A DNA stretch of 64,000 bases from Chitinophaga sancti. Lineage in GTDB: Bacteria > Bacteroidota > Bacteroidia > Chitinophagales > Chitinophagaceae. Positions 1 through 64,000 of the stretch are shown here, piece by piece. The translations under genes were made by a program, and so were the position numbers. The stretch lies in contig NZ_CP139972.1 in assembly GCF_034424315.1 (NCBI RefSeq), positions 3,410,001 to 3,474,000 of the forward strand, given 5' to 3'. The notes below the pieces were generated by a model. That model searched no databases, was not told the origin of the DNA, and saw nothing but the letters and a program-made list of their open reading frames with translations. Position 1 is the stretch's first letter. Each line of letters begins with the position of its first letter.

Positions 1-477
1 ACAGGGATCTTTTTATCTGATGGCGCTACGAATGTAATCCCGGTGGCCTTGCATAAGGGAGATCATTTATCTTATGCGCAACTGGAAGAGAACAGGGAAC
101 ATGTGCATAAAGGCTGGAGAACAGGGTATCATCATACCATGCATTCGCTCATCAATGGTTTTTACCAGGGATGGGATTTGCATCCTACACAATTGCCGAT
201 GCGGTATGCGGCGACTTATCATTTCTTTTTGAGTAATTACGAGGAAGCGCTGTTCAGGTTGAAGACCTTTGTAGAGCGGGCAGCGATTTCAACCCTGAAT
301 AAAGATATTTTTGATGATGCGGCTACGGGGCAGGGATTGCTGAATTATTTCTTAAGGGCGATTAATTGTGGAGCAGTTTCGGAGCAGGAGGTGCTGGCAA
401 CGGGATTGACCCTGGAGGAACTTAGGATGAGATCATTTTACAGGATCCTGGAAGGGAGGAGGCAGCACCTGATATAA
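1..477 (+). CDS. DUF6986-type aldolase/citrate-lyase-like protein, C-terminal part
   Basis: The reading frame is open from the first base of the window to the TAA at 475-477, so this is the last 158 codons of a longer gene. The fragment contains LSDGATNVIPV, then WRTGYHHTMHSL and GFYQGWDLHPTQLPMRYAA. These resemble the C-terminal half of DUF6986 proteins, which are related to HpcH/HpaI aldolases and citrate lyase beta subunits and often lie near purine or allantoin catabolism genes. The catalytic half lies outside the window, so substrate and activity cannot be judged. A strong hairpin follows about 110 bases after the stop. The GTG at 43 is not the real start, because coding continues upstream of it. 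The family assignment is from memory of the motif and is moderate. Confidence 0.6.
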   Translation, partial: TGIFLSDGATNVIPVALHKGDHLSYAQLEENREHVHKGWRTGYHHTMHSLINGFYQGWDLHPTQLPMRYAATYHFFLSNYEEALFRLKTFVERAAISTLNKDIFDDAATGQGLLNYFLRAINCGAVSEQEVLATGLTLEELRMRSFYRILEGRRQHLI

Positions 478-585
478 GCAGGTTTGAGATAGCTGTTATT
501 ATAAGGGAGGTTGGCTCATACATAAAGATAGCCGCTGAGAACTGCTTAAACGGGTACCCGAACCCATCAGGGATACGATTAAAAC

Positions 586-615
586 GAGGCTGTATCGGAC
601 TTGTGATACAGCCTC
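586..615. terminator. Bidirectional intrinsic terminator
   Basis: A perfect 11-bp stem, GAGGCTGTATC at 586-596 and GATACAGCCTC at 605-615, closes an 8-base loop. T-rich sequence follows on the plus strand (TATTTTATT) and an A-rich run precedes it (AAAAC at 581-585), so it can work in both directions. It sits between the plus-strand aldolase-like gene and the 3' end of the minus-strand operon that finishes at 628. Confidence 0.85.
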
Positions 616-627
616 TATTTTATTCAA

Positions 628-1959
628 TTAATTTTTAACAACAGGATTGATCCCTGCTTTTTTGATTTTTTCTACTACAAAGGTACCTACCCTTGTTCCC
701 TGTTCTACACCATTATCTACTGCATCACGGTAGTGAATGCCGCCATAAATACGTGATATTGCTGCTTCGTTCGCTGCATTCCAGAAGGATGTAAAATGCC
801 TTGGTGTCAGCTCCCAGAACTCTTCTGAATTATCGGTATACTCGAAATTATCACCGAACAGGTACGTGAGCATCGTAGCCACGGCAGATGACACGATACT
901 ATGTCCACTGGTATATTCAGGGAATGGAGGTGTTTGTAAATTTGGCTTCCATTTCACATCAATATACTTATTGATAAACGCTTCGGGGCGAATACGGTTG
1001 GTACTGAATTTCGCATCCCAGCAGCAGATAAACGCATCCATCATAGTATTGGCAGCCAGCATATGCGCCTGTAATGTCTGGTCGAAACTCAGTTTCGCGT
1101 TGCGGCAGGCAATACCCGTAATATTCATCCAGTGACCACCAGGGGTGATCTTCTTAAAGCCAATAGCCATATGTCCATAAGTACTTACTGCAAATGGATT
1201 ACAATCCCAGAACCCGGCGATGGTCATTTCCTCTTTTGTAGGATTTATGCCATACTTGTATACTTCCATATTCAGCTTGTAAAAATCGCTGGCCGTATCT
1301 TTACTGAAAGGCGTCATTGGCTTCGGTTTGAACTGTGTACAGCTATCGATCACCATCGGGCGGATGGTACGCCAGTTAGGCTCCACAGCATCCATATAAG
1401 CAGGCGGTGTAGGATACCAATACCCCTCCCCTTTCACGGGTGTATACCTGCGTAAGGTACTGAGCTTACCATATCCATCAGTTTTGGACCAGGCAACTAT
1501 TTGCTTCACGACACCTTCTGCCACCATCACTGAATTTTTGATGATACTATCCGGCACCTGGTCTTTCTTAAACAGGTCGATCAGTTTTTTCTCATCTTCT
1601 GTGAGCATATAACCGGATGGCAATAATTGCTTTCCTGCTTCCAGGATCGCATATACAGCTGCCACCTGGTAATCGTAGGTTCTGCCACTATCCTGTACGT
1701 TAACTGCAGGATATGACTTGATAAAAGTAGCTGCACCCGGTATAGCAGGATCATGCTTTACGATGATCTGGTAAGCTGCCAGCGTTGCATAACTATAGAA
1801 ACGTGTAGCTGCAGGCGGATTCACCACATCGTGCATCATCACCATTGAAAGAGAAAATACTGCCGGCTGTATATAATCGGTAAAGGGTGCTTTATCGTAT
1901 TGTTGTTGCGCATGCCCCAGCTGGCTAACGAGTAACAATCCAAAGATGAGCTTCTTCAT
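628..1959 (-). CDS. Vanadium-dependent haloperoxidase / PAP2-superfamily protein, exported
   Basis: This 443-aa protein has an N-terminal signal peptide (MKKLIFGLLLVSQLGHAQ). Its C-terminal third carries the signature shared by vanadium haloperoxidases and PAP2 acid phosphatases: K317-x6-R324-P, then Y-T-S351-G352-H353, then S402-R403-x5-H409. In known enzymes these residues hold vanadate or phosphate, and the last His is the axial ligand or nucleophile. Length and the helical, signal-bearing N-terminus fit the bacterial vanadium-haloperoxidase-like group better than small membrane PAP2 phosphatases. The start lies 2 bases after the stop of the FG-GAP gene, so the two are translationally close and probably co-transcribed. 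Whether it oxidises halides or hydrolyses phosphate esters cannot be told from sequence. The operon ends at the hairpin at 586-615. Confidence 0.85.
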   Translation of the reverse strand: MKKLIFGLLLVSQLGHAQQQYDKAPFTDYIQPAVFSLSMVMMHDVVNPPAATRFYSYATLAAYQIIVKHDPAIPGAATFIKSYPAVNVQDSGRTYDYQVAAVYAILEAGKQLLPSGYMLTEDEKKLIDLFKKDQVPDSIIKNSVMVAEGVVKQIVAWSKTDGYGKLSTLRRYTPVKGEGYWYPTPPAYMDAVEPNWRTIRPMVIDSCTQFKPKPMTPFSKDTASDFYKLNMEVYKYGINPTKEEMTIAGFWDCNPFAVSTYGHMAIGFKKITPGGHWMNITGIACRNAKLSFDQTLQAHMLAANTMMDAFICCWDAKFSTNRIRPEAFINKYIDVKWKPNLQTPPFPEYTSGHSIVSSAVATMLTYLFGDNFEYTDNSEEFWELTPRHFTSFWNAANEAAISRIYGGIHYRDAVDNGVEQGTRVGTFVVEKIKKAGINPVVKN

Positions 1960-1961
1960 AC

Positions 1962-4900
1962 TTATTTTTCTTTATATAGTGAGATACCTTCATTGTTTAC
2001 ACCAACCACCACAAAGTTCTTTCCATTGATAGCAACTTCGCCGGCTGACTTTACATCACCTTTGATGCAAATACCCGCTTCTGCCTGATCTACATAAGCA
2101 AATCCGCCCTTGCCATCACCTTTGAGCAGGCAACCATAGCTGGCATCAAAACTACCCAGTTTCAGGCGGTTGTCGCAATGGTTACCGAGCAACAAGAGGT
2201 CTGTTTTACCATCACCATTAAAGTCGCCTGTCAGGATCTTGCTGACTACGGAGAACTGTGCCTCTATAGGCAGTGGTGATACGACAAATTTGCCGTTCCT
2301 GTTCAGTAAGCATACGCTGCGTGTTTCAGTCACTGTCAGCTTACCTGCTTTAGCCAGATCATCAGGAGATAAGATGTCTTTCATAGTCGCTTCTGAATAG
2401 TTCTTGTAGGAGCTAAACTTCTTACGCATCGGATAAATCTGGTCATTCAGTTCATCCCGGCTCACGTAAGGATAACTAACACCCTGGATATAGAAATTCA
2501 GGAATGGATCGATGTTGCCATTCTTATCAAAGTCAGCATAATACAATTCAGCTGGCTCTTTCGGAGAGGCTTTGATCTGCGTATTCAATCCCAGGTTACC
2601 GGCAATGAGGTCATCAACGCCATCACCATCCACATCCTTTACTGCCAGGCTAAACCAGAAACCATTCTGTGGCTGGTCAAAATAATCGGAGGTTTTATCT
2701 TTAAAACCATCAGCTTTGTTGATATAGACTGAGAGTGGCATCATTTCTCCACATACTACCAGGTCCTTACGACCATCTTTATCCAGGTCTATCCATTGCG
2801 CATCTGTGATCATCCCTGTTTTTGCGAACGGCACATCAGCAAGGCTGAACTTACCTTTTCCATTATTTATCAGCAGGTAAGATACAGGTGCTACCGGGTA
2901 CTGACCAGGAATCACGCGGCCGCCTACAAAGAGGTCGATATCCCCATCATTGTCAAAATCGCAGGGGCGTACACAGGATTTGCTGTTAGCGCTTACATCA
3001 GGCAGGTTCTCAGTCATCTTTACGAGGATGCCTTTCCCATTGTTGATAAACAACTCATCCTGCAACATTGGGGTATTCGGATCGCAGTTGAAGTAACCAC
3101 CCATTGCCAGGTAAAGATCAGGATAACCGTCTCCGTTAGCATCGAAGAAAGTAGCATCGGATACACAGTTTTCGGTAGGATCTTCCAGCTTCATGTTTTT
3201 ATCCATGTCAAAGCTACCCTTACCTGACTGGGTATAGATACGACCTGGTAATTCTCCATTACCGCTTACATACAGGTCTTCTTTGCCATCTTTATTTACA
3301 TCTGCTTTTGCGATCACAGGGCCTGTCTTGGAATACATGAATAACATGAGCAGCTGACGTTTGAAGTCATTCGCCGGCATTTCTTCATGTTTGTAATCAA
3401 TGAGGCCATCAGTTTTCGTGAATACAGGTTTAATCATGGTAGCAGGTGGCAGGGATGCATTTGGTGTGTAGTCTACTTTCAGCAACTGGTTCGCAGCCAC
3501 ATCTTTCATGCGCTGTTCTTTGTTACCAGGCCATACGATCAGGACAGAATCAGCTTTGGCAGCATTGCCCAGGCCAAATAACAGCTGGGTAGAAACTGCG
3601 CCCAGGTAACCTTTACCGGGATTCACTTCCTGGTATTGTTTCATGCCATTGGTATATACATATACTTTGGCACCGATGGCCTGTGTGTTCTTTCCTTCTC
3701 CTTTGAGTTTGACAGAAAGATAAGCGGTCTTGTTCTGCTCCCTGCTCATGTTCTGGTAGATACCAGCCGGATCATTGATACGGTTGATCACCAGGTCCAG
3801 GTCACCGTCATTATCCAGGTCAGCATATACAGCGCCACTGGAAACACCGGCTTGATCCACCCCCCATTCTGTTTGCTTATTGGCAAAGGTGAGATCATGG
3901 TTATTGCGGAAGATGTAATTCTTTAAAGGAGTGACCGGCATAGCGGTGATCAGGTCCATGAACTTGATGGGTTCACTTTCCATTGCCTTCTTCACTTTGT
4001 AATCGCCCCAATAGCGGAGGAAGTCTTTGTTGGTATAATCACGCAGGTAACCGTTGGTAATAAAGAGATCTTTGTAGCCATCATTGTCAAAGTCTGCAAA
4101 GAGCGGGCACCAGCTCCAGTCAGTATTAGAGACACCTGCCAGCTGTCCGATTTCACTGAAGGTACCATCGCCATTGTTCAGTTGCAGCATATTCCGCATA
4201 TACTGTTCATAGAGGTCCTGTGACTTCATCAGGTCGTGCATCTCGTAGTTTTCTTCCATTTGCAGCAGTTTCTGACGTTTGTTGTCTTCAGGAAGCATAT
4301 CGAGAGTAAATACATCGGGTAAGCCGTCGTTGTTGTAGTCAGCAATGTCTACCCCCATAGAAAAGTGAGACAGGTGCTTGAAAGTTTCTTTTGTACGTTC
4401 AGTAAACGTACCGTCATGATTGTTGATGTATAGATAATCAGGTTCGTTGTAGTCGTTGGTTACGTAAATATCTTCCCAGCCATCATTGTTGATGTCGGCG
4501 ACAGCGATTCCTAATCCAAAGGTGAGTGGATTCTGGATGATGCCGGCTTTGAGCGTGACATCGGAGAAATGGTTGTTGTCGTTACGGTAGAGTTTATTGC
4601 CAGCGAGTGAGTCTGTCAATGCCTTGTATCGGGCAAACTCCATGTTATCGATCTTATTGGTGCTGTGGTTGAGCAGGAACATATCCAGGTCGCCATCGTT
4701 GTCGTAATCAAAGAAGACAGCGTTGGTACTGTAACCGGGATCGTCGAGGCCATATTCTTTGGCCTTCTCCACAAATTTCATGTTGCCCTGGTTGATAAAG
4801 AGTTGATTTCTACGGGCAGCATCATCGCGCTTACCGGAGTAGCAGATGTAGATATCGAGCAGGCCATCGCCGTTTACATCGGCCATGGTAACGCCTGTTT

Positions 4901-5243
4901 TCCAGCTATCAGGTTTGCCGCCAATGCCTTTGCCGGCATCTTTGGTAATGTCTTTGAACTGCATGTTGCCCAGGTTCTGGTAGAGCGCCCCGGGCTGCAT
5001 ATTAGCTGTAAAGTACAGGTCTTGCAGTCCGTCGTTGTTCAGGTCACCAACAGCTACGCCACCACCGTTGTAAAAATATTCGTATTGCAATACGTTCAGC
5101 CCTTCTGTTTCATTCAGTGGGTTAGAGAACTTAATGCCGGTAGTTTTGGAAGAAAGCTGCTGGAAGAGCTTTTGTTGTGCATGGATGGCAGAAGAGATGC
5201 AGGATGCCATCATGAGGGCCAGCAAAGAGGTGGAATAACGCAT
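1962..5243 (-). CDS. FG-GAP/VCBS repeat protein with ASPIC/UnbV domain (CRTAC1-like), exported
   Basis: A 1093-aa protein with a signal peptide (MRYSTSLLALMMASCISSAIHA). Many acidic Ca-binding loops of the type D-x-N-x-D-G-x-x-D occur throughout (for example GDLNNDGLQDLYF, ADVNGDGLLDIYI, FDYDNDGDLDMFLL), the hallmark of FG-GAP/VCBS repeats folding as beta-propeller blades. An ASPIC/UnbV segment lies at about residues 515-595 (AIGAKVYVYTNG ... LLFGLG ... VLIVWPGNKEQ) between two propeller halves. In Bacteroidota such proteins accompany SusC/SusD pairs and are thought to be large surface or periplasmic binding proteins with an unknown ligand. Here it follows SusD after a 104-bp gap holding a strong hairpin and is tightly coupled to the haloperoxidase-like gene. 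Opposite-strand reading frames under it are shadows of the repetitive sequence. Confidence 0.9.
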   Translation of the reverse strand: MRYSTSLLALMMASCISSAIHAQQKLFQQLSSKTTGIKFSNPLNETEGLNVLQYEYFYNGGGVAVGDLNNDGLQDLYFTANMQPGALYQNLGNMQFKDITKDAGKGIGGKPDSWKTGVTMADVNGDGLLDIYICYSGKRDDAARRNQLFINQGNMKFVEKAKEYGLDDPGYSTNAVFFDYDNDGDLDMFLLNHSTNKIDNMEFARYKALTDSLAGNKLYRNDNNHFSDVTLKAGIIQNPLTFGLGIAVADINNDGWEDIYVTNDYNEPDYLYINNHDGTFTERTKETFKHLSHFSMGVDIADYNNDGLPDVFTLDMLPEDNKRQKLLQMEENYEMHDLMKSQDLYEQYMRNMLQLNNGDGTFSEIGQLAGVSNTDWSWCPLFADFDNDGYKDLFITNGYLRDYTNKDFLRYWGDYKVKKAMESEPIKFMDLITAMPVTPLKNYIFRNNHDLTFANKQTEWGVDQAGVSSGAVYADLDNDGDLDLVINRINDPAGIYQNMSREQNKTAYLSVKLKGEGKNTQAIGAKVYVYTNGMKQYQEVNPGKGYLGAVSTQLLFGLGNAAKADSVLIVWPGNKEQRMKDVAANQLLKVDYTPNASLPPATMIKPVFTKTDGLIDYKHEEMPANDFKRQLLMLFMYSKTGPVIAKADVNKDGKEDLYVSGNGELPGRIYTQSGKGSFDMDKNMKLEDPTENCVSDATFFDANGDGYPDLYLAMGGYFNCDPNTPMLQDELFINNGKGILVKMTENLPDVSANSKSCVRPCDFDNDGDIDLFVGGRVIPGQYPVAPVSYLLINNGKGKFSLADVPFAKTGMITDAQWIDLDKDGRKDLVVCGEMMPLSVYINKADGFKDKTSDYFDQPQNGFWFSLAVKDVDGDGVDDLIAGNLGLNTQIKASPKEPAELYYADFDKNGNIDPFLNFYIQGVSYPYVSRDELNDQIYPMRKKFSSYKNYSEATMKDILSPDDLAKAGKLTVTETRSVCLLNRNGKFVVSPLPIEAQFSVVSKILTGDFNGDGKTDLLLLGNHCDNRLKLGSFDASYGCLLKGDGKGGFAYVDQAEAGICIKGDVKSAGEVAINGKNFVVVGVNNEGISLYKEK

Positions 5244-5281
5244 GGATAAATAGTTTGTCAGGTGTTCCCATTCTTAAAGAT

Positions 5282-5317
5282 GAAAAGTTAATGCGGCAGG
5301 AACCGCATTAACTTTTC
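5282..5317 (-). terminator. Intercistronic hairpin, attenuator or partial terminator
   Basis: A perfect 15-bp stem (5282-5296 with 5303-5317) closes a 6-base loop, CAGGAA. On the minus strand the lower stem ends in CTTTTC, giving a short U-run. It lies between susD (stop at 5348) and the FG-GAP gene (start at 5243). It would let SusC/SusD be made in excess of the downstream large protein, or protect the upstream mRNA 3' end. Function is inferred from position. Confidence 0.65.
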
Positions 5318-5347
5318 CTTATCTAACTAGTCATGAACAAAACGCTC

Positions 5348-6973
5348 TTAGGAAGCTGGATCCCACCATACACGGGAAGTCCAGTTATCACCTCCTGAGA
5401 GGCGTCCTACAGCTGTTTTATAATTTGCACCATTCAGAGTAGCTTCTGAAACAGGATACAATTGTCTTCTTGGAATCTGGCCGCCTGAGAAGTTACCATC
5501 GTACACAACCGGAGTGAGTACAGGATAGCCTGAACGACGCCAGTTGAACCAGGTTTCAATGTAGTTGAACTGGATACCGGTAGTAGCCCAGTACTGCTCA
5601 TTGATTTGTTTCAGAGAAGCAGCGGTAGATGTTATATCCAGCGGGTGAGTAGCTACCCAGGCAGTAGCGGTAGCAGAAGAGATGGTCAGTGCAGCTCCCA
5701 GGGTAGACAGGGAAGTGAGACCAGCAACTGTACCAGCTGCGTAGTGAGTGGCGGCAGTACCACCTACATTCCAACCTCTTGCTGCGGCTTCAGCCAGCAG
5801 TAATTCAGTTTGTGCATAAGTAAGCACAAAGATTGGAGCGTTCAGGTTGGTATAAACTGATGCCAGTGGACGTGAGTATTTACCAAGTGGTGTTTCATCG
5901 TCACCGGTACCGGTAGAACCAGCGTAGTTAGGCGCTTTGGTTACATCAGTAGGTCCTCCATTCAGGTCATAACCATTTGGCAGACCTAATTGATTGGCTG
6001 CAGTCATGTCACCGGCAGCGGTTAATTTATTAGCTTTCAAACCAGCCTGAGGTACTTCTGACACCACACCTAATCTTGGGTCACTATTAGCTTTCAGGTA
6101 GTCGATAAGCGTTTTACTCCATCTTGTCTGGTACAGGTCAGTACCATATACTCTTGCCTGCGCGTTATCGTGGTTATTAGTGCTTTGAACGTTAATGTAA
6201 GCATCATCAGCAGTACTGCTGAATACACCACCGGCAACTGCCTTTTCGGCCCATGTCTGAGCGGTAGCAGGGGATACCTTAGTGAGGCGCATTGCAGCAC
6301 GCAGCATCAGGGAGTACGCGAACTTTTTCCATTTAGTGACATCACCACCATAATAAAGATCACCGGTTACTGCAGTTTTGCTGGCATCGAGCATACCGAT
6401 AGCAGTAGTCAGATCATTGAAGATGGAGGTATATATTCCTTCCTGTGTATCGTAAGCAGGTTGAGAAACGCCCTGTTTACCCTGGAACGCCTGAGAGTAA
6501 GGAACATCGCCGTATACATCCGTTACCTGCTGCAGGATCATTGCTTTCATGATCATACAGATGGCTGTCAGGTTTGCTTTACTTGGATCATTCTTTGTCA
6601 GGGTGATTGCTTCAGCTACCAGGTTACCAGCACCAGTATTGTACTGGTCAGTGGATCCATAGTCTGTATTCCAGATACGGCCCTGATAGTCAGATGTTCC
6701 ACTTGTAGCTACGTACTTGTCACCATTGGACAGGTAGTTGGAAGTCAGAGAGGACGTAGATGACATGATCTGAGTCCAGAATCCTTCGAACAGGAACATG
6801 TTATAACCCTGAGAGCTAAATGCATGCTGCGCACTCGTGAGCAGGTAGTTTGGATTGTACAGATCAGCACTTGTTTGTGTTGGATCTGTATTGATTTCGA
6901 GGAAGTTTTTGGTACAAGAAGCTGATTGCATTAATAAACCAGCCAGACCTATATATATGAAGTATCTTTTCAT
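5348..6973 (-). CDS. SusD/RagB-family outer-membrane lipoprotein (SusD-like_2 type)
   Basis: A 541-aa lipoprotein: the N-terminus MKRYFIYIGLAGLLMQSASC ends in a lipobox Cys, then TKNFLEINTDPTQ, a very common start for the SusD-like_2 group. The helical core contains SLMLRAAMRLTKVSP and AQTELLLAEAAARGWNVGG, and the C-terminus has the NGGDNWTSRVWWDP-like ending typical of the group. SusD proteins cap the SusC transporter on the cell surface and bind the ligand. It starts 8 bases after the SusC stop, so the pair is an operon. No glycosidase is in this operon; its partners are the FG-GAP and haloperoxidase-like proteins, so the ligand may be something other than a plain glycan. Confidence 0.92.
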   Translation of the reverse strand: MKRYFIYIGLAGLLMQSASCTKNFLEINTDPTQTSADLYNPNYLLTSAQHAFSSQGYNMFLFEGFWTQIMSSTSSLTSNYLSNGDKYVATSGTSDYQGRIWNTDYGSTDQYNTGAGNLVAEAITLTKNDPSKANLTAICMIMKAMILQQVTDVYGDVPYSQAFQGKQGVSQPAYDTQEGIYTSIFNDLTTAIGMLDASKTAVTGDLYYGGDVTKWKKFAYSLMLRAAMRLTKVSPATAQTWAEKAVAGGVFSSTADDAYINVQSTNNHDNAQARVYGTDLYQTRWSKTLIDYLKANSDPRLGVVSEVPQAGLKANKLTAAGDMTAANQLGLPNGYDLNGGPTDVTKAPNYAGSTGTGDDETPLGKYSRPLASVYTNLNAPIFVLTYAQTELLLAEAAARGWNVGGTAATHYAAGTVAGLTSLSTLGAALTISSATATAWVATHPLDITSTAASLKQINEQYWATTGIQFNYIETWFNWRRSGYPVLTPVVYDGNFSGGQIPRRQLYPVSEATLNGANYKTAVGRLSGGDNWTSRVWWDPAS

Positions 6974-6981
6974 GACTTATC

Positions 6982-9900
6982 TTATTTGAATTTGACATTA
7001 ACGTTCACACCATAAGTCCTTGCAGAAGGAACACCTGTACCTTCAATACCTGCATAGGAAACCAGGGAGGAGAAACCAGCTTCAGGATCGATGATGCCAG
7101 ATCTTCTCATAATAGTCCACAGGTTACGACCAACTACAGAAACGTTGATTGAGCGGATCAAAGGAATGTTGCCCAGCAGTTTCTCGTTCAGTGTATAACC
7201 CAGTGTTATCTGACGCAGTTTGATATAGTCACCATTCAGTACGCTCAGCGGACCAGTGATGTTTCTGCTGAAGATAGCCTGGTAGTAAGCCTGGGATGTT
7301 ACAGTCTTCGTGTTTGCAGCGCCGCTTTCGTATACACCGGTGGTGATACCATTTTCACGACCGTTAAGTGTTTCTTTGTTCAGACCGCGGTAGATGCTAT
7401 ATGCTTTGGTAGCAGAGATGATCTTATTACCATAGTTATAGTCGATCAGGAAAGACAGCGTGATGTTTTTATAACTGAAGTCATTGTTCAAACCACCATA
7501 AAATGTAGGCAGTACAGTACCCCAGGATTTCAGATCACCTTGTACAGGAAGACCACCACCATCAACGATCATATTTCCTTTAGCATCCCATTTGTAGTCA
7601 TAACCCAGGATTTGCGGCCCGGCTTTACCAACTTCATAAGCACTGTAGATAGAACCGTGGTTAGGACGGTCAGTACCCAGCGTGATGGTATTGTTAAAGT
7701 TGTCAGTATGGAGGATTTCGTTCTTAACAGATGTTAAGTTGAGTGATACGTTCCAGTTCAAATCTTTATTCGTGATTGGCGTACCAGAGATCATTACTTC
7801 CAGACCTTTATTCATGGTGCTACCAGTAGGCACATACCCTGCGCTGTAACCGGTAGATAAGCTAAAGTTAGCCTTCATGATTTCGTTTTTGGTCTTGCGG
7901 TGGAAGTAAGCAATGTCCAGACCTAATCTGTTGTCAAACCATTTCAGTTCAGCACCTACTTCAACTTCTGTTACAGTGAATGGTTTCAGGAGACCTGAAG
8001 GCAGGTTATTACTGAAGCGACCAGTTGGAACCCCATTGATGGTGCTTTCCAGGCCATAATATACCATGGTTTGGTAAGGCTGTACTGGCTCACCACTTGT
8101 TTGAGCATAGCTTGCACGGATCTTACCATAACTCATTTTAGGCAGCTTATACAGATCGGAGAAGAGGAAGCTACCAGATACGGATGGAGTAAAGATACCT
8201 AACTGGCTGTTTGGAATACCAGTACCTGCCAGTGTAGAGAATGCATCATAACGACCTGTAGTGCTCAGGTTAAGGTAAGTTTTCCAGTTCAGGTCAATTG
8301 AATAGTAACCTGAATGAGATTCTTTCTTCGTATAAGCATAAGATCTGTTAAAGGTATAAACGTTAGTAGGTGTATACAGATAATTTACGATGAAAGGACC
8401 ACCGCTGATGGTGACATTTTCAGTATTATTTTTCAGTATGTTACCACCTACTACACCGCTGATCACCAGGTCTTTTGTAATATTCTTGTTGTTAACGCCA
8501 ACAAAAACATCACCATTAAGTTGGGATGCAAAAGGAGTCTGAAGGTTATAGCTACCTGTCTGGTTGCTATAATTTTGGTTTTTGGTGTAGTCTGTACCGG
8601 TAGGTTCAATTTTCATTATGCGGTCATTCTCATAATCATAACCAACACGACCACTTGCATATAACCAGTCTGTCAGGTTGTATTTAACTGTTACAGCGGA
8701 GATCAGACGTTTACGACCGATGTTGTTAATGTAACGGTTGATAACGAACCATGGGTTAGTTACGTAGTTATCGTCAGTCCAGAGTACTTCAGCACCATTT
8801 GCATCATAACCCGGATCGAGGATCTTTTCATTGATGTTATTAGCAATGAACAGACCGTTGTTTACGTTCAGCGGTCCATCAGAAAGCTGTGGCTTATTTT
8901 TCTGCAGTTCATCTACATAGTTAGCCATTACCTTCACGTTCAATTTTGGTGAGATATTCTGTTCAACGTTCAGGTTGATGGATTTTCTGTTCAGGCCAGA
9001 ATTACGAACGATTGCCTGGTTGTCCAGGTTAGACAGGGATAAGCGGAAAGTTCCTTTATCACCACCTGAGGACATAGATACTGTGTTAGTGAAAGTAGGA
9101 CCTGGACGGTAGAAGTTCTTGATGTTATCTTTATATGCAGAATATGAATAAGATTTACCATCGAACTGAGTGAAGGAAGAGCCATCCAGTTTACCACCCC
9201 AGCTAAAGCGGGTACTACCCTGCGCAGCTGAAGCGTTAGCAGGTTTAGCGCCACCAGTACCCTGACCGTAAGTATACTGCCAGTCGCTGAAGTCGATCGC
9301 TTTATCTACCGCATAGTTCATGTTATAATCCACGGAGAAAGCTCCTTTTTTCCCGGATTTAGTGGTGATGAGTATTACACCATTAGCAGCACGCGCGCCA
9401 TATAATGCAGATGCAGCCTGGCCTTTCAGGACTGTCATATTTTCGATATCATCAGGGTTCAGGTTTCCGATACCATCACCGGCATCAGCACCGCCCCACT
9501 CACCTGCGCTACCACGCTGTGTGTTATCCATAGGTACACCGTTGATTACAAACAGTGGTGCTCCACCAGAGTTCATGCTGGGCATACCACGCAGCAGGAT
9601 ACGGGCAGAAGAACCCGGGCCGCCACTGGAACCGTGTACATTCACACCAGAAACACGGCCACCCAAAGAGAGGGCAACGTTCGTTTCACGTGCTTTGGTC
9701 ATCAGGTCACCGCCTACTTTGGCAACTGAGTAACCTAACTTTGAATTATCTTTTGCAATACCCAGCGCCGTTACAACCAGTTCTCCCAACTGTGTAGCAG
9801 ATTCGTCGAGTGTAACAGAAACAGCGTTTTGTCCTGCTCCTACCTCAACTGTTTTGGTAGCATAACCTACCAGCGAAAATTGTAACTGAAAAGTGTTTTC

Positions 9901-10095
9901 CGGTGCTCCTTTCAAAGTAAAAGATCCATCTCCACCAGAAACCGTTGCTACATTCTTTCCCTTAACAATTACAGTTACAGTGGGAAGACCAGCTCCGGAT
10001 TTGCTATCCTTAACACTCCCGGTGATCTGCCTTGTTTGTGCAAAAGCTGCCGTTGTAAGCAACATTGCGATGATCAGCAAACGAAGTTGTCTCAT
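6982..10095 (-). CDS. SusC/RagA-family TonB-linked outer-membrane transporter, short form without STN domain
   Basis: A 1037-aa protein with a signal peptide (MRQLRLLIIAMLLTTAAFA). A carboxypeptidase-like regulatory domain follows (about residues 22-105: ITGSVKDSKSGAGLPTVTVIVKG ...), then the plug with the SusC hallmarks VTALGIAKDNSKLGYSV, LFVINGVPMDNT and ALYGARAANGVILITTKSG, and a long 22-strand-type barrel ending in VNVKFK. No STN signalling domain precedes the plug, unlike the two other SusC genes in the window, and no sigma/anti-sigma pair adjoins it. It is therefore probably controlled differently. It is first in a four-gene minus-strand operon. Confidence 0.93.
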   Translation of the reverse strand: MRQLRLLIIAMLLTTAAFAQTRQITGSVKDSKSGAGLPTVTVIVKGKNVATVSGGDGSFTLKGAPENTFQLQFSLVGYATKTVEVGAGQNAVSVTLDESATQLGELVVTALGIAKDNSKLGYSVAKVGGDLMTKARETNVALSLGGRVSGVNVHGSSGGPGSSARILLRGMPSMNSGGAPLFVINGVPMDNTQRGSAGEWGGADAGDGIGNLNPDDIENMTVLKGQAASALYGARAANGVILITTKSGKKGAFSVDYNMNYAVDKAIDFSDWQYTYGQGTGGAKPANASAAQGSTRFSWGGKLDGSSFTQFDGKSYSYSAYKDNIKNFYRPGPTFTNTVSMSSGGDKGTFRLSLSNLDNQAIVRNSGLNRKSINLNVEQNISPKLNVKVMANYVDELQKNKPQLSDGPLNVNNGLFIANNINEKILDPGYDANGAEVLWTDDNYVTNPWFVINRYINNIGRKRLISAVTVKYNLTDWLYASGRVGYDYENDRIMKIEPTGTDYTKNQNYSNQTGSYNLQTPFASQLNGDVFVGVNNKNITKDLVISGVVGGNILKNNTENVTISGGPFIVNYLYTPTNVYTFNRSYAYTKKESHSGYYSIDLNWKTYLNLSTTGRYDAFSTLAGTGIPNSQLGIFTPSVSGSFLFSDLYKLPKMSYGKIRASYAQTSGEPVQPYQTMVYYGLESTINGVPTGRFSNNLPSGLLKPFTVTEVEVGAELKWFDNRLGLDIAYFHRKTKNEIMKANFSLSTGYSAGYVPTGSTMNKGLEVMISGTPITNKDLNWNVSLNLTSVKNEILHTDNFNNTITLGTDRPNHGSIYSAYEVGKAGPQILGYDYKWDAKGNMIVDGGGLPVQGDLKSWGTVLPTFYGGLNNDFSYKNITLSFLIDYNYGNKIISATKAYSIYRGLNKETLNGRENGITTGVYESGAANTKTVTSQAYYQAIFSRNITGPLSVLNGDYIKLRQITLGYTLNEKLLGNIPLIRSINVSVVGRNLWTIMRRSGIIDPEAGFSSLVSYAGIEGTGVPSARTYGVNVNVKFK

Positions 10096-10326
10096 TATCG
10101 ATTTAGTTTTTGGTTAGGTAATAAATGAGTGGTGTACACTCCTTTCTCAGATTGACAACGGGCTAATGGCTCCGCATTGGTTCTACATTTCATTTTGGTT
10201 TCTGTATAAAATTTTCGTTTTAGAAAATACATGGCTGGCTCGCCTTTTTTTAAAGGCAAGAAGATTCCGTCTATCACATGGATAGGAGTTGATGATTGTA
10301 ATATTTAGTGATGAAACTACCTTTTA

Positions 10327-10364
10327 GTGCACATGACAGTACATTTTGCTACATGTACGTGCAC
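10327..10364. repeat. Nested inverted repeat, possible regulator site
   Basis: GTGCAC occurs at 10,327-10,332 and again at 10,359-10,364 (self-complementary). Inside it GTACAT (10,339-10,344) and ATGTAC (10,353-10,358) form a second dyad with an 8-base spacer. The element is about 235-270 bases upstream of the SusC start on the minus strand. It could be an operator for the SusC operon, but this is inference only. Confidence 0.35.
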
Positions 10365-10939
10365 AATCAGCCCGGTAGTTAATTACTACAAAAGAAATTT
10401 TGATTAAAAATGCTTGTTCATTGTTACGATGTTAGATCTTTAACAGCCACATGTTCTCCCCTGAATACTTCCTTTGATTTGCCCTCGTTCAATAGTCTTT
10501 TCAGTCAATAGTTTAGAGGGCCTTTTGTTCCTGTTACGCTTCTCTCGAAATCTATATTTTCACTGTTCGTCTTTGTTTACATTCTAAAATGACAAGTCTT
10601 AAAATGACAACACTGATTAATTTTTATATACGACACATGTACATTACCATCTTTCACGTTCCTAAAACCTTAGCTTTTCACGACGGTAGTTTTTCATTTT
10701 CATGTTGTAGAGTTCCTTGTATTCACTGTTATGATTTCACTTCCAAAGTACAGAAATTTTAACATTTCGTACAATCACCAAGAAGTTGTACATAATTATC
10801 ACCATTTGCGCGGTTAAACAAATACTATTTTACCAAGTTCTGACTTAATGTGAACCGTTTTAGCAAAATGGGGTATTATTACTTGTTTTTTTTGGCTTCA
10901 CGCCTTAAAAAATTCCAAAAAATGGAAGTCCGTGTAACG

Positions 10940-10968
10940 AAAAGGGGATACAAAAAGTACCCCCTTTT
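10940..10968 (-). terminator. Terminator after the GH43 gene
   Basis: A 12-bp stem with one mismatch (10,940-10,951 with 10,957-10,968) closes an AAAAA loop and is bordered by T-runs on both strands (TTTTTT at 10,965-10,970). On the minus strand it is about 95 bases after the GH43 stop at 11,063, so it most likely ends that transcript. It could also stop read-through from the other side. Confidence 0.65.
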
Positions 10969-10985
10969 TTATAGTGTAACTCTTT

Positions 10986-10997
10986 GTAAACGTTTAC
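10986..10997. promoter_or_regulatory. Perfect palindrome resembling a LacI/GalR-type operator
   Basis: GTAAACGTTTAC is a perfect 12-bp palindrome with the central CG step and AAACGTTT core typical of LacI-family operators. It lies 65 bases downstream of the GH43 stop and about 890 bases upstream of the SusC start. No LacI-family gene is in the window, so a regulatory role is only suggested by the sequence. Confidence 0.3.
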
Positions 10998-11062
10998 TTT
11001 GAAATATTAACAACAAAGTATTGGCAATGTTTACTGAGTATTACAATTCCTTTCACACGATG

Positions 11063-12040
11063 TTATTTTATCTTATCTTCTTTTACACCTTCTTTCGTAA
11101 TCTTTACAGGCAGAATATATCCTTTATCGTCAAAATGCATTTCGTCAATACAGGTTACGCGGTTATTTGCTGCGGTTTCAGTAAGCGGGCGACGATGGTA
11201 AACAATATACCATCTATCTGTACCAGGCACATTGATCACAGAGTGATGACCTGCACTGGTAGCAATGGCCGGATCTGACTGTAAGATCTTACCTATACGC
11301 TGCCATGGGCCCATCGGGCTATCGGCAATTGCGTAAGCTACACTATAGTCCGGGCTGCCCCAGCCACCTTCAGACCACATAAAATAGTATTTACCATTGC
11401 GGATAAACATGAATGGTCCTTCTACGTATCCTTTAGGTGTGATCTCTTTGTAGGTCTGGCCATCGGCAAATGGTTCGATGCCTGTGAAATCGGATTTTAA
11501 GCGGGCAATATTGCAATGCTGCCAGCCACCATATATAATATAGTACTGACCATCCTTGTCGTGAAATACGAATTGATCAATGGGTTGAGCGCCATTGTAG
11601 AACTTGTCGATGAGCGGTTTGCCCAGGTAGTCTTTGTATGGGCCACCTGGTTTGCTGGCGACAGCTACCCCAATACCCCCTTTTTCATTATTGTTCTGGA
11701 TATCGTTTGCTGCAAAAAAGAAGAAATATTTGCCGTCTTTTTTGACAATGGCTGGTGCCCACATGGCGCGGTTTGCCCATTTTACATTTGATGAATCCAG
11801 TACTTTCGGATGTTTCTTCCAGTTGACCAGGTCTTTGGACGAAAAGGCGTCGAAGAAAACCTGTTTTTCATATTTGTCAGAATAGGTAGGGAAGATCCAG
11901 TATTCTTTGCCGAATACTACAGCTTCCGGGTCGGCATACCAGCCCTGGGCGATTGGGTTGCCGGATGTTAGCTTTTTTTGAGCAAATAGAGGATTGCCGA
12001 GGGCGATGGCCCCGAGTAATAACGTGATTGCCTTTCTCAT
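11063..12040 (-). CDS. Glycoside hydrolase family 43 (arabinanase/xylosidase-type), exported
   Basis: The chosen start is the ATG at 12,040 (325 aa), which gives a clean signal peptide MRKAITLLLGAIALGNPLFA; the frame is open for 11 more codons upstream without one. A five-bladed-propeller GH43 domain fills the protein. The three conserved acids are visible: general base D37 (GWYADPEAV), pKa-modulating D155 (AQPIDQFVF) and general acid E207 (GYVEGPFMF). GH43 enzymes mostly remove or cleave alpha-L-arabinofuranosyl, beta-xylosyl or beta-galactosyl units; the subfamily cannot be fixed by eye. It stands alone on the minus strand, divergent from the ECF sigma gene at 12,198, and ends near the terminator at 10,940-10,968. 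Confidence 0.88.
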   Translation of the reverse strand: MRKAITLLLGAIALGNPLFAQKKLTSGNPIAQGWYADPEAVVFGKEYWIFPTYSDKYEKQVFFDAFSSKDLVNWKKHPKVLDSSNVKWANRAMWAPAIVKKDGKYFFFFAANDIQNNNEKGGIGVAVASKPGGPYKDYLGKPLIDKFYNGAQPIDQFVFHDKDGQYYIIYGGWQHCNIARLKSDFTGIEPFADGQTYKEITPKGYVEGPFMFIRNGKYYFMWSEGGWGSPDYSVAYAIADSPMGPWQRIGKILQSDPAIATSAGHHSVINVPGTDRWYIVYHRRPLTETAANNRVTCIDEMHFDDKGYILPVKITKEGVKEDKIK

Positions 12041-12197
12041 AGTGAGTTGATTCCTGTTTAAAATAAAACACAATATAGAGATAATGGCCGATCACATTTT
12101 GTAGATTTTGATCAATGCCGGAAAAATAAATATTTAGGCATATACCGGGTAAGTTCCTAATTTTAGCGAGGAATTACAGCATTCAAACGATTGAATT

Positions 12198-12749
12198 TTG
12201 CAAAATTCATTCTTACCGGAGGAACGGGATCTATTACAGCAGATAGGAGAAGGAAGCCAGTCTGCTTATACACTTGTATTCAATGCGTATAGTAAACAGG
12301 TGTTTGATGTGGCCATGGTTTATCTTAAAGACAATCTGGCGGCACGGGAAGTCGTGCAGGAAGTTTTCTTAAAAATATGGCTGAAGAGGGAGTTATTGTC
12401 CGAAGTGCTGGATTTTTCCGACTATTTATTTATCCTGACCCGGAACCATGTATTTGACGGCTTTAAAAAACAGGCCGTACGCATGAAAGCCTATGAACAA
12501 TTGTATACCCAACAGGTGGAAGTGGTAAATGATACGGACTACCGGGTCAAAGACAGGGAATATGCGGGGATTGTGGAAAAAGCGATTGCCGCCCTGCCCC
12601 CGGAGCGGAAAAAAGTGTATATAGCCCGGAAAGAGGGCTTTAGTAATGAAGAGATCTCCAATAAATTCAATATATCCATCCATACCGTGAAGAAACAGAT
12701 GCAGATTGCCGTGCAGACTGTCAGGAATTTTGTCAAGAAAAGTATTTAA
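12198..12749 (+). CDS. ECF-type RNA polymerase sigma-70 factor
   Basis: A 183-aa sigma factor of the Bacteroidota SusC-associated ECF group. Region 2 has AREVVQEVFLKIWLKRE and ILTRNHVFDGFKKQ; region 4 has IAALPPERKKVYIARKEGFSNEEISNKFNISIHTVKKQM, ending in an AVQTVRNFVKKSI helix. The only possible start is TTG at 12,198, because an in-frame stop lies two codons upstream (12,192-12,194). Such factors are held by the FecR-like anti-sigma protein and released when the SusC receptor binds its ligand. The matching FecR, SusC and SusD genes follow on the same strand. A strong hairpin directly after the stop separates it from FecR. Confidence 0.9.
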   Translation: MQNSFLPEERDLLQQIGEGSQSAYTLVFNAYSKQVFDVAMVYLKDNLAAREVVQEVFLKIWLKRELLSEVLDFSDYLFILTRNHVFDGFKKQAVRMKAYEQLYTQQVEVVNDTDYRVKDREYAGIVEKAIAALPPERKKVYIARKEGFSNEEISNKFNISIHTVKKQMQIAVQTVRNFVKKSI

Positions 12750-12752
12750 GCC

Positions 12753-12787
12753 AAAACGCGCTACTACCTTAGGCAGTAGCGCGTTTT
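12753..12787 (+). terminator. Intrinsic terminator after the ECF sigma gene
   Basis: A perfect 13-bp stem (AAAACGCGCTACT at 12,753-12,765 with AGTAGCGCGTTTT at 12,775-12,787) closes a 9-base loop, 3 bases after the sigma stop codon. The stem's own A/T ends supply the U-run. It suggests the sigma gene is its own transcription unit, with FecR downstream read from another promoter or by partial read-through. Confidence 0.85.
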
Positions 12788-12909
12788 AGCTTAGAGGACC
12801 AGACCTGCGGCCGGCTTCAAAACCCGTTTAAGTTGCTAATCAGAAAAAAAAGTTAAATTTTTTTCCCTATTGAATACTCCTTTTATTCTCCAACCTCGTC
12901 TTTACCATT

Positions 12910-14085
12910 ATGACAGCAGAAGAATTAACACTCTTGCTTGATAAGTATAAGCAGAACTACATCACATCAGATGAAAAAAATCGCCTGTTCGACGCTATTA
13001 ATAGTGGCGAACACGATGAACTGCTGCATGCCGACATTCTTCAATCTCTCCGGGGCGAGGTTCCTTCCGCCGGCTGGGAAGATGAAGACCATAGTGCGAT
13101 ACTCAATGCCATCTTTCAGGCGGATGAACCTGAAACATTGACTGTTGTCAGCAACAAACGCCGTTTCTTCCTGTATGCCGCGGCCGCTGTTATAACCGGT
13201 ATCATATTGACTACCAGTCTATTACACAAGAAAGATCCGGTAAAGGCCCCTACCCTTGCCAAAAAGCAGGTACTGGCACCCGGCTCCAACAAAGCCATGC
13301 TGACCCTTGCCGATGGTACCCAGATTCCGCTGGACAGTGCTGCAAACGGCGCCCTGGCTCAACAGGGAAATACCCGGATCAGCAATGCGAATGGTCAGCT
13401 CAGTTACCAGGCAAACGGTAGTAGTGCGGTAATGTACAATACCGTTACCACTCCGCATGGAGGTCAATACCAGCTTACTCTTGCTGACGGTAGCAGGGTA
13501 TGGCTGAATGCTGCCAGCAGCATCCGTTTTCCAACTGCATTTACCGGAAAGGAAAGACAGGTAAGTATTACAGGCGAAGCATATTTCGAAATTGCCCAGC
13601 AGCCTAACCACCCGTTCTTCGTACAGGTAAATGCTGCTGATAAAGATCTGACTGTAAAAGTACTGGGCACAAGTTTCAATATCATGGCCTATGCCGATGA
13701 AAAAGCTGTAAAAACCGCCCTGGTAGACGGTGCTGTACAGGTAGAACACGGCAACCAGAAAAGTATACTGAAACCTGGACTGGAAGCTAGCCTGACAGAC
13801 AACAACTTTGCCATTGCGCAAGCTGACCTGGAACAGACCCTTGCCTGGAAAGATGGCAAGTTCCGCTTCAGGAGTACCAATATCAAAACCATTATGCGTC
13901 AGCTATCCAGGTGGTATGATATGGATGTAGCCTACAATGGTGATGTATCCGACATTGATCTGACCGGAGTGATCTCCCGCAGGGAAGATGCCGGTAAGCT
14001 GCTCAAGGCACTGGAAGCTACACAAAGAGTTCATTTTGAGGTAAATGGCCACAATGTGACCGTTTCACCTGCCACCTTGCACTAA
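12910..14085 (+). CDS. FecR-family anti-sigma factor
   Basis: A 391-aa inner-membrane protein. The cytoplasmic N-terminal part (residues 1-75) would bind the sigma factor. One membrane segment follows (FFLYAAAAVITGIILTTSLL, about 79-98). Then come the periplasmic FecR domain (TPHGGQYQLTLADGSRVWLN, FTGKERQVSITGEAYFEIAQ) and a C-terminal DUF4974-type domain (FRFRSTNIKTIMRQLSRWYD). The periplasmic part contacts the STN domain of the SusC receptor encoded next. It sits 160 bases after the sigma gene, beyond a terminator. Strong family match in length and layout. Confidence 0.92.
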   Translation: MTAEELTLLLDKYKQNYITSDEKNRLFDAINSGEHDELLHADILQSLRGEVPSAGWEDEDHSAILNAIFQADEPETLTVVSNKRRFFLYAAAAVITGIILTTSLLHKKDPVKAPTLAKKQVLAPGSNKAMLTLADGTQIPLDSAANGALAQQGNTRISNANGQLSYQANGSSAVMYNTVTTPHGGQYQLTLADGSRVWLNAASSIRFPTAFTGKERQVSITGEAYFEIAQQPNHPFFVQVNAADKDLTVKVLGTSFNIMAYADEKAVKTALVDGAVQVEHGNQKSILKPGLEASLTDNNFAIAQADLEQTLAWKDGKFRFRSTNIKTIMRQLSRWYDMDVAYNGDVSDIDLTGVISRREDAGKLLKALEATQRVHFEVNGHNVTVSPATLH

Positions 14086-14224
14086 AAACAATCCCGGTAA
14101 AGGGGGGATATATATTTTGTAATAATTAAAACGATTCCGTTATGACCACGTAGAGACTATTGTTATTAAGTGAACAACTAAGGAAGGTAACCACGATTGT
14201 AAATGACGCTGCCACGTCTGATAT

Positions 14225-14258
14225 AAAAAAACCGGGCCCGACTGCCATCGGAACCCGG
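14225..14258 (+). promoter_or_regulatory. Structured leader in front of the STN-type SusC gene
   Basis: An A-run (14,225-14,231) is followed by CCGGG (14,232-14,236) pairing with CCCGG (14,254-14,258). Inside, CCGA pairs with TCGG around a 6-base loop. The hairpin ends about 70 bases before the chosen SusC start at 14,329. A similar A6-ACCGG...CCGG element precedes the second STN-SusC gene at a similar distance (29,226-29,260). It may be a leader structure controlling translation or stability; the role is inferred. Confidence 0.4.
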
Positions 14259-14328
14259 CAACATGGCTACCAATTTCTCTTTGACTCAAGAAAAATTTGA
14301 TTTACTAAAAAAGCCAGGAAACAAAAGT

Positions 14329-17300
14329 ATGGAACTATGCGCTTCATGCAAAACTTACTCCCATGGCGGAGGAAGTTTTTTGCACAGAAAATTGTTGTTA
14401 GTTATGAAATTAACTGCCATTTTAACGCTGGTATTTACACTCCAGCTATCTGCTAAAACCTATTCCCAAACTGTCAGCATCTCCGGAAGACACCTCTCGC
14501 TCTATGAAGTGTTCAATACGATCAGCAAGCAGACAGGCTATGAATTTGTATACGATGCCAAATTGCTGGACAGCAAAGGGGCTGTAAATATCAATGCCCA
14601 GGGCCAAAACCTCAGCGAGGTGCTGGACAAATGCCTGAATGACAAAGCATTGACTTATTCTATTATGGACAAGATCATTGTGATCAGTCCTAAAAAGGCT
14701 CCCAGGGAAGTCGCTCCCGCTCCCATTGCTGCAACTCCTGTCACTGGTACTGTTACTGACTCTGCTGGCCATCCGTTACAGAATGTAAGCATCCAGGTAA
14801 AAGGTACTTCCAGGGGTGCGATGACTGATGCAAGCGGTCACTTCTCTCTGGATGTTCAGCCTACTGACGTTCTGGTTATCAGCTACATTGGTTTTGATAA
14901 ACAGGAAGTTACAATTGGCGCTAACACCAACCTGAATATCAGGCTGGCAGAAAGCAACAAACAGCTGGGTACTGTGGTAGTTACTGCATTGGGTATCAAA
15001 CGTTCTGAAAAATCCATTACTTATGCCGCCCAGCAGGTAAGTGGTGTGGAACTGACCAAGGCCAAAGATCCTAACCTGATGAATACCCTGAATGGTAAAG
15101 TAGCTGGTCTGACTATTTCCAGCAGCTCTTCAGGTGTGGGTGGTTCTGCGAAAGTGATCCTGCGTGGTTCTAAATCAGGTCTGAATACCAACCAGGCGCT
15201 CTATGTAATTGATGGTATGCCAATGAACAATACCCTTACCAATCAGCCCAACAGTTCATATGGTGGTAGCACTGCTTATGATGGTGGTGATCCTATCTCC
15301 AACATGAACCCTGAGGATATTGAGAGCATCTCTATCCTGAAAGGTGCTTCTGCAGCTGCGTTGTATGGTAGCCAGGGTGCAAATGGTGTGGTACTGATCA
15401 CTACCAAGAGTGGTAAGGCTGGTCGTACAACCATCAGCTATGCATCCGGTTTTACACTGAGCCAGGCTGCTTACAAACCTGAATTCCAGAACTCCTATGG
15501 TGTATCAAGGACAGGTAGCACCCAGAGCTGGGGGGATAAACTGACTACCAAGGCACATAATAACCTGGACGACTTTTTCCAGACCGGTACCAACGCTACC
15601 AATGCTATCAGCCTGGCAGGCGGTACTGAAAAAACACAGACTTATTTCTCTTATGCCAATACAAGTGCAAGAGGTATTCAGCCTACCAATAAACTGGGTC
15701 GTAACAATATCAGTTTTAAAGAAACAGGTAAATTCCTGAATGACAAGCTGACTGCTGAAGCAGATGTAAACTACATCACCCAGAAGATTGATAATACACC
15801 GCTCTCAGGTTTGTATTTTAATCCGCTGACAGGTTTATACCTCTACCCTCGTGGCACTGACCTGTCTCAGTACAAAAGTGACTTTGAAATATCCGATGCG
15901 AGCAGAAATGGATTGATGGTTCAGAAATGGCCTTTCCATGAAGACGTGCAACAAAACCCATGGTGGATTCTTAACCGTAATCCAAACAAGCTGAATAGAA
16001 ATCGTCTGCTGCTGAATGCCAGCCTGAAATATGAAATCAACAAATACCTGAGCATCCAGGCAAGGGGAAGTGTTGACAGGATGAATGACGTTTATGATCA
16101 GAAATTATATGCGGATAACAATTCTTATTTAGCTCCTCTCAATGGTGGTTATGTATACCAAAACCTCACCACGAATCAACAATATGGCGACCTGTTACTG
16201 AACTTTAATGTGCCTTTTGGAAAAGAATGGCGTGTGACAGGTGTAGTAGGCGGTGCTATCCGTGATTTAAAAAATTCAGGTGAGAAATTCAACTCCGGTA
16301 AAGAAGGCCTGCATATTGCCAACGTGTTCACGCTGAACAACTTCACTGCAATGAATTCAGTGAATTCAGGCACATTGCCGGACAATCACAGCCAGTACCA
16401 GTCAGTTTTCGGAAGTGCAAATATCTCTTTCAAGGACTGGTTCTACGTGGATCTGACAGCGCGTAATGATTGGTCATCCAACCTTGCATTTACACCTACT
16501 TTATCATATTTCTACCCTTCAGTCGGTCTTAATGTCATCCTGAGTTCTGTCACCAGGTTACCTGAGTGGGTAAGCTTCGCCAAAGTGCGCGGCTCCTATG
16601 CGCAGGTAGGTAGTTCTCCGCAGACTTATCAATCTTACCCTGCCCGGAATTCCCTGGGTGCAGAAGGATCCATTATTGGTAATACCATCGCTCCTTTCAC
16701 TGACCTGAAACCAGAGAAAACAAACTCCCTGGAATTCGGTACTGAATGGCGTTTCTTCAACAACAGACTGAGCGTAGATGCGACCTACTATAAAACAAAT
16801 ACCAAGAACCAGACGATGCTGATTGCTGCATCCTGGGCTTCTTACTATGATTATTATTATATCAATGCTGGTAACATTCAAAACCAGGGTGTGGAAGCAG
16901 TGGTTCGCTACGATGTGTTCCGCGATAGTAAACTCACCTGGAATACAGGTCTGAACTTTGCCACCAACCAAAACAGGATCATAGAACTTGCGCCTGGGGT
17001 GGATGACTTCACCCTCACCGGTGCTTCCGGTTCTAACTACTCATCTAAATTCAGGGTAGGTGGTTCATTTGGTGATATCTATGGTAACGTACTGAAGAAA
17101 GATGCACAAGGCAGGATCGTCATCAATAGTGATGGTGCGCCTACCAAACAAGATGGTGGAATGGTGAAAATTGGTAATTCTAATACTAAATTCCAACTGG
17201 GCTGGAACAATAACCTGGGTTATAAGCACTTCACACTCTCTATGCTGATTGATGGTAAATTCGGTGGTAAAGTAATGTCTGTTACCCAGTCTATGATGGA

Positions 17301-17697
17301 CCAGTATGGTGTATCCAAAGTAAGCGGAGATGCAAGAGATGCCGGTGGTGTAAAAATCAATGGTGTTGATGGAAGTGGAAATGCTGTTACCAGTATTGAT
17401 GCACAGAAATGGTATACTACTATAGGTGGTCGTGAAGCCATTTCCGGCGAATACATGTATAATGCAACTACCGTACGTCTTCGTGAGGTAGCACTGGGTT
17501 ATACCGTACCTTTGAAAGATATATTTATCAAGGCACTGAAATTCTCACTGACCGGACGTAACCTGATTTACTTCTATAAGAAAGCACCATTTGATCCTGA
17601 GTTGACGATGTCTACTGCCAATGGACTGTCTGGTGTAGATATTTTCATGCAGCCTGCATTACGCAGCTATGGTCTGAGTCTGAATGCAACTTTCTAA
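14329..17697 (+). CDS. SusC/RagA-family TonB-linked transporter with N-terminal STN signalling domain
   Basis: The chosen start, ATG 14,329 (1122 aa), follows an AGGA-like sequence and lies at the same distance from the leader hairpin as in the second SusC system. ATG 14,263 in frame and ATG 14,404 (MKLTAILTLVF, start of the signal peptide) are alternatives. After the signal peptide comes the STN domain (about residues 45-110; HLSLYEVFNTISKQTGYEF), which signals to FecR. Then follow a carboxypeptidase-like domain (VTGTVTDSAGHPLQNVSIQ), the plug (ALYVIDGMPMNNT, ALYGSQGANGVVLITTKSG) and the barrel ending in SLNATF. It imports a ligand energised by TonB and reports its presence to the sigma factor. 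The SusD partner follows 22 bases later. Confidence 0.92.
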   Translation: MELCASCKTYSHGGGSFLHRKLLLVMKLTAILTLVFTLQLSAKTYSQTVSISGRHLSLYEVFNTISKQTGYEFVYDAKLLDSKGAVNINAQGQNLSEVLDKCLNDKALTYSIMDKIIVISPKKAPREVAPAPIAATPVTGTVTDSAGHPLQNVSIQVKGTSRGAMTDASGHFSLDVQPTDVLVISYIGFDKQEVTIGANTNLNIRLAESNKQLGTVVVTALGIKRSEKSITYAAQQVSGVELTKAKDPNLMNTLNGKVAGLTISSSSSGVGGSAKVILRGSKSGLNTNQALYVIDGMPMNNTLTNQPNSSYGGSTAYDGGDPISNMNPEDIESISILKGASAAALYGSQGANGVVLITTKSGKAGRTTISYASGFTLSQAAYKPEFQNSYGVSRTGSTQSWGDKLTTKAHNNLDDFFQTGTNATNAISLAGGTEKTQTYFSYANTSARGIQPTNKLGRNNISFKETGKFLNDKLTAEADVNYITQKIDNTPLSGLYFNPLTGLYLYPRGTDLSQYKSDFEISDASRNGLMVQKWPFHEDVQQNPWWILNRNPNKLNRNRLLLNASLKYEINKYLSIQARGSVDRMNDVYDQKLYADNNSYLAPLNGGYVYQNLTTNQQYGDLLLNFNVPFGKEWRVTGVVGGAIRDLKNSGEKFNSGKEGLHIANVFTLNNFTAMNSVNSGTLPDNHSQYQSVFGSANISFKDWFYVDLTARNDWSSNLAFTPTLSYFYPSVGLNVILSSVTRLPEWVSFAKVRGSYAQVGSSPQTYQSYPARNSLGAEGSIIGNTIAPFTDLKPEKTNSLEFGTEWRFFNNRLSVDATYYKTNTKNQTMLIAASWASYYDYYYINAGNIQNQGVEAVVRYDVFRDSKLTWNTGLNFATNQNRIIELAPGVDDFTLTGASGSNYSSKFRVGGSFGDIYGNVLKKDAQGRIVINSDGAPTKQDGGMVKIGNSNTKFQLGWNNNLGYKHFTLSMLIDGKFGGKVMSVTQSMMDQYGVSKVSGDARDAGGVKINGVDGSGNAVTSIDAQKWYTTIGGREAISGEYMYNATTVRLREVALGYTVPLKDIFIKALKFSLTGRNLIYFYKKAPFDPELTMSTANGLSGVDIFMQPALRSYGLSLNATF

Positions 17698-17719
17698 CAG
17701 TAAAAACTGAACGAAACAA

Positions 17720-19315
17720 ATGAAACCTTACTATATTATCATTGCAGTACTGCTACTAGGTGCTACTGCCTGTACTAAGAACTTTGAGAAATACAATACG
17801 GATAATACGGGTATCTCTACTGGTCAGCTGAAACCTGATTACAATGACGTAGGTATTTACCTGTTGCAGGCTGAACGTTCTATCATCAACTTTTCTGGTG
17901 GTGGCGACCCTAACTCTTACCAGGTACAGCAGAACCTGAATGCGGATATCTTTTCAGGATACTTTATGTCTCCTAACCCATTCAATGGTGGTTTGAACAA
18001 TTCCAACTATTTTATGATGACAGGATGGAACGGGGAAGCGATGAAAGTTGGGTACCTGAATATCATGTCTCCTATTTCCAAACTGCGTGCTAACCGTACT
18101 GATACCGCATATCCTGCTGTATGGGCGGTGGCACAGATTATTCAGATTGCAGGTATGAGCCGTGTGACGGACATTTATGGTCCTATTCCATACAGCAAGG
18201 CGGGTGCTTCAAAATCCGATATACCTTATGACAGCCAGGAAGAAATTTACAAACGCTTTTTCCTGGAACTGGACACAGCAACTGCCAACCTGCAGAACTT
18301 CATTAACAAAGGCGAGACATTACCTTTCTCTTTTGCCAACTTTGACATGGTGTACAGTGGTGACTTCACCAAATGGTTACAATTTGCAAACTCCCTTCGT
18401 TTGCGTTTAGCCCTGCATATTGTAAAAGCAGATGAAGCTACTGCAAAGGCCCAGGCGGAGAAAGCACTGAATCCTGCCAATGGAGGTGTGATCACTGCTA
18501 ATAGTGGTAATATGGCTGTACGGGTAGGTGGTAGCTTTACCAACCCACTGGTTTATATTGACAGGAACTGGGCAGATACCCGCATAGGAGCTGACATAGC
18601 CTGTTACCTGAATGGATACAATGACCCGAGAATCAGTGCTTACCTGGGTAAGTCTACGGATAAAACTATTACTTCCCAGTACATTGGTATTCGCTCAGGT
18701 GCGGTGACCGGTTCTAATATCAAAGATGATTATATCGGTTATTCTGCGCTGGGTTCAGCATTTTCACTGACCACACCTATACAGATTATGACTGCTGCAG
18801 AAGTGTACTTCCTGCAGGCAGAAGTTGCACTGCGTGGTTGGGCAAATGCAGGTGGTAGTGCACAGGAAATGTATAACCAGGGTGTAACAACCTCTATGAA
18901 CCAGTGGAATGTAGCCATTGGTAATTACCTGAGTGATGCAACGAGCACGCCAGCTGCTTATGTAGATCCTAAATTCCCGGCGAATGATAAGGCCGCACAA
19001 TCTGCTATTACGATTAAATGGGATGATGCTGCGTTGTTTGATGTGAAGATGGAACGCCTGATCACACAGAAGTGGATTGCGATGTTCCCTGAGGGCCAGG
19101 AAGCATGGACAGAACATAGGAGAACAGGCTATCCTAAGCTATTCCCTGTAGCGCATAACCAGAGTGGTGGCGTGGTGAAGGATGATGAAGGCGTAAGACG
19201 CCTGCCTTATCCACAGCAGGAATATAATACGAATGCGACTGAGTTGAAAAAAGGCATTTCATTGTTAGGCGATGCTGATAATGCAGCAACACGCGTATGG
19301 TGGGATAAGAAATAG
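17720..19315 (+). CDS. SusD/RagB-family outer-membrane lipoprotein (SusD-like_2 type)
   Basis: A 531-aa lipoprotein with a lipobox at MKPYYIIIAVLLLGATAC, then TKNFEKYNTDNTGI. Typical core motifs are SRVTDIYGPIPYSKAG, FANSLRLRLALHIVKAD, AEVYFLQAEVALRGWANAGG and a C-terminal DADNAATRVWWDKK. It is the ligand-binding lid for the SusC encoded just upstream. No degradative enzyme follows on this strand; transcription ends at the terminator at 19,337-19,368. This is therefore a minimal sigma/FecR/SusC/SusD set with an unknown ligand. Confidence 0.92.
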   Translation: MKPYYIIIAVLLLGATACTKNFEKYNTDNTGISTGQLKPDYNDVGIYLLQAERSIINFSGGGDPNSYQVQQNLNADIFSGYFMSPNPFNGGLNNSNYFMMTGWNGEAMKVGYLNIMSPISKLRANRTDTAYPAVWAVAQIIQIAGMSRVTDIYGPIPYSKAGASKSDIPYDSQEEIYKRFFLELDTATANLQNFINKGETLPFSFANFDMVYSGDFTKWLQFANSLRLRLALHIVKADEATAKAQAEKALNPANGGVITANSGNMAVRVGGSFTNPLVYIDRNWADTRIGADIACYLNGYNDPRISAYLGKSTDKTITSQYIGIRSGAVTGSNIKDDYIGYSALGSAFSLTTPIQIMTAAEVYFLQAEVALRGWANAGGSAQEMYNQGVTTSMNQWNVAIGNYLSDATSTPAAYVDPKFPANDKAAQSAITIKWDDAALFDVKMERLITQKWIAMFPEGQEAWTEHRRTGYPKLFPVAHNQSGGVVKDDEGVRRLPYPQQEYNTNATELKKGISLLGDADNAATRVWWDKK

Positions 19316-19336
19316 GTCATGTGATGTTTTAACAGA

Positions 19337-19368
19337 AAAAGCCCCGTCTCGGTTGAGGCGGGGCTTTT
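19337..19368. terminator. Shared bidirectional terminator between converging operons
   Basis: A 14-bp stem with one G-T pair (19,337-19,350 with 19,355-19,368, core GCCCCG/CGGGGC) has a GGTT loop and A/T tails on both sides. It ends the plus-strand SusC/SusD operon (stop 19,315) and the minus-strand GH30 operon (stop 19,382). Confidence 0.9.
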
Positions 19369-19381
19369 ATTTTGGATTAAT

Positions 19382-20830
19382 TTAGTTAACGACTAACGTT
19401 TCAATAGAGTGCGGTAAGCTCTTTACATCTGCAGCATTCCCTTTGATCCATAGCTTATAACTCAGCTCTTTATCACTGGTGTTCAACACTACTACCACTA
19501 TCTTACCATCTTTATTTACAAAGGCGGTTGTCTGCAGGTCAGTTCTGTTAGAAGAAGCGATGATACGCTTTGCACCAGGACGAATAAATTTAGAGAAATG
19601 TCCTAAATAATAATAAGAATTTGTATAGATCAGTTCACCCGTTTTAGAATCTGCATGCACAGGGGCAAAACAGAGGTTACCCAGGTGGTTAGGACCGCCT
19701 TTCTCATCCAGCAGGATATTCCAGTCAGTCCAGGCAACTGTACCACTATTGAAATCATTCAATATGGATGTACCATAACGTTCTCCCAGTGCCCAGTCAT
19801 TTACCTTATCCAGCTTAAAAGACTCAACACAACCTTCTGTGAAGATGAGGTTCTTATCAGGAAAAGCTTCTTTTACTTTACGAACGTTATCAAACTCCAT
19901 GCTGCTACCGGTCCATGTTTCATACCAGTGATAGCCAATACCCCATACATACTTTGCAGCAGCAGGGTCTTCGAGGATTGTGCTGGCACGTTGATAGATC
20001 TGGTCACGGTTATGATCCCATGCAATGAGTTTCTTTGTACTTAAACCCGCACGCTGTAAGGTGGGGCCTAAATAACGCTTGATGAAATCCCTTTCTTCTT
20101 CAGCAGTAAAGTTGCAGGACTCCCAGGTCTGTTTTGCCATTGGTTCATTCTGCACGCTCAGCCCCCATACAGGAATACCGAGAGATTCATATGTCCTGAT
20201 GAACTTAACATAATAGTTTGCCCATGCCTGGTAGTAACGGGGCAGGAGTTTACCGCCCTGTAGCATGCTACCATTATCTTTCATAAATGCCGGAGGGCTC
20301 CATGGACTTGCAAACAGTGTAAGCTTACCACCGGCAGCTGCGATAGCGGCTTTGATGAAAGGAACGCGATAAGTCATATCATGCTTTACGCTGAATGTCT
20401 TTAACGCACTATCACCTTCTTCAATGTAGGTATAGCTTTCGCTGGAAAAATCACAGCTATGAATATTAGTACGGGCCAGTGTATAGCCGATACCATTTAC
20501 AGGATCAAAATAAGCTTTTAATAACTCTGCCTGCTTTTCCTTCGGGAGTTTTGCAAACACTTCTGCAGCAGCATCTGTGAGTGCGCCACCAATACCAGTC
20601 ATGGTCTGGAAGGATTTTGCAGGGTCTACAAAGATGCAGACTTCTGTTTCATATGGTTGTTTTGAAGGAGAAAATGATAACTTATCCGTTGCTGCTATTC
20701 TTAAAGTTGTCTTCGCGGCAGTCGTGTAAACGGTCACTGTTTTGCGGGAAAGGCTATCTCCCGTAACAGGCCCTTTTGCATAACCAGCGTAAGATGCCAG
20801 CAACAGCCCTGCCAAAATTGCTCTTTTCAT
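19382..20830 (-). CDS. Glycoside hydrolase family 30 enzyme, exported
   Basis: A 482-aa protein with signal peptide MKRAILAGLLLASYAGYA. The GH30 (beta/alpha)8 barrel shows the early motif MTGIGGALTDAAAEVFAKL, general acid/base E229 (LSVQNEP) and nucleophile E332 (LIFTEGCVESF). A beta-sandwich follows at the C-terminus (SKFIRPGAKRI ...). GH30 covers glucosylceramidases, endo-beta-1,6-glucanases and xylanases. Being the last gene of a locus with GH16 and a second GH30, beta-1,6-glucan activity is the most likely role. Unlike the neighbouring GH30 it has no lipobox, so it is probably periplasmic or secreted. Gap to the upstream GH30 is 35 bases. Confidence 0.88.
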   Translation of the reverse strand: MKRAILAGLLLASYAGYAKGPVTGDSLSRKTVTVYTTAAKTTLRIAATDKLSFSPSKQPYETEVCIFVDPAKSFQTMTGIGGALTDAAAEVFAKLPKEKQAELLKAYFDPVNGIGYTLARTNIHSCDFSSESYTYIEEGDSALKTFSVKHDMTYRVPFIKAAIAAAGGKLTLFASPWSPPAFMKDNGSMLQGGKLLPRYYQAWANYYVKFIRTYESLGIPVWGLSVQNEPMAKQTWESCNFTAEEERDFIKRYLGPTLQRAGLSTKKLIAWDHNRDQIYQRASTILEDPAAAKYVWGIGYHWYETWTGSSMEFDNVRKVKEAFPDKNLIFTEGCVESFKLDKVNDWALGERYGTSILNDFNSGTVAWTDWNILLDEKGGPNHLGNLCFAPVHADSKTGELIYTNSYYYLGHFSKFIRPGAKRIIASSNRTDLQTTAFVNKDGKIVVVVLNTSDKELSYKLWIKGNAADVKSLPHSIETLVVN

Positions 20831-20865
20831 TGATTTAATTATTACCAGTTTTAAACGTGTTTACC

Positions 20866-22299
20866 TTACCAGATATACGTACCTACGGCACCGTTTGTCA
20901 GCGTGGGCGTAACAACTTTGCCGTTGAACTGGATGTTAAATGATTGAGTAGTGCCGGCATTATTGATCACAATTAATACTCTTTTCCCATCAGGCGTTTT
21001 GAACGCCACATTGTCAAGCTGGCTGGTAACATTGGTAGCAATCCTTATGGAACCGGGCTTTACGAACTTAGCGGCGTGTGCTATAATATAATAAGCTACA
21101 TTCCTCGTAACGTCTGAACTGATGGTGAGTGCACCCATACAGGTACTGCAACCGCCATCCGTATGTGGGTTATAGGAAGGGTCTGAGGCAAGATTCCATT
21201 CCAGCACATTGCGGCTCCAGTTGCGGGTGGCACCGATAATAAGATTGGTGATATGCCATTGCAGGTTAGAAGCAAAATCGCCAGGCGCGCCTACCCATTG
21301 TTCTGTAAAGTATACGTTTTTATCCGGGAACGCGTCGTGAAGCTGGCCTAAGTTACTGATACTGCCGCCATACAGGTGAAAGGCAGAACCATCTACATAT
21401 TGTTTAGCATCAGCATCCTGCAGGACTGCAGCCGGGTAATCTGGTCTGTCAGCATTATGATCGTAGCAGATAATCTTCGTTGTAATACCAGCTGATTTAA
21501 ATGCAGGGCCTAAGGCTGTTTTAATAAAGGTGGCCTGTTCTGTTGCCTGCATCACCATACTTGGATTATTACCTCCATGTAAAGGTTCATTTTGCGGCGT
21601 GATGGCATCGATAACAATACCTTCTGCCTTCATCGCCTGGATATATTTTACAAAGTACTGCGCGTAGGTAGCGTAATATTCAGGTTTGAGACTACCTCCT
21701 ACAAAGCTGCCATTGTCTTTCATCCATACAGGAGCGGACCAGGGAGAGCCGAGGATCTTTATTTTCGGTGAAATGGCCACGATCCTTTTTAGCACCTGCA
21801 TCAGGTCGGATTGTTGCTGACCGATACTGAAATGGTCCAGGTTCACGTCAGTCTGACCGGCAGGGATATCATCGTAGGTATAAGGCGTGGCACTCAGATC
21901 GGAGGCACCGATACTTACGCGGAGATAGCTAACGCCAATGGATGTACTGTCTGTACCAAAGAGTTCTTTGAGCAGGGCATCCTGGGTGGCAGACGGTAGT
22001 TTATTAATCAATGTAGCACTACCATCGGTGAGGCAATAACCAAAACCATCTATGCTTTGGTATTGGGAGCCCTCATCTACTTTGATGGTTGGGAATACAT
22101 TGACAGTATCTTTAAAAAGCAGGCTCACCTTTTGTTTTGTGAGCAATACAGTTTTATCTGCTTTGGTCAGCCAGAAAGTAACGTCTGTTGGTAAATCGCC
22201 TGCAGGCGGTGGAGTGATGATTGTAGTCGTATCATTGCTACCTCCCTTACAACTGGCAAAGCAGCAGAACAGGGAAAAGAATAAGTGGTTTAGTCTCAT
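20866..22299 (-). CDS. Glycoside hydrolase family 30 lipoprotein
   Basis: A 477-aa lipoprotein (MRLNHLFFSLFCCFASC, then KGGSND, a surface-export-like sequence). GH30 motifs: YQSIDGFGYCLTDGSA, SPWSAPVWMKDNGSF, acid/base E238 (AITPQNEPLHGG) and nucleophile E333 (VYFTEQWVGAPG). It is clearly different from the other GH30 (shared motifs, little identity between), so the two probably act on different linkages or at different cell sites, this one on the surface. The start overlaps the GH16 stop by 4 bases (ATGA), so translation is coupled. Likely substrate is beta-1,6-linked glucan or side chains of a beta-1,3/1,6-glucan. Confidence 0.88.
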   Translation of the reverse strand: MRLNHLFFSLFCCFASCKGGSNDTTTIITPPPAGDLPTDVTFWLTKADKTVLLTKQKVSLLFKDTVNVFPTIKVDEGSQYQSIDGFGYCLTDGSATLINKLPSATQDALLKELFGTDSTSIGVSYLRVSIGASDLSATPYTYDDIPAGQTDVNLDHFSIGQQQSDLMQVLKRIVAISPKIKILGSPWSAPVWMKDNGSFVGGSLKPEYYATYAQYFVKYIQAMKAEGIVIDAITPQNEPLHGGNNPSMVMQATEQATFIKTALGPAFKSAGITTKIICYDHNADRPDYPAAVLQDADAKQYVDGSAFHLYGGSISNLGQLHDAFPDKNVYFTEQWVGAPGDFASNLQWHITNLIIGATRNWSRNVLEWNLASDPSYNPHTDGGCSTCMGALTISSDVTRNVAYYIIAHAAKFVKPGSIRIATNVTSQLDNVAFKTPDGKRVLIVINNAGTTQSFNIQFNGKVVTPTLTNGAVGTYIW

Positions 22300-23147
22300 T
22301 TGTTTTTCATTTTATATACCCGCACATAATCGACTTCCATAGCTGTAGGGAAGATGGTGTCATCTACGCCTTGTGCACCGCCCCAGTCACCACCTACGGC
22401 GAGGTTGAGGAGAAGGTGGAAGCGTTTGTCAAATGGCCATACCGTGTAGCCCTTTGCTTCGTTTACAAACTGGAATACCAGGATATCGTCGATATACCCT
22501 CTGAGGGCATAAGGAGTCCAGTCCAGCCTGTAAAGATGGAATTCGGAGCTGACATTATCAACTCTTCTCGTAGTTGTTTTCTGCGTATTTATTTTGAAAT
22601 AATAAGCTTCTGTGTGAGCGCTGATGTGCACATTGCCAGGGTCATAGCCTACATGCTCCATGATGTCGATCTCGCCGGATTTAGGCCAGTCGCCATATGC
22701 CCAGTCTGTAGATAACATCCAGATAGCAGGCCAGGTGCCTTTGCCGACAGGAAGTTTTGCTTTGATTTCAAAGCGGCCGTAGAGCCAGTCACCTTTGTTG
22801 GTGGTGACCATCCTGGCGGAGGTGTAGTTCCTGTTTTCTTTGGTTTCTTTCCTGGCGGTGATGCTCAGTACACCGTTTGCCACGCTGGCATTGTCGGTGC
22901 TATTGGTATAATATTCCAGTTCATTATTTCCCCAGCCGCTGCCTCCCAGGTCATAGCCCCATTTAGAAACATCGGGGGCACCTGTATAGTCAAATTCATC
23001 TGCCCAGACAGGGGTGGTTTCGAAAGTCCAACCGCTATCGATGGGTGTTCTTGGTATAACAGGGCCTGTAGAGGTGGTGTCGGTTTTGCCTTTGCCGGAA
23101 CAGGAGGTGAAGATGAGCAGGAGAAAAGGGAGATATTTTGCGAGCAT
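22296..23147 (-). CDS. Glycoside hydrolase family 16 lipoprotein (laminarinase-like endo-beta-glucanase)
   Basis: A 283-aa lipoprotein (MLAKYLPFLLLIFTSC). The jelly-roll GH16 domain carries the catalytic pattern E159-I-D161-I-M-E164-H, where E159 is the nucleophile and E164 the acid/base; the extra Met between D and E is the beta-bulge form found in laminarinases. Other family motifs are WADEFDYTGAPDVSKWGYD, GRFEIKAKLPVGKGTWPAIW and the C-terminal MEVDYVRVYK. It should cut beta-1,3 (or mixed-linkage) glucan at the cell surface. It is translationally coupled to the GH30 downstream. A pair of strong hairpins lies between it and the PKD gene upstream. Confidence 0.92.
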   Translation of the reverse strand: MLAKYLPFLLLIFTSCSGKGKTDTTSTGPVIPRTPIDSGWTFETTPVWADEFDYTGAPDVSKWGYDLGGSGWGNNELEYYTNSTDNASVANGVLSITARKETKENRNYTSARMVTTNKGDWLYGRFEIKAKLPVGKGTWPAIWMLSTDWAYGDWPKSGEIDIMEHVGYDPGNVHISAHTEAYYFKINTQKTTTRRVDNVSSEFHLYRLDWTPYALRGYIDDILVFQFVNEAKGYTVWPFDKRFHLLLNLAVGGDWGGAQGVDDTIFPTAMEVDYVRVYKMKNK

Positions 23148-23164
23148 AAGCGTGGATTAAATTA

Positions 23165-23246
23165 CCCCCGAATGATTGACTCCTTTGGTGTCAATCATTC
23201 GGGGGCTGCGGGTTTTCATTTGCGGTTGGCAACTGGAAACCCGCAG
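23165..23246 (-). promoter_or_regulatory. Two tandem hairpins between the PKD gene and the GH16 gene
   Basis: The first stem is 16 bp and perfect (23,165-23,180 with 23,190-23,205, loop TCCTTTGGT). The second is 10 bp and perfect (CTGCGGGTTT at 23,206-23,215 with AAACCCGCAG at 23,237-23,246). They fill nearly the whole 107-bp gap and neither is followed by a clear U-run on the minus strand. They may stabilise the SusC/D/PKD part of the mRNA or reduce enzyme expression; this is inferred. Confidence 0.55.
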
Positions 23247-23254
23247 ATTAACAA

Positions 23255-24085
23255 TTATTGTTCTTCCAGGAATTGAATATTAGACAGCGTCATGCCACCA
23301 GTACCCAATGTACCGCCGGAGCTACCACCTTTAATGACAACCCATACTGTGTCAGATTTTGGAAATGTCATACTTCCATTCTGTCCTACCCCTTTACCAT
23401 CACAACCTTTTTCAGCGATATTATAATCAAATGGGATTGTACCGCAACCATTCCAGGTGTTCACAGCAATATACTTTGTACCACCATAGTCTTTACCCTG
23501 TACAGGAGCAATGGTATCACAATACATTTCCAGCCAGCTGTTGGTCGCACCGTTCCCCTTCACGTTTGCAGAAAGGATGTAAGGAGTATTACCTTTTACC
23601 ATTACCATTTGGTAGATAGCGCCATTGGTATTACCGGTATTGGAAAAATTGATGGTACCGTTTGTATTGGTAATCGTTGTTTGTGTACCCCCTGTATTCA
23701 GGATTGTCCAGTCTGTCGTATTCAGAATATCCTTTTTAGGAGCATCCTTGGCAATCGTAATTTTCTGTGAAGTAGTGGCATAACCACCATTTGTAAATAC
23801 TGTCAGCTGCACAATATATTCTCCTGCGTAAGAAAAATGCAGTGTATCAAATTCCCCGCTGGAAGTAGTAGATTTCTCACCATTGCTGACCTTCCAGTTC
23901 CAGATAAAACCACCTTTTGTTGTAGAATTCACCACTACCCTATTTGGATTTGTAGTAAGCGGTGTAGCGGTGAAAGAAGCGGTAGGAACAGAACCCAGCT
24001 CCTTTGTGGATGATTCCGGCGTACAGGCCGGTATAGTGCAGGCCAGCATAGCTGACACTGCCAAAGTACCTATATAATGTTTCAT
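23255..24085 (-). CDS. PKD-domain surface lipoprotein, probable glycan-binding protein
   Basis: A 276-aa lipoprotein (MKHYIGTLAVSAMLACTIPAC, then TPESSTKE). A PKD domain lies at about residues 30-112 (WNWKVSNGEKSTTSSGEFDTLHFSYAGEY in pieces). A C-terminal beta-rich domain, about 120-276, begins DWTILNTGGTQTTITN and contains ISYILSAN-like strands, similar in plan to carbohydrate-binding modules. Genes at this place in a PUL, just after SusD, usually encode surface glycan-binding proteins that help SusD hold the polymer. It has no catalytic motif. The gap to SusD is 18 bases. Confidence 0.75.
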   Translation of the reverse strand: MKHYIGTLAVSAMLACTIPACTPESSTKELGSVPTASFTATPLTTNPNRVVVNSTTKGGFIWNWKVSNGEKSTTSSGEFDTLHFSYAGEYIVQLTVFTNGGYATTSQKITIAKDAPKKDILNTTDWTILNTGGTQTTITNTNGTINFSNTGNTNGAIYQMVMVKGNTPYILSANVKGNGATNSWLEMYCDTIAPVQGKDYGGTKYIAVNTWNGCGTIPFDYNIAEKGCDGKGVGQNGSMTFPKSDTVWVVIKGGSSGGTLGTGGMTLSNIQFLEEQ

Positions 24086-24103
24086 TTAAATCAGTTTGAT
24101 GTG

Positions 24104-25657
24104 TTATTTAGTTCCTCCCCATTCTTTACTCTGTTGCATTTTGGTATTTTCCAATTCTAACAGTGGAATTGGTAAAATCTCATTCTTACCAGCAATAAAG
24201 CCACGTTTACCTAATACTGATGGGGCTCTGCCAGTACGTACCAGGTCGAACCAGCGGTGACCTTCACCAGCCAGCTCCAGTCTTCTTTCATTGAAGATGT
24301 TGTCGTCAGTAGCTTCTACAGCAGTAAGGCCTACACGGGCACGTACTGCATTCAGCAACTGATAGGCACGGGTACCGGCACCACCACCCTGGCCAGCTTT
24401 CACCAGTGCTTCTGCTTCCATGAGGTAGGTATCTGCTAAGCGCATTTCGTACATATCCTGTGGGTAGTTCAACTCGGAATTACCTCCACCCAGAGATTTA
24501 TTGTAATTAAAGCCAATGAACTTTTGCAGGAAATAGCCGGTGTTATTGTATCCTGATTCATAGCTTGCAATACCATTTGCCTGCAGGCTATCCAGGTTAG
24601 CAACGGTATATTTATAGCGGGGATCATAGTGAATTGCATCAAAGAGGTCTTTGGTCACTACCAGGAAACTCCAGCCTGATACATAATCAGGTGCACCTGC
24701 TTTAAGGGGCTTGTAGTTTCTTGGGCCGATCATGATGTTCAGCAGATTACCTTCCGTACAGGAGATACAATCCCATGAACCACCTGAGTTTGCATTAAAA
24801 GCTACTTCGAAAATAGACTCACTATTAAACTTACTGGCGTTATCTGATTTCCATAGGTCGCCAAAGTTAGCCAGCAGTTTATAACCATATTTTGTGTTGG
24901 TAGCACCAGGTACGGTACCGTTTACTTCTGCCAGTTCAGCAGCAGCAGCGGCATAGTTTTTCTCGTAGAGATATACTTTACCCAGCAATCCATGCACAGC
25001 ACCTTTGGTAGCACGGCCACCTTCATCTTTAGCAGGTACCTGGTCAGGCAGGTTCACTTCTGCAATCGCGTCCTGCAGATCTTTTTCAATTTGTTTGTAT
25101 ACTTCTTCAGGTGAGGCCTGTAACACATCATACATTTCGCTGGTGGAAACAGGTTTGGTGAAGAGTGGTACATTTTTAAACATACGTACAAGGTCGAAGT
25201 AAAAAAATGCACGCAGGTATTTTGCTTCTGCAGTATAGCGGGCTTTGGTTGCCGCGTCCATAGGTACACCCGGCAATTTTTCAAGCAGTACGTTCGCACG
25301 GAAGATACCAGAGAATCCTTTCTTCCAGAGTTCATCCTGTGGCCCCTGATCAGGTGTGATGGTATAGTTGGAGAATACCTGGAAGGCAGTTACGTCATTG
25401 GCACCACCACCACCAGCGATGTGGTCATCAGATCCGGCGTTCATGGCACCCACTTTGGTAACATAGCCTCCACCTTGCCAGCCCACTACATCGTAACAAG
25501 CTATCAGGCCATTGAAGGCTTCTGTCTGGTTTCTATAATAGTTAGCTTCAAGGTTGCTTCCTTTGGGTTGTACTTCAAGGAAATCTCTGCTACAGCCACT
25601 CATCAGTTGCAGGCCTATAGCGAATGTCAATATATGCGGAATGTATTTTTTCTTCAT
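24104..25657 (-). CDS. SusD/RagB-family nutrient-binding outer-membrane lipoprotein
   Basis: A 517-aa lipoprotein with lipobox LMSGC, then SRDFLEVQPKGSNLEANYYR. It has the classic RagB/SusD layout: N-terminal SusD domain with TPR-like helices (AKYLRAFFYFDLVRMFKNVP, GAVHGLLGKVYLYEKNYA) and a C-terminal RagB domain ending in FNERRLELAGEGHRWFDLVR and PIPLLELE. It differs from the two SusD-like_2 proteins elsewhere in the window. It lies 23 bases after SusC and belongs to the beta-glucan-type locus. Confidence 0.94.
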   Translation of the reverse strand: MKKKYIPHILTFAIGLQLMSGCSRDFLEVQPKGSNLEANYYRNQTEAFNGLIACYDVVGWQGGGYVTKVGAMNAGSDDHIAGGGGANDVTAFQVFSNYTITPDQGPQDELWKKGFSGIFRANVLLEKLPGVPMDAATKARYTAEAKYLRAFFYFDLVRMFKNVPLFTKPVSTSEMYDVLQASPEEVYKQIEKDLQDAIAEVNLPDQVPAKDEGGRATKGAVHGLLGKVYLYEKNYAAAAAELAEVNGTVPGATNTKYGYKLLANFGDLWKSDNASKFNSESIFEVAFNANSGGSWDCISCTEGNLLNIMIGPRNYKPLKAGAPDYVSGWSFLVVTKDLFDAIHYDPRYKYTVANLDSLQANGIASYESGYNNTGYFLQKFIGFNYNKSLGGGNSELNYPQDMYEMRLADTYLMEAEALVKAGQGGGAGTRAYQLLNAVRARVGLTAVEATDDNIFNERRLELAGEGHRWFDLVRTGRAPSVLGKRGFIAGKNEILPIPLLELENTKMQQSKEWGGTK

Positions 25658-25680
25658 TGTAATTTGCTTTTATCAGGTTA

Positions 25681-28600
25681 TCAGAAAGTAGCATTAACAC
25701 CCAGCATGAAAGATCTGGCCTGAGGATAAATACCTCTGTCAATACTGAATACACCACCTCCAATTTCAGGATCGTAACCGGTGTATTTGGTGAATGTGAG
25801 CAGGTTCTCGCTCATTACATAAACTCTGAATTTCTGAATACCCGCTCTTTTAGTAATGGAGGTAGGGATGGAATAACCCAGCTGTAAGGACTTGATCCTG
25901 CAATAGCTACCATTTTCCAGGTAGAAATCAGAAGGATTGGTAAAGTTTCTGTTAGGGTCTGAATTTATCAGCCTTGGATAATCGTTGCTTGTACCTGGGC
26001 CGGTCCAGCGACCAAGGGCTTTGGTCTGCCAGTTAGCATTGAGGATGTCCAGACGGCGAAGGCCCTGGAAGATCTTGTTGCCAGCAGACCCCTGTATGAA
26101 TACTACGATATCTACGCCTTTGTAAGCAGCATTGATAGTACCACCATATGTCCAGGTTGGAGTTGGATTACCAAGGAACTGGCGATCTAATTCTGTGATT
26201 GCACCATCACCATTGGTATCTACCCAACGGAAATCACCAGGTTTTGCATCTGGTTGAATCTTGCCACCTGCTTTGCTTACATAGTTATTAACCTCTGCCT
26301 GGGTCTGGAAGATACCATTGGTTTTGAAACCATAGAAGCTGTTCAACGGCTGGCCAAGGGCAGTGCGGGTGATAGGATAGCTGGAAGACTGGAAGCTCTG
26401 ACCACCAGATTGGTATGAGATACCTCTACCCAGGTTGGTTACTTTATTAGTTGTGTAGGAAACGTTCCCATTTACGTTCAGTTCAACTTCTCCCAGTTTT
26501 TTGTGGTAACCGAGCTCCAGTTCAACCCCGGTGTTTTGCATATCTGCAATGTTCGCAGCAGGATTAGAGATTGCACCTACGTAAGAAGGGATGCGTGGAT
26601 TCTGAAGGATATCTTTAGTTACCTTCTTATACCAATCGAATCCTACCCTGAAATCATTGTAAACGGTTGCTTCAAAACCAATGTTGGTCTGGCTGGTGGA
26701 CTCCCATTTCAGATCAGGGTTAGAAGGAGCATTGGGACTGTAACCGATGAGGTAAACACCATCAGTACCGAAGGAATAGTTTCTGCCGCTACCGATTGTA
26801 GACAGGTAGGCGAAATCGCCGATGTTATCATTACCTACTACACCGTAACCGCCTCTCAGTTTGAGGAAGTTTACGATATTCTGCTGTGGCCAGAAACCTT
26901 CTTTAGAGATATTCCAACCCAATGAAAAGGATGGGAATGTACCATATTTGTGGTTTGCACCAAAGCGGGAAGATCCATCACGACGTACGATAGCTTCTAC
27001 CAGGTACTTTTCATCGTAAGCGTAATTTACACGGGCAAAGAGTGAAGAAAGCTTGTGATCAGCACCTTCACTACCACTGGAAACACGGTTGGTAGATGCT
27101 ACGTTAAAATTCATGCTAGCCTCTCCGAATGTGCTTGCTGGCAGATCGTAATAAGTAACTGTGGTTGCTTTGGAACGGTTATCCATATATGCCCCCTGAC
27201 CCAGGAGGATGGTGAAGGAATTCTTTCGGATATCTCTTGTATAAGAGGCGGTATTCTCAAGGTTCCATCCATATCCGGTGTTCTGATTACGTGAAAAAGA
27301 AGTACGTGTATTGATGGTAGATGAGTTCAGGTATGAGAGCGGTGTGAAATTCTCAGATCCCCAGAACGCGATTTTAGAACCAAGTGTGGAGCGAATTTTC
27401 AGACCTTTGATTGGTACTACTTCCAGGTAGGTATTACCTACGATGTTGTGAGACCAGTTATAGTTACCCAGGCGTGTAGAGATATACGCCAGCGGATTTA
27501 TGATCTCCTGTCCTACCTCCTTGGAAATACCATAAGGATTACCATTGGCATCGCGGCGGATACCCACATTGGTATATGGGCTGCCGGCAGCAACAGCAGG
27601 ATCAGTGATCACAGCAGGGGTAGTTGGATCCAGGTTGATAGCAGAGTTGAGCGGACCACCAAATTCGCTGTTGGTATTACCAATTCCCAGGGCCTTGTCG
27701 TAAGCATAACCTACGTTTTCGCCAAAGGTTACGTATTTGGAGAGTTTATGTATTGAGTTCAGACGCAGGTTGACACGTTCATATTTAGAGATGTCGGTAG
27801 CTACGATACCATCCTGTTTCAGGTAACCGAAAGAGGAATAGAAAGTAGATTTGTCGTTACCACCACTGATACTCACTTCATGGTTCTGACGTTTTGCACT
27901 ATTGTTGAAAATAAGTGATTGCCAGTCTGTGCCTTTGCCCAAAGAAGCAGGATCAGCGAAAGGAAGCGCTTTATTAGGATCAGGATTGGCAGCGAAAGCA
28001 GCTTCATTACGCAGGGTAGCGTACTGGGTAGCATCGAGGAGCTTCAGTTTGCGGGCAGGAGCAGATGTACCATAGTAGCCATTGTAATTTACCTGCAGGG
28101 TACCGGCTTTACCTTTTTTGGTTGTCACCAGGATTACACCCGCAGCTGCACGTGCACCATAGATAGCCTGGGATGCTGCATCTTTCAGTACTTCGATAGA
28201 TTCGATATCGTATTGGTTCAGGTAACCGATACCTCCATTATCAACCACCACACCATCTACAACCCAGAGTGGGTCATTGTTGTTGAAAGTGGTAATACCT
28301 CTCACACGAACAGTGGCACCTGAACCCGGCTGACCGGATCCTGAAGCAATAGTAACGCCGGAAGTACGGCCCTGGAGTGCACCTTCCAGACGTGTAACTG
28401 GCTGGCTTTCCAGCTCAGAAGCTCTTACGCTGGAGATAGCGCCGGTTACAACACTTTTCTTTTGCACACCATAACCTACAACGACTGTTTCGGTGAGGGC
28501 AGTTTGTGCAATTTTCAGTGTAAAGCTCATAGAAGACTTTGTCACAGCCCATGATAAAGGCTCAAAACCCAGCGCGTTCACAAGAAGGGTGGCGCCATGA

Positions 28601-29148
28601 GGGACCTTGATGGAATAGAAACCTGTAACATCGGTAACGGTACCACTTTTAGAATCTTTGATACGGATACTGGTGCCGGGAACCGGTTCTCCTTTTTCGT
28701 CGGTGATGCGGCCGGTAACGGTGATGGTGGTATCAGCAGCGGCTTTTGTTTCAGGCAGGCTTTTTACGATAATGCGGGAGCCGTCTACTACATAGGAGAA
28801 AGGCTGATTTTCGAGCGCCATTTCCAGGACTTGACGTACTGGTACATTTTTAACATCTATAGTGACAGGATGTGCCGTAGCCAGCAAATCTTCATCATAA
28901 ACGATGGAGATACCCGCCTGGCGAGCAACTGATTTCAGCACCTTTTTGAGGGGCGCTTTCGTCTCGGACAGGGATATTTGCTGGGATAATCCTTTTGCGC
29001 TGATCTGCAGGCAAGCTACGAGCAACAAAAAGGTTGTCAGTTTCATAACGAGTAATATTTGACTTCGGAAAACGTGAATTCCGAAATATTTTTTGGTTGA
29101 TGGGCACTTCCGGGAATAGGAAGTCCTACCACATAAGTTAAAATTCAT
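25681..29148 (-). CDS. SusC/RagA-family TonB-linked transporter with N-terminal STN signalling domain
   Basis: An 1155-aa protein; the ATG at 29,148 precedes MNFNLCGRTS, a conserved-looking pre-signal segment, and MKLTTFLLLVACLQISAKG forms the signal peptide. The STN domain covers about residues 58-108 (APLKKVLKSVARQAGISIVY). Then come the carboxypeptidase-like domain (VTGRITDEKGEPVPGTSIRI), the plug (TVVVGYGVQKKSVVTGAISS, DPLWVVDGVVVDNG, AIYGARAAAGVILVTTKKG) and the barrel ending in MLGVNATF. It imports oligosaccharides released by the GH16/GH30 enzymes and signals to the FecR protein encoded upstream. Confidence 0.94.
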   Translation of the reverse strand: MNFNLCGRTSYSRKCPSTKKYFGIHVFRSQILLVMKLTTFLLLVACLQISAKGLSQQISLSETKAPLKKVLKSVARQAGISIVYDEDLLATAHPVTIDVKNVPVRQVLEMALENQPFSYVVDGSRIIVKSLPETKAAADTTITVTGRITDEKGEPVPGTSIRIKDSKSGTVTDVTGFYSIKVPHGATLLVNALGFEPLSWAVTKSSMSFTLKIAQTALTETVVVGYGVQKKSVVTGAISSVRASELESQPVTRLEGALQGRTSGVTIASGSGQPGSGATVRVRGITTFNNNDPLWVVDGVVVDNGGIGYLNQYDIESIEVLKDAASQAIYGARAAAGVILVTTKKGKAGTLQVNYNGYYGTSAPARKLKLLDATQYATLRNEAAFAANPDPNKALPFADPASLGKGTDWQSLIFNNSAKRQNHEVSISGGNDKSTFYSSFGYLKQDGIVATDISKYERVNLRLNSIHKLSKYVTFGENVGYAYDKALGIGNTNSEFGGPLNSAINLDPTTPAVITDPAVAAGSPYTNVGIRRDANGNPYGISKEVGQEIINPLAYISTRLGNYNWSHNIVGNTYLEVVPIKGLKIRSTLGSKIAFWGSENFTPLSYLNSSTINTRTSFSRNQNTGYGWNLENTASYTRDIRKNSFTILLGQGAYMDNRSKATTVTYYDLPASTFGEASMNFNVASTNRVSSGSEGADHKLSSLFARVNYAYDEKYLVEAIVRRDGSSRFGANHKYGTFPSFSLGWNISKEGFWPQQNIVNFLKLRGGYGVVGNDNIGDFAYLSTIGSGRNYSFGTDGVYLIGYSPNAPSNPDLKWESTSQTNIGFEATVYNDFRVGFDWYKKVTKDILQNPRIPSYVGAISNPAANIADMQNTGVELELGYHKKLGEVELNVNGNVSYTTNKVTNLGRGISYQSGGQSFQSSSYPITRTALGQPLNSFYGFKTNGIFQTQAEVNNYVSKAGGKIQPDAKPGDFRWVDTNGDGAITELDRQFLGNPTPTWTYGGTINAAYKGVDIVVFIQGSAGNKIFQGLRRLDILNANWQTKALGRWTGPGTSNDYPRLINSDPNRNFTNPSDFYLENGSYCRIKSLQLGYSIPTSITKRAGIQKFRVYVMSENLLTFTKYTGYDPEIGGGVFSIDRGIYPQARSFMLGVNATF

Positions 29149-29225
29149 ACTTTTGTAGTGTTTGGGAATTTGAAATCAATAATTCGTAACGGGATGTTGT
29201 TTTCTTTTTGGGCCCAGACTTTATT

Positions 29226-29260
29226 AACCGGGAGTGTTGCAAGCGCTTCCGGTTTTTTAT
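29226..29260 (-). promoter_or_regulatory. A6-ACCGG hairpin in the leader of the second STN-SusC gene
   Basis: AACCGG (29,226-29,231) pairs with CCGGTT (29,249-29,254) around a 17-base loop. On the minus strand the stem is preceded by an A-run (from TTTTTT at 29,253-29,258) and ends about 77 bases before the SusC start. Its layout matches 14,225-14,258 in the other system. Read on the plus strand it looks like a terminator, but no plus-strand gene ends here. Confidence 0.4.
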
Positions 29261-29356
29261 GGTATGGCCCGAATTGTTTTAGTTTGTCTCTACTACATTC
29301 ATAACGTTGTTTTAGGTTCTAGAATGACTGGTAATAGTTTACGTGGAAAACCAGCC

Positions 29357-30499
29357 TTATTTCACAGTTAGTTTTCTTCCAACAAGTTCGAATACAGGTC
29401 CGTTTGCTTCCAGCATATGGAGAATATCAGACAAGGGAAGGCTGCGGCTGATACGGCCGCCAAGGAGCCTTTCGTTGGCTGTTTTGTTGTAACTAATATC
29501 TATATCATACCACCTGGCAAGTTGTCTTAAGATATCTGACAGGCGGGCATTGTCGAATTCAAAGAAGCCGGTTTTCCAGGCGATGACCTGATCTACGTCT
29601 GCTTCCCGGATGGTAATATTGCCGGTAGAAGGGTCCATCAGGGCCTGCTGACCGGGAAGGAGGCGCTTGTCATTTACCTTTACTGCGCCATTTATAAGAG
29701 TTGTGTTTACGCTTTTCTCGTCGGAGTAGGCCATAACGTCAAAGGAGGTACCAAGCACCTGCACTTCCATGTCATTGACCTGGACGATGAAAGGTTGTTT
29801 GGCATTTGGGGTTACTTCAAAGTACCCCTGTCCTGTGATATCGACTCTCCTATCTTTCCCTTTAAAGGCAGTAGGATATCGGAGGCTGCTGGCAGCATTG
29901 AGCCATACATGGCTGCCATCCGGCAGGATAATATTGAACTGACCGCCCCTTGGAACGGAGAGTGTATTATATACGACAGCATCATCGCTTGCTTTGGAAG
30001 CGTATTGCAACTGGCCATTCTTTTGTAATACGGTAGTAGCACCTTGTGAGATGACCTGATTGCCGGCGCTGTCCAGGATGACGGTGGAGCCATTTGCGAG
30101 GGTGAGGACGGCTTTGTTGGTGCCAGGGGCGATGGATGCTGCTGCGATGGCAGGTGCTGTAGTCAGCTGTGGGGCTGGCTGTTTTAATATAAAAAAGAGT
30201 ATTACGGCGGCGGCTATGGAAGCAGCGGCGTAGTACCAGAGTGTTCTGATTTTTGTATGGGGTTTGGTTTCTGTAATGGACTGCAGGAGTTTGGTTTCGA
30301 TGCGATCAGAAATTTCAGCGGGAATTTCCTGCTGGGAGCTGAAGGCATTTTGAAATTCCTTTTGCATGGTTTTTAACAGCGCACGGTGTGAGCCGGAGGC
30401 TTGTAGCCAGGCGTACAGCTCTGCGGTTTCCGCTGCATTACATTGACCGTCAAGGTACTTGGTGAGCAGTTTTTCGTAATGTTCCGTGGTTGATGACAT
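29357..30499 (-). CDS. FecR-family anti-sigma factor
   Basis: A 380-aa inner-membrane protein with the same plan as the plus-strand FecR. It has an N-terminal sigma-binding region (EKLLTKYLDGQCNAAETAEL ...), a membrane helix (YYAAASIAAAVILFFIL, about residues 88-104), the FecR domain (VPRGGQFNIILPDGSHVWLN, FKGKDRRVDITGQGYFEV) and a DUF4974-like end (FEFDNARLSDILRQLARWYD). It transmits the ligand signal from the STN domain of SusC to the ECF sigma factor encoded 93 bases upstream. Confidence 0.92.
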   Translation of the reverse strand: MSSTTEHYEKLLTKYLDGQCNAAETAELYAWLQASGSHRALLKTMQKEFQNAFSSQQEIPAEISDRIETKLLQSITETKPHTKIRTLWYYAAASIAAAVILFFILKQPAPQLTTAPAIAAASIAPGTNKAVLTLANGSTVILDSAGNQVISQGATTVLQKNGQLQYASKASDDAVVYNTLSVPRGGQFNIILPDGSHVWLNAASSLRYPTAFKGKDRRVDITGQGYFEVTPNAKQPFIVQVNDMEVQVLGTSFDVMAYSDEKSVNTTLINGAVKVNDKRLLPGQQALMDPSTGNITIREADVDQVIAWKTGFFEFDNARLSDILRQLARWYDIDISYNKTANERLLGGRISRSLPLSDILHMLEANGPVFELVGRKLTVK

Positions 30500-30592
30500 A
30501 CAGTTATTATAGGTATCTGTATATATTATCCGGAAATGAGGAGAGAGGGTACCCCGGGAAGAAAATATTTTTAAGATTTTTTTAAGAAATTT

Positions 30593-31186
30593 TTAGGGTA
30601 TGATCTTTTCGGCTATATATATAGCCACCATAATATCCCCATATTGGTGCACGTACTCATATATGAAGCGCATGCCGAGCACCATGTGTTTTTTCACAGC
30701 ATTCCTGGAGATGCCGAGTAGTGCTGCGGTTTCATCATAACTTTTCCCTTCCTGTCTGCAAAGTTGGAATACCCGTAAACGTTGTGGAGGCATTTTGGCC
30801 AATGCTTCCTGAAAAAGCCTGTCATATTCTTTGGCGCGCACCATTTGTTCGGGGGTAGCGGAGACGGGTTCATTGAGTTGGGAAAAGAGTTGTTCGCGCA
30901 TGGCCTGATCGGTAGACAGTTTATCAATTGTTTTGATTACATGGTTACGGGCAATGCGATACAGGTATCCTGAAAAGGATAATTGAGGATTAATACGGTC
31001 TCTGATTTCCCATATTTTCAGAAATACGTCGTGGACGAGATCTTCTGCCAGCGAAGGAATTTTGCAAAACCGCAAGAGGTATATGTAAAGAGAAGCGTGA
31101 TAATGACGGTAGATTGTCGAGAACGCCAATTCATCTCCCTGCTTCATTTTGATCAGCACTTCTTCTTCTGATGGCATACGATCCAT
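30593..31186 (-). CDS. ECF-type RNA polymerase sigma-70 factor
   Basis: 197 aa from the ATG at 31,186 (MDRMPSEEE). The frame extends four codons to a TTG at 31,198, which is less likely. Region 2: SLAEDLVHDVFLKIWEIRD and LYRIARNHVIKTIDKLS. Region 4: LAKMPPQRLRVFQLCRQEGK, then YDETAALLGISRNAVKKHM. It is the first gene of the beta-glucan-type locus and should direct polymerase to that locus when released from FecR. Confidence 0.9.
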   Translation of the reverse strand: MDRMPSEEEVLIKMKQGDELAFSTIYRHYHASLYIYLLRFCKIPSLAEDLVHDVFLKIWEIRDRINPQLSFSGYLYRIARNHVIKTIDKLSTDQAMREQLFSQLNEPVSATPEQMVRAKEYDRLFQEALAKMPPQRLRVFQLCRQEGKSYDETAALLGISRNAVKKHMVLGMRFIYEYVHQYGDIMVAIYIAEKIIP

Positions 31187-31282
31187 AGTTAAAATCAAAG
31201 CGTTTTGATGCCTGCCCCCGGAGGCTGTAAAGCTAAAGAAAAGATAGTGATTGCGGGAGGGGAAAGATTTTTATATAAATAA

Positions 31283-31315
31283 TTTGCACAATTGAAATAA
31301 AAGTGCATATATTTG
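31283..31315 (+). promoter_or_regulatory. Promoter of tRNA-Asp (Bacteroidota -33/-7 type)
   Basis: TTTG at 31,283-31,286 and TATATTTG at 31,308-31,315 match the TTTG / TAnnTTTG elements used by the Bacteroidota housekeeping sigma factor, 21 bases apart. The -7 box ends 30 bases before the tRNA 5' end. Confidence 0.8.
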
Positions 31316-31345
31316 CACCCCCGACACAGAGAAAAAGGGTGTGAA

Positions 31346-31419
31346 GGATCAGTAGTTCAGTTGGTTAGAATGCCGCCCTGTCACGGCGGAGGTCGCGGGT
31401 TCGAGTCCCGTCTGGTCCG
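31346..31419 (+). tRNA. tRNA-Asp (anticodon GTC)
   Basis: A 74-base cloverleaf. The acceptor stem GGATCAG pairs with CTGGTCC (31,412-31,418) and G is the discriminator. The D-loop has AGTTGGTTA, the anticodon stem is GCCGC/GCGGA-like around CTGTCAC with GTC at 31,380-31,382, and the T-arm is GCGGGTTCGAGTCCCGT. No CCA is encoded, which is common in this phylum. Confidence 0.95.
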
Positions 31420-31431
31420 CAAGTAATTTTG

Positions 31432-31463
31432 AAACCCCGCGCTAAGCGCGGGGTTTTGTTTTT
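31432..31463 (+). terminator. Terminator after tRNA-Asp
   Basis: An 11-bp perfect stem (AAACCCCGCGC at 31,432-31,442 with GCGCGGGGTTT at 31,446-31,456) with a TAA loop is followed by TGTTTTTT. It lies 12 bases after the tRNA. Confidence 0.9.
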
Positions 31464-31651
31464 TAGTCGAGTTCCGTTTGTGGAAAACCGGGGATCAAGT
31501 TGAATTCTTGGGGGATTCGCGTACACCCTTTTCCATAAAAAAAGGACCTGCACTAACAAGAAGTTACAGGCCCTATCCATTTGGTTGACGATGACGACAG
31601 GTATTTATGTAAGAGACTTCAGGATGTGATCATTTAAGAATACATCCTTCA

Positions 31652-32143
31652 TCAGTGAGGTAACTTTTCACGGAGGTATCCATAAGTCCAGGTACCTGCA
31701 ATAGCACTTATCAAGATTACGATCACAACAAATGCACCTGTTCCTATCTGTGCGAACAGAGGCCCAGGACATGCACCAGTGAGCGCCCAGCCAAAGCCGA
31801 ATATTAAACCTCCAAAGATCTGTCCTTTATTAAACTTTTTAGGATGGAATTCTACCTTTTCCCCATGGATGGTTTTAATATTAAACCTTTTGATCAGCCA
31901 CACAGAGAGCATACCTACGATGACGGCAGAACCGATCACACCATACATATGAAAACTTTGCAGTCTGAACATTTCCTGTATGCGGAACCAACTAATCACT
32001 TCTGCTTTTACAAAGACGATCCCAAACACCATCCCTACCATCATATATTTAAGATTATACCACCAGGGATGCTGTTGTTGAGATTCATTTATACAAATGG
32101 TATCCAGAGAACGGACTTCAAAATCAGTATTATGATGCTGCAT
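31652..32143 (-). CDS. YeeE/YedE-type sulfur-compound transporter, second half (DUF6691-like)
   Basis: A 163-aa membrane protein with about four helices. The family motif is seen in FGGLIFGFGWALTGACPGPL with a conserved Cys, followed by the hydrophobic end TGAFVVIVILISAIAGTWTY. Together with the 187-aa protein encoded 9 bases upstream it would form one split YeeE/YedE transporter, which in characterised members (TsuA, PmpA/PmpB) moves thiosulfate or sulfur compounds. It follows the first half in the same operon under the Crp/Fnr-like site at 32,765. Confidence 0.85.
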   Translation of the reverse strand: MQHHNTDFEVRSLDTICINESQQQHPWWYNLKYMMVGMVFGIVFVKAEVISWFRIQEMFRLQSFHMYGVIGSAVIVGMLSVWLIKRFNIKTIHGEKVEFHPKKFNKGQIFGGLIFGFGWALTGACPGPLFAQIGTGAFVVIVILISAIAGTWTYGYLREKLPH

Positions 32144-32152
32144 CTTTTTAAA

Positions 32153-32716
32153 TTATAAATTAAGAATGTAAGGAAGGAACAGGTTGGCCATGATAATACC
32201 ACCTGCCATGAACATAACTGTAGCGACCAGGGATGGCCATTGAAGATCGCTCAATCCCATAATGGAATGACCAGAAGTACAGCCTCCGGCATACCTGGTA
32301 CCAAACCCTACCAGGAAACCACCGCCTACCATCATGATCAGTCCCCGTAAAGTAAAGAGACTATGCCAGGAAAACAATTCAGATGGCAATAGTGAGGAAT
32401 GATCAGTAATACCATATTTAGAGAGCTCTTTTAATAGGGATGAATTGACAGCGATGGGATGAGGATCAGCCAAAACATTTACTGCAATGATGGCACCTAT
32501 AAAGATACCTCCTACGAAGAAGAAGTTCCAGATCTCTTTTTTCCAGTCATATTTAAAAAACTTTATCCCTGCGGGAAAGCAGGCCGCACAAGCATGACGT
32601 AGATTGGCTGAAATACCAAAATGCTTGTTGCCCAATAACAGCAGGGCTGGTACAATTAATCCGATCAATGGCCCTGCCACATACCATGGCCAGGGTTTTT
32701 GTAATATTTCCAACAT
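32153..32716 (-). CDS. YeeE/YedE-type sulfur-compound transporter, first half
   Basis: A 187-aa polytopic protein beginning [20 protein letters not shown]. Conserved parts are the [11 protein letters not shown]ys pair, [20 protein letters not shown] and [12 protein letters not shown]. The Cys in GGCTSGH is the residue thought to bind the sulfur substrate in this family. Two small halves encoded in tandem are usual in Bacteroidota. A promoter with TATTTTTG (-7 box) and an upstream GTGA-N6-TCAC dyad sits just before the gene, so it can be expressed apart from the porin gene upstream. Confidence 0.87.
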
Positions 32717-32734
32717 GCTATCTATTTTTTTTCA

Positions 32735-32778
32735 CAAAAATAAAATCAGGTAAAAAGGGTTTCAGTGACTATTATCAC
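32735..32778 (-). promoter_or_regulatory. Promoter with Crp/Fnr-like dyad for the YeeE pair
   Basis: The dyad GTGACTATTATCAC is at 32,765-32,778. On the minus strand a perfect TAnnTTTG box (TATTTTTG) lies at 32,735-32,742. Centre-to-centre distance is 33 bp, which would place the dyad near -40, the class II activator position. The start codon is 19 bases beyond the box. Confidence 0.7.
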
Positions 32779-32781
32779 TTA

Positions 32782-34152
32782 TCAAAAAATATAATTGATC
32801 ACGCATGCAAAGTGAGTTAGATCTACCTTGTTGATGACGTATCGAAGGTTATTATAATCTGCTCCCTTTTCCCCTTTATAGATCATAAGAGCGGCTATTT
32901 TCATATTTGACATCCAGCCACTGCCCCAATAGTTAATACCTAATTTATAGTGATCATAGGAAGGAACACCATATTTGTTAAGCACATATTGTTTTACATC
33001 CGGCATCAAGTAACGACCATAACCGGCATCCAGCACCAAATGCTTATTAAAAAAGCTCCACATAGCGGTGATGGTGGCTGCGTTTACATTACCCGCGCCT
33101 TCATTCCTTTCCCTGCTGAGGAATGTAAAAAGGGGCTCTGTACCCCATTCCCGTGGCATAGTAAATCTTCCGCTTCCTGTGATCCGGGTATAATTCACTA
33201 ACACCTGTCCTCTATCATTCTCCCAACCGGCCCTTACACCGATAATATGCACATGATCGGAAGGATTGAAATAGGTTTTGGACGTTTCGGCATTTCCTCC
33301 CTGATGCACGACTTGTTGCTGGATGAGCTGGATACCGGTGATCCATGTATGATTTGCAGCAGGAATCTTATAGTCAGCCTGTAGCAGCAAGGTATTAAAC
33401 AGGTTTTCACTGTATTGTTCCCATAGCTGGAAATGGACGTATTCTTTTGGAAGAAAGTGTATACCCAGTAAGCCTATGCCATGCGACTGTACATTGTTCA
33501 GGTAATTTCCTTTGGCACCATCGTTATTGGTACCCTGGGGATATTTCCCTAAAGAAGCGCCAATACCATACCAGTGCAGGGTACCTCTTGGGGCTATACG
33601 ATACAGCCATCCGGTCTCTATCTTCCACTTATTCTTATTGATAGTTGTATATATACCTTCTACCGATGTAGGCTGCATCCTATTGTCCTGTGTGTTAACA
33701 AAAGGAGTATTTAGCAATTGTCGGCCAAAGGTTATTTTCCCGGATTTGTATTGATAAGATACGTTCAGGACAGATAATAACATGACCTTATTGCGGGCAT
33801 CCATATTCGAGATATCGAACAATGTACTTTCATAGCGGCTAAGTACATTGGTAGCAGGATCTGGTGTTGTCAATCCGGAAGAGAAAAGCCTATAGCTGAA
33901 ATGCATGCCTGCAGAAAATCTAAAACCATGAAAGGAGTCTGTTTCATAAAGTATATGGCCACCTATTGCATCGGCCCTGTAATTAGTAAGTCCGGAAGCA
34001 TTATTGGTGACCATCATTATATTTCTCAGGTGACCATGTAATGTTCCTTTCCTAAAAGCCCTGAACAGGGAACTTGTATCCTCTTTTGACTGGGCGGAAC
34101 TTACCAATTGAAGCAGGAATACGGGCAGCAATAAATACCATACTTTATTCAC
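32782..34152 (-). CDS. Outer-membrane beta-barrel porin, OprD-like
   Basis: A 456-aa protein with a signal peptide (MNKVWYLLLPVFLLQLVSSAQS). After a short periplasmic segment come alternating amphipathic strands rich in aromatic residues, with ADAIGGHILYETDSFHGFRF, KITFGRQLLNTPFVNTQDNR and a barrel-type final strand ending in CVINYIF. The GRQLL...N.QDNRM section recalls OprD-family porins. It probably lets sulfur anions or small organics cross the outer membrane, judged from its neighbours. It starts 9 bases after the DUF2892-like gene. Confidence 0.7.
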   Translation of the reverse strand: MNKVWYLLLPVFLLQLVSSAQSKEDTSSLFRAFRKGTLHGHLRNIMMVTNNASGLTNYRADAIGGHILYETDSFHGFRFSAGMHFSYRLFSSGLTTPDPATNVLSRYESTLFDISNMDARNKVMLLSVLNVSYQYKSGKITFGRQLLNTPFVNTQDNRMQPTSVEGIYTTINKNKWKIETGWLYRIAPRGTLHWYGIGASLGKYPQGTNNDGAKGNYLNNVQSHGIGLLGIHFLPKEYVHFQLWEQYSENLFNTLLLQADYKIPAANHTWITGIQLIQQQVVHQGGNAETSKTYFNPSDHVHIIGVRAGWENDRGQVLVNYTRITGSGRFTMPREWGTEPLFTFLSRERNEGAGNVNAATITAMWSFFNKHLVLDAGYGRYLMPDVKQYVLNKYGVPSYDHYKLGINYWGSGWMSNMKIAALMIYKGEKGADYNNLRYVINKVDLTHFACVINYIF

Positions 34153-34161
34153 AGCCTGCGC

Positions 34162-34365
34162 TCATTTTTTTTGTTTGGGTGATGGTACGGTACATGCGCC
34201 ACTAAAACAGGGTTGCATATTAAAAACGGCTATGATAGACAGGAATAGACCAGCTACACCTAGTAAGGGTTGTCCTTCAAGCACTGCAAATGTTATAGCT
34301 GTGATACCAGCTATTAGGCGGATAAAACGCATCAGCGTCCAGCGGGTAAAGATGAGTTTTTTCAT
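34162..34365 (-). CDS. Small DUF2892-like inner-membrane protein
   Basis: 67 aa with two predicted membrane helices (FIRLIAGITAITFAVLEG and LLGVAGLFLSIIAVFNM) followed by QPCFSGACTVP with two Cys. This matches YgaP-type DUF2892 proteins, whose membrane part is often found with or fused to rhodanese domains. Here it follows the MBL/rhodanese gene by 103 bases. The Cys pair facing one side may carry sulfane sulfur; that is inference. Confidence 0.75.
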   Translation of the reverse strand: MKKLIFTRWTLMRFIRLIAGITAITFAVLEGQPLLGVAGLFLSIIAVFNMQPCFSGACTVPSPKQKK

Positions 34366-34468
34366 TATGTTTATTTTTCTGAAATTTCTACTAAGCGACT
34401 CAGATTATCCAGGGAAGCCCCATGATAAATATGGTTATCAACCCTTATTCAATTCAAAAATGTTGACA

Positions 34469-35863
34469 TCATCCCTTCACTACAGGCTTATTTTCCTGTA
34501 GCCATTTATTTATACCTTCAGTATAATTCTGAATATTTTTAAAGCCTTGTCCGGCAAGCCATGAATAGGCAATGGTGGCGCGATCACCTCCCTGACAATA
34601 GATTACCACCTTTTTATCTTTGCTGATCTTGTTTATATGCTGAGGCAGTGAGCCTACAAACACATTTTCTGCACCTTTTATATGCCCTGATTTGTACTCG
34701 GTGGCTCCCCTGAGATCTACGAGCTGGATCCCATTATTTTCGTGCAGTGAATTAAACTCATCCAGGGAAATGGTGGTCGCCTTATCAAGGGGTCCTTCCC
34801 AGCTATCTAAGGAAGGTATATATCCAAAGACATTATCCAATCCGATCCGCATGAGCTTACGGGTAAGATCGTTTACCTGAGAGGGTTCGGCAAGTAAGAC
34901 AAAAGGTGTATCATAATCCAGGAACCAACCTGCCCAGGTATTGAAGGAATTATTTCCCTGGATATTTATGCTTCCGGGGATATATCCTTTGGCAAAGGTA
35001 TTTTTATCGCGGGTATCGATGATCTTATAGCCTTTGGTCATTGCTTCTTTCAGGTCTTCTTTGCCAAGCGCTTTCAGGGCAGGCACTTCCGTGAGCAGTG
35101 GCCGGTCTATCTTATTTAGCTTTTTCATCATCGCAAAATATCTGGGAGGTTCAGGCTGATCTTCCAGCAGGTACTTTACAAATCCTTCTTCATCTTGTTC
35201 AAAGCGGAAGGCCCAGTTCCTGACCATTTCATAGCCAGTGGTTGTGGAAGGTACAGATCCCAGTGCTTTGCCGCAGGCTGAGCCCGCACCGTGACCAGGC
35301 CATACCTGAACATAAGGAGGGAGAGCACTAAACTTTTTCAGTGATAGAAATAACTGGTGAGCCCCTATTTCCTGGGTACCTTTAAGTCCGGCAGCTTTTT
35401 CAAGGAGGTCAGGACGACCAATATCACCTACGAATACAAAGTCACCGGTAAAGAGCATTACAGGAACATCACTGGCTGGCTTATCTGTCAGCAGGAAACT
35501 GATACTTTCCGGTGTATGTCCGGGAGTGTGCAATACCTTAAATTCGAGGTTGCCCAGCGGGATGATCGTTCCATCACGGAGGCCTTCATGGTCAAATTCA
35601 TATTGCCAGTCGGGTCCACCTTCATCAGACAGGTACATTTTAGCACCGGTGAGTGCTGCCAGTTCTCTTGATCCGGATAGGAAGTCAGCATGAATATGTG
35701 TCTCAAATATATGAGTGATATTCATTTTCTGCTGCCGGGCGATTTCTATGTAGGTATCTACATCTCTTTTAGGATCTATCACAACGGCGACGCCAGCTTT
35801 TTGGCATCCTATAAAGTAACTGCCCTGTGCCAGGCTATTATCGTAAATGTGCTGAAAATACAT
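34469..35863 (-). CDS. Persulfide-dioxygenase-like MBL-fold protein fused to two rhodanese domains
   Basis: 464 aa from the ATG at 35,863 (MYFQHIYDNSLAQGSYF), the standard start of this family; the longer frame upstream runs through the promoter. The metallo-beta-lactamase domain (1-240) has H56-I-H58-A-D60-F61, with Phe where many family members have a second His, and later HTPGHTPESI, LFTGDFVFVGDIGRPDLL and VWPGHGAGS. Rhodanese domain 1 (about 260-350) lacks a Cys in its active loop (FVLLAEPSQ). Rhodanese domain 2 (about 370-464) keeps C423 (IYCQGGDRA). Such fusions oxidise glutathione- or other persulfides to sulfite and handle thiosulfate. A Crp/Fnr-like site lies upstream. Confidence 0.88.
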   Translation of the reverse strand: MYFQHIYDNSLAQGSYFIGCQKAGVAVVIDPKRDVDTYIEIARQQKMNITHIFETHIHADFLSGSRELAALTGAKMYLSDEGGPDWQYEFDHEGLRDGTIIPLGNLEFKVLHTPGHTPESISFLLTDKPASDVPVMLFTGDFVFVGDIGRPDLLEKAAGLKGTQEIGAHQLFLSLKKFSALPPYVQVWPGHGAGSACGKALGSVPSTTTGYEMVRNWAFRFEQDEEGFVKYLLEDQPEPPRYFAMMKKLNKIDRPLLTEVPALKALGKEDLKEAMTKGYKIIDTRDKNTFAKGYIPGSINIQGNNSFNTWAGWFLDYDTPFVLLAEPSQVNDLTRKLMRIGLDNVFGYIPSLDSWEGPLDKATTISLDEFNSLHENNGIQLVDLRGATEYKSGHIKGAENVFVGSLPQHINKISKDKKVVIYCQGGDRATIAYSWLAGQGFKNIQNYTEGINKWLQENKPVVKG

Positions 35864-35885
35864 AATGTTGCTTTTTCTGATAGCA

Positions 35886-35930
35886 CAAAGATGCAGCCTA
35901 TTACTAACGCCATCTGTGACCCTTGTCACA
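35886..35930 (-). promoter_or_regulatory. Promoter with Crp/Fnr-like dyad for the MBL/rhodanese gene
   Basis: TGTGAC-N4-GTCACA occupies 35,915-35,930, a perfect six-base dyad. On the minus strand the -7-like box CATCTTTG lies at 35,886-35,893, again 33 bp centre to centre. The gene starts 23 bases beyond the box. The same box sequence occurs at the regulator's own promoter. Confidence 0.72.
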
Positions 35931-36040
35931 CAACATTAAATTCATGATTTAATCCATTATCTTCCTGGTAGAGTTTGACAATACCTTTCAGGTATTGAGA
36001 TGGAAAAACGTTTTAGATAATTGGGGCAACCATTGGCAAG

Positions 36041-36084
36041 GTGACTAATATCACAGACAGCACCGATGAAGCGAACGACATTTG
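36041..36084 (+). promoter_or_regulatory. Promoter with Crp/Fnr-like dyad for the TauE/SafE gene
   Basis: GTGACTAATATCAC at 36,041-36,054 is followed by GACATTTG at 36,077-36,084, with 33 bp between centres. The dyad overlaps a GTG in frame with the downstream gene. This argues that the GTG is not the start and that translation begins at 36,101. Confidence 0.68.
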
Positions 36085-36100
36085 CCTTAAAATGAATATT

Positions 36101-36889
36101 ATGCATCTCCTTGGATATATTGCTTCTTTACTGATTGGAGTGTCGCTTGGATTGATCGGTGGAGGAGGCTCCATACTTACAATGCCTGTAATGGTATATC
36201 TTTTTGGTGTCTCGCCCGTTACAGCTACTTCCTATTCTTTATTTGTGGTAGGGTCCACAAGTCTTATTGGTGCTGCCAGGCAGTATAAGGAGGGTACGGT
36301 GAATATCAGGATGGCCTTATTATTTGCAGCTACCTCTGTTATTACCGTATTTATTACACGTAAGTGGCTGGTGCCTGTTATTCCTGAACATATTGCGACA
36401 GTGCATGGTTTCGTCATCACAGAAAGCTGGTTGACGATGGTGTTATTTGCAGTGCTGATGCTGGCTTCTTCAGTTTTTATGATGCGTAATAAAACGCTCC
36501 CTGAAGGGAACGATATGAAAATTAGTTTCGTGAAGCTGGTGATCTATGGCACAGGTATCGGGCTGGTAACAGGTTTGCTGGGCGCCGGCGGTGGATTTCT
36601 ACTTATACCGGCACTTGTATTACTATTACATCTGCAGATGAAAGAAGCCGTAGGAACGTCACTGTTAGTGATTGCGCTGAATTCATTGATTGGCTTTACG
36701 GGGAATTTACAGGATAAGGGAATGGATTGGAGATTACTGGTGACAGTGACATTGCTGGCCATGGTTGGTATTATTGCGGGTAGTTATTTGAATCGTAAGG
36801 TACCCGCAGGGAAACTGAAAAGAGGCTTTGGTTGGTTTGTACTGGTTATGGGGATTTATATTTTAGTGAGGGAAGTGATGGCTTTATAA
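36101..36889 (+). CDS. Sulfite exporter TauE/SafE-family permease
   Basis: 262 aa from the ATG at 36,101 (MHLLGYIASLLIGVSLGLIG). ATG 36,092 and GTG 36,041 are in frame, but the latter lies inside the operator and upstream of the predicted transcript start. About eight membrane helices are visible, with the two family repeats GLIGGGGSILTMPVMVYL and GLLGAGGGFLLIPALVLL. TauE/SafE proteins export sulfite, sulfoacetate or related anions. Here the likely job is removing sulfite made by the persulfide dioxygenase encoded divergently. The shared type of regulatory site supports joint control. Confidence 0.9.
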   Translation: MHLLGYIASLLIGVSLGLIGGGGSILTMPVMVYLFGVSPVTATSYSLFVVGSTSLIGAARQYKEGTVNIRMALLFAATSVITVFITRKWLVPVIPEHIATVHGFVITESWLTMVLFAVLMLASSVFMMRNKTLPEGNDMKISFVKLVIYGTGIGLVTGLLGAGGGFLLIPALVLLLHLQMKEAVGTSLLVIALNSLIGFTGNLQDKGMDWRLLVTVTLLAMVGIIAGSYLNRKVPAGKLKRGFGWFVLVMGIYILVREVMAL

Positions 36890-36928
36890 TCTTCAAAGAA
36901 AGCATCTTATAGCATATCAAACAGGTCG

Positions 36929-37570
36929 TCATTCAATCCATTCCCTTACAGTATCCTCTATTGCACCATACCAGGCATACTTTGTTGTATTAAATTGAAA
37001 GCCATCCCCAATTTTTTCTGCCCGGACTGCCTCCTTATAACATTCCTCATAAATTTTGTAATAGTCTGCAATCAAATCCGGGCAATCGTTTAGTTCTTTC
37101 TTAGTTTTCCAATCAATAACAACAGGGAAACATGAATAAAAACTTATCCCATAAGGACGCACAATTTTATTGATCATATACAATGCATCAATAGATATCG
37201 GGTATGTTTGAGATCCAGGCCGGCCTACACAAACCCTTTCATATGGTTCGTAATAATATCTATATACTTTCCTACAACAAATCGAAAGATCGCCGTTAAA
37301 CTGCAGCAATTGTCCGACTATAGCCAATTTTATACTGTCTGAAAGACTTGCAAGCTTTTCCAGATCATAATAATCATCTAATATTTTAATTGTTGAGTCA
37401 TTATATTCCATCACTACAAGCAGCTTATAACCTTGAATCTGATCTCTTTCATGCCAGCAGGTCGTCTTTTCAACCCTGACCCTTTTCAACTGCGCAAAGG
37501 TCTTGCAAAAGACTGTCTGCAACACAATGAGCATAAGAAAGAAGCTAAGAATATTACCTCTGATTTTCAT
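36929..37570 (-). CDS. Hypothetical exported protein
   Basis: A 213-aa protein with a signal peptide (MKIRGNILSFFLMLIVLQTVFCKTFA). I do not recognise the family. The mature part has six or more Cys residues, including SICCRKVYRYYYEPYERVC and a run near the C-terminal half, suggesting disulfides or metal binding, and is rich in Tyr. It converges on the TauE gene with a 39-base gap and is not obviously part of the sulfur cluster. Codon pattern is coding-like. Confidence 0.6.
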   Translation of the reverse strand: MKIRGNILSFFLMLIVLQTVFCKTFAQLKRVRVEKTTCWHERDQIQGYKLLVVMEYNDSTIKILDDYYDLEKLASLSDSIKLAIVGQLLQFNGDLSICCRKVYRYYYEPYERVCVGRPGSQTYPISIDALYMINKIVRPYGISFYSCFPVVIDWKTKKELNDCPDLIADYYKIYEECYKEAVRAEKIGDGFQFNTTKYAWYGAIEDTVREWIE

Positions 37571-37776
37571 AATTATTTCCGTCTAATACTTTTTTACTGC
37601 GGATAACTTTAGTTAATCCTGCTTTTTTCTGCGCCGGATCTACCATCTTAACACGGGTGGACTTTCCTTTATTTCAATCCGCATTACGTAACATTTGCAA
37701 ATGAATGAACCCCTTTTTAAGCCACAGCATCTGCCTTCGTAACATGTTCGGGGCACGAATTCCTACCATTGTTAAC

Positions 37777-38223
37777 CTAGATATCCTCCAACCTTAGCCC
37801 GGTATTATGGACACGCTCCAGGGTTTCAAAGCAGACATCGGTGCAGCTTTCATTACTGGCACAAATATAGAATCCCGTCTTTTCATTCACTGCAAAACTT
37901 ACATCCTGGAGCTGTGGCTCTCCCGGACTTCCATGCACCTGTTTTACATCATCGTTCAGTGAATCTACCGCACAATATGGGTATTAATCAGTCAAGGTCC
38001 ATGACATTCAATCAATTTTAGGAAAGAACCCAACAGCATCCCAGAACGGCATCCCCCAAGGTGCGTTTGTAAAAGCCTTTACAGCTTCCGTAAATATTAC
38101 AAGTCTAAGCATGGAATCTATGTCCGAATTACAGCAGCATGCAATGCTGCTGATTGCACTTACATGATCAAAGGATTTGCCTGCAAGAAGCGACTTTAAT
38201 TTACTGGCCCCTACCACGTGCAA
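37777..38223 (-). pseudogene. Probable decayed gene in two out-of-frame pieces
   Basis: Between 37,571 and 38,250 there is no intact gene. One minus-strand frame at 38,008-38,223 (71 codons, ending WDAVGFFPKID) is followed by a second open stretch at 37,777-37,983. That stretch has no start codon but coding-like composition (YPYCAVDSLNDDVKQVHGSP ... ETLERVHNTGLRLEDI, stop at 37,777-37,779). The second piece begins directly after an in-frame stop. I do not recognise either part, and they may not belong together. Nothing supportable is seen in 37,571-37,776. Confidence 0.3.
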
Positions 38224-38250
38224 ACTTTTCTATTTCAAGCAGCTCCGATT

Positions 38251-38294
38251 TTGACCAAGGTCAATCTTTTTGATAAGAAATTCCCCCATCTTTG
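38251..38294 (+). promoter_or_regulatory. Promoter with FNR-like dyad for the Crp/Fnr-type regulator gene
   Basis: TTGACC-N2-GGTCAA is at 38,251-38,264 and CATCTTTG at 38,287-38,294, again 33 bp between centres. The regulator starts 20 bases beyond the box. This suggests autoregulation, and the dyad core TGAC-N4-GTCA matches those at the sulfur promoters. Confidence 0.68.
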
Positions 38295-38313
38295 ACCCAA
38301 CAATTGCAGACTA

Positions 38314-38871
38314 ATGACGGCCGACCTTGCAGACCTCATCCGGAAAAACACGCCCCTCAGTGAAGAACAGCTCACTGAGGCTCTTTCCTATTTCAAACAG
38401 GTCACGGCAAAAAAGAACGAACTATTGCTGGAAGAAGGCATGGTCGCCGACAAACTGTTTTTCATTGCCAAAGGTTGTCTACGGCTCTCCTACGGTAACG
38501 AATCTACCCGGTTCATGGCTTTCGAAAATACTTTCCTGACTTCCATTGTCAGCTTTATTTCCAGAAAGCCGGCACCGGAATACATACAGGCTGTAGAGAA
38601 CTCGGAGTTACTGGTGATCACTCATCATGATTTTTTTAAACTCAGGGAGATCATTCCCGGATGGGATAAGATCTATATCTACATCCTCGAATATGGCCTG
38701 ACCGTCGTCAATTCAAAACTCAGTAGTCTACTTACACAAAACGCTGCGGAACGATACCGCAGCCTGCTGATCAACAATCCGGAACTGATTCAACGATTAT
38801 CTAATGCTAACCTTGCCGCGTACCTGAATATTTCGCCGGAGACACTTAGCAGACTGAAATCACATATGTAA
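38314..38871 (+). CDS. Crp/Fnr-family transcriptional regulator
   Basis: A 185-aa protein. Residues 1-115 form the cyclic-nucleotide-binding-like beta-roll (KNELLLEEGMVADKLFFIAK, GCLRLSYGNESTRF). A dimerisation helix follows, then a compact helix-turn-helix at the C-terminus (IQRLSNANLAAYLNISPETLSRLKSHM in the last 30 residues). No Cys cluster for Fe-S binding is present, so it is not an FNR-type oxygen sensor; its effector is unknown. The dyads upstream of itself and of the three sulfur promoters make it the best local candidate regulator. ilvD follows 21 bases later. Confidence 0.85.
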   Translation: MTADLADLIRKNTPLSEEQLTEALSYFKQVTAKKNELLLEEGMVADKLFFIAKGCLRLSYGNESTRFMAFENTFLTSIVSFISRKPAPEYIQAVENSELLVITHHDFFKLREIIPGWDKIYIYILEYGLTVVNSKLSSLLTQNAAERYRSLLINNPELIQRLSNANLAAYLNISPETLSRLKSHM

Positions 38872-38892
38872 TTCTAAAAACAACATGCCATC

Positions 38893-40581
38893 ATGAGAAG
38901 TGATGAAGTAAAAAAAGGGTATCAAAGAGCACCACACAGATCATTATTCAGGGCAACCGGATTAAAAGATGAAGATTTCAACAAGCCATTTATTGGTGTG
39001 GCTAACTCATTCATTGAAATCATTCCGGGTCACTTTTTCCTGAATAAAGTGGCAGAAATTATTAAAGATGAAATTCGCGCCAATGGCTGCGTTCCTTTTG
39101 AATTCAATACGATCGGAGTGGATGACGGGATCGCTATGGGCCATGACGGAATGCTGTTTTCATTGCCAAGCAGGGAGTTGATTGCAAGTTCTGTAGAGAG
39201 TGTGATGAATGCACATAAACTGGATGCAATGATTGCCATCCCTAACTGTGATAAGATTGTGCCAGGTATGATCATGGGGGCGCTCAGGGTAGATGTGCCT
39301 ACTATTTTTGTCAGCGGAGGTCCAATGGCAAAAGGATATAAAAAAGATGGCACACCTATCGATCTGGCCACAGCTTTTGAGGCGGTAGGTAAGCATGAAG
39401 CCGGGATGATGAGTGATGAAGAACTAAGGGATATTGAATGTAATGCCTGTCCGAGTGGTGGTAGTTGTTCCGGGATGTTTACAGCGAATTCCATGAATAC
39501 GCTGATGGAGGCAATGGGTATTGCCCTGCCAGGGAATGGAACGATCCTCGCCCAGACGCCTGAAAGAGAGGCACTTTACAGAAGAGCGGCCAAAAGGATC
39601 TGCGAGATTGTGAAGGATGATGTAGCCAGGGAGCGATTCAAACTGAAGAATATCCTGAATGAAAATGCGGTTAGGAATGCGTTTGCAGTAGATATGGCCA
39701 TGGGCGGAAGTACTAATACCGTGCTGCATATGCTGGCCATTGCCAGTGAGGCGGACGTAAATTTCCAGTTGAAAGATATCAATGAGATTTCTAAAAACGT
39801 GTCTCATATTGCGAAGATCTCCCCTAGTTTGACGACAGTACATATGGAGGATATCAACAAGGCAGGTGGAGTGAACGCGGTGATGAAGGAAATGAATAAG
39901 AGAGGGAATGGTGTATTGGTTGATAATCTGACGATTAGCGGGGAGACTATTTTTGAGAAGATAAAGGATGCGGAGATTAAGGATGACAAGATCATTCACA
40001 GGATAGATAATCCTTATAGCCAGGTAGGCGGATTGGCGATTTTGTATGGCAACCTGGCGGAGCAGGGAGCGGTAATTAAAACGGCCGGGATCACTGGTTC
40101 CAGGGTGTTTACGGGGAAGGCTGTATGTTTTGACGGGCAACCGGAAGCGATAGAAGGGATACTGATGGGGAAAGTGAAGGCGGGAGATGTGGTGGTAATC
40201 AGGTATGAAGGGCCGAAAGGCGGGCCTGGGATGCAGGAGATGCTGACGCCAACGAGTTTGATCATGGGTATGGGATTGGGAAGTGCTGTGGCCTTGATTA
40301 CGGATGGCAGATTTAGTGGGGCAACGAGGGGTGCGTCAATTGGACACGTATCTCCGGAAGCTGCTGAAGGGGGGATGATTGGGTTGCTGAAGGATGGAGA
40401 TGAGATTCATATTGATGTGGACAAGTATATTCTGGAGGTGAATTTGGGGGCTGAGGAGATCAAAAAGCGGAGAGCGGAGTTTGTGCCGGTAAAAAAAGTT
40501 TTGACTTCAAAATGGCTGGGGCAGTATAGGGCTTTGGTGACGAATGCGAGTAGTGGTGCGGTTTTGAGGAGTGATTTGTAG
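38893..40581 (+). CDS. ilvD: Dihydroxy-acid dehydratase
   Basis: A 562-aa protein of full family length. It dehydrates 2,3-dihydroxy-isovalerate and -methylvalerate to the 2-oxo acids in branched-chain amino-acid synthesis. Fe-S ligand positions are C119 ([11 protein letters not shown]) and C192 ([14 protein letters not shown]), with C183/C186 in ECNACPSGG; other family motifs are [27 protein letters not shown] and [17 protein letters not shown]. It stands apart from other ilv genes here and follows the Crp/Fnr-type gene by 21 bases, possibly in one transcript. The gene becomes visibly G-rich towards the 3' end. Confidence 0.95.
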
Positions 40582-40678
40582 GGGTGAGCGGGTGCGTGCC
40601 GGGGGTGTTTTTGAAAAATGTTTTACACATTTTAAAAAAATATTTGGTGAATCACGATCTGTTTTTCACATTTGCAGC

Positions 40679-40763
40679 GGAGAAATGGCAGAGCGGTCGA
40701 ATGCGGCGGTCTTGAAAACCGTTGACTGTAACAGGTCCGGGGGTTCGAATCCCTCTTTCTCCG
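40679..40763 (+). tRNA. tRNA-Ser (anticodon TGA)
   Basis: An 85-base class II tRNA. Acceptor GGAGAAA (40,679-40,685) pairs with TTTCTCC (40,756-40,762), discriminator G. Anticodon loop CTTGAAA has TGA at 40,713-40,715. A variable arm (TTGACTGTAACAGGTCC region) and T-arm GGGGGTTCGAATCCCTC follow. Its 3' end borders the integrase of a conjugative element, so it is the probable attachment site. Confidence 0.95.
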
Positions 40764-40830
40764 CCCTGATTATGAAACTTATAACGAAAACCGTGTTGTA
40801 ACTGACACATTTTCAATAAAGTTCTTTACT

Positions 40831-40861
40831 AGCCTGCTTTCGGAAGATGGCAGGCTTTTTT
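40831..40861 (+). terminator. Terminator downstream of tRNA-Ser
   Basis: AGCCTGC (40,831-40,837) pairs with GCAGGCT (40,850-40,856) and is followed by TTTTTTG. It lies 67 bases after the tRNA. It may be host or element sequence, depending on where the attachment core lies. Confidence 0.7.
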
Positions 40862-40915
40862 GTTTTTCCCAAAAAAGCCACCAAATCTTTCAAAAACGCC
40901 CAAAAAAAATAGCGT

Positions 40916-40958
40916 AAATCGTGGCACCTCTCGAAATAAAAAAAAGGTGCCACGATTT
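40916..40958. repeat. Inverted repeat 1 upstream of the integrase
   Basis: A perfect 14-bp inverted repeat: AAATCGTGGCACCT at 40,916-40,929 and AGGTGCCACGATTT at 40,945-40,958, separated by 15 bases. It is located between tRNA-Ser and the integrase start. It could be an integrase arm-type or accessory-factor site, or an mRNA hairpin; no U-run follows on either strand. Confidence 0.5.
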
Positions 40959-40973
40959 GAGTGTAAGTAACTG

Positions 40974-41010
40974 TCTGTCAAGATGTTCAAAATGTTAACA
41001 TCTTGACAGA
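40974..41010. repeat. Inverted repeat 2 upstream of the integrase
   Basis: A perfect 14-bp inverted repeat: TCTGTCAAGATGTT at 40,974-40,987 and AACATCTTGACAGA at 40,997-41,010, separated by 9 bases, ending 45 bases before the integrase ATG. Two strong dyads in a row between the tRNA and int suggest control of integration or of int expression. This is inferred from position. Confidence 0.5.
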
Positions 41011-41055
41011 CCCGAACAATAATTCGACATTTAATCACCTTTAAATTGTTGAGTT

Positions 41056-42393
41056 ATGTTGAGTGAAAGTTTTTCAGTACTGTTTTTTTTAAAGGCCCCT
41101 AAGAAGGATCTGGGTCAGCCCCGTGCTATTTACATCCGTATCACTGTTGACGGCATAGTCAAAGAAGCCTCTATCCAGCGTAAATGTTTACCCAAACAAT
41201 GGCATCAGCAATTAGGCCGTAGCCTGGGAAAGGATGAACTTTCCCAAACCCTGAACACTTTTCTTACTACGCTTGAAGCTAAACTTGAAAAGAAACGTAC
41301 TGATTTGATTTCAGCCGACAAGCAGGTAACTGCTGAAATACTGATTGATTATGTAAAAGGTCGTGACACTCCTAAGTATTATTTACTGGAAGAATTCAAG
41401 AAGCATAACAACCAGCTAGCCATTCTGGTCGGAAAAAGAAAGGCCGCCGCTGGCACCTGTGAACGGTATTCCACTGCCTACAGTCATACCCGCGATTACA
41501 TCCAATGGAAATATGCTAAAGAGGATATGCTTTTAGCTGACCTGGACTATGATTTTGTAAATGATTTTTATTTCTACCTCATGTCGGTAAGATCCTGTTG
41601 CAATAATACGGCTTGTAAATATGTCTCCAACATGAAAAAGATCGTACTGATCGCCGTTAAAAAGAAGTACATTCTTTCCAATCCCTTTGCAGAATTTGCA
41701 ATGCACCTTGATGATGTGGAACATGATGCTCTCAATGAGGGAGAATTGTACAAGATAGTTAACCACAATTATGAAATTGACCGTTTGGATCGTATACGCG
41801 ATGTGTTTCTGTTTAGCTGTATGACAGGTCTGGCTTTCGCCGATGTCGAAAAACTGAGTATGTCCGACATTGAAATCGATGAAACAGGAAGTTGGTGGAT
41901 CATTCAGGATCGTACCAAAACGAAACGGAAGGCCGATATACCTCTATTCAGGGATGCCCAAAGCATTATAGAGAAATATGCTAATCATGAATGTTTGAAA
42001 AAGGGTGTGTTGCTACCGGTTGTGGCTAATGCCAACTATAATCTGTATTTAAAGGAGATTGCCGCCGGAGCCAGGATTGTTAAACGGCTTACCACCCATA
42101 CTGCCCGCCGTACTTTTGCGTCTTTATGCCTTAATAATGGCGTTGAACTTAAGGTTATCTCTAAAATGCTCGGGCATAAATCGGTTAAACAGACGGAAAA
42201 ATACCTCCGTTTGGAGAAAGATCACATAAAAAACAGTATGAACAAACTCAAGAAAATCCTGGATGGTAAAGAGGTTTCTTTCACCCGCGCAATCGGAAAG
42301 ACATTTACAGCTGCCGTTAAAAGCCGGGTGTTGGAGTCGGCGGCAGAAGAAATAAATGACGACGAGGTAGTGGAAGAGTTTTCAGATATTTGA
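41056..42393 (+). CDS. int: Tyrosine site-specific integrase of the conjugative element
   Basis: A 445-aa recombinase: arm-binding N-terminal domain (VLFFLKAPKKDLGQPRAIYI, Bacteroidota type), SAM-like core-binding domain (about 105-215), catalytic domain to the end. The catalytic set H348-x-x-R351, H374 (MLGHKS) and Y383 (TEKYLRL) is present, with K290 plausible in the beta-hairpin. At the first Arg position (usually TGLR) the sequence is TGLA260, as in CTnDOT-type integrases that lack Arg I. It points away from tRNA-Ser. From codon 277 onward it lies inside the 1.58-kb repeat, whose other copy carries a broken version. Confidence 0.9.
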   Translation: MLSESFSVLFFLKAPKKDLGQPRAIYIRITVDGIVKEASIQRKCLPKQWHQQLGRSLGKDELSQTLNTFLTTLEAKLEKKRTDLISADKQVTAEILIDYVKGRDTPKYYLLEEFKKHNNQLAILVGKRKAAAGTCERYSTAYSHTRDYIQWKYAKEDMLLADLDYDFVNDFYFYLMSVRSCCNNTACKYVSNMKKIVLIAVKKKYILSNPFAEFAMHLDDVEHDALNEGELYKIVNHNYEIDRLDRIRDVFLFSCMTGLAFADVEKLSMSDIEIDETGSWWIIQDRTKTKRKADIPLFRDAQSIIEKYANHECLKKGVLLPVVANANYNLYLKEIAAGARIVKRLTTHTARRTFASLCLNNGVELKVISKMLGHKSVKQTEKYLRLEKDHIKNSMNKLKKILDGKEVSFTRAIGKTFTAAVKSRVLESAAEEINDDEVVEEFSDI

Positions 42394-42450
42394 GCAAAAG
42401 TTCGTCTCCCTAAAGATTAAAACACTTTGGGGAGATGAACTTGTTGACTG

Positions 42451-42738
42451 CTAAATCCTGATGGCTACCGGGCTCCCTTCCGCAGGATGAAAGGAAGGCA
42501 GGTAAAAAATATAGCCCAAATGCTGAAGCTCCCCCATGTATTTATGGTAAGTAGGAATTCCTTTGATATGGGCAGTTTCCATCACCTGGCGTCTGGTTAT
42601 CCTGATCATGTCCACTGAATTTTGCGACAAGCCCATATAAACCAGCGTTAAAAATAAGATCATATGCTTTGGTTTTATCCGTTCATCACGGCTCAAGACT
42701 CCAATATACTTCCTGAGCAATTCCATATTCTTAGCCAT
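42451..42738 (-). CDS. Small winged-helix-like DNA-binding protein (copy A)
   Basis: A 95-aa basic protein; no named family recognised. It is a distant paralogue of the 107-aa protein at 42,979-43,302: both have LxxY/F..., D-x-R-I, H-x-x-LF-x-x-LVY/LY, QN-S/C, a helix ending before Y-H/R-Y, then L-x-x-LGYI/FGYI and PS near the end. This looks like a helix-turn-helix with a beta-wing. With the excisionase-like gene between them it probably regulates excision or transfer. It is last of a three-gene set, 3 bases after the middle gene. Confidence 0.7.
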   Translation of the reverse strand: MAKNMELLRKYIGVLSRDERIKPKHMILFLTLVYMGLSQNSVDMIRITRRQVMETAHIKGIPTYHKYMGELQHLGYIFYLPSFHPAEGSPVAIRI

Positions 42739-42740
42739 AA

Positions 42741-43004
42741 CTATTTGAATAAATTATTAATATCCTTCAGGTTGTAATAATAAGAGCCACGGATTTTTTT
42801 AAACCGGATTCTACCAGCTATACTTAGGTTTTGTAAGCTACCGGGCGACATATCTAATATCTTCCGGGCCGTTCCGGCCTTTATCCAGTCGTTTACAATG
42901 GGTGCAGACATGGCGCTCAATTTCTCATCCACGATCTGGCGTATATCATTCAGCAGCTGAAGCCTGAACATCTTCAAATCATTTTGCGTTATCACATTTT
43001 CCAT
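42741..43004 (-). CDS. Excisionase-like helix-turn-helix protein (copy A)
   Basis: 87 aa from the ATG at 43,004 (MENVITQNDLKMFRLQLLND); the longer frame would start at a TTG. The C-terminal half reads IKAGTARKILDMSPGSLQNL, then RIRFKKIRGSYYYNLKDINNLF, a MerR/excisionase-type winged helix as in many Bacteroidota element-borne Xis or DNA-binding proteins. It overlaps the upstream gene by 26 bases and is near-identical to the copy at 48,534. Confidence 0.78.
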   Translation of the reverse strand: MENVITQNDLKMFRLQLLNDIRQIVDEKLSAMSAPIVNDWIKAGTARKILDMSPGSLQNLSIAGRIRFKKIRGSYYYNLKDINNLFK

Positions 43005-43302
43005 TCTCTCTTCGATTTGCGGTTTCAAAATATAGGCTACTGGGAACGTTCCGCTTCAGGGAGGGCACACACCTGATGTAGCCGAAGCAATCCAGATCTC
43101 TCACGTACCGGTAGTAGCCTGCGTTGGATAACACCTTAGCCAGTTGTTTAGCTTCCGAGCAAAACAATTTCAACGGCACCGGGCAATTTTGGTTTAACCA
43201 ATATTGATAAAGACTGGCAAAAAGCCCGATATGGTTAAGCCCTATACGAGGATCTGTCTGAGCGGCTGTAAAAAAATCAGATAAGATCTTCATGTTTTCC
43301 AT
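42979..43302 (-). CDS. Small winged-helix-like DNA-binding protein, first gene of trio (copy A)
   Basis: A 107-aa protein beginning MENMKILSDFFTAAQTDPRI. It is related in pattern to the 95-aa product two genes downstream (HIGLFASLYQYWLNQN, YYRYVRDLDCFGYIR, VPSLKR). I know no named family. The trio order, paralogue / excisionase-like / paralogue, is kept in copy B, so it is a conserved module. A regulatory role is inferred. Confidence 0.7.
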   Translation of the reverse strand: MENMKILSDFFTAAQTDPRIGLNHIGLFASLYQYWLNQNCPVPLKLFCSEAKQLAKVLSNAGYYRYVRDLDCFGYIRCVPSLKRNVPSSLYFETANRRENGKCDNAK

Positions 43303-43316
43303 GTCACCAATTTTAT

Positions 43317-43463
43317 CTATAAAAAAACTGCATATACACTCCGGGTCCTCGCCTTACGGCCATTGACTCGACCGGCAGATTCCTTCTTCAGGTCGATCCC
43401 CTTACGCTTGTTATTATTTTTGCCGGCTTTCTGACTTTGCCTGGTTTTAGTGCCCTTGGTAAC
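43317..43463 (-). pseudogene. 3' remnant of the conjugation-element gene found intact at 49,125-50,243
   Basis: In the minus-strand frame the last roughly 48 codons (VTKGTKTRQSQKAGKNNN ... RVNGRKARTRSV) match the basic C-terminal tail of the intact gene. The rest is missing, and the sequence switches at 43,464 to the SUKH-type gene. It is the edge of repeat copy A. The frame runs about 4 codons past the intact gene's stop position. Confidence 0.8.
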
Positions 43464-44037
43464 TTTTTGAGTGGTTCCAAAAAACAGATTTTGGATTACG
43501 GTGTTTGAAAAAATCAAAGTATAATTTTGGATCAGTTATCCAACCCTCGTCGTAAACGTACACTTTATTCTTTATAGCCGAAATAAATGAATCTATCATT
43601 ATTTCCAATGAATCGAATTGGGAAATCAGCTTAGAAGAATGGGTAAGTGTGGGTGCAAATAAATACACAAAACTATTATATCCCTCATCCATATTTATAC
43701 ACCAGAATTCTCCACCAATACTAGCAAAAACAGGGAAATATTCTTTACCAAGTGATTTCCAGCAACTTTTATAAATATCAATACAATCCTCTAATGAGTA
43801 AAAAGTTCCCGAAGGCCATAGAATGTTAATCCCGTAAGGGGGCCTTTCCTCAGAAAAGATTCTTCCGTTTCTCCATTCAAATAATTCAAATATTACCTCT
43901 GGTATATTCCGTTCCAAAAAACTCAATTTTTGGGTTATTTCATGTCTGGTTAACCCTGGTGTCAGTAAATCTACGATAGGGTGATTAAATCCTTCCAATA
44001 AATCTAATAATTCGTTTAATGATTTTCTTATACTCAT
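43447..44037 (-). CDS. SUKH-type (SMI1/KNR4) immunity protein, 3' end replaced at the repeat junction
   Basis: 196 aa from the ATG at 44,037 (MSIRKSLNELLDLLEGF). Motifs include LSFLERNIPEVIFELFEWRN, LEDCIDIYKSCWKS and NMDEGYNSFVYLF, the SUKH pattern of immunity proteins that bind nuclease toxins. It is a clear paralogue of the product of 44,519-45,157. The last five codons or so (SYQGH) come from the repeat-copy sequence read out of frame, so it lacks about 15 residues compared with its paralogue. It lies 6 bases after the end of the toxin remnant, the same spacing as in the second module. Confidence 0.75.
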   Translation of the reverse strand: MSIRKSLNELLDLLEGFNHPIVDLLTPGLTRHEITQKLSFLERNIPEVIFELFEWRNGRIFSEERPPYGINILWPSGTFYSLEDCIDIYKSCWKSLGKEYFPVFASIGGEFWCINMDEGYNSFVYLFAPTLTHSSKLISQFDSLEIMIDSFISAIKNKVYVYDEGWITDPKLYFDFFKHRNPKSVFWNHSKSYQGH

Positions 44038-44043
44038 TGTCAA

Positions 44044-44409
44044 CTAATTTAAGGGGGCGATATTAAATACTGCTTGAGGAGAGGGTTGAATAGTACTTGG
44101 AGTTATTGGTATTCTAACTTCTGAAGACAATATAGTTAATATTTGAAGAAAACCGAGTCAAATGTCCAGTTTAATATCATCCTGTAGTTTTGCCTGAAAT
44201 TCTTTAGGCACTTCTCCCTTTTTGTTAATTGGTATAACCAAGACCCTGTCCCCTTTCTTTAAACGCAATCCACTAATACGACCGACCTGAATAAAATTTT
44301 CTCCGCTTGGAACAACCTGCATACGCGCATATGACGCGAGGTAGAATCCCCCTTCCAGAGAACTTGCAAATGGATATTCATCTAAGCTTTCGACAAATAT
44401 TCCAACCAC
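44044..44409 (-). pseudogene. Orphan NucA/NucB-type DNase toxin domain, interrupted
   Basis: The minus-strand frame has LDEYPFASSLEGGFYLASYA and VPSGENFIQVGR, the same domain as the RHS toxin tip at 45,164. An in-frame TGA at 44,158-44,160 (after QDDIKLDI) interrupts it. Reading through, the frame continues to the natural C-terminus (SPQAVFNIAPLN, stop at 44,044-44,046), matching the paralogue's PSAQPIFNIGPLN. The 5' side has a stop four codons before the first GTG and no RHS part. It is a displaced toxin tip kept next to its immunity gene, now probably inactive. Confidence 0.75.
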
Positions 44410-44431
44410 CCTTATAAATTATTACCAAAAA

Positions 44432-44458
44432 TGCCTTCAGTCAAAAAGGCTGAAGGCA
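44432..44458 (-). terminator. Terminator after the second SUKH gene
   Basis: TGCCTTCAG (44,432-44,440) pairs with CTGAAGGCA (44,450-44,458) over a 9-base loop. On the minus strand it is followed by TTTTTGG. It lies 60 bases after the stop at 44,519. Confidence 0.75.
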
Positions 44459-44518
44459 CTTATTATTTTGGTAGCACAAGATTTAGGAATTCATCCTAAA
44501 ATGTCATAAAAATCATCT

Positions 44519-45157
44519 CTATTTTTCGGATTCATTCCAATCATCAAAAAATTCAAAATCATCTGGATCATCTCCTTCATAACGTTTGTCAGTATCCCAG
44601 TATAACGAACTAGGATTGAGTTTGTGGAAGAATTCAAATTGCCGAGGATCAATATTCCATCCTTTATCGTATGTATAAATACCTTCCTCAATGGCCTTTA
44701 GGGTCGAATAGAACATGTTTTCCAAAGAATCATAAATGGTCATTGGATCCTCAGACAGGGTTATCCCAGGGTTATAAAAGAAGACTTTGCTTTTAGCCCC
44801 GTCTTCTAAATCAATATACCAAACATCCATACCAATGTTATAAAACAAAGGAAAGTATTTTTTATCTACCCCAAAATCTCTTTTTATCTTATAAAGTTCT
44901 ATACAATCATCCAAGGTGTAAAATTCGACCAGAGGGCAAAGACTATGCAACATGTAGGGTGGTTTTTCATCCTCAAACCTTTGTCCTGTCTTCCATTCAA
45001 ACAACTGGTACACAGTCTCCGGAATATCTCTTTTTAAGAAACTTAGTTTCTCTTTGATTTCATCTCTTGACATGCCAGAAGTTACCTTTTCTGGTAGTGG
45101 GGAGCCGTTTTTTATTAAATATTCCAAAAGTTCATCGAGATAATTGCGTATTATCAT
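44519..45157 (-). CDS. SUKH-type (SMI1/KNR4) immunity protein
   Basis: A 212-aa acidic protein (MIIRNYLDELLEYLIKNGSP). Its SUKH core has LSFLKRDIPETVYQLFEWKT, LDDCIELYKIKRDF, PLFYNIGMDVWYIDL and FFYNPG, with a strongly acidic tail (DDPDDFEFFDDW). SUKH proteins neutralise many nuclease toxins in polymorphic toxin systems. It starts 6 bases after the stop of the NucA/NucB-type toxin and is its likely antidote. The acidic tail is missing from the paralogue at 43,447. Confidence 0.82.
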   Translation of the reverse strand: MIIRNYLDELLEYLIKNGSPLPEKVTSGMSRDEIKEKLSFLKRDIPETVYQLFEWKTGQRFEDEKPPYMLHSLCPLVEFYTLDDCIELYKIKRDFGVDKKYFPLFYNIGMDVWYIDLEDGAKSKVFFYNPGITLSEDPMTIYDSLENMFYSTLKAIEEGIYTYDKGWNIDPRQFEFFHKLNPSSLYWDTDKRYEGDDPDDFEFFDDWNESEK

Positions 45158-45163
45158 AAGACT

Positions 45164-45909
45164 TTAATTTAAAGGTCCAATATTAAATATTGGTTGTGCA
45201 GATGGTGGTAATAAGCTTTCGTTAGGAATTAATGGAATCGGGGCAGATTCCTTTGAAATTAATATACTTAATGTGTTAATAAAATTAACTAAAATATCGT
45301 ATTTATTATCCTGTTGAAGCTGAGAAACAAATTCTTTGGGCATTTGTCCTTTTCTGTCGATAGGAATAACTATAAGTTTGTCACCCGGTTTCAACCCTAA
45401 TGCCGACAGACTACCAGCTTGTATAAAATTTTCCTTTTCAGGGACAGTTTCTACCCTTGCATAAGACCCCAGATAAAACCCTCCCTCTAAACTTCTTGCA
45501 AAGGGATACTCATCCCTAGATGTCACACCTCTTACAGGAGGTGGACCAAAGTAGTTTCGCAAGGCTAAATTACGATTAATTTCCTCCAGATGAGGAGCCC
45601 ACGTTAATATATATCGCTTACCCGTTTTTATAGCCTCTACGGTGTTATGATAAATATTTGGTGTCTTTGTTTCAAAAAAAAATGTATACGCATTCCAAGA
45701 ATTGGCGCACCTCCCATAATCATCTGTATCATCCTGAATGCCGTTTGGGCGGCTGATCCTACAAGAGTATATGCCTCCTCTCCATCGGGGTCTACATTAT
45801 TATTAGGATTGTTATAATTATAAACGTAGGGGCTACATAAAGTAAAGAAAATGTAATCAGATCCTTCCTGTCTTTTATAAATTATTGTGAAGGACTTGAA
45901 CTTCGACAA
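45164..45909 (-). pseudogene. RHS core remnant with NucA/NucB-type DNase toxin tip, split by a frameshift
   Basis: The upstream piece (45,637-45,909) holds SPYVYNYNNPNNNVDPDGEE, the end of an RHS repeat-associated core. The downstream piece (45,164-45,562 and its open extension) holds SRDEYPFARSLEGGFYLGSY and PEKENFIQAGS, the NucA/NucB-type nuclease pattern. The frames join if one base is gained or lost in the 9-base homopolymer at 45,674-45,682, so the toxin is frameshifted, or switchable by slippage. The large RHS body is absent: unrelated sequence and the IS630 copy lie upstream. The SUKH gene follows after 6 bases. Confidence 0.75.
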
Positions 45910-45987
45910 GGGAAAAGAATATTTAAAAAAATTATCACTTTAATAATTGATAATATCGGTAAATCTCGATTCTCATATAGTATACTA

Positions 45988-47189
45988 GTGTTAGGTTAAT
46001 TATTAATTGACGGATACAATCTTTTTAACTTCACTCTTGCTTCTTTGTTTGTGAATTGCCAGTTTATTTGGCTGTTCTTATTGTTTCGATTAGTTTGCCA
46101 TTCAGTGACCTCTTCTTTTACCTTCTCGATTGTAGATATATGCCTGTTCAGGCATTGTCCATTCAATACGTGCAATTCTATTTCGGCCATATTTAACCAG
46201 CTTCCATGTTTTGGGGTATAGATGAATTCAAATCTGTCACACAGCCTTTTTGCTTCTTTGGGTTCAAAGGTCTCATAAAATGCAGCACCCGTGTGCGTTT
46301 TTAAATTATCCATCACCAGGGTTATCTTTTTCGCTTTGGGATATTTCTTATCTGCGATTTCTTTAATAAACATTGCCCAATCCTTTCTGGCTTTGAATGC
46401 TGTTACCTCCACAAAACGCTTCCCTTTCAATGGTTCATTTGCTATAAATATATTTACCATGCCATGTCTAACGTACTCGTAATCTACTCTTCTTTCCTGA
46501 CCAGGCTTCATGGCAACTGATTGTCTCACTTCATCGACTAACTGTTTTGGCGACTCATCCATGCAAATAACAGGATAATCAGCATTATAAGGCCTTTTAT
46601 ATACATCTAACACGTTCTCCATCTTTGCCACAAATTCGCTATTACAATGCGGTGGGATTACCCACCCTTTTGATTTCCAGGGCTTAAGTTCATTTTTTTT
46701 AAGACCTTTCTTACTGTTACATGAGAGATCTTTTCGACATACTTTAATTCAACCATCTTGTCTGCCAGGAGCCGTAATGACCATCTAGCAAATCCCTTAG
46801 GTGGCTCACTACAGCATAATGTGACTAACTTCGCTTCTATATCTCCATCCACTTTAGACTCGTAAATACGATTTGAAGGCCGTCTTTCTAATACCCCTTC
46901 AAAGCCTTCTTCAATAAATTTCTTCTTAACCCGATCTATTGTGCGCATCCCAACTTTCAAGACTTTACTTATTTGCTCGTTGGTCACTTTTTCCGAGTAC
47001 TTCCCCTCATCACAATTTAATAGAATATAAGCCATACGAAAGGTTTGAGAAGTATGTGAACCTTTATTTATTATGCTGTGTAATTCTTCAACTTCACTCT
47101 TTGTTAATTTAACGGTATAGCGTATCATCTCTGGAAATATTTCTTCAAATATACATTATATTTACGTCATTTGATATTTAACGAAACAC
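45988..47189 (-). mobile_element. IS630-family insertion sequence
   Basis: The ends are GTGTTAGGTTAA (45,988-45,999) and TTAACGAAACAC (47,178-47,189), inverted repeats matching at 10 of 12 positions. Each is flanked by TA (45,986-45,987 and 47,190-47,191), the dinucleotide target duplicated by IS630/Tc1-type elements. Length is 1202 bp. The transposase is in two overlapping frames. It is inserted next to the RHS remnant. Confidence 0.82.
45996..47128 (-). CDS. IS630-family transposase, two frames joined by probable -1 frameshifting
   Basis: The N-terminal frame (46,658-47,128, 156 codons) has helix-turn-helix DNA-binding parts (TNEQISKVLKVGMRTIDRVK, RWSLRLLADKMVEL). The C-terminal frame (45,996-46,631 and its upstream extension) holds the DDE nuclease: CMDESPKQLVDE, LVMDNLKTHTG and WLNMAEIELHVLN. 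A run of eight A (minus strand of 46,693-46,700) lies at the junction. A -1 shift there gives NELKPWKSKGWVIPPHC, then EFVAKMENVLD, the normal IS630 continuation. The rest looks intact, so the element may still be active. Confidence 0.82.
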
Positions 47190-47678
47190 TAGGAATTGGG
47201 ATTGAACAATCAAGAAATCTATTAGACCAAGATGATTTAGAGATAATTTTTGAGAATCTGTCAAGTAAGCTATCAATATTTTCAGCTAGGGAAGTAAACG
47301 ATGAATTGATTTTCATTGTTTCGATAGCAGGAAAAATTAATTTGGAAATACACACCTTTTCTGATGAAATAGTTCCTCAAAAATTAGCCGTTGCTTTAAT
47401 ATTAATTCTAAGCGAATCTCCTAACTTAATAATAGATGATTCTGAATTTATTGAGAAATCTTCCGTTGTTCTAATTTATCTATATTCAGATGAATTGAAA
47501 AAAAGAACTTGGTGAATATCTTCCAAAAAAAGAAGAGATATTTATAGAACATACTCAATCACTCCATATGAGCAAAAGTCGATACGAGATTTACGAAATG
47601 ATTATTATAAACACAGATTATGAAATAAATAGTAATTTAAATACTTTACCTGATAATAAGGTTTCATTATATTTCATT
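47171..47678 (+). pseudogene. Unknown gene, 5' interrupted by IS630, frameshifted, and fused to integrase remnant
   Basis: The frame beginning at 47,171 starts inside the IS630 end and crosses into LGIGIEQSRNLLDQDDLEII. It stops at 47,515 after LYSDELKKRTW. A one-base slip in the A7 run near 47,500 restores KKELGEYLPKKEEIFIEHTQ and a further open stretch (SKSRYEIYEMIIINTDYE ...) that runs into the integrase remnant at 47,679. The protein is acidic and unrecognised; from context it may once have been an immunity or cargo protein. It is no longer intact at either end. Confidence 0.5.
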
Positions 47679-48186
47679 ACAGGAAGTTGGTGGATCATTC
47701 AGGACCGTACCAAAACGAAATGGAAGGCCGATATACCTCTATTCAGGGATGCCCAAAGCATTATAGAGAAATACGCTAATCATGAATGTTTGAAAAAGGG
47801 TGTGTTGCTACCGGTTGTCGCTAATGCCAATTATAATTTGTATTTAAAGGAAATTGCCGCTGGAGCCAGGATTGTTAAACGGCTTACCACCCATACTGCC
47901 CCGCCGCACTTTTGCGTCCTTATGTCTTAACAATGGCGTTGAACTTAAGGTTATCTCTAAAATGCTTGGGCATAAATCGGTTAAACAGACCGAAAAATAC
48001 CTGCGTTTGGAGAAAGATCACCTAAGAAACAGTATGAACAAACTCAAGAAAATCCTGGATGGTAAAGAAGTTTCTTTCACCCGCGCAATCGGAAAAACCT
48101 TTACAGCTGCCGTTAAAAGCCGGGTGTTGGAGTCGGCGGCAGAAGAAATAAATGACGAGGTAGTGGAAGAGTTTTCAGGTAGTTGA
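47679..48186 (+). pseudogene. Integrase C-terminal remnant (copy B)
   Basis: This is the same as integrase codons 277 to the end of copy A, starting at TGSWWIIQDRTKTKWK. An extra C in the CCCC run at 47,899-47,902 (copy A has CCC) shifts the frame just at the His-x-x-Arg motif: the first frame ends TAPPHFCVLMS, and the shifted frame continues RRTFASLCLNNG. The N-terminal 276 codons are missing. It cannot encode an active recombinase. Confidence 0.88.
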
Positions 48187-48243
48187 GCAAAAGTTCGTCT
48201 CCCTAAAGATTAAAACACTTTGGGGAGATGAACTTGTTGACTG

Positions 48244-48531
48244 CTAAATCCTGATGGCTACCCGGCTCCCTTCCGCAGGATGAAAGGAAGGCAGGTAATC
48301 AATATAGCCAAAATGCTGAAGCTCCGCCATGTATTTATGGTAAGTAGGAATGCCTTTGATATGGGCAGTTTCCATCACCTGGCGTCTGGTTATCCGGATC
48401 ATATCCACTGAATTTTGCGACAAGCCCATATAAACCAGCGTTAAAAATAAGATCATATGCTTTGGTTTTATCCGTTCATCACGGCTCAAGACTCCAATAT
48501 ACTTCCTGAGCAATTCCATATTCTTAGCCAT
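48244..48531 (-). CDS. Small winged-helix-like DNA-binding protein (copy B)
   Basis: A 95-aa protein near-identical to the product of 42,451-42,738; visible changes are clustered near the C-terminus (MAELQHFGYIDYL against MGELQHLGYIFYL, and GSRVAIRI against GSPVAIRI). The frame is intact, so both copies may be expressed. Role as for copy A. Confidence 0.7.
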   Translation of the reverse strand: MAKNMELLRKYIGVLSRDERIKPKHMILFLTLVYMGLSQNSVDMIRITRRQVMETAHIKGIPTYHKYMAELQHFGYIDYLPSFHPAEGSRVAIRI

Positions 48532-48533
48532 AA

Positions 48534-48797
48534 CTATTTGAATAAATTATTAATATCCTTCAGGTTGTAATAATAAGAGCCACGGATTTTTTTAAACCGG
48601 ATTTTACCAGCTATACGCAGGTTTTGTAAGCTACCGGGCGACATATCTAATATCTTCCGGGCCGTTCCGGCCTTTATCCAGTCGTTTACAATGGGTGCAG
48701 ACATGGCGCTCAATTTCTCATCCACGATCTGGCGTATATCATTCAGCAGCTGAAGCCTGAACATCTTCAAATCATTTTGCGTTATCACATTTTCCAT
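48534..48797 (-). CDS. Excisionase-like helix-turn-helix protein (copy B)
   Basis: 87 aa from the ATG at 48,797. It differs from copy A in only two or three residues (LQNLRIAGKIRF against LQNLSIAGRIRF). It has the same winged-helix motif, the same overlap with the gene upstream and an intact frame. The altered residues fall in the likely DNA-recognition region. Confidence 0.78.
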   Translation of the reverse strand: MENVITQNDLKMFRLQLLNDIRQIVDEKLSAMSAPIVNDWIKAGTARKILDMSPGSLQNLRIAGKIRFKKIRGSYYYNLKDINNLFK

Positions 48798-49095
48798 TCT
48801 CTCTTCGATTTGTGGTCTCAAAATATAGGCTACTGGGAACATTCCGTTTCAGGGAGGGCACATACCTTATGTAGCCGAAGCAATCCAGATCTCTCACGTA
48901 TCGGTAGTAGCTGGCATTGGATAACACCTTAGCCAGTTGTTTAGCTTCCGAGCAAAACAATTTCAACGGCACCGGGCAATTTTGGTTTAACCAATATTGA
49001 TAAAGACTGGCAAAAAGCCCGATATGGTTAAGCCCTATTCGAGGATCTGTCTGAGCGGCTGTAAAAAAATCAGATAAGATCTTCATGTTTTCCAT
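48772..49095 (-). CDS. Small winged-helix-like DNA-binding protein, first gene of trio (copy B)
   Basis: A 107-aa protein, near-identical to 42,979-43,302 (VLSNASYYRY and GYIRYVPSL replace VLSNAGYYRY and GYIRCVPSL). It lies 29 bases downstream of the intact 372-aa gene, so in copy B the trio remains attached to the tra operon. Confidence 0.7.
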   Translation of the reverse strand: MENMKILSDFFTAAQTDPRIGLNHIGLFASLYQYWLNQNCPVPLKLFCSEAKQLAKVLSNASYYRYVRDLDCFGYIRYVPSLKRNVPSSLYFETTNRRENGKCDNAK

Positions 49096-49124
49096 GTCAC
49101 CAATTTTATCTATAAAAAAACTAC

Positions 49125-50243
49125 CTATACACTCCGGGTCCTCGCCTTACGGCCATTGACTCGACCGGCAGATTCCTTCTCCTGGTCGATCCCCTTACGC
49201 TTGTTATTATTTTTGCCGGCTTTCTGGCTTTGACTGGTTTTAGTGCCCTTGGTAACACTCTTAGTTTGCTTTTCTGCCTTAGTACTTTTTACCTCGTCAG
49301 ATGAAAATTTCTCACCGTTTTTGTCGATAAAGATGATATCCTTCCGCTGCAAATTGATCACCATTGTAAAAGGTTTAGCCGCCCCGTTAACAATAGCCTC
49401 GGTATTGACGAGATTGCCCGCTTTTAAATCCTGCGCAACACGATCCAGAAAACCGGGGATATCCTTGTCCTTAAAGTCAACTTTTGCAAGAATGTTTTCG
49501 AGATTCAATGTCTGCACGGGTGGATGTTCTTTGAGTTTCTGGTTGCGGTTTGCATCCCGATCATTTGGGTCTAACATAAAATAGGATGTAACGAACTTTC
49601 CTTCTACGTTTTCATCCCGCCCTACTGGCCTGCCCATAACTAAATTTCCCATCTCTAACGGAGTAAATAACCGATCAGTCTTTGCCACATCAGCGAAGTC
49701 GCGGCTGCCGATTAATTTTCCGGATGGATTCTTAACAGTAGTTTTTAATCCTTCCAGATGAAATTTTTGTTGCTGATCCTTTTTAAACTTCACCTCGATT
49801 TCGATGTAGTTCAGTTCAGCAGTATAAAATCCAATAGGCACCGTAAGTGTTTCTGCATTTTTATTATAATGCCTGGGCAAATCTTTGATATAGTCGCCTA
49901 GCTTCAATCTGGTCATCTCATTTCTGACATCGTTGAACGTGTTCCGATCCCTAAGTTCATTTTTTTGTTCAATTACCTTCTGCAGCCGGGGGGTCAGGAG
50001 GTTCCTGACAACATTCAACGGCCAGGGATAGATGCCCTTTATCAGTTTCCTCCTGTCAAAATCAGCGGATTTAAATGTTGCCTTTTCAAAATCACTCAAT
50101 GGCAACTTGTTATACTTAGCGGTAAGCTCCTCATAGAAGGTAAGTTTCTCGCTGGCAATTTTTTTCTTTTGATCAGGATACAAGGATTTGAGGGCCTTCT
50201 CATGCTCATTCCATTTCATTATATCATCTAAAACCCTATCCAT
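49125..50243 (-). CDS. Conserved conjugative-element protein of unknown function
   Basis: A 372-aa soluble protein. The N-terminal half is helical and charged (EKALKSLYPDQKKKIASEKL, TPRLQKVIEQKNELRDRNTF). The middle has beta-rich segments (LTVPIGFYTAELNYIEIEVK) and a LFTPLEMGNLVMGRPVGRDE motif reminiscent of DUF3945/DUF4099-type proteins that accompany Bacteroidota elements. The tail is very basic (QSQKAGKNNNKRKG), suggesting nucleic-acid contact. It has no signal peptide. Its 3' end is duplicated as a fragment at 43,317-43,463. Confidence 0.55.
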   Translation of the reverse strand: MDRVLDDIMKWNEHEKALKSLYPDQKKKIASEKLTFYEELTAKYNKLPLSDFEKATFKSADFDRRKLIKGIYPWPLNVVRNLLTPRLQKVIEQKNELRDRNTFNDVRNEMTRLKLGDYIKDLPRHYNKNAETLTVPIGFYTAELNYIEIEVKFKKDQQQKFHLEGLKTTVKNPSGKLIGSRDFADVAKTDRLFTPLEMGNLVMGRPVGRDENVEGKFVTSYFMLDPNDRDANRNQKLKEHPPVQTLNLENILAKVDFKDKDIPGFLDRVAQDLKAGNLVNTEAIVNGAAKPFTMVINLQRKDIIFIDKNGEKFSSDEVKSTKAEKQTKSVTKGTKTSQSQKAGKNNNKRKGIDQEKESAGRVNGRKARTRSV

Positions 50244-50263
50244 GAGTACAAATTTTAAAGAAC

Positions 50264-50287
50264 TTCCCCCTGATCTTTCAGGGGGAA
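50264..50287 (-). terminator. Hairpin after the 342-aa gene
   Basis: TTCCCCCTGA (50,264-50,273) pairs perfectly with TCAGGGGGAA (50,278-50,287) around a 4-base loop. On the minus strand it lies 55 bases after the stop at 50,342 and is followed by GTTCTTTAAAATTT, a weak U-run. It is a terminator or mRNA-stabilising hairpin between 50,342 and 50,243. Confidence 0.55.
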
Positions 50288-50341
50288 AGCCCCTATGTTA
50301 CATGATTATTCCATTTCGCTTGGTCACTTGCATATCGCCTT

Positions 50342-51370
50342 TTAGATTGAATTCCTTTTCCTTTTAGGACCAGTATTCTTGACTGGTTTACCAGCTTTCT
50401 CAGCCTTGCCTGGTTTTTGCATTTCAGCTGTAGCGTCACTTTTTTTTTCTGAAGATGTACCATCTGTTACAGCGCCAGACGACTGCTTTTGTCCTGCACT
50501 AACCTGTTGTTTATTTGTAACACCAACATTGTTGTCTTTTTTCTCCTGTACAGCAGATGCAAGAGGGTAAAGCAAATCCTGATACAACTCAGGATGCTTT
50601 GCGATGTATTGTTTAAAATTCTCTGTCAGGTCCATTCCAACACTAACACCCTCAGCATAAAGATTATGACTTCTTGCCGGTGGATACGCATTTGCCGATA
50701 CCAGTATCTCTCTGCCAACTGGTTTGTTGTCCACTTCCTCGACAAACATAACACGCAGCGGAACACTTTTACCTTTTTCCATCTCTCCATATGCCAGATC
50801 AATAGTCAGAGGCACGTCCTTATACATCTTCTCATCTTTATCAAACACCTTCAGCGTATCTTCAGGACGATAATTGACTACTGGAAGTGCTTTCATACTA
50901 TCTTCCTGTTTGTACCCATATTTATCATGGTAGGTCTTGATCTCCGTCTGGTTGTGTTCATTTATAATCGCCCCAGCCCAGGTGTTATAGGCTTCACCCT
51001 CCTTGTTGTGTAGTCCTCGTTTGTAAACCCAACCATTGGTGATCATTTGATAAGCCTCATTATAAGTGAACTTCAGCTCACTTTGATTATTAGAAGTAAG
51101 ATCCTTGACAAAGTTATGAGGGGCAATTTTTACAGATTCTTTGAACCCATCGTAAAACCATACATCGGGATTCTTCGTTCCCCGTTTGAAAGCCAAATTA
51201 CTAACTACAGTATTCCCTTCCTTAATATCGGAAAAAGGAAACTTCAGGGAACTTTCACCTTTTTGATCCGCTGTTAACAAGGCTTGTTTCAACGGGTCAC
51301 CGATCCGGTCAGGAAAACCGCTACCTCTGATTACATCATTAACGATGTAGTCTGCATTCTTAATCGCCAT
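50342..51370 (-). CDS. Conserved conjugative-element protein of unknown function
   Basis: 342 aa from the ATG at 51,370 (MAIKNADYIVNDVIRGSGFP); a GTG one codon upstream also fits. No signal peptide or membrane segment. Parts read LKFPFSDIKEGNTVVSNLAF, FTYNEAYQMITNGWVYKRGL and HNKEGEAYNTWAGAIINE. The C-terminal 60 residues are low-complexity and basic (KAEKAGKPVKNTGPKRKRNS), like the tail of the 372-aa neighbour. The two probably act together in the transferring cell, but I recognise no family. Confidence 0.5.
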   Translation of the reverse strand: MAIKNADYIVNDVIRGSGFPDRIGDPLKQALLTADQKGESSLKFPFSDIKEGNTVVSNLAFKRGTKNPDVWFYDGFKESVKIAPHNFVKDLTSNNQSELKFTYNEAYQMITNGWVYKRGLHNKEGEAYNTWAGAIINEHNQTEIKTYHDKYGYKQEDSMKALPVVNYRPEDTLKVFDKDEKMYKDVPLTIDLAYGEMEKGKSVPLRVMFVEEVDNKPVGREILVSANAYPPARSHNLYAEGVSVGMDLTENFKQYIAKHPELYQDLLYPLASAVQEKKDNNVGVTNKQQVSAGQKQSSGAVTDGTSSEKKSDATAEMQKPGKAEKAGKPVKNTGPKRKRNSI

Positions 51371-51408
51371 CACTATTCAATTTCACGTTATCAATTCTAT
51401 TATTTCAC

Positions 51409-52245
51409 CTACAAAACTTTAGCCTTATTCAGGTGCCGGTTAAGTATCTTCAGATCCAGGTTTCTGCCACCATTCAGCTCAGTCATCTGAACATGCAGAT
51501 ATTTCTGCCGCGCCAATGTGAATTTATCAAGTACAAAAACAACGGTTTGGGAACTGCAGCTGTTAATGACTTTTGAATTGCCGGCTACGCTAAGCGGCAA
51601 AATTTCTATCTCCTGTGAGGCCGTACGTTTTGATTTCTTCCTGTCACTGATGAAAAACCTAAACTGGTCCAGATCGTAGCTGATGTTAGAATTATTGGAA
51701 AGCCTGAACTGAAAATAAAAAGCGTCATCCTTCACAAACAATCCCGCCAGCTCAAGGCGAACAAAATCGCGTTCATCCCCCGGACGGAACATATTGCTTT
51801 TTTTGGATACTAATTGCCATGCCAGATCATTGAACTTAGCTTCATTATCTTTCTGAGCCGTAAAGATTACGGCCCCCTTAGAACTGTTCCCGTTAGGCGG
51901 TAGCTGAATAGCCAGTGCTTTCGGATCGGAATCGTAAGAGATGATAAAGGCATACACGGCTCCATCACTCGTAATGACAGTTAGATTAGTAGGAGAAAAT
52001 CCGGCTTTAGCGGCCTTTACCTGTACCACGTTCTCTGTGCCTTTCGCTTTTTGCAGGAAGATATCTTTACTGCCGCGATCAATACTTTTCACCCCTGAAG
52101 GGAAAAGTATACTGGTTGTTTTATTTACCGTAACATAAATCTGATTGGGAACGTTACTTTTAAGTGAAGCCAGTTCCTGCGCCATCACACCTAATGAAAA
52201 CAGCATCATCCACACTGTTGCCATAACTGCACAAACTCTTTTCAT
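51409..52245 (-). CDS. traN: Conjugative transposon protein TraN
   Basis: A 278-aa exported protein (signal peptide MKRVCAVMATVWMMLFSLGVMA). It has beta-rich DUF4138-type features: PNQIYVTVNKTTSILFPSGV, DKIFLQKAKG-like segments, FYFQFRLSNNSNISYDLDQF and RFFISDRKKSKRTASQE. TraN is an outer-membrane-associated part of the CTnDOT-type transfer channel, thought to be VirB9-like. It is located directly after TraM, as in CTnDOT. Confidence 0.85.
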   Translation of the reverse strand: MKRVCAVMATVWMMLFSLGVMAQELASLKSNVPNQIYVTVNKTTSILFPSGVKSIDRGSKDIFLQKAKGTENVVQVKAAKAGFSPTNLTVITSDGAVYAFIISYDSDPKALAIQLPPNGNSSKGAVIFTAQKDNEAKFNDLAWQLVSKKSNMFRPGDERDFVRLELAGLFVKDDAFYFQFRLSNNSNISYDLDQFRFFISDRKKSKRTASQEIEILPLSVAGNSKVINSCSSQTVVFVLDKFTLARQKYLHVQMTELNGGRNLDLKILNRHLNKAKVL

Positions 52246-52265
52246 TGTATTGTTTTTAAAGATTA

Positions 52266-53597
52266 CTACTTGCTTTGTTGATTATCGTCCTTAAGGAATA
52301 TCTGGTAATTTGCCTTAACAGCAACTTTCACCAGCTTTATTTTCTTACTTAGCAAACTCTTTGCGGCATCGATCCCTGCGCTTAAAGCCTGTGCTGATAC
52401 AGAAGGATCAAGTGACGACATACCCAGTGCCTGAACAGCGCGGTCACCGGATTCTTTTGCTACATCTCTGGAAATCGCACCCGGAATATAGAGACCGGCC
52501 AGGCCGTCAATATCGTACACACTCAGGCGAACCGGAAATATGCTATTTTGATAGCGAACAGAAGTCACTGTTATGTTAAGGCGCTCTCCGTTAACACCGG
52601 ATTGTCCGAATAAAAAAGTATTCTTCGGAATCAGCTGGCCATTGATAAAAACATCCGATGTCAGGCGCAATTTAACAAAGGCACCGGTGACCAGTACCTG
52701 GTCATCACTGATCACTGCAGGGATACTGTTCGCAACCGGCGAATTCATCTCACCGGCGAGATCGTTTTCCAGTCCAAAGAATCTATTGAAACCGGATGTT
52801 GCAGGAAGCTGGTTGCTGTCTAAAGTGGTTACCGGGTCTATATTGGCTACTGACACTGCAAACACTTGACCCTGATTTTTTTGTGAAGCCTGTTGTAAGC
52901 GTTCCTGAACGCGGTCAGGGTGTTGGATGTCCAGAATCTTGCCTAACACATCCTGAATCTGCTGCATTTCATGATCACTGCCGGATTGCCCTCCCTGTAC
53001 GCTCGAAATCATACTTTCCAGCCGGTCTATATCGCTGGAATTGACCGATTGCCCGGCTTTTACCGGACTCACAGATGATGGAAGATCTTCAGGAGTCTTC
53101 ACAGATCCCTTTTCGTTAACAGCATGATCCAACGCTGCCAGCTTTTCCCGGATTCGCTTTTCATTCTGATCGACATCCGACAAACGGGATGTGGACGGCA
53201 TATCATGATCGTCTGTTACCCTATCATCACTACCTGAAAACTGGTTAGAGAACAATGGATCATCACTTCTATTTGAATAGTACGGGTCTTGATCCGCCAA
53301 TTTCGCGCGGTCAGCAGAATCTTTCTGCGCCTCCTCATAAAATTGCATTTTGTCAAAGGTGCTGTCCTGGAAGCTGCCGGCTTCAGGTAAACGGGCTATC
53401 AGTGCGCTATCATCTGCCTTCGGCGCTTTATTACTGACACCCTTACCGCCACCTAAAGCACAAAATGCGAGTGTAAGAAAGGGTAGAATTAGCAACGGCA
53501 TTACCAAACTCATTTTTCGCTCCCGGAGGAACTTTTCTGAATGAGGCTGCTTTTCAACAAATTTCAAATTTTCCATTTCACGTTCATTTAAGTCCAT
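52266..53597 (-). CDS. traM: Conjugative transposon protein TraM
   Basis: A 443-aa protein. A short cytoplasmic N-terminus precedes one membrane segment (MSLVMPLLILPFLTLAFCALGG, about residues 29-50). A long low-complexity periplasmic linker follows (about 60-230), then a C-terminal domain (LVTGAFVKLRLTSDVFINGQ, FLFGQSGVNGERLNITVTSV, YDIDGLAGLYIPGAISRDVA). This VirB10-like layout is typical of TraM in Bacteroidota elements. It overlaps the upstream gene's 3' end by 14 bases. Confidence 0.88.
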   Translation of the reverse strand: MDLNEREMENLKFVEKQPHSEKFLRERKMSLVMPLLILPFLTLAFCALGGGKGVSNKAPKADDSALIARLPEAGSFQDSTFDKMQFYEEAQKDSADRAKLADQDPYYSNRSDDPLFSNQFSGSDDRVTDDHDMPSTSRLSDVDQNEKRIREKLAALDHAVNEKGSVKTPEDLPSSVSPVKAGQSVNSSDIDRLESMISSVQGGQSGSDHEMQQIQDVLGKILDIQHPDRVQERLQQASQKNQGQVFAVSVANIDPVTTLDSNQLPATSGFNRFFGLENDLAGEMNSPVANSIPAVISDDQVLVTGAFVKLRLTSDVFINGQLIPKNTFLFGQSGVNGERLNITVTSVRYQNSIFPVRLSVYDIDGLAGLYIPGAISRDVAKESGDRAVQALGMSSLDPSVSAQALSAGIDAAKSLLSKKIKLVKVAVKANYQIFLKDDNQQSK

Positions 53598-54051
53598 ATA
53601 AATTTTTCATTGCTTTTAAACTGTCCAGGATACCTGGATGCGACTGCACGATCTTCGCCAGGTGCCTGCGACCCGAAACCGTTTTTTTCAGGGTATCGAG
53701 AAATTCATCGATATCGCTGATTTGCCGCCGCAATGCAGAATCCGATGAGGTCAGAGTCTCACGCGGCATAATCACTACTGGTGTAGACATAGCATTTAAC
53801 CTGGTCCCGGTTATGGAGTGCTTCCCAGTAATTCCTTGATAAAGTGCGTGGACGCTAACCGCTGCAAGTAGCAAGCCCATCGCGATTGCAATCAGACGTA
53901 CACGTTGAAGTGGCATTTTGCTGGTTTTGTTATTCATCCAATTAGCCCATTCCCTTTGAGATAAGAGGATAAAGCCCGCGATTTTAGTGACAGCACGATC
54001 CTTTACCCAGCCGGTAGGGCTGCGCTTTTTTGTTTTTTGCCTGATAACCAT
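53584..54051 (-). CDS. traL: TraL-like conjugation membrane protein
   Basis: A 155-aa protein between TraK and TraM, the usual place of TraL. It has a basic N-terminus (KTKKRSPTGWVKDRAVTKIA), one membrane helix (LIAIAMGLLLAAVSVHALY, about 72-90) and a helical periplasmic tail (DSALRRQISDIDEFLDTLKK). The family is poorly conserved, so the call rests mostly on position and topology. It ends inside the TraM start (14-base overlap). Confidence 0.65.
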   Translation of the reverse strand: MVIRQKTKKRSPTGWVKDRAVTKIAGFILLSQREWANWMNNKTSKMPLQRVRLIAIAMGLLLAAVSVHALYQGITGKHSITGTRLNAMSTPVVIMPRETLTSSDSALRRQISDIDEFLDTLKKTVSGRRHLAKIVQSHPGILDSLKAMKNLYGLK

Positions 54052-54053
54052 GT

Positions 54054-54671
54054 TTACCGTTTTTGAATGTTCACATCTTTATTTTCAATGGTCTTCCAGC
54101 GTTCGATCAGGAATCCATGAGAGTTATTTTCCGACCTGCTGATATTTCGAAGAAATCCTTCAGTAATAAGAGAGCGATCAACTTTGCTGGTTGACCGTGA
54201 AAGATGCTGTGTTGCAAAGCATTTAAAGTGGTAGGGGTATTGATCCAGGTCTAACTGAATGCTATCTACTTCAATGGTTTGATAAACATTCCCGGCAACA
54301 ATACCCGAAAAATAGTTCTGCTCTTTAAGGTTATCGTATTGCTCCTTTGCGCTAATGTCAGCTAAATACAAGGCTTTGGAAATATTTGTAGTAATAGCCT
54401 TTTCATCAGGCGTGTAGGTAAAAAAAAGCTGATGAAAAGTTTTTACATGATCGCGGGCCTCGGCCGGAATGTTATCTTTTCTGTCTGATGCATAGGCTTC
54501 CAGGGCTTTGCCATTGATAAGCACATATACCCTGCTTTGCTCCTTCATTACTACACCATATGATTTGTAGATCACCAGACCACAGACTCCGGAAAACGCG
54601 ATTATAATGATGATGGTAAAAAGACGTATAGACTTAAACGCCTGATCTAAATTTTTTGCTTGTTTAAACAT
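54054..54671 (-). CDS. traK: Conjugative transposon protein TraK
   Basis: A 205-aa VirB8-like bitopic protein: LDQAFKSIRLFTIIIIIAFS contains the membrane helix, then VYVLINGKALEAYASDRKDN, AEARDHVKTFHQLFFTYTPD and FKCFATQHLSRST, all common to TraK. It is a scaffold of the inner-membrane transfer complex. It lies 18 bases after TraJ and 2 bases before TraL. Confidence 0.9.
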   Translation of the reverse strand: MFKQAKNLDQAFKSIRLFTIIIIIAFSGVCGLVIYKSYGVVMKEQSRVYVLINGKALEAYASDRKDNIPAEARDHVKTFHQLFFTYTPDEKAITTNISKALYLADISAKEQYDNLKEQNYFSGIVAGNVYQTIEVDSIQLDLDQYPYHFKCFATQHLSRSTSKVDRSLITEGFLRNISRSENNSHGFLIERWKTIENKDVNIQKR

Positions 54672-54689
54672 GGTGCCTCACTTTTTCAA

Positions 54690-55949
54690 TTAACTATTAT
54701 CCTTCCCGGAGAGCTTATTGTGCATATATGCACCTGCTCCGCCTGCGGCACGGCCTACTGCGCCTGCCACCCCTTTGCCGCTGTGTTCTGAATTACCGGA
54801 CATACCTTCACTGATATGCTGGCCGGCGTTGGCAATACCTCTTGCTCCTGCCATTAAATTTCCAGCCCCGGCGCTGATAGCTGCACCGCCTCCGCTGATA
54901 ACAGCACCGCCTCCGCTTTGAACCATCGTATTCATCTTTTCAACCAGTGCACCACTCTGGCCAACATTTATTACTAGTCCAGCCACAGTAGGCACAGTGA
55001 AGTAGCCTACAATTCCGATAATCATAAATATCAGGTAACCGGTATCGGAGGCGCTGAAAAAGGTATCGCCTGTACTACCAATTTGGCTCAGGTCCAGCTT
55101 CAGCATTTGTTCCTGTAGCTTTCCGATGATCGCACCAAAGATGTTACACACAGGGAGCCACAGAAAGATATTAAGGTATTTAGCCAGCCAGCCCGTTAGG
55201 GTATGTTGAAACCCATCGAAGACGGCTAAACCGAATACCAGCGGGCCGAGAATGGAGAGCACGACCATTTGAAACGTTCGGATCGTATTGATGCAAAGTG
55301 AGGCCCCCTGGAACAGAACATTGAGTATCTCGGACATCCATTCTTTAACATTGTTACGAAAGCGATAACCCGCCTTCGCCATTGCAAAAGAGATATCCGT
55401 ACCAATACCCTCAAACACACCTTCATCGACATCAGCCGCATCTTTTGGCAAACCATGCAGGTATTTCAGCCAGCGTTGCTTGTCACCCTCCCCGTTTTGA
55501 CCGATGTACATTTTATACGGGTCTGTCTCCTTTATAGCCTCAGCCTTCATTTTGAGAAGAATGGCAATTGACTTGTTCGATCCCTCCACCATTTCAGCAG
55601 TAGCGGTAACCGTCGGTTGCAGGAGGCCATTGATCATGCCTAACACTAATGGGAAAAAACTGATACAAAAGCCCAGACAGAACGGTCGAAACAGCGGATA
55701 GAAGTCTATGGGTTCCGCGTTCGCCAGATGCCGCCATACCCGGCTTCCGATATAAAACAGGGCGGCAAAACCAGCAATGCCCCGACTTACGGATATGAGT
55801 TGGCTGCATAAGGGCATCATTTCATCGTAAAGATTATCCAATACGGGTTGCATTTGCGATATTTCATCCCCAACCCCGTCAGCCCGCGCTGCGTGACTGA
55901 TCAAAAACAGCGTGATACCAACCACACCCATCATACTCAACTTTTTCAT
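54690..55949 (-). CDS. traJ: Conjugative transposon protein TraJ
   Basis: A 419-aa polytopic membrane protein (VirB6/TrbL-like) with a signal-like start (MKKLSMMGVVGITLFLISHA). It has several helices (GIAGFAALFYIGSRVWRHL, IDFYPLFRPFCLGFCISFFP, MVVLSILGPLVFGLAVFDGF, YLNIFLWLPVCNIFGAIIGK) and a Gly/Ala-rich cytoplasmic tail. The DEISQMQPVLDNLYDEMMPL and PLFRPF motifs are typical of TraJ. It forms part of the inner-membrane channel. Confidence 0.9.
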   Translation of the reverse strand: MKKLSMMGVVGITLFLISHAARADGVGDEISQMQPVLDNLYDEMMPLCSQLISVSRGIAGFAALFYIGSRVWRHLANAEPIDFYPLFRPFCLGFCISFFPLVLGMINGLLQPTVTATAEMVEGSNKSIAILLKMKAEAIKETDPYKMYIGQNGEGDKQRWLKYLHGLPKDAADVDEGVFEGIGTDISFAMAKAGYRFRNNVKEWMSEILNVLFQGASLCINTIRTFQMVVLSILGPLVFGLAVFDGFQHTLTGWLAKYLNIFLWLPVCNIFGAIIGKLQEQMLKLDLSQIGSTGDTFFSASDTGYLIFMIIGIVGYFTVPTVAGLVINVGQSGALVEKMNTMVQSGGGAVISGGGAAISAGAGNLMAGARGIANAGQHISEGMSGNSEHSGKGVAGAVGRAAGGAGAYMHNKLSGKDNS

Positions 55950-55970
55950 ACTGTATCGATTAAATCGTAA

Positions 55971-56606
55971 TTATTTGATCCCATGAATCCCCTTCAGCTC
56001 AGTCACTTCATGAGTTTCTTTCAGTCTACCCAATAACATCAGGTTAGTATCCTGATTAAATGATTTCAGGAAGGTTAGTTTATCCTCCATTTCATCATTA
56101 ATCCGGTCGATGGCCTTGATGCGTTCATCATCGGACATTCGAAGTTTACCGGCAGTGGTGACGTTTATTAATTCATCAAGATTCTGCAAAGATTGATTGA
56201 TGAGATTTTTATAAACCGCCGATATATAATTCAATTCTCTTTCGGAAAATTGATTTGAAGAGACAAACATTTTATAGGCAGCTTTATACTGTTTTGCCAG
56301 CTCAATCTGATAATCTGCGATCTGTACTATTTTATAATACTTTTTTACCGCTGGGCTGACCTCCATCAAACCATCTAAAAAAACTTTATGAATGTTAAAG
56401 TTGCCCTCGGAAATGTCTTTGATAGTTCCATAACCGTTAGATACGATTTCATACCCTTTTTTTAGGTCGGATAATATCTGTTTGAACTGGGCCAGCTTTT
56501 CTATGTTCAAAGCCAGCTGGGCTAATTCATTTGCTTGCGCATAGGATTTCTGATAACTCATCAGGGAAACCAGAAATCCGAATGAAAAGGCGACTAATGC
56601 TTTCAT
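55971..56606 (-). CDS. Periplasmic VirB5/TraI-like conjugation protein, paralogue 1
   Basis: A 211-aa exported helical protein (MKALVAFSFGFLVSLMSYQKSYA). Shared features with the two genes upstream are a coiled N-terminal helix, GNFNIHKVFLDGLMEVSPAV, a KxY...I.D/A.Q section, FSERELNYISAVYKNLINQS, NLDELINVTT and MSDDERIKAIDRI. In related genomes such proteins are often mislabelled as tellurite-resistance TerB. The position between TraG and TraJ suggests a VirB5/TraI-type secreted component. It lies 21 bases before TraJ. Confidence 0.7.
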   Translation of the reverse strand: MKALVAFSFGFLVSLMSYQKSYAQANELAQLALNIEKLAQFKQILSDLKKGYEIVSNGYGTIKDISEGNFNIHKVFLDGLMEVSPAVKKYYKIVQIADYQIELAKQYKAAYKMFVSSNQFSERELNYISAVYKNLINQSLQNLDELINVTTAGKLRMSDDERIKAIDRINDEMEDKLTFLKSFNQDTNLMLLGRLKETHEVTELKGIHGIK

Positions 56607-56617
56607 AATCCTTCACT

Positions 56618-57253
56618 TTAATACCACGTTTTAAGTGTATCTACCTCTCTGCTCTCCTTCAGTCTGGATTGACCCAAACCCCGGATATCCTTATAAAAAG
56701 CACCTGTAAAGTCATAGTTATCACTCATATTGGCTTTGAGCTGATCTATCTTTGCAAGCCGCTCGTCATCGCTCATTTGCAGCGAACTATCTGTAATCAG
56801 GGTAATGAGTTCATCAATGTTTTTTGAACAGTCGTTCAACACCCTCGTATACACCTGGTCGATGTAATTGATCTCATTAGGTAAAAATGAATTGCCGGAT
56901 TTGAGATATCTGGATGTAGATTTATACAGAGTAAGTATATCTGTTTGCACAGCTACGATATCAGCAATACCGGCATATTTCCTTACGGCTGGATTAACCT
57001 CTTTTAATGAATTAAAGAATATTCTGTGCAGGTTAAACTCACCATTTTTGAAATCACTGATCGTATTCAGACCCGATTTAGCTATGTTGTATCCCTTTTC
57101 GAGATAGCCTTTATATGCCTTTAAAGCGGCGATCTGCTCCGCTAGATATTTGCGCTGTGTTTTCTTTTGCGAAAAGAAACTGGTAATCGCGCTCTGCCCA
57201 TAAGAGGAGCTGTATACTGCAAGAATGCAGATGAATAAAACTAATTTCTTCAT
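56618..57253 (-). CDS. Periplasmic VirB5/TraI-like conjugation protein, paralogue 2
   Basis: 211 aa from the ATG at 57,253, which gives a signal peptide (MKKLVLFICILAVYSSSYG); the longer frame would overlap the gene upstream. It is clearly homologous to paralogue 1: GEFNLHRIFFNSLKEVNPAV, LPNEINYIDQVYTRVLNDCS, NIDELITLITDSSLQMSDDE. Two closely similar genes in a row suggest a recent duplication or a heteromeric assembly. Confidence 0.7.
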   Translation of the reverse strand: MKKLVLFICILAVYSSSYGQSAITSFFSQKKTQRKYLAEQIAALKAYKGYLEKGYNIAKSGLNTISDFKNGEFNLHRIFFNSLKEVNPAVRKYAGIADIVAVQTDILTLYKSTSRYLKSGNSFLPNEINYIDQVYTRVLNDCSKNIDELITLITDSSLQMSDDERLAKIDQLKANMSDNYDFTGAFYKDIRGLGQSRLKESREVDTLKTWY

Positions 57254-57263
57254 GGTGCAACAC

Positions 57264-57935
57264 TTATTTGAGACTGTAAATAGATTTGACACGGTTGATG
57301 TCTGCCTCATCCGCGGCTCGTTGCAGGCTCAGCATGGCATTCTGGCGATTGAATAGTAATAAATCCATATAGTTCTCATCTACCTTGCCAGAGGTTTTAT
57401 CAATGATTTCCAGTCGCTTTTCATCCGTCATTTGTGTCTGCAGGGAGTTGATTACCATAGTTAGCTGATCGATATTCTTTACTGTCTCATCCAGAATACC
57501 GTTGTAAACTTTTTCCATGTAGTCTAATTCCTTCGCAGTAAAATGGGTGTCATTCTTAAGCAGATTCCAGGCGCGTTTATACTCATTGATAATTCGTGTT
57601 TCTTTCTGCGTTATATCTTTGATGCGCTGATAATAACTAATCAGTAGCTTTACGTTGCGGAGTTCATCAAAGTACTTCTGATACTGCGCTTTCTGCTTTT
57701 CTGACCAGTCTGAGATCTCATCCAGCTTCAGTTTACTCATGTAGTTCTCTAATGTCTTCTGTGCGTTCTGCAGCCAGATGACCTTGTTTTGCTGTTTCTG
57801 TATACCTAAGTCAATGGCAATAATGACCTTCTTAATCGCGGCTTTTACAACCACCCACACAATGGCATGGCTTCTTTGTGTCGGTGCAATGATTATTGCA
57901 ATGGTCAATAACAGTGTTAATGATAGCTTTTTCAT
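57264..57935 (-). CDS. Periplasmic VirB5/TraI-like conjugation protein, paralogue 3
   Basis: A 223-aa exported protein (MKKLSLTLLLTIAIIIAPTQ). It is more diverged than the other two but has the same plan: KVIWLQNAQKTLENYMSKLK, FTAKELDYMEKVYNGILDET, NIDQLTMVINSLQTQMTDEK. This is the form usually called TraI in Bacteroidota elements. The start overlaps the TraG stop by 4 bases (ATGA), so it is translationally coupled to the ATPase gene. Confidence 0.75.
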   Translation of the reverse strand: MKKLSLTLLLTIAIIIAPTQRSHAIVWVVVKAAIKKVIIAIDLGIQKQQNKVIWLQNAQKTLENYMSKLKLDEISDWSEKQKAQYQKYFDELRNVKLLISYYQRIKDITQKETRIINEYKRAWNLLKNDTHFTAKELDYMEKVYNGILDETVKNIDQLTMVINSLQTQMTDEKRLEIIDKTSGKVDENYMDLLLFNRQNAMLSLQRAADEADINRVKSIYSLK

Positions 57936-60388
57936 ACCCCACCTTTTTTGTTTTTCATTTCTTCACTTAAAGCTGCAATACCTTTTTCCATACTGCCGTG
58001 CTTTTGGGCAAAATCAAGCACTTTGATGCGTTCCTTTCCCTCCGTAGTAAATGCGAGATATTCTTCTACGCAGAGTTCATTCCGGTATACCTGTTGTACC
58101 TGGCCACCAATATCTATGAAGATCTCCCGGTCATCCTTATTCACTGAAAGCAGCATGGTCTTTGCTTTCTCAGATAGGCCCAATGTTTCCTGCAGCTTGT
58201 CAAACTTGTGAAGGAACTTACGCATGTCCATCAGGATCTTAATATCTGCGTTGTTGATGATCGCATCTTTGATTACCGGAGAATTTACCAGGTCGTCGAG
58301 TTCCTGCGTGATAACAATCGGCACTCCGTTAAACTTTCTGATGGTTTTAAATGCATACTTAAGAAATTCAGCCATGCCGGATTTGGCGATCGCCTTCCAG
58401 GCTTCATCCACGCAAAGCACCTTCCTTACACCTTTTAACTTCCGCATCTTTGACACGAAGGATTCCATCAAAATCAGCACGATAACCGGGAAAATGATAG
58501 GATGATCCTTGACATTATCCATTTCTACCACTAAAAATGGCTGGTCCAGCATATTAAGGTTCTCAGTGCTATTGAGCAGGTAGTCGAACTCTCCGCCAGC
58601 ATAGTAGGGCCTTAAAACATAAAGGAAGTTGTCAATATCGAAGTCTTTATCACGTACGTTATGCTCACGTAAAATCGGTACATATTCATTTTTCAGGTAG
58701 TCATAAAAGCTGTTAAAAGACGGAAAAATTGCAGCGTCTTTTTGCAGGTGATCATAATACAACTGGATGGCGTTGGATAGGGCAACATATTCACTACGAT
58801 TGAAGTTTTCATTATCCTGTTTCCACAAAGAAATTAGCAATGATTTAAGGCTCTCCTTTTTTTCAGTATCCAACACCGGGCCGTCAGGCAGGAAGAAAGG
58901 ATTAAACTTTATGGGGTTCTGCTCGGTGTACGTAAAATAATACCCACCAACCAGTTCACACAACGCCTGATAGGAACCACCAATGTCAACAATCACCACA
59001 TGTGCCCCCTGATCGTACATGGTTTGAAGTACATGATTTATGGTCATCGATTTACCACCGCCGGATGTGCCGCAGCACAGCACACCCATATTGCTGCTGA
59101 TCCCTAATTTCCGTGGACGGTCAAACGGATCGACAAAGACGGGTCTGTTCGTCAATCGATCAGAAAAGCGGATACCTTCTTTTTCAGGCACACTTTTCGG
59201 TGCACCCTCATTATTCAGAAAACAGGATGCTTGTGCCGCGAAAGTCTGAAAGGTATCATTCATCGGAAAATCAGAAGCATTCCCCGGTATCCCGGCCCAA
59301 AAGATTTGTGCCGCACCAACAGTTTCCAGTTTAGCACCTGCATCCATCTGAGCCAGTGCAGCGCTGACCTTATTTTTAAGGTCTTTAAGTTCTGCCTTCT
59401 CAGTGGTCCAGACCATTACATTGAAATGAGCGCGTACCGGCAGCCGCTGTTCTGATACGGCCTCGTTGAGAAAATCGTTTACAGCATCCCGCGAAATCGC
59501 ATTCTCACGGCTGTAACCAGCCAACGACTGCAAACGCAGACGTTTCTTTTCAAGTTGCTGAATCGTCTTCTGACTATCTTCAATAAAAATAAACTGATTG
59601 TAAATATGGTTGCAGGGAAGCAGCTGGCCGATCGCGCTGGCAAATCCAATACTGAATTTGGTACGGTCGGTACTGTACTTTTCGTAGTTAATCCGGGACC
59701 CGCACATAGCCGGCACATCGTCTACGTCACCCAGGGTGTAAATCTGTACAAATTTTTCACCTACTTTGATAGATTCATCAAAGGAGATATCTTTCACAAT
59801 AGTGGAATCAGGGCTATCTGCTAAGAAGCAGTATTCTTCAATCACACCGGGGCGGCCTTTATCACTGGTTAACTCATTATCTGAAAGCTGCTCTAATGTA
59901 AGCAGCCCGCTGTCCTGCATAATCTGTTTGAACTGGCCGCAGCTGTCAAGAAAATCCTGGAACAGGATCGGGTTTACGGTCTGTTCAGGTACAAGAGATG
60001 TACGGATCAGATTTGAAAAAACACTACTGGACGGTTTTCTGCCAGCAGGCTTTTTGGTAAGGTATAAATAACAACGGTGATCCAGAAACTTCCTGCCCCT
60101 AAAATGCCTGTCAGCACTTTTGCGGAGAAAGCTCTTTTCTTCACCGTCATTCTCCGGCTGGTAAACACTTTCAGTGAACCAATCCTGTTTATGTAAAACG
60201 GTATGCTTCGGTAAAACCCGCATCGCCTTGTTCCAGGTCTGATGCAGGTTTTCATAGTCATCGTTCCCCAATGTAAATATCTCAGGAAGGATAACTCTGT
60301 AAGCGACTGTAATATCCCCCTGCTTACTCACGATACAGTCGTTCTCCACGCCCATGATAGGCAAAATTTTATCCAATACTTTCTCCAT
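57932..60388 (-). CDS. traG: Conjugative transposon ATPase TraG (VirB4-like)
   Basis: 818 aa from the ATG at 60,388 (MEKVLDKILPIMGVENDCIV); the frame extends three codons to a GTG. The VirB4-type ATPase has Walker A GVLCCGTSGGGKSM at about residue 440, Walker B RKVLCVDEAWKAI at about 658 and a downstream GVPIVITQELDDLVNSPVIK sensor region. The N-terminal half has the CagE/TrbE-like domain. It powers assembly of the transfer channel at the inner membrane. The length fits TraG of CTnDOT-type elements. Confidence 0.95.
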   Translation of the reverse strand: MEKVLDKILPIMGVENDCIVSKQGDITVAYRVILPEIFTLGNDDYENLHQTWNKAMRVLPKHTVLHKQDWFTESVYQPENDGEEKSFLRKSADRHFRGRKFLDHRCYLYLTKKPAGRKPSSSVFSNLIRTSLVPEQTVNPILFQDFLDSCGQFKQIMQDSGLLTLEQLSDNELTSDKGRPGVIEEYCFLADSPDSTIVKDISFDESIKVGEKFVQIYTLGDVDDVPAMCGSRINYEKYSTDRTKFSIGFASAIGQLLPCNHIYNQFIFIEDSQKTIQQLEKKRLRLQSLAGYSRENAISRDAVNDFLNEAVSEQRLPVRAHFNVMVWTTEKAELKDLKNKVSAALAQMDAGAKLETVGAAQIFWAGIPGNASDFPMNDTFQTFAAQASCFLNNEGAPKSVPEKEGIRFSDRLTNRPVFVDPFDRPRKLGISSNMGVLCCGTSGGGKSMTINHVLQTMYDQGAHVVIVDIGGSYQALCELVGGYYFTYTEQNPIKFNPFFLPDGPVLDTEKKESLKSLLISLWKQDNENFNRSEYVALSNAIQLYYDHLQKDAAIFPSFNSFYDYLKNEYVPILREHNVRDKDFDIDNFLYVLRPYYAGGEFDYLLNSTENLNMLDQPFLVVEMDNVKDHPIIFPVIVLILMESFVSKMRKLKGVRKVLCVDEAWKAIAKSGMAEFLKYAFKTIRKFNGVPIVITQELDDLVNSPVIKDAIINNADIKILMDMRKFLHKFDKLQETLGLSEKAKTMLLSVNKDDREIFIDIGGQVQQVYRNELCVEEYLAFTTEGKERIKVLDFAQKHGSMEKGIAALSEEMKNKKGGV

Positions 60389-60462
60389 TTCACGCACACT
60401 TTAATTTTGTCCTATGGTGGTAGGCATTCACATTAAATAGATTACAAGACCATCTTAAACGG

Positions 60463-61446
60463 CTAAATCCCCCGGCGCTTTGCACTCCTTATTGTCAGCT
60501 TCCGTTCAGAGTACTGATATGTCAAACCGTTTTCGGGTAGTCGCTTCGGCTGGCAATTCTTATATAAAATTTCCTGAGCCGATTTTTGGGCCTCGGCAGG
60601 CGCGATGGAATCACTACCGGGAAAATTGACAGGGAACCTCAGACCCGAAGCAGGAGAGATTTCACCCGCAACCCGCCGGATGAGCTGTATCTGGGCTTCA
60701 ATGGTAAAAGGTTTGGCATGGTCGGTTACCGGGCTATATTTCCGGTAACTTGGCAGGTAGTGATGAGGACTGCGGCCTTCCCGCTTAGCCAGGGCAACAG
60801 GGTCAAAAACCAGCAGCTCGGGAATGCTGACCTGCCAAAGATCCTTACGAACATCATTCAGGCTAAAATTCCACGGTTCAACCAATGACCGGCTCCGGGC
60901 ATCAAAAAATCCTGCATAGGCAGGAGCCGCCTCACTGCCACGGTCGATTACCTTAAATTCACTGAAAGCGAACGTCTGGCCCTTTTTATCTAATGGTGTT
61001 ACTGTATCATTGACCACATCGACCTCATAAGGATATCCGGCAATAATGGTGACGGGATTCTTGCCGTTCAATAATTCGCCTTCTGCTTTGGTTAAGAGGT
61101 ACCCGCGTGGTCCTTCACGATCGTATCCATAACCAAGGTCTACCCGTATTTGACGGACAAGATCAGGCGACTCCCGCAAAACATCGGGTAAATTTGCAGG
61201 AACAAGTAACTTCGGCTGGCCGGGCTTGTGCACGCCTTCCCATAGTTTTAACTCATTTGTATCAGGATTAATAGCAATAGCTATTAATTCCCCTTCAACC
61301 GGATGCTCCGGAAATTTAACTTGATTTGATGGCCGGTAGGAAGACAATAATAACCGCTTTTCGTAATCCAGCTCCAGCAGGAACTGATGTGCAGTAATTA
61401 AATCATAGTTTCTGCCTGAATGCGGACTTAAGGTTTGCTTTTCCAT
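60463..61446 (-). CDS. Conserved conjugative-element protein between TraF and TraG
   Basis: A 327-aa soluble protein (MEKQTLSPHSGRNYDLITAH). Parts such as VEGELIAIAINPDTNELKLW, RVDLGYGYDREGPRGYLLTK and VTIIAGYPYEVDVVNDTVTP suggest beta-rich modules similar in style to the DUF3945/DUF4099 proteins of these elements, but I cannot name the family. It overlaps TraF by 44 bases at its start and ends 75 bases before TraG, so it is embedded in the operon. Such an insertion between TraF and TraG is not part of the classic CTnDOT order. Confidence 0.5.
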   Translation of the reverse strand: MEKQTLSPHSGRNYDLITAHQFLLELDYEKRLLLSSYRPSNQVKFPEHPVEGELIAIAINPDTNELKLWEGVHKPGQPKLLVPANLPDVLRESPDLVRQIRVDLGYGYDREGPRGYLLTKAEGELLNGKNPVTIIAGYPYEVDVVNDTVTPLDKKGQTFAFSEFKVIDRGSEAAPAYAGFFDARSRSLVEPWNFSLNDVRKDLWQVSIPELLVFDPVALAKREGRSPHHYLPSYRKYSPVTDHAKPFTIEAQIQLIRRVAGEISPASGLRFPVNFPGSDSIAPAEAQKSAQEILYKNCQPKRLPENGLTYQYSERKLTIRSAKRRGI

Positions 61447-61786
61447 TTCTTCCGATTTTAATTTTACCTTTCAGACCCGTGCTGAATACTTTTCGGCTAC
61501 GGGCAATTACGTGTTTTGGAACAGATCTTCTTGCCATGACCTTCATCATGCCATGCTCTCCGTATTTGTTGCTCATACTATATATCTTCATCACGGAGAA
61601 ACCGCCCGCTGCCAGGATGATCAGTAATGCCAGATATTGGTTTACCCCAACAATGAAAAGAATAGGATAAATGATGAGTAGCCCCAGAAAGCAAAAAGCA
61701 ACATACCAGATGTATTGGGCTTTTAACCCTTTGAATTCAATACTGCGATTGATTCCCTTGTTAACCAGATACACACTGTTAGCCAT
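61403..61786 (-). CDS. traF: Conjugative transposon protein TraF (DUF4133)
   Basis: 127 aa from the ATG at 61,786 (MANSVYLVNKGINRSIEFKG), the conserved start of DUF4133; the longer frame adds an unrelated extension. Two membrane helices (YIWYVAFCFLGLLIIYPILF and VNQYLALLIILAAGGFSVMK) are followed by a basic tail with KYGEHGMMKVMARRSVPKHV. It is VirB3-like, the partner of the TraG ATPase. Confidence 0.88.
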   Translation of the reverse strand: MANSVYLVNKGINRSIEFKGLKAQYIWYVAFCFLGLLIIYPILFIVGVNQYLALLIILAAGGFSVMKIYSMSNKYGEHGMMKVMARRSVPKHVIARSRKVFSTGLKGKIKIGRNGKANLKSAFRQKL

Positions 61787-61838
61787 TTTCTGAATCTTTA
61801 ATAGTTTAAAAAAAGCTATGGTGCGGTGCACCATAGCC

Positions 61839-62291
61839 TCAACGTTGTAAAAACCTGTCAAAATCATCAAGGAAAAATTTGACCATTAGTCCTATGGCGT
61901 ACCGCAGGTTCTTATCCTTGAAATCCACCTTTTCATATCGGTAATACCTGAACACCGGCTTGCAGGCAATCACAATATGAAGAATGACAGAATTCAGCAA
62001 ACCGGTTTCCATAAATGCTGGTAATTCATCGCCGCATATCGATTGGAAAATCTGTTTAACCAACATGAATCTAGCCGGACTTAATTCTTCAATCAGAACA
62101 CTGAGGTTTTGGGCTAGAACAACAGGGTCGAGAATACCGGCACGCTGCATGATCTCAATCGTCTGCATCACCCCCTCTATCTGCTGTTGAATCACCAGCA
62201 AGGCAGGATAATCCGTCTGCAGGTCGTTGAATAATTCTGGATTCTCCTGCTCAAAGTGCATCCAGAATCCCTCAATCAGCAGCCTTTCCAT
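61839..62291 (-). CDS. Hypothetical conjugation-operon protein
   Basis: A 150-aa helical acidic protein without signal peptide (MERLLIEGFWMHFEQENPEL). It contains GVMQTIEIMQRAGILDPVVL, FMLVKQIFQSICGDELPAFM and a C-terminal KVDFKDKNLRYAIGLMVKFF. I do not recognise the family. It starts 2 bases after the TraE stop and 52 bases precede TraF, so it belongs to the tra operon. Confidence 0.5.
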   Translation of the reverse strand: MERLLIEGFWMHFEQENPELFNDLQTDYPALLVIQQQIEGVMQTIEIMQRAGILDPVVLAQNLSVLIEELSPARFMLVKQIFQSICGDELPAFMETGLLNSVILHIVIACKPVFRYYRYEKVDFKDKNLRYAIGLMVKFFLDDFDRFLQR

Positions 62292-62293
62292 GA

Positions 62294-62623
62294 CTAAGCG
62301 ATGCCGAAGAAACTTTTAATTACTGTAGCTACGATGACCAGGAAGATGCAGCTCCCAAACCAGCTGGCGGCAACCTTTGACGTATCCGGCTCGCCCGCAT
62401 TCCACTTCTGGTAAACCTTTACAGCACCAATCAATCCCAGGACCGCGCCTACCGCATACATCAAGTCGGTTCCTGTATCAAAATAGCCCCGCACCTGATC
62501 GTTAGCTTTCTGGATACCTGCCTTACCATCCTGTGAAAATGCAGATAACGCACTTAATGTTGTGAATGCCAGCAGGGCAACGGCCTGCTTGATTCTCTTT
62601 ACGGAAATCATGTTTTTTTTCAT
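62294..62623 (-). CDS. traE: Conjugative transposon protein TraE (DUF4134)
   Basis: 109 aa from the ATG at 62,623 (MKKNMISVKRIKQAVALLAF); other in-frame ATGs are at 62,632 and 62,611. After the signal peptide comes DGKAGIQKANDQVRGYFDTG, then LMYAVGAVLGLIGAVKVYQK and WFGSCIFLVIVATVIKSFFG, two membrane helices in the order typical of DUF4134. It is a VirB2-like pilin or channel subunit. A long structured leader (62,682-62,945) precedes it. Confidence 0.88.
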   Translation of the reverse strand: MKKNMISVKRIKQAVALLAFTTLSALSAFSQDGKAGIQKANDQVRGYFDTGTDLMYAVGAVLGLIGAVKVYQKWNAGEPDTSKVAASWFGSCIFLVIVATVIKSFFGIA

Positions 62624-62681
62624 ATACCTCATTTTCAAACTCACTAAAACATTATCTCTGATTCTGGCAGGCTCGCCCTCC

Positions 62682-62945
62682 CGGAGCCGCACCGCTCCGA
62701 GAGTTTGGCCTGTCGATTAACCCCGCGAACGCCAGACACTCATTTTCTCACTATTTCGCTCTACAGCCATGTGCCGCGTCGGGAGGTTATATATTTTAAA
62801 GGGAAAAGAATGTTAAACAGGTGCACACCAACTGCCTCACTCACTGATTCACTAACCCTTAGCGGTGTGCATCCTGTTTATTATTTAACCTGGAAATACC
62901 TTGTCTGTTGACACCCGCCCGGCCCTTCCCCTGTCAGGGGAAGGC
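62682..62945 (-). promoter_or_regulatory. Highly structured non-coding leader of traE
   Basis: This 340-base gap contains three hairpins: CGGAGC/GCTCCG (62,682-62,687 and 62,694-62,699), a 15-bp stem with one bulge (62,815-62,829 with 62,864-62,879, containing GTGCACACC) and an 8-10-bp CCTTCCCC/GGGGAAGG stem (62,923-62,945). None has a clean U-run. It may be a regulatory RNA leader controlling the tra operon. An origin of transfer is less likely because no relaxase gene is adjacent. Confidence 0.4.
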
Positions 62946-62965
62946 GGCGGATGGATGCTGCAGCC

Positions 62966-63403
62966 TCAACTCAACCACAACTGCTCAACCTCCTCTGTGT
63001 CGAGGCGTGCAACATCCTGCTTTTCGCACTCAGACTGAATGTATTCCTGTATGGGAAGTCTGAACGCTGATGCTTTTAGATCCGGATAGGCTGCGAGTAA
63101 ATCTTTCAGAAGGTAGAAACGGTCTGTTTTGTTATACTGTCCTTCTGCAATAACTTTTATACGGTCTCTGATTTGGGGAAGTAATTCCTGGACACTTGCA
63201 GCGATCGGGTCACTCTGCATTTCGTATTTATATTCCTCGTCTGCCGTGGTGCCATTCCCGCTATCATGTATGTGATTTCGTTTGCCGGACAACAAACGTT
63301 TCATCTCAAAGGAATAATACTTCAGAAGAACATATCCGTAGTAGAGCAATACGAGGCATAACATAATCCCTATGTAGGTTCTCCAGCTAACATGTGCCAA
63401 CAT
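62966..63403 (-). CDS. Hypothetical membrane protein of the conjugation region
   Basis: 145 aa from the ATG at 63,403 (MLAHVSWRTYIGIMLCLVLL); the frame extends further upstream without a good start. One or two N-terminal membrane helices (IGIMLCLVLLYYGYVLLKYY) are followed by a soluble acidic part (ASVQELLPQIRDRIKVIAEG, DLKASAFRLPIQEYIQSECE). No family recognised. It precedes traE on the same strand with a large structured gap, and may be a distant TraD-like member by position only. Confidence 0.5.
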   Translation of the reverse strand: MLAHVSWRTYIGIMLCLVLLYYGYVLLKYYSFEMKRLLSGKRNHIHDSGNGTTADEEYKYEMQSDPIAASVQELLPQIRDRIKVIAEGQYNKTDRFYLLKDLLAAYPDLKASAFRLPIQEYIQSECEKQDVARLDTEEVEQLWLS

Positions 63404-63482
63404 CTCTTTTCTGTTTTGATTTAACAATACTTTGTTTTGATTTCGTTGACACAAAGTAAGGGCGATTGGAAACCGCTAAAAA

Positions 63483-63514
63483 GTATACGCCGGGGTATCT
63501 ACCCCGGCGTATAC
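63483..63514 (-). terminator. Near-perfect 32-base palindrome, terminator on the minus strand
   Basis: GTATACGCCGGGGTA (63,483-63,497) and TACCCCGGCGTATAC (63,500-63,514) are perfectly complementary with two bases between. On the minus strand the stem is followed by TTTTTAGCGG, and it lies 76 bases after the stop of the 123-aa gene at 63,591. This fits an intrinsic terminator; the long perfect dyad could also be a protein-binding site. Confidence 0.7.
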
Positions 63515-63590
63515 CCATATAAGTATTTGATTTACAGGTTAATTGGAAATAAAAAAATTAAAAACTTTTTTTAAGCACTCAAAAGAATCG

Positions 63591-63962
63591 CTAATTATCG
63601 TAGATCTCCCGAATGCTCTTTATCAAATTTGTGAGAAATGTGATGACGACTTCAATATCTCTGTGCTCTGCCGCATAGGCTTTCGATTTTACACTGTCAA
63701 TAGAGATGTCACTTCGTTCCTGGGTAGAAATGGCCGGAATGATGAAGCGATAAACCGCGTTCATTGAAATACCAATAAAGAACCCCACTTTCTTCAGCCC
63801 CCGCAGTAAGATACCGATTTGATCAACGGACAGGGCGACAACAGCTTTTTGACTTGGAGCCGGCCGGTCGCCCGGGTCTGGTTCTTCCTGTATGATCTCC
63901 TCCTGCCTGGCCGGAATGAATCCAGCCCTCTTGTGATCCATATATTTTATTTCATTTTCCAA
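63591..63962 (-). CDS. Hypothetical conjugative-element protein
   Basis: A 123-aa soluble protein (MENEIKYMDHKRAGFIPARQ). The N-terminal 40 residues are Pro/Glu-rich and the rest is helical (VDQIGILLRGLKKVGFFIGI, AAEHRDIEVVITFLTNLIKS). No family recognised. Position upstream of the tra operon and short size recall DUF3408/TraB-type accessory genes, but I see no decisive motif. Confidence 0.45.
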   Translation of the reverse strand: MENEIKYMDHKRAGFIPARQEEIIQEEPDPGDRPAPSQKAVVALSVDQIGILLRGLKKVGFFIGISMNAVYRFIIPAISTQERSDISIDSVKSKAYAAEHRDIEVVITFLTNLIKSIREIYDN

Positions 63963-64000
63963 ATAGTCCAGAAAGTAATTTTTGATCGATGGAAACCGGG

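Follow-up and report, generated by a model that had tools for sequence, protein, structure and literature searches.

Most of the bacterial persulfide regulators considered here repress transcription (CstR, BigR, MarR and ArsR types), while FisR is a sigma-54 activator. The cst operon of S. aureus is controlled by CstR, a repressor of the CsoR type, and its product CstB carries a rhodanese fusion. In A. baumannii the regulators are the repressor BigR and the sigma-54 activator FisR, whose systems include TauE, a persulfide dioxygenase and YeeE/YedE (PMC7315123). Among the matches listed in a survey of the open-access literature by title and beginning of the abstract, no sulfur-linked Crp/Fnr regulator in Bacteroidetes was recognised. 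In the CRP/FNR family, helix positions 180 and 181 (CRP numbering) correlate with the half-site that is bound, HcpR, HcpR2, DNR and NnrR being examples: Pro180-Glu181 goes with TTGAC and Arg180 with GTGAY, while HcpR2, with Pro181, has GTAAC-N4-GTTAC (Rodionov 2005, PMC1274295).

The window, a stretch of 64,000 nucleotides of C. sancti DNA, contains a cluster with a comparable gene content. On its minus strand lie the half-transporter genes yeeE1 (32153..32716; PF04143) and yeeE2 (31652..32143; PF04143 and PF20398), both with counterparts in the cluster of related species, an OprD-like porin gene (32782..34152; PF03573), which is a cluster member in some relatives, and a gene specifying, by its domains, a metallo-β-lactamase (MBL)-rhodanese protein (34469..35863). 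The latter matches 3tp9 and 3r2u over nearly its full length and has a rhodanese fusion as in CstB. Its likely start is the ATG at 35863 and not the GTG at 35929, which lies inside a dyad. A TauE/SafE exporter gene (PF01925) is located on the plus strand at 36092..36889; it is likely to start at the ATG at 36092 or 36101 rather than at the GTG at 36041, again inside a dyad. An MBL-rhodanese fusion and TauE thus occur in one cluster, making the set cst-like; TauE and YeeE are shared with the A. baumannii systems. The proposal of the first-pass annotation that this is a compact sulfur regulon is supported.

Four promoters in the window combine a dyad with an nAnnTTTG box, all read directly from the sequence and lying where the first-pass annotation had placed them. 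The centres are 33 bp apart in every case, made up of a 14-bp dyad, a 22-bp spacer and an 8-bp box. Site 1, for yeeE1-yeeE2, is the CRP-type dyad GTGACTATTATCAC at 32765..32778, which in gene orientation reads GTGATAATAGTCAC and is followed by the box TATTTTTG (32735..32742, minus strand). Site 2, for the MBL-rhodanese gene, is the CRP-type dyad TGTGACCCTTGTCACA at 35915..35930, a full TGTGA-N6-TCACA palindrome that in gene orientation encloses GTGACAAGGGTCAC; its box is CATCTTTG (35886..35893, minus strand). Site 3, for tauE, is the CRP-type dyad GTGACTAATATCAC at 36041..36054 with the box GACATTTG (36077..36084, plus strand). Site 4, upstream of a Crp/Fnr-type gene of the window itself, is the FNR-type dyad TTGACCAAGGTCAA at 38251..38264 and has the same box as site 2, CATCTTTG (38287..38294, plus strand). 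All four boxes are nAnnTTTG, and only one of them is a true TAnnTTTG. The half-sites of sites 1 to 3 are GTGA and that of site 4 is TTGA; the earlier remark that the outer bases of site 4 differ was correct and proved to be the key clue.

Class II activators occupy dyads centred at -41.5. In Flavobacterium the box type found here spans -12 to -5 (PMC9723704); with that position, a dyad 33 bp away would be centred at about -41.5, and the class II-type geometry suggested earlier agrees with this. It is unlikely that the dyads are instead repression operators, or that they answer a signal other than sulfur, for instance oxygen or nitric oxide. HcpR and other Crp/Fnr proteins do respond to nitrosative stress (PMC1274295), but the genes concerned here are those for sulfur transport and MBL-rhodanese, and the predicted centre at -41.5 together with the -7 box favours activation, as does the pattern of conservation: among 80 unique G-type sites in related loci, selected on TTTG only, the A of the box is also conserved and the spacer hardly at all.

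In six close relatives (Pseudoflavitalea, Niastella, C. ginsengisegetis, C. sedimenti, Flavihumibacter and Paraflavitalea), a different Crp/Fnr gene, with the helix SREVISR, is situated between tauE and the MBL-rhodanese gene, the order being tauE / divergent regulator - MBL - (porin) - yeeE1 - yeeE2. The dyad with TTTG at 33 bp is kept at the MBL promoter in all six, at the tauE promoter in four (the two others end in TTTA) and at the yeeE1 promoter in four. When tauE, MBL-rhodanese, YeeE1 and YeeE2 were sought nearby at 100 bits or more, at least one was present in 48 and at least two in 42 of the 60 loci at the top of the regulator match list, and in 34 and 19, respectively, of 60 loci across the phylum. 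The MBL neighbour scored 600 bits or more, as a near counterpart, in only 5 of the 60 top loci and 100-600 bits, as a more distant relative, in 39. Among lower-scoring family loci only 1 of 20 had sulfur neighbours, so that the regulation of sulfur genes is not a property of all homologues.

The counterpart of this gene in C. sancti is C1:372354-372983, about three million bases from the sulfur locus. Its product belongs to the CRP/FNR superfamily (PF00027, PF13545 and PF00325 above cut-off), and the C. ginsengisegetis counterpart matches CRP in fold with a TM of about 0.8 (Foldseek). As in E. coli CRP, Arg180, Glu181 and Arg185 are in register, Arg180-Glu181 being Arg182-Glu183 in the protein's own numbering, the proposed half-site is GTGA and the dyad would be centred at -41.5; the Bacteroidota-type -7 box sets these promoters apart from those of E. 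coli CRP. The gene adjoins a disulfide-oxidoreductase/rhodanese gene that is CoA-disulfide-reductase-like by its domains and carries a dyad of the GTAAC type, also at 33 bp, which is off-code for a protein with Glu181. A self-site was also looked for, and no dyad was found in the 5' region of C1:372354.

CRP contacts cAMP through Glu72, Arg82 and Ser83. In the C1:372354 protein Glu72 is replaced by Ile and Arg82 by Asn, only the Ser83 position being kept, which does not fit a cAMP receptor. Unlike E. coli CRP, it carries Cys78 and Cys84 in the cAMP-contact stretch; Cys78 is present in 156 of 157 family regulators (the remaining one has a gap) and Cys84 in 136. This conserved pair at the place where CRP binds cAMP makes the protein a candidate persulfide sensor. 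The best match among solved structures, with profile A1, is the Eubacterium rectale Crp/Fnr protein 3dv8 (142 bits), a structural-genomics entry with a C-x5-C in the same place and the helix HREVITR. Other members of the CRP/FNR family that lack the classical cAMP role occur in Bacteroidota, among them PgRsp and CrpPg of Porphyromonas gingivalis (PMC6955866, PMC12040651).

The agreement between helix residue and half-site was followed through the family. Family regulators with Val for Glu at position 181, of which Sphingobacterium provides an example, have the dyad GTAAC-N4-GTTAC at the same spacing. In 82 Glu-type loci, with every dyad counted once per strand, 70 of the 220 oriented GTGAY dyads had TTTG at 33 bp; the 26 other offsets together gave 31. 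The 16 Val-type loci gave, at 33 bp, 15 of 42 for GTAAY and 0 of 6 for GTGAY. Sixty further loci gave GTGAY 6/24 and no GTAAY for the Glu type, and GTAAY 22/74 and GTGAY 1/10 for the Val type. Of the combined 157 loci, 51 are Glu/G, 30 are Val/A, 2 are Glu/A and 1 is Val/both; the other 73, made up of 49 among the 102 Glu-type loci and 24 among the 55 Val-type loci, lack a strict site. Residue and site agree in 81 of the 83 loci with one site type. The exceptions to the code are L136, L203 and L101; L203 is a second case of GTAAC with Glu181, besides the oxidoreductase/rhodanese gene of C. sancti. A Fisher test counts related loci as if they were independent and is set aside as evidence; independent switches of residue and dyad amount to only 2-3 pairs (sign test, p 0.5). 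CRP specificity mutants at Glu181 have reportedly been made in the laboratory by Ebright. In HcpR2, GTAAC goes with Pro181 and not, as in the sulfur family, with Val181 (PMC1274295).

Taken together, sites 1 to 3 are quite probably class II operators of the cysteine-bearing Crp/Fnr activator C1:372354, governing a cst-like regulon. This activator, encoded inside the sulfur cluster in relatives and unlinked in C. sancti, would bind GTGAY-N4-RTCAC through Arg180-Glu181 and, from about -41.5, recruit RNA polymerase to the weak nAnnTTTG -7 box. The genes switched on would be tauE, the MBL-rhodanese gene and yeeE1-yeeE2, a set that may oxidise or move sulfane sulfur, with the Cys78/Cys84 pair, lying where CRP has its cAMP cassette, putatively sensing persulfide. 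It is improbable that another Arg180-Glu181 Crp/Fnr protein of C. sancti uses the three sites, or that several share them. By eye, Arg-Glu occurs at the helix positions in 6 of 40 cNMP-domain matches, five of them besides C1:372354, and in front of the short operons of two such proteins lie GTGAY sites at 33 bp; the sulfur clusters of relatives, however, yielded only the C1:372354 type. In the stretches up to 1.4 kb upstream of its Crp/Fnr genes, the genome has six dyads with TTTG at the 33-bp distance, five of which fit the code (two Arg180/GTGA, three other residues/TTGA). The sixth, L101, is of the TTAA type, off-code and 898 bp from the frame, and is probably unrelated to the Crp/Fnr gene downstream.

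The first-pass annotation had assigned all four dyads, including that of its own promoter, to the short Crp/Fnr-type protein at 38314..38871 (plus strand), an assignment that now appears highly unlikely. Nearness, the common 33-bp geometry and the box CATCTTTG that sites 2 and 4 share speak for it; synteny, helix code and homologue loci all speak against it. Pfam recognises PF00027 only, but the helix, SPETLSR, is visible by eye and in an alignment to 3dn7, and by eye reads Pro180-Glu181. The difference between the half-sites is the one to be expected from the published code if two proteins are involved, and in the six relatives the cluster contains another Crp/Fnr gene. The protein was the best match of none of the ORFs in 64 MBL loci, and similar ORFs occurred in 2 of 140 regulator-centred regions (L156, 67 bits; L277, 90 bits). 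None of its 29 best-scoring homologues had a sulfur gene in the 3-kb stretch, and the 250 bp upstream of them contained no such dyad spaced 33 bp from TTTG. The expected conservation of dyad and spacing held for the sulfur genes in relatives and failed for these homologues of the window protein, among which no conserved autoregulatory site was found. ilvD, considered as a conserved partner, adjoins the gene only in the window and in none of the 29. Autoregulation through its own TTGACC site is possible, though not conserved; site 4 probably belongs to another system, as an FNR-type site of another Crp/Fnr protein, possibly the adjacent one. FNR proper has four cysteines for its 4Fe-4S cluster; this protein has one and the C1:372354 protein two, and the earlier description of a Crp/Fnr protein without the Fe-S set of FNR stands.

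Throughout the 8.42-Mb genome, TGAYN4RTCA with TTTG gave 202 matches over 21 spacings and 101 in a backwards-read control; 28 fell at exactly 33 bp, compared with 6 in the control and 8.7 at each other spacing (Poisson 1.6e-7). Strict GTGAYN4RTCAC with TTTG gave 14 matches over 31 spacings (control 9). Five of the 14 lay at 33 bp, the other spacings averaging 0.3 each (Poisson 1.6e-5), and three of these five are the sulfur promoters. The spacing is thus a genome-wide habit of such promoters, its GTGA version being nearly private to the sulfur locus. GTAAC-type sites were not enriched in this genome (24 matches, control 41, one at the right spacing). The first-pass annotation chose its four sites by eye, but their chance alignment with TTTG is contradicted by the conserved spacing and by the counts in this genome and in related loci, and can be regarded as negligible.

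In contrast to CstR, BigR and FisR, a Crp/Fnr activator is thus proposed for the sulfur genes of C. sancti; the targets of HcpR, DNR and NnrR are hcp and nitrogen-oxide genes (PMC1274295). A tentative extension, at somewhat below even chances, is that such activators are widespread in the Bacteroidota, with a Cys78/Cys84 dithiol in the former cAMP-binding cassette sensing sulfane sulfur, a class II cst-like regulon and a natural repeat of the CRP Glu181-to-Val specificity switch that turns GTGAC into GTAAC while the 33-bp geometry is kept. The nearest regulator gene may be the wrong one, the half-site pointing to the right candidate. If the proposal is true, a large phylum would gain a further type of sensor, a Crp/Fnr activator whose cAMP pocket holds a dithiol, and with it would come a testable case in which a regulator and its promoters change specificity together.

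Direct reading of the single 8.42-Mb contig (window, 3,410,001-3,474,000) bore out the positions of the four dyads and nAnnTTTG boxes in the first-pass annotation, with 33 bp from centre to centre in all four. The dyads upstream of YeeE1-YeeE2, the MBL-rhodanese gene and tauE (sites 1-3) are CRP-like, GTGA-N6-TCAC, site 2 being a perfect TGTGA-N6-TCACA; that upstream of the short Crp/Fnr-type gene at 38314-38871 (+) (site 4) is FNR-like, TTGA-N6-TCAA. Class II activators are centred at -41.5. The Flavobacterium TAnnTTTG box lies at -12 to -5 (PMC9723704), so that a dyad 33 bp upstream of the box centre sits at -41.5, by a placement that may not be this organism's; on it, the class II activation proposed earlier is supported. 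With the same pattern read backwards as control, loose TGAYN4RTCA dyads with TTTG were found 202 times in the genome over 21 spacings (control, 101), and 28 times at 33 bp (control, 6) against 8.7 at each other spacing, which makes this spacing general to such promoters in this genome. Strict GTGAYN4RTCAC gave 14 matches over 31 spacings (control, 9). Five of these lie at 33 bp: sites 1-3 and two others (C1:1373425-1373468 and 2470538-2470581), each upstream of a short operon ending in another Crp/Fnr gene. In both operons the gene ahead of the Crp/Fnr gene is, by eye, DJ-1/PfpI-like or alpha/beta-hydrolase-like, and the Crp/Fnr protein has Arg180-Glu181 (CRP numbering). The GTGA form at 33 bp is largely confined to the sulfur promoters and these two operons.

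The dyad and its spacing are conserved upstream of the relatives' genes. A GTGAY dyad 33 bp from TTTG was kept in six of six close relatives at the MBL promoter, in four at YeeE1 and in four at tauE, where two more end in TTTA; the spacer sequences differ. The compact sulfur regulon put forward earlier is supported. In four Flavobacterium loci (L040, L043, L044 and L045, about 7.4-7.7 kb), two dyads precede a second MBL-rhodanese-like gene: TGATAATTRTCAC 33 bp from TAAWTTTG and, farther up, one of GTGAY type.

The assignment of the sulfur sites to the product of 38314-38871 is most likely wrong, as judged from the half-site/helix code and from synteny. In the published CRP/FNR family code, Arg180 is associated with G and Ser or Pro180 with T in the half-site, and a GTAAC half-site is attributed to Pro replacing Glu181 (PMC1274295). 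The window regulator has Pro180, paired with a TTGAC site. This genome has six dyads at the 33-bp distance from TTTG that precede a Crp/Fnr domain by no more than 1.4 kb, two of them directly before the gene (window regulator, L103) and three before the same-strand gene preceding it (L111, L134, L135). These five obey the published code; the sixth, a TTAA-type dyad 898 bp from the Crp/Fnr frame (L101), disagrees. A TTGAT dyad at 33 bp (C1:8229845-8229887, L137) precedes a frame of 128 aa that looks SnoaL-like by eye; next comes a Crp/Fnr gene whose product has the helix TPETLSR, giving a two-gene layout like the DJ-1/hydrolase pairs. This evidence points to different proteins for sites 1-3 and for site 4. 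Autoregulation of 38314-38871, which would be separate from the sulfur regulon, may occur but found no support in the relatives examined. The gene is followed on the same strand by ilvD (38871-38893, 21-bp gap), a pairing that none of the 29 fetched homologues shows.

Of 40 cNMP-binding-domain matches in the genome, 37 exceed the family cut-off; their recognition helices vary, and Arg-Glu occupies positions 180-181 in six (by eye). Any of the five others may bind sites 1-3, but synteny points to the protein of C1:372354-372983 (helix SREVISR). A single MBL-rhodanese scan of genome contigs gave 64 loci encoding a relative. Crp/Fnr genes of a single family lie in the fetched flanks of 18, and across all 64 loci no ORF had the window regulator as its best match. 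The six close relatives share the order tauE, divergent regulator, MBL-rhodanese, (porin), YeeE1, YeeE2. Their embedded regulators match the C1:372354 protein with 370-394 bits in five; that of C. sedimenti (L037) is split over two frames, one piece scoring 170 bits. In L037, tauE and the regulator each lie in two frames (8339-9140 and 9511-9938), by sequencing error or decay. In C. sancti, the regulator gene looks as if separated from the sulfur cluster. It adjoins an oxidoreductase/rhodanese gene (CoA-disulfide-reductase-like by domains) and a frame of 96 aa that resembles the beginning of YeeE1 (118 bits; C1:374847-375137, L136:12848-13138). This frame has a GTGAY dyad upstream and appears to be left over from a second sulfur cluster.

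Some findings stand against this assignment. Despite the Glu-type regulator beside it, the oxidoreductase/rhodanese gene has a GTAAC-type site, GTAACAAAAGTTAC 33 bp from TAGTTTTG (C1:374733-374776, L136:12734-12777), the sole such match at this spacing in the genome. Of the 60 top-ranked loci of the family, 39 have an MBL neighbour distantly related to the window's protein and 5 a close relative of it. Sulfur neighbours occur in only one of 20 lower-scoring homologues, so that sulfur control characterises only part of the family.

Of 157 family sequences, 156 carry Cys78 (the other has a gap) and 136 carry Cys84. Neither varies among 17 aligned sequences taken from the MBL-rhodanese scan, MAGs labelled Kapaibacterium and Bradyrhizobiaceae included. 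CRP contacts cAMP through Glu72 and Arg82. The Cys78/Cys84 stretch aligns on the cAMP cassette and lacks both residues. For the C. ginsengisegetis counterpart, a structural model (pLDDT 87) shows a short helix spanning 79-84, which overlaps a low-confidence stretch (81-90, pLDDT 57). The MBL-rhodanese protein matches the solved MBL-rhodanese proteins 3tp9 and 3r2u over nearly its whole length and, with TauE and YeeE, forms a cst-like set, which makes persulfide a natural guess for the signal.

In Sphingobacterium and Flavobacterium-type loci the regulator helix reads SRVVVSR instead of SREVISR. CRP Glu181 mutants give grounds for expecting GTAAC-N4-GTTAC at such Val-type loci, and a dyad scan with the third base free found it there, 33 bp from TTTG. 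Among 98 loci, the 82 Glu-type ones had 70 GTGAY and 2 GTAAY sites at 33 bp, and the 16 Val-type ones 15 GTAAY and no GTGAY. In 60 further loci across the phylum, 21 Glu-type loci had 6 GTGAY and no GTAAY sites and 39 Val-type loci 22 GTAAY and 1 GTGAY. For the combined 157 loci, residue and dyad agree in 51 (Glu/G) and 30 (Val/A) and disagree in two (Glu/A); one has both site types, and 73 lack a strict site. One locus (L256) holds two family Crp/Fnr genes, with GTGAC and GTAAC sites both at 33 bp. The regulator tree requires six changes of residue 181 and offers two to three independent residue/dyad pairs, all agreeing and too few for significance, so that support leans on the published code as well. 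Taken with that code, the pattern suggests a natural specificity switch in this family, in which Val181 would go with GTAAC and Glu181 with GTGAC in the same 33-bp geometry.
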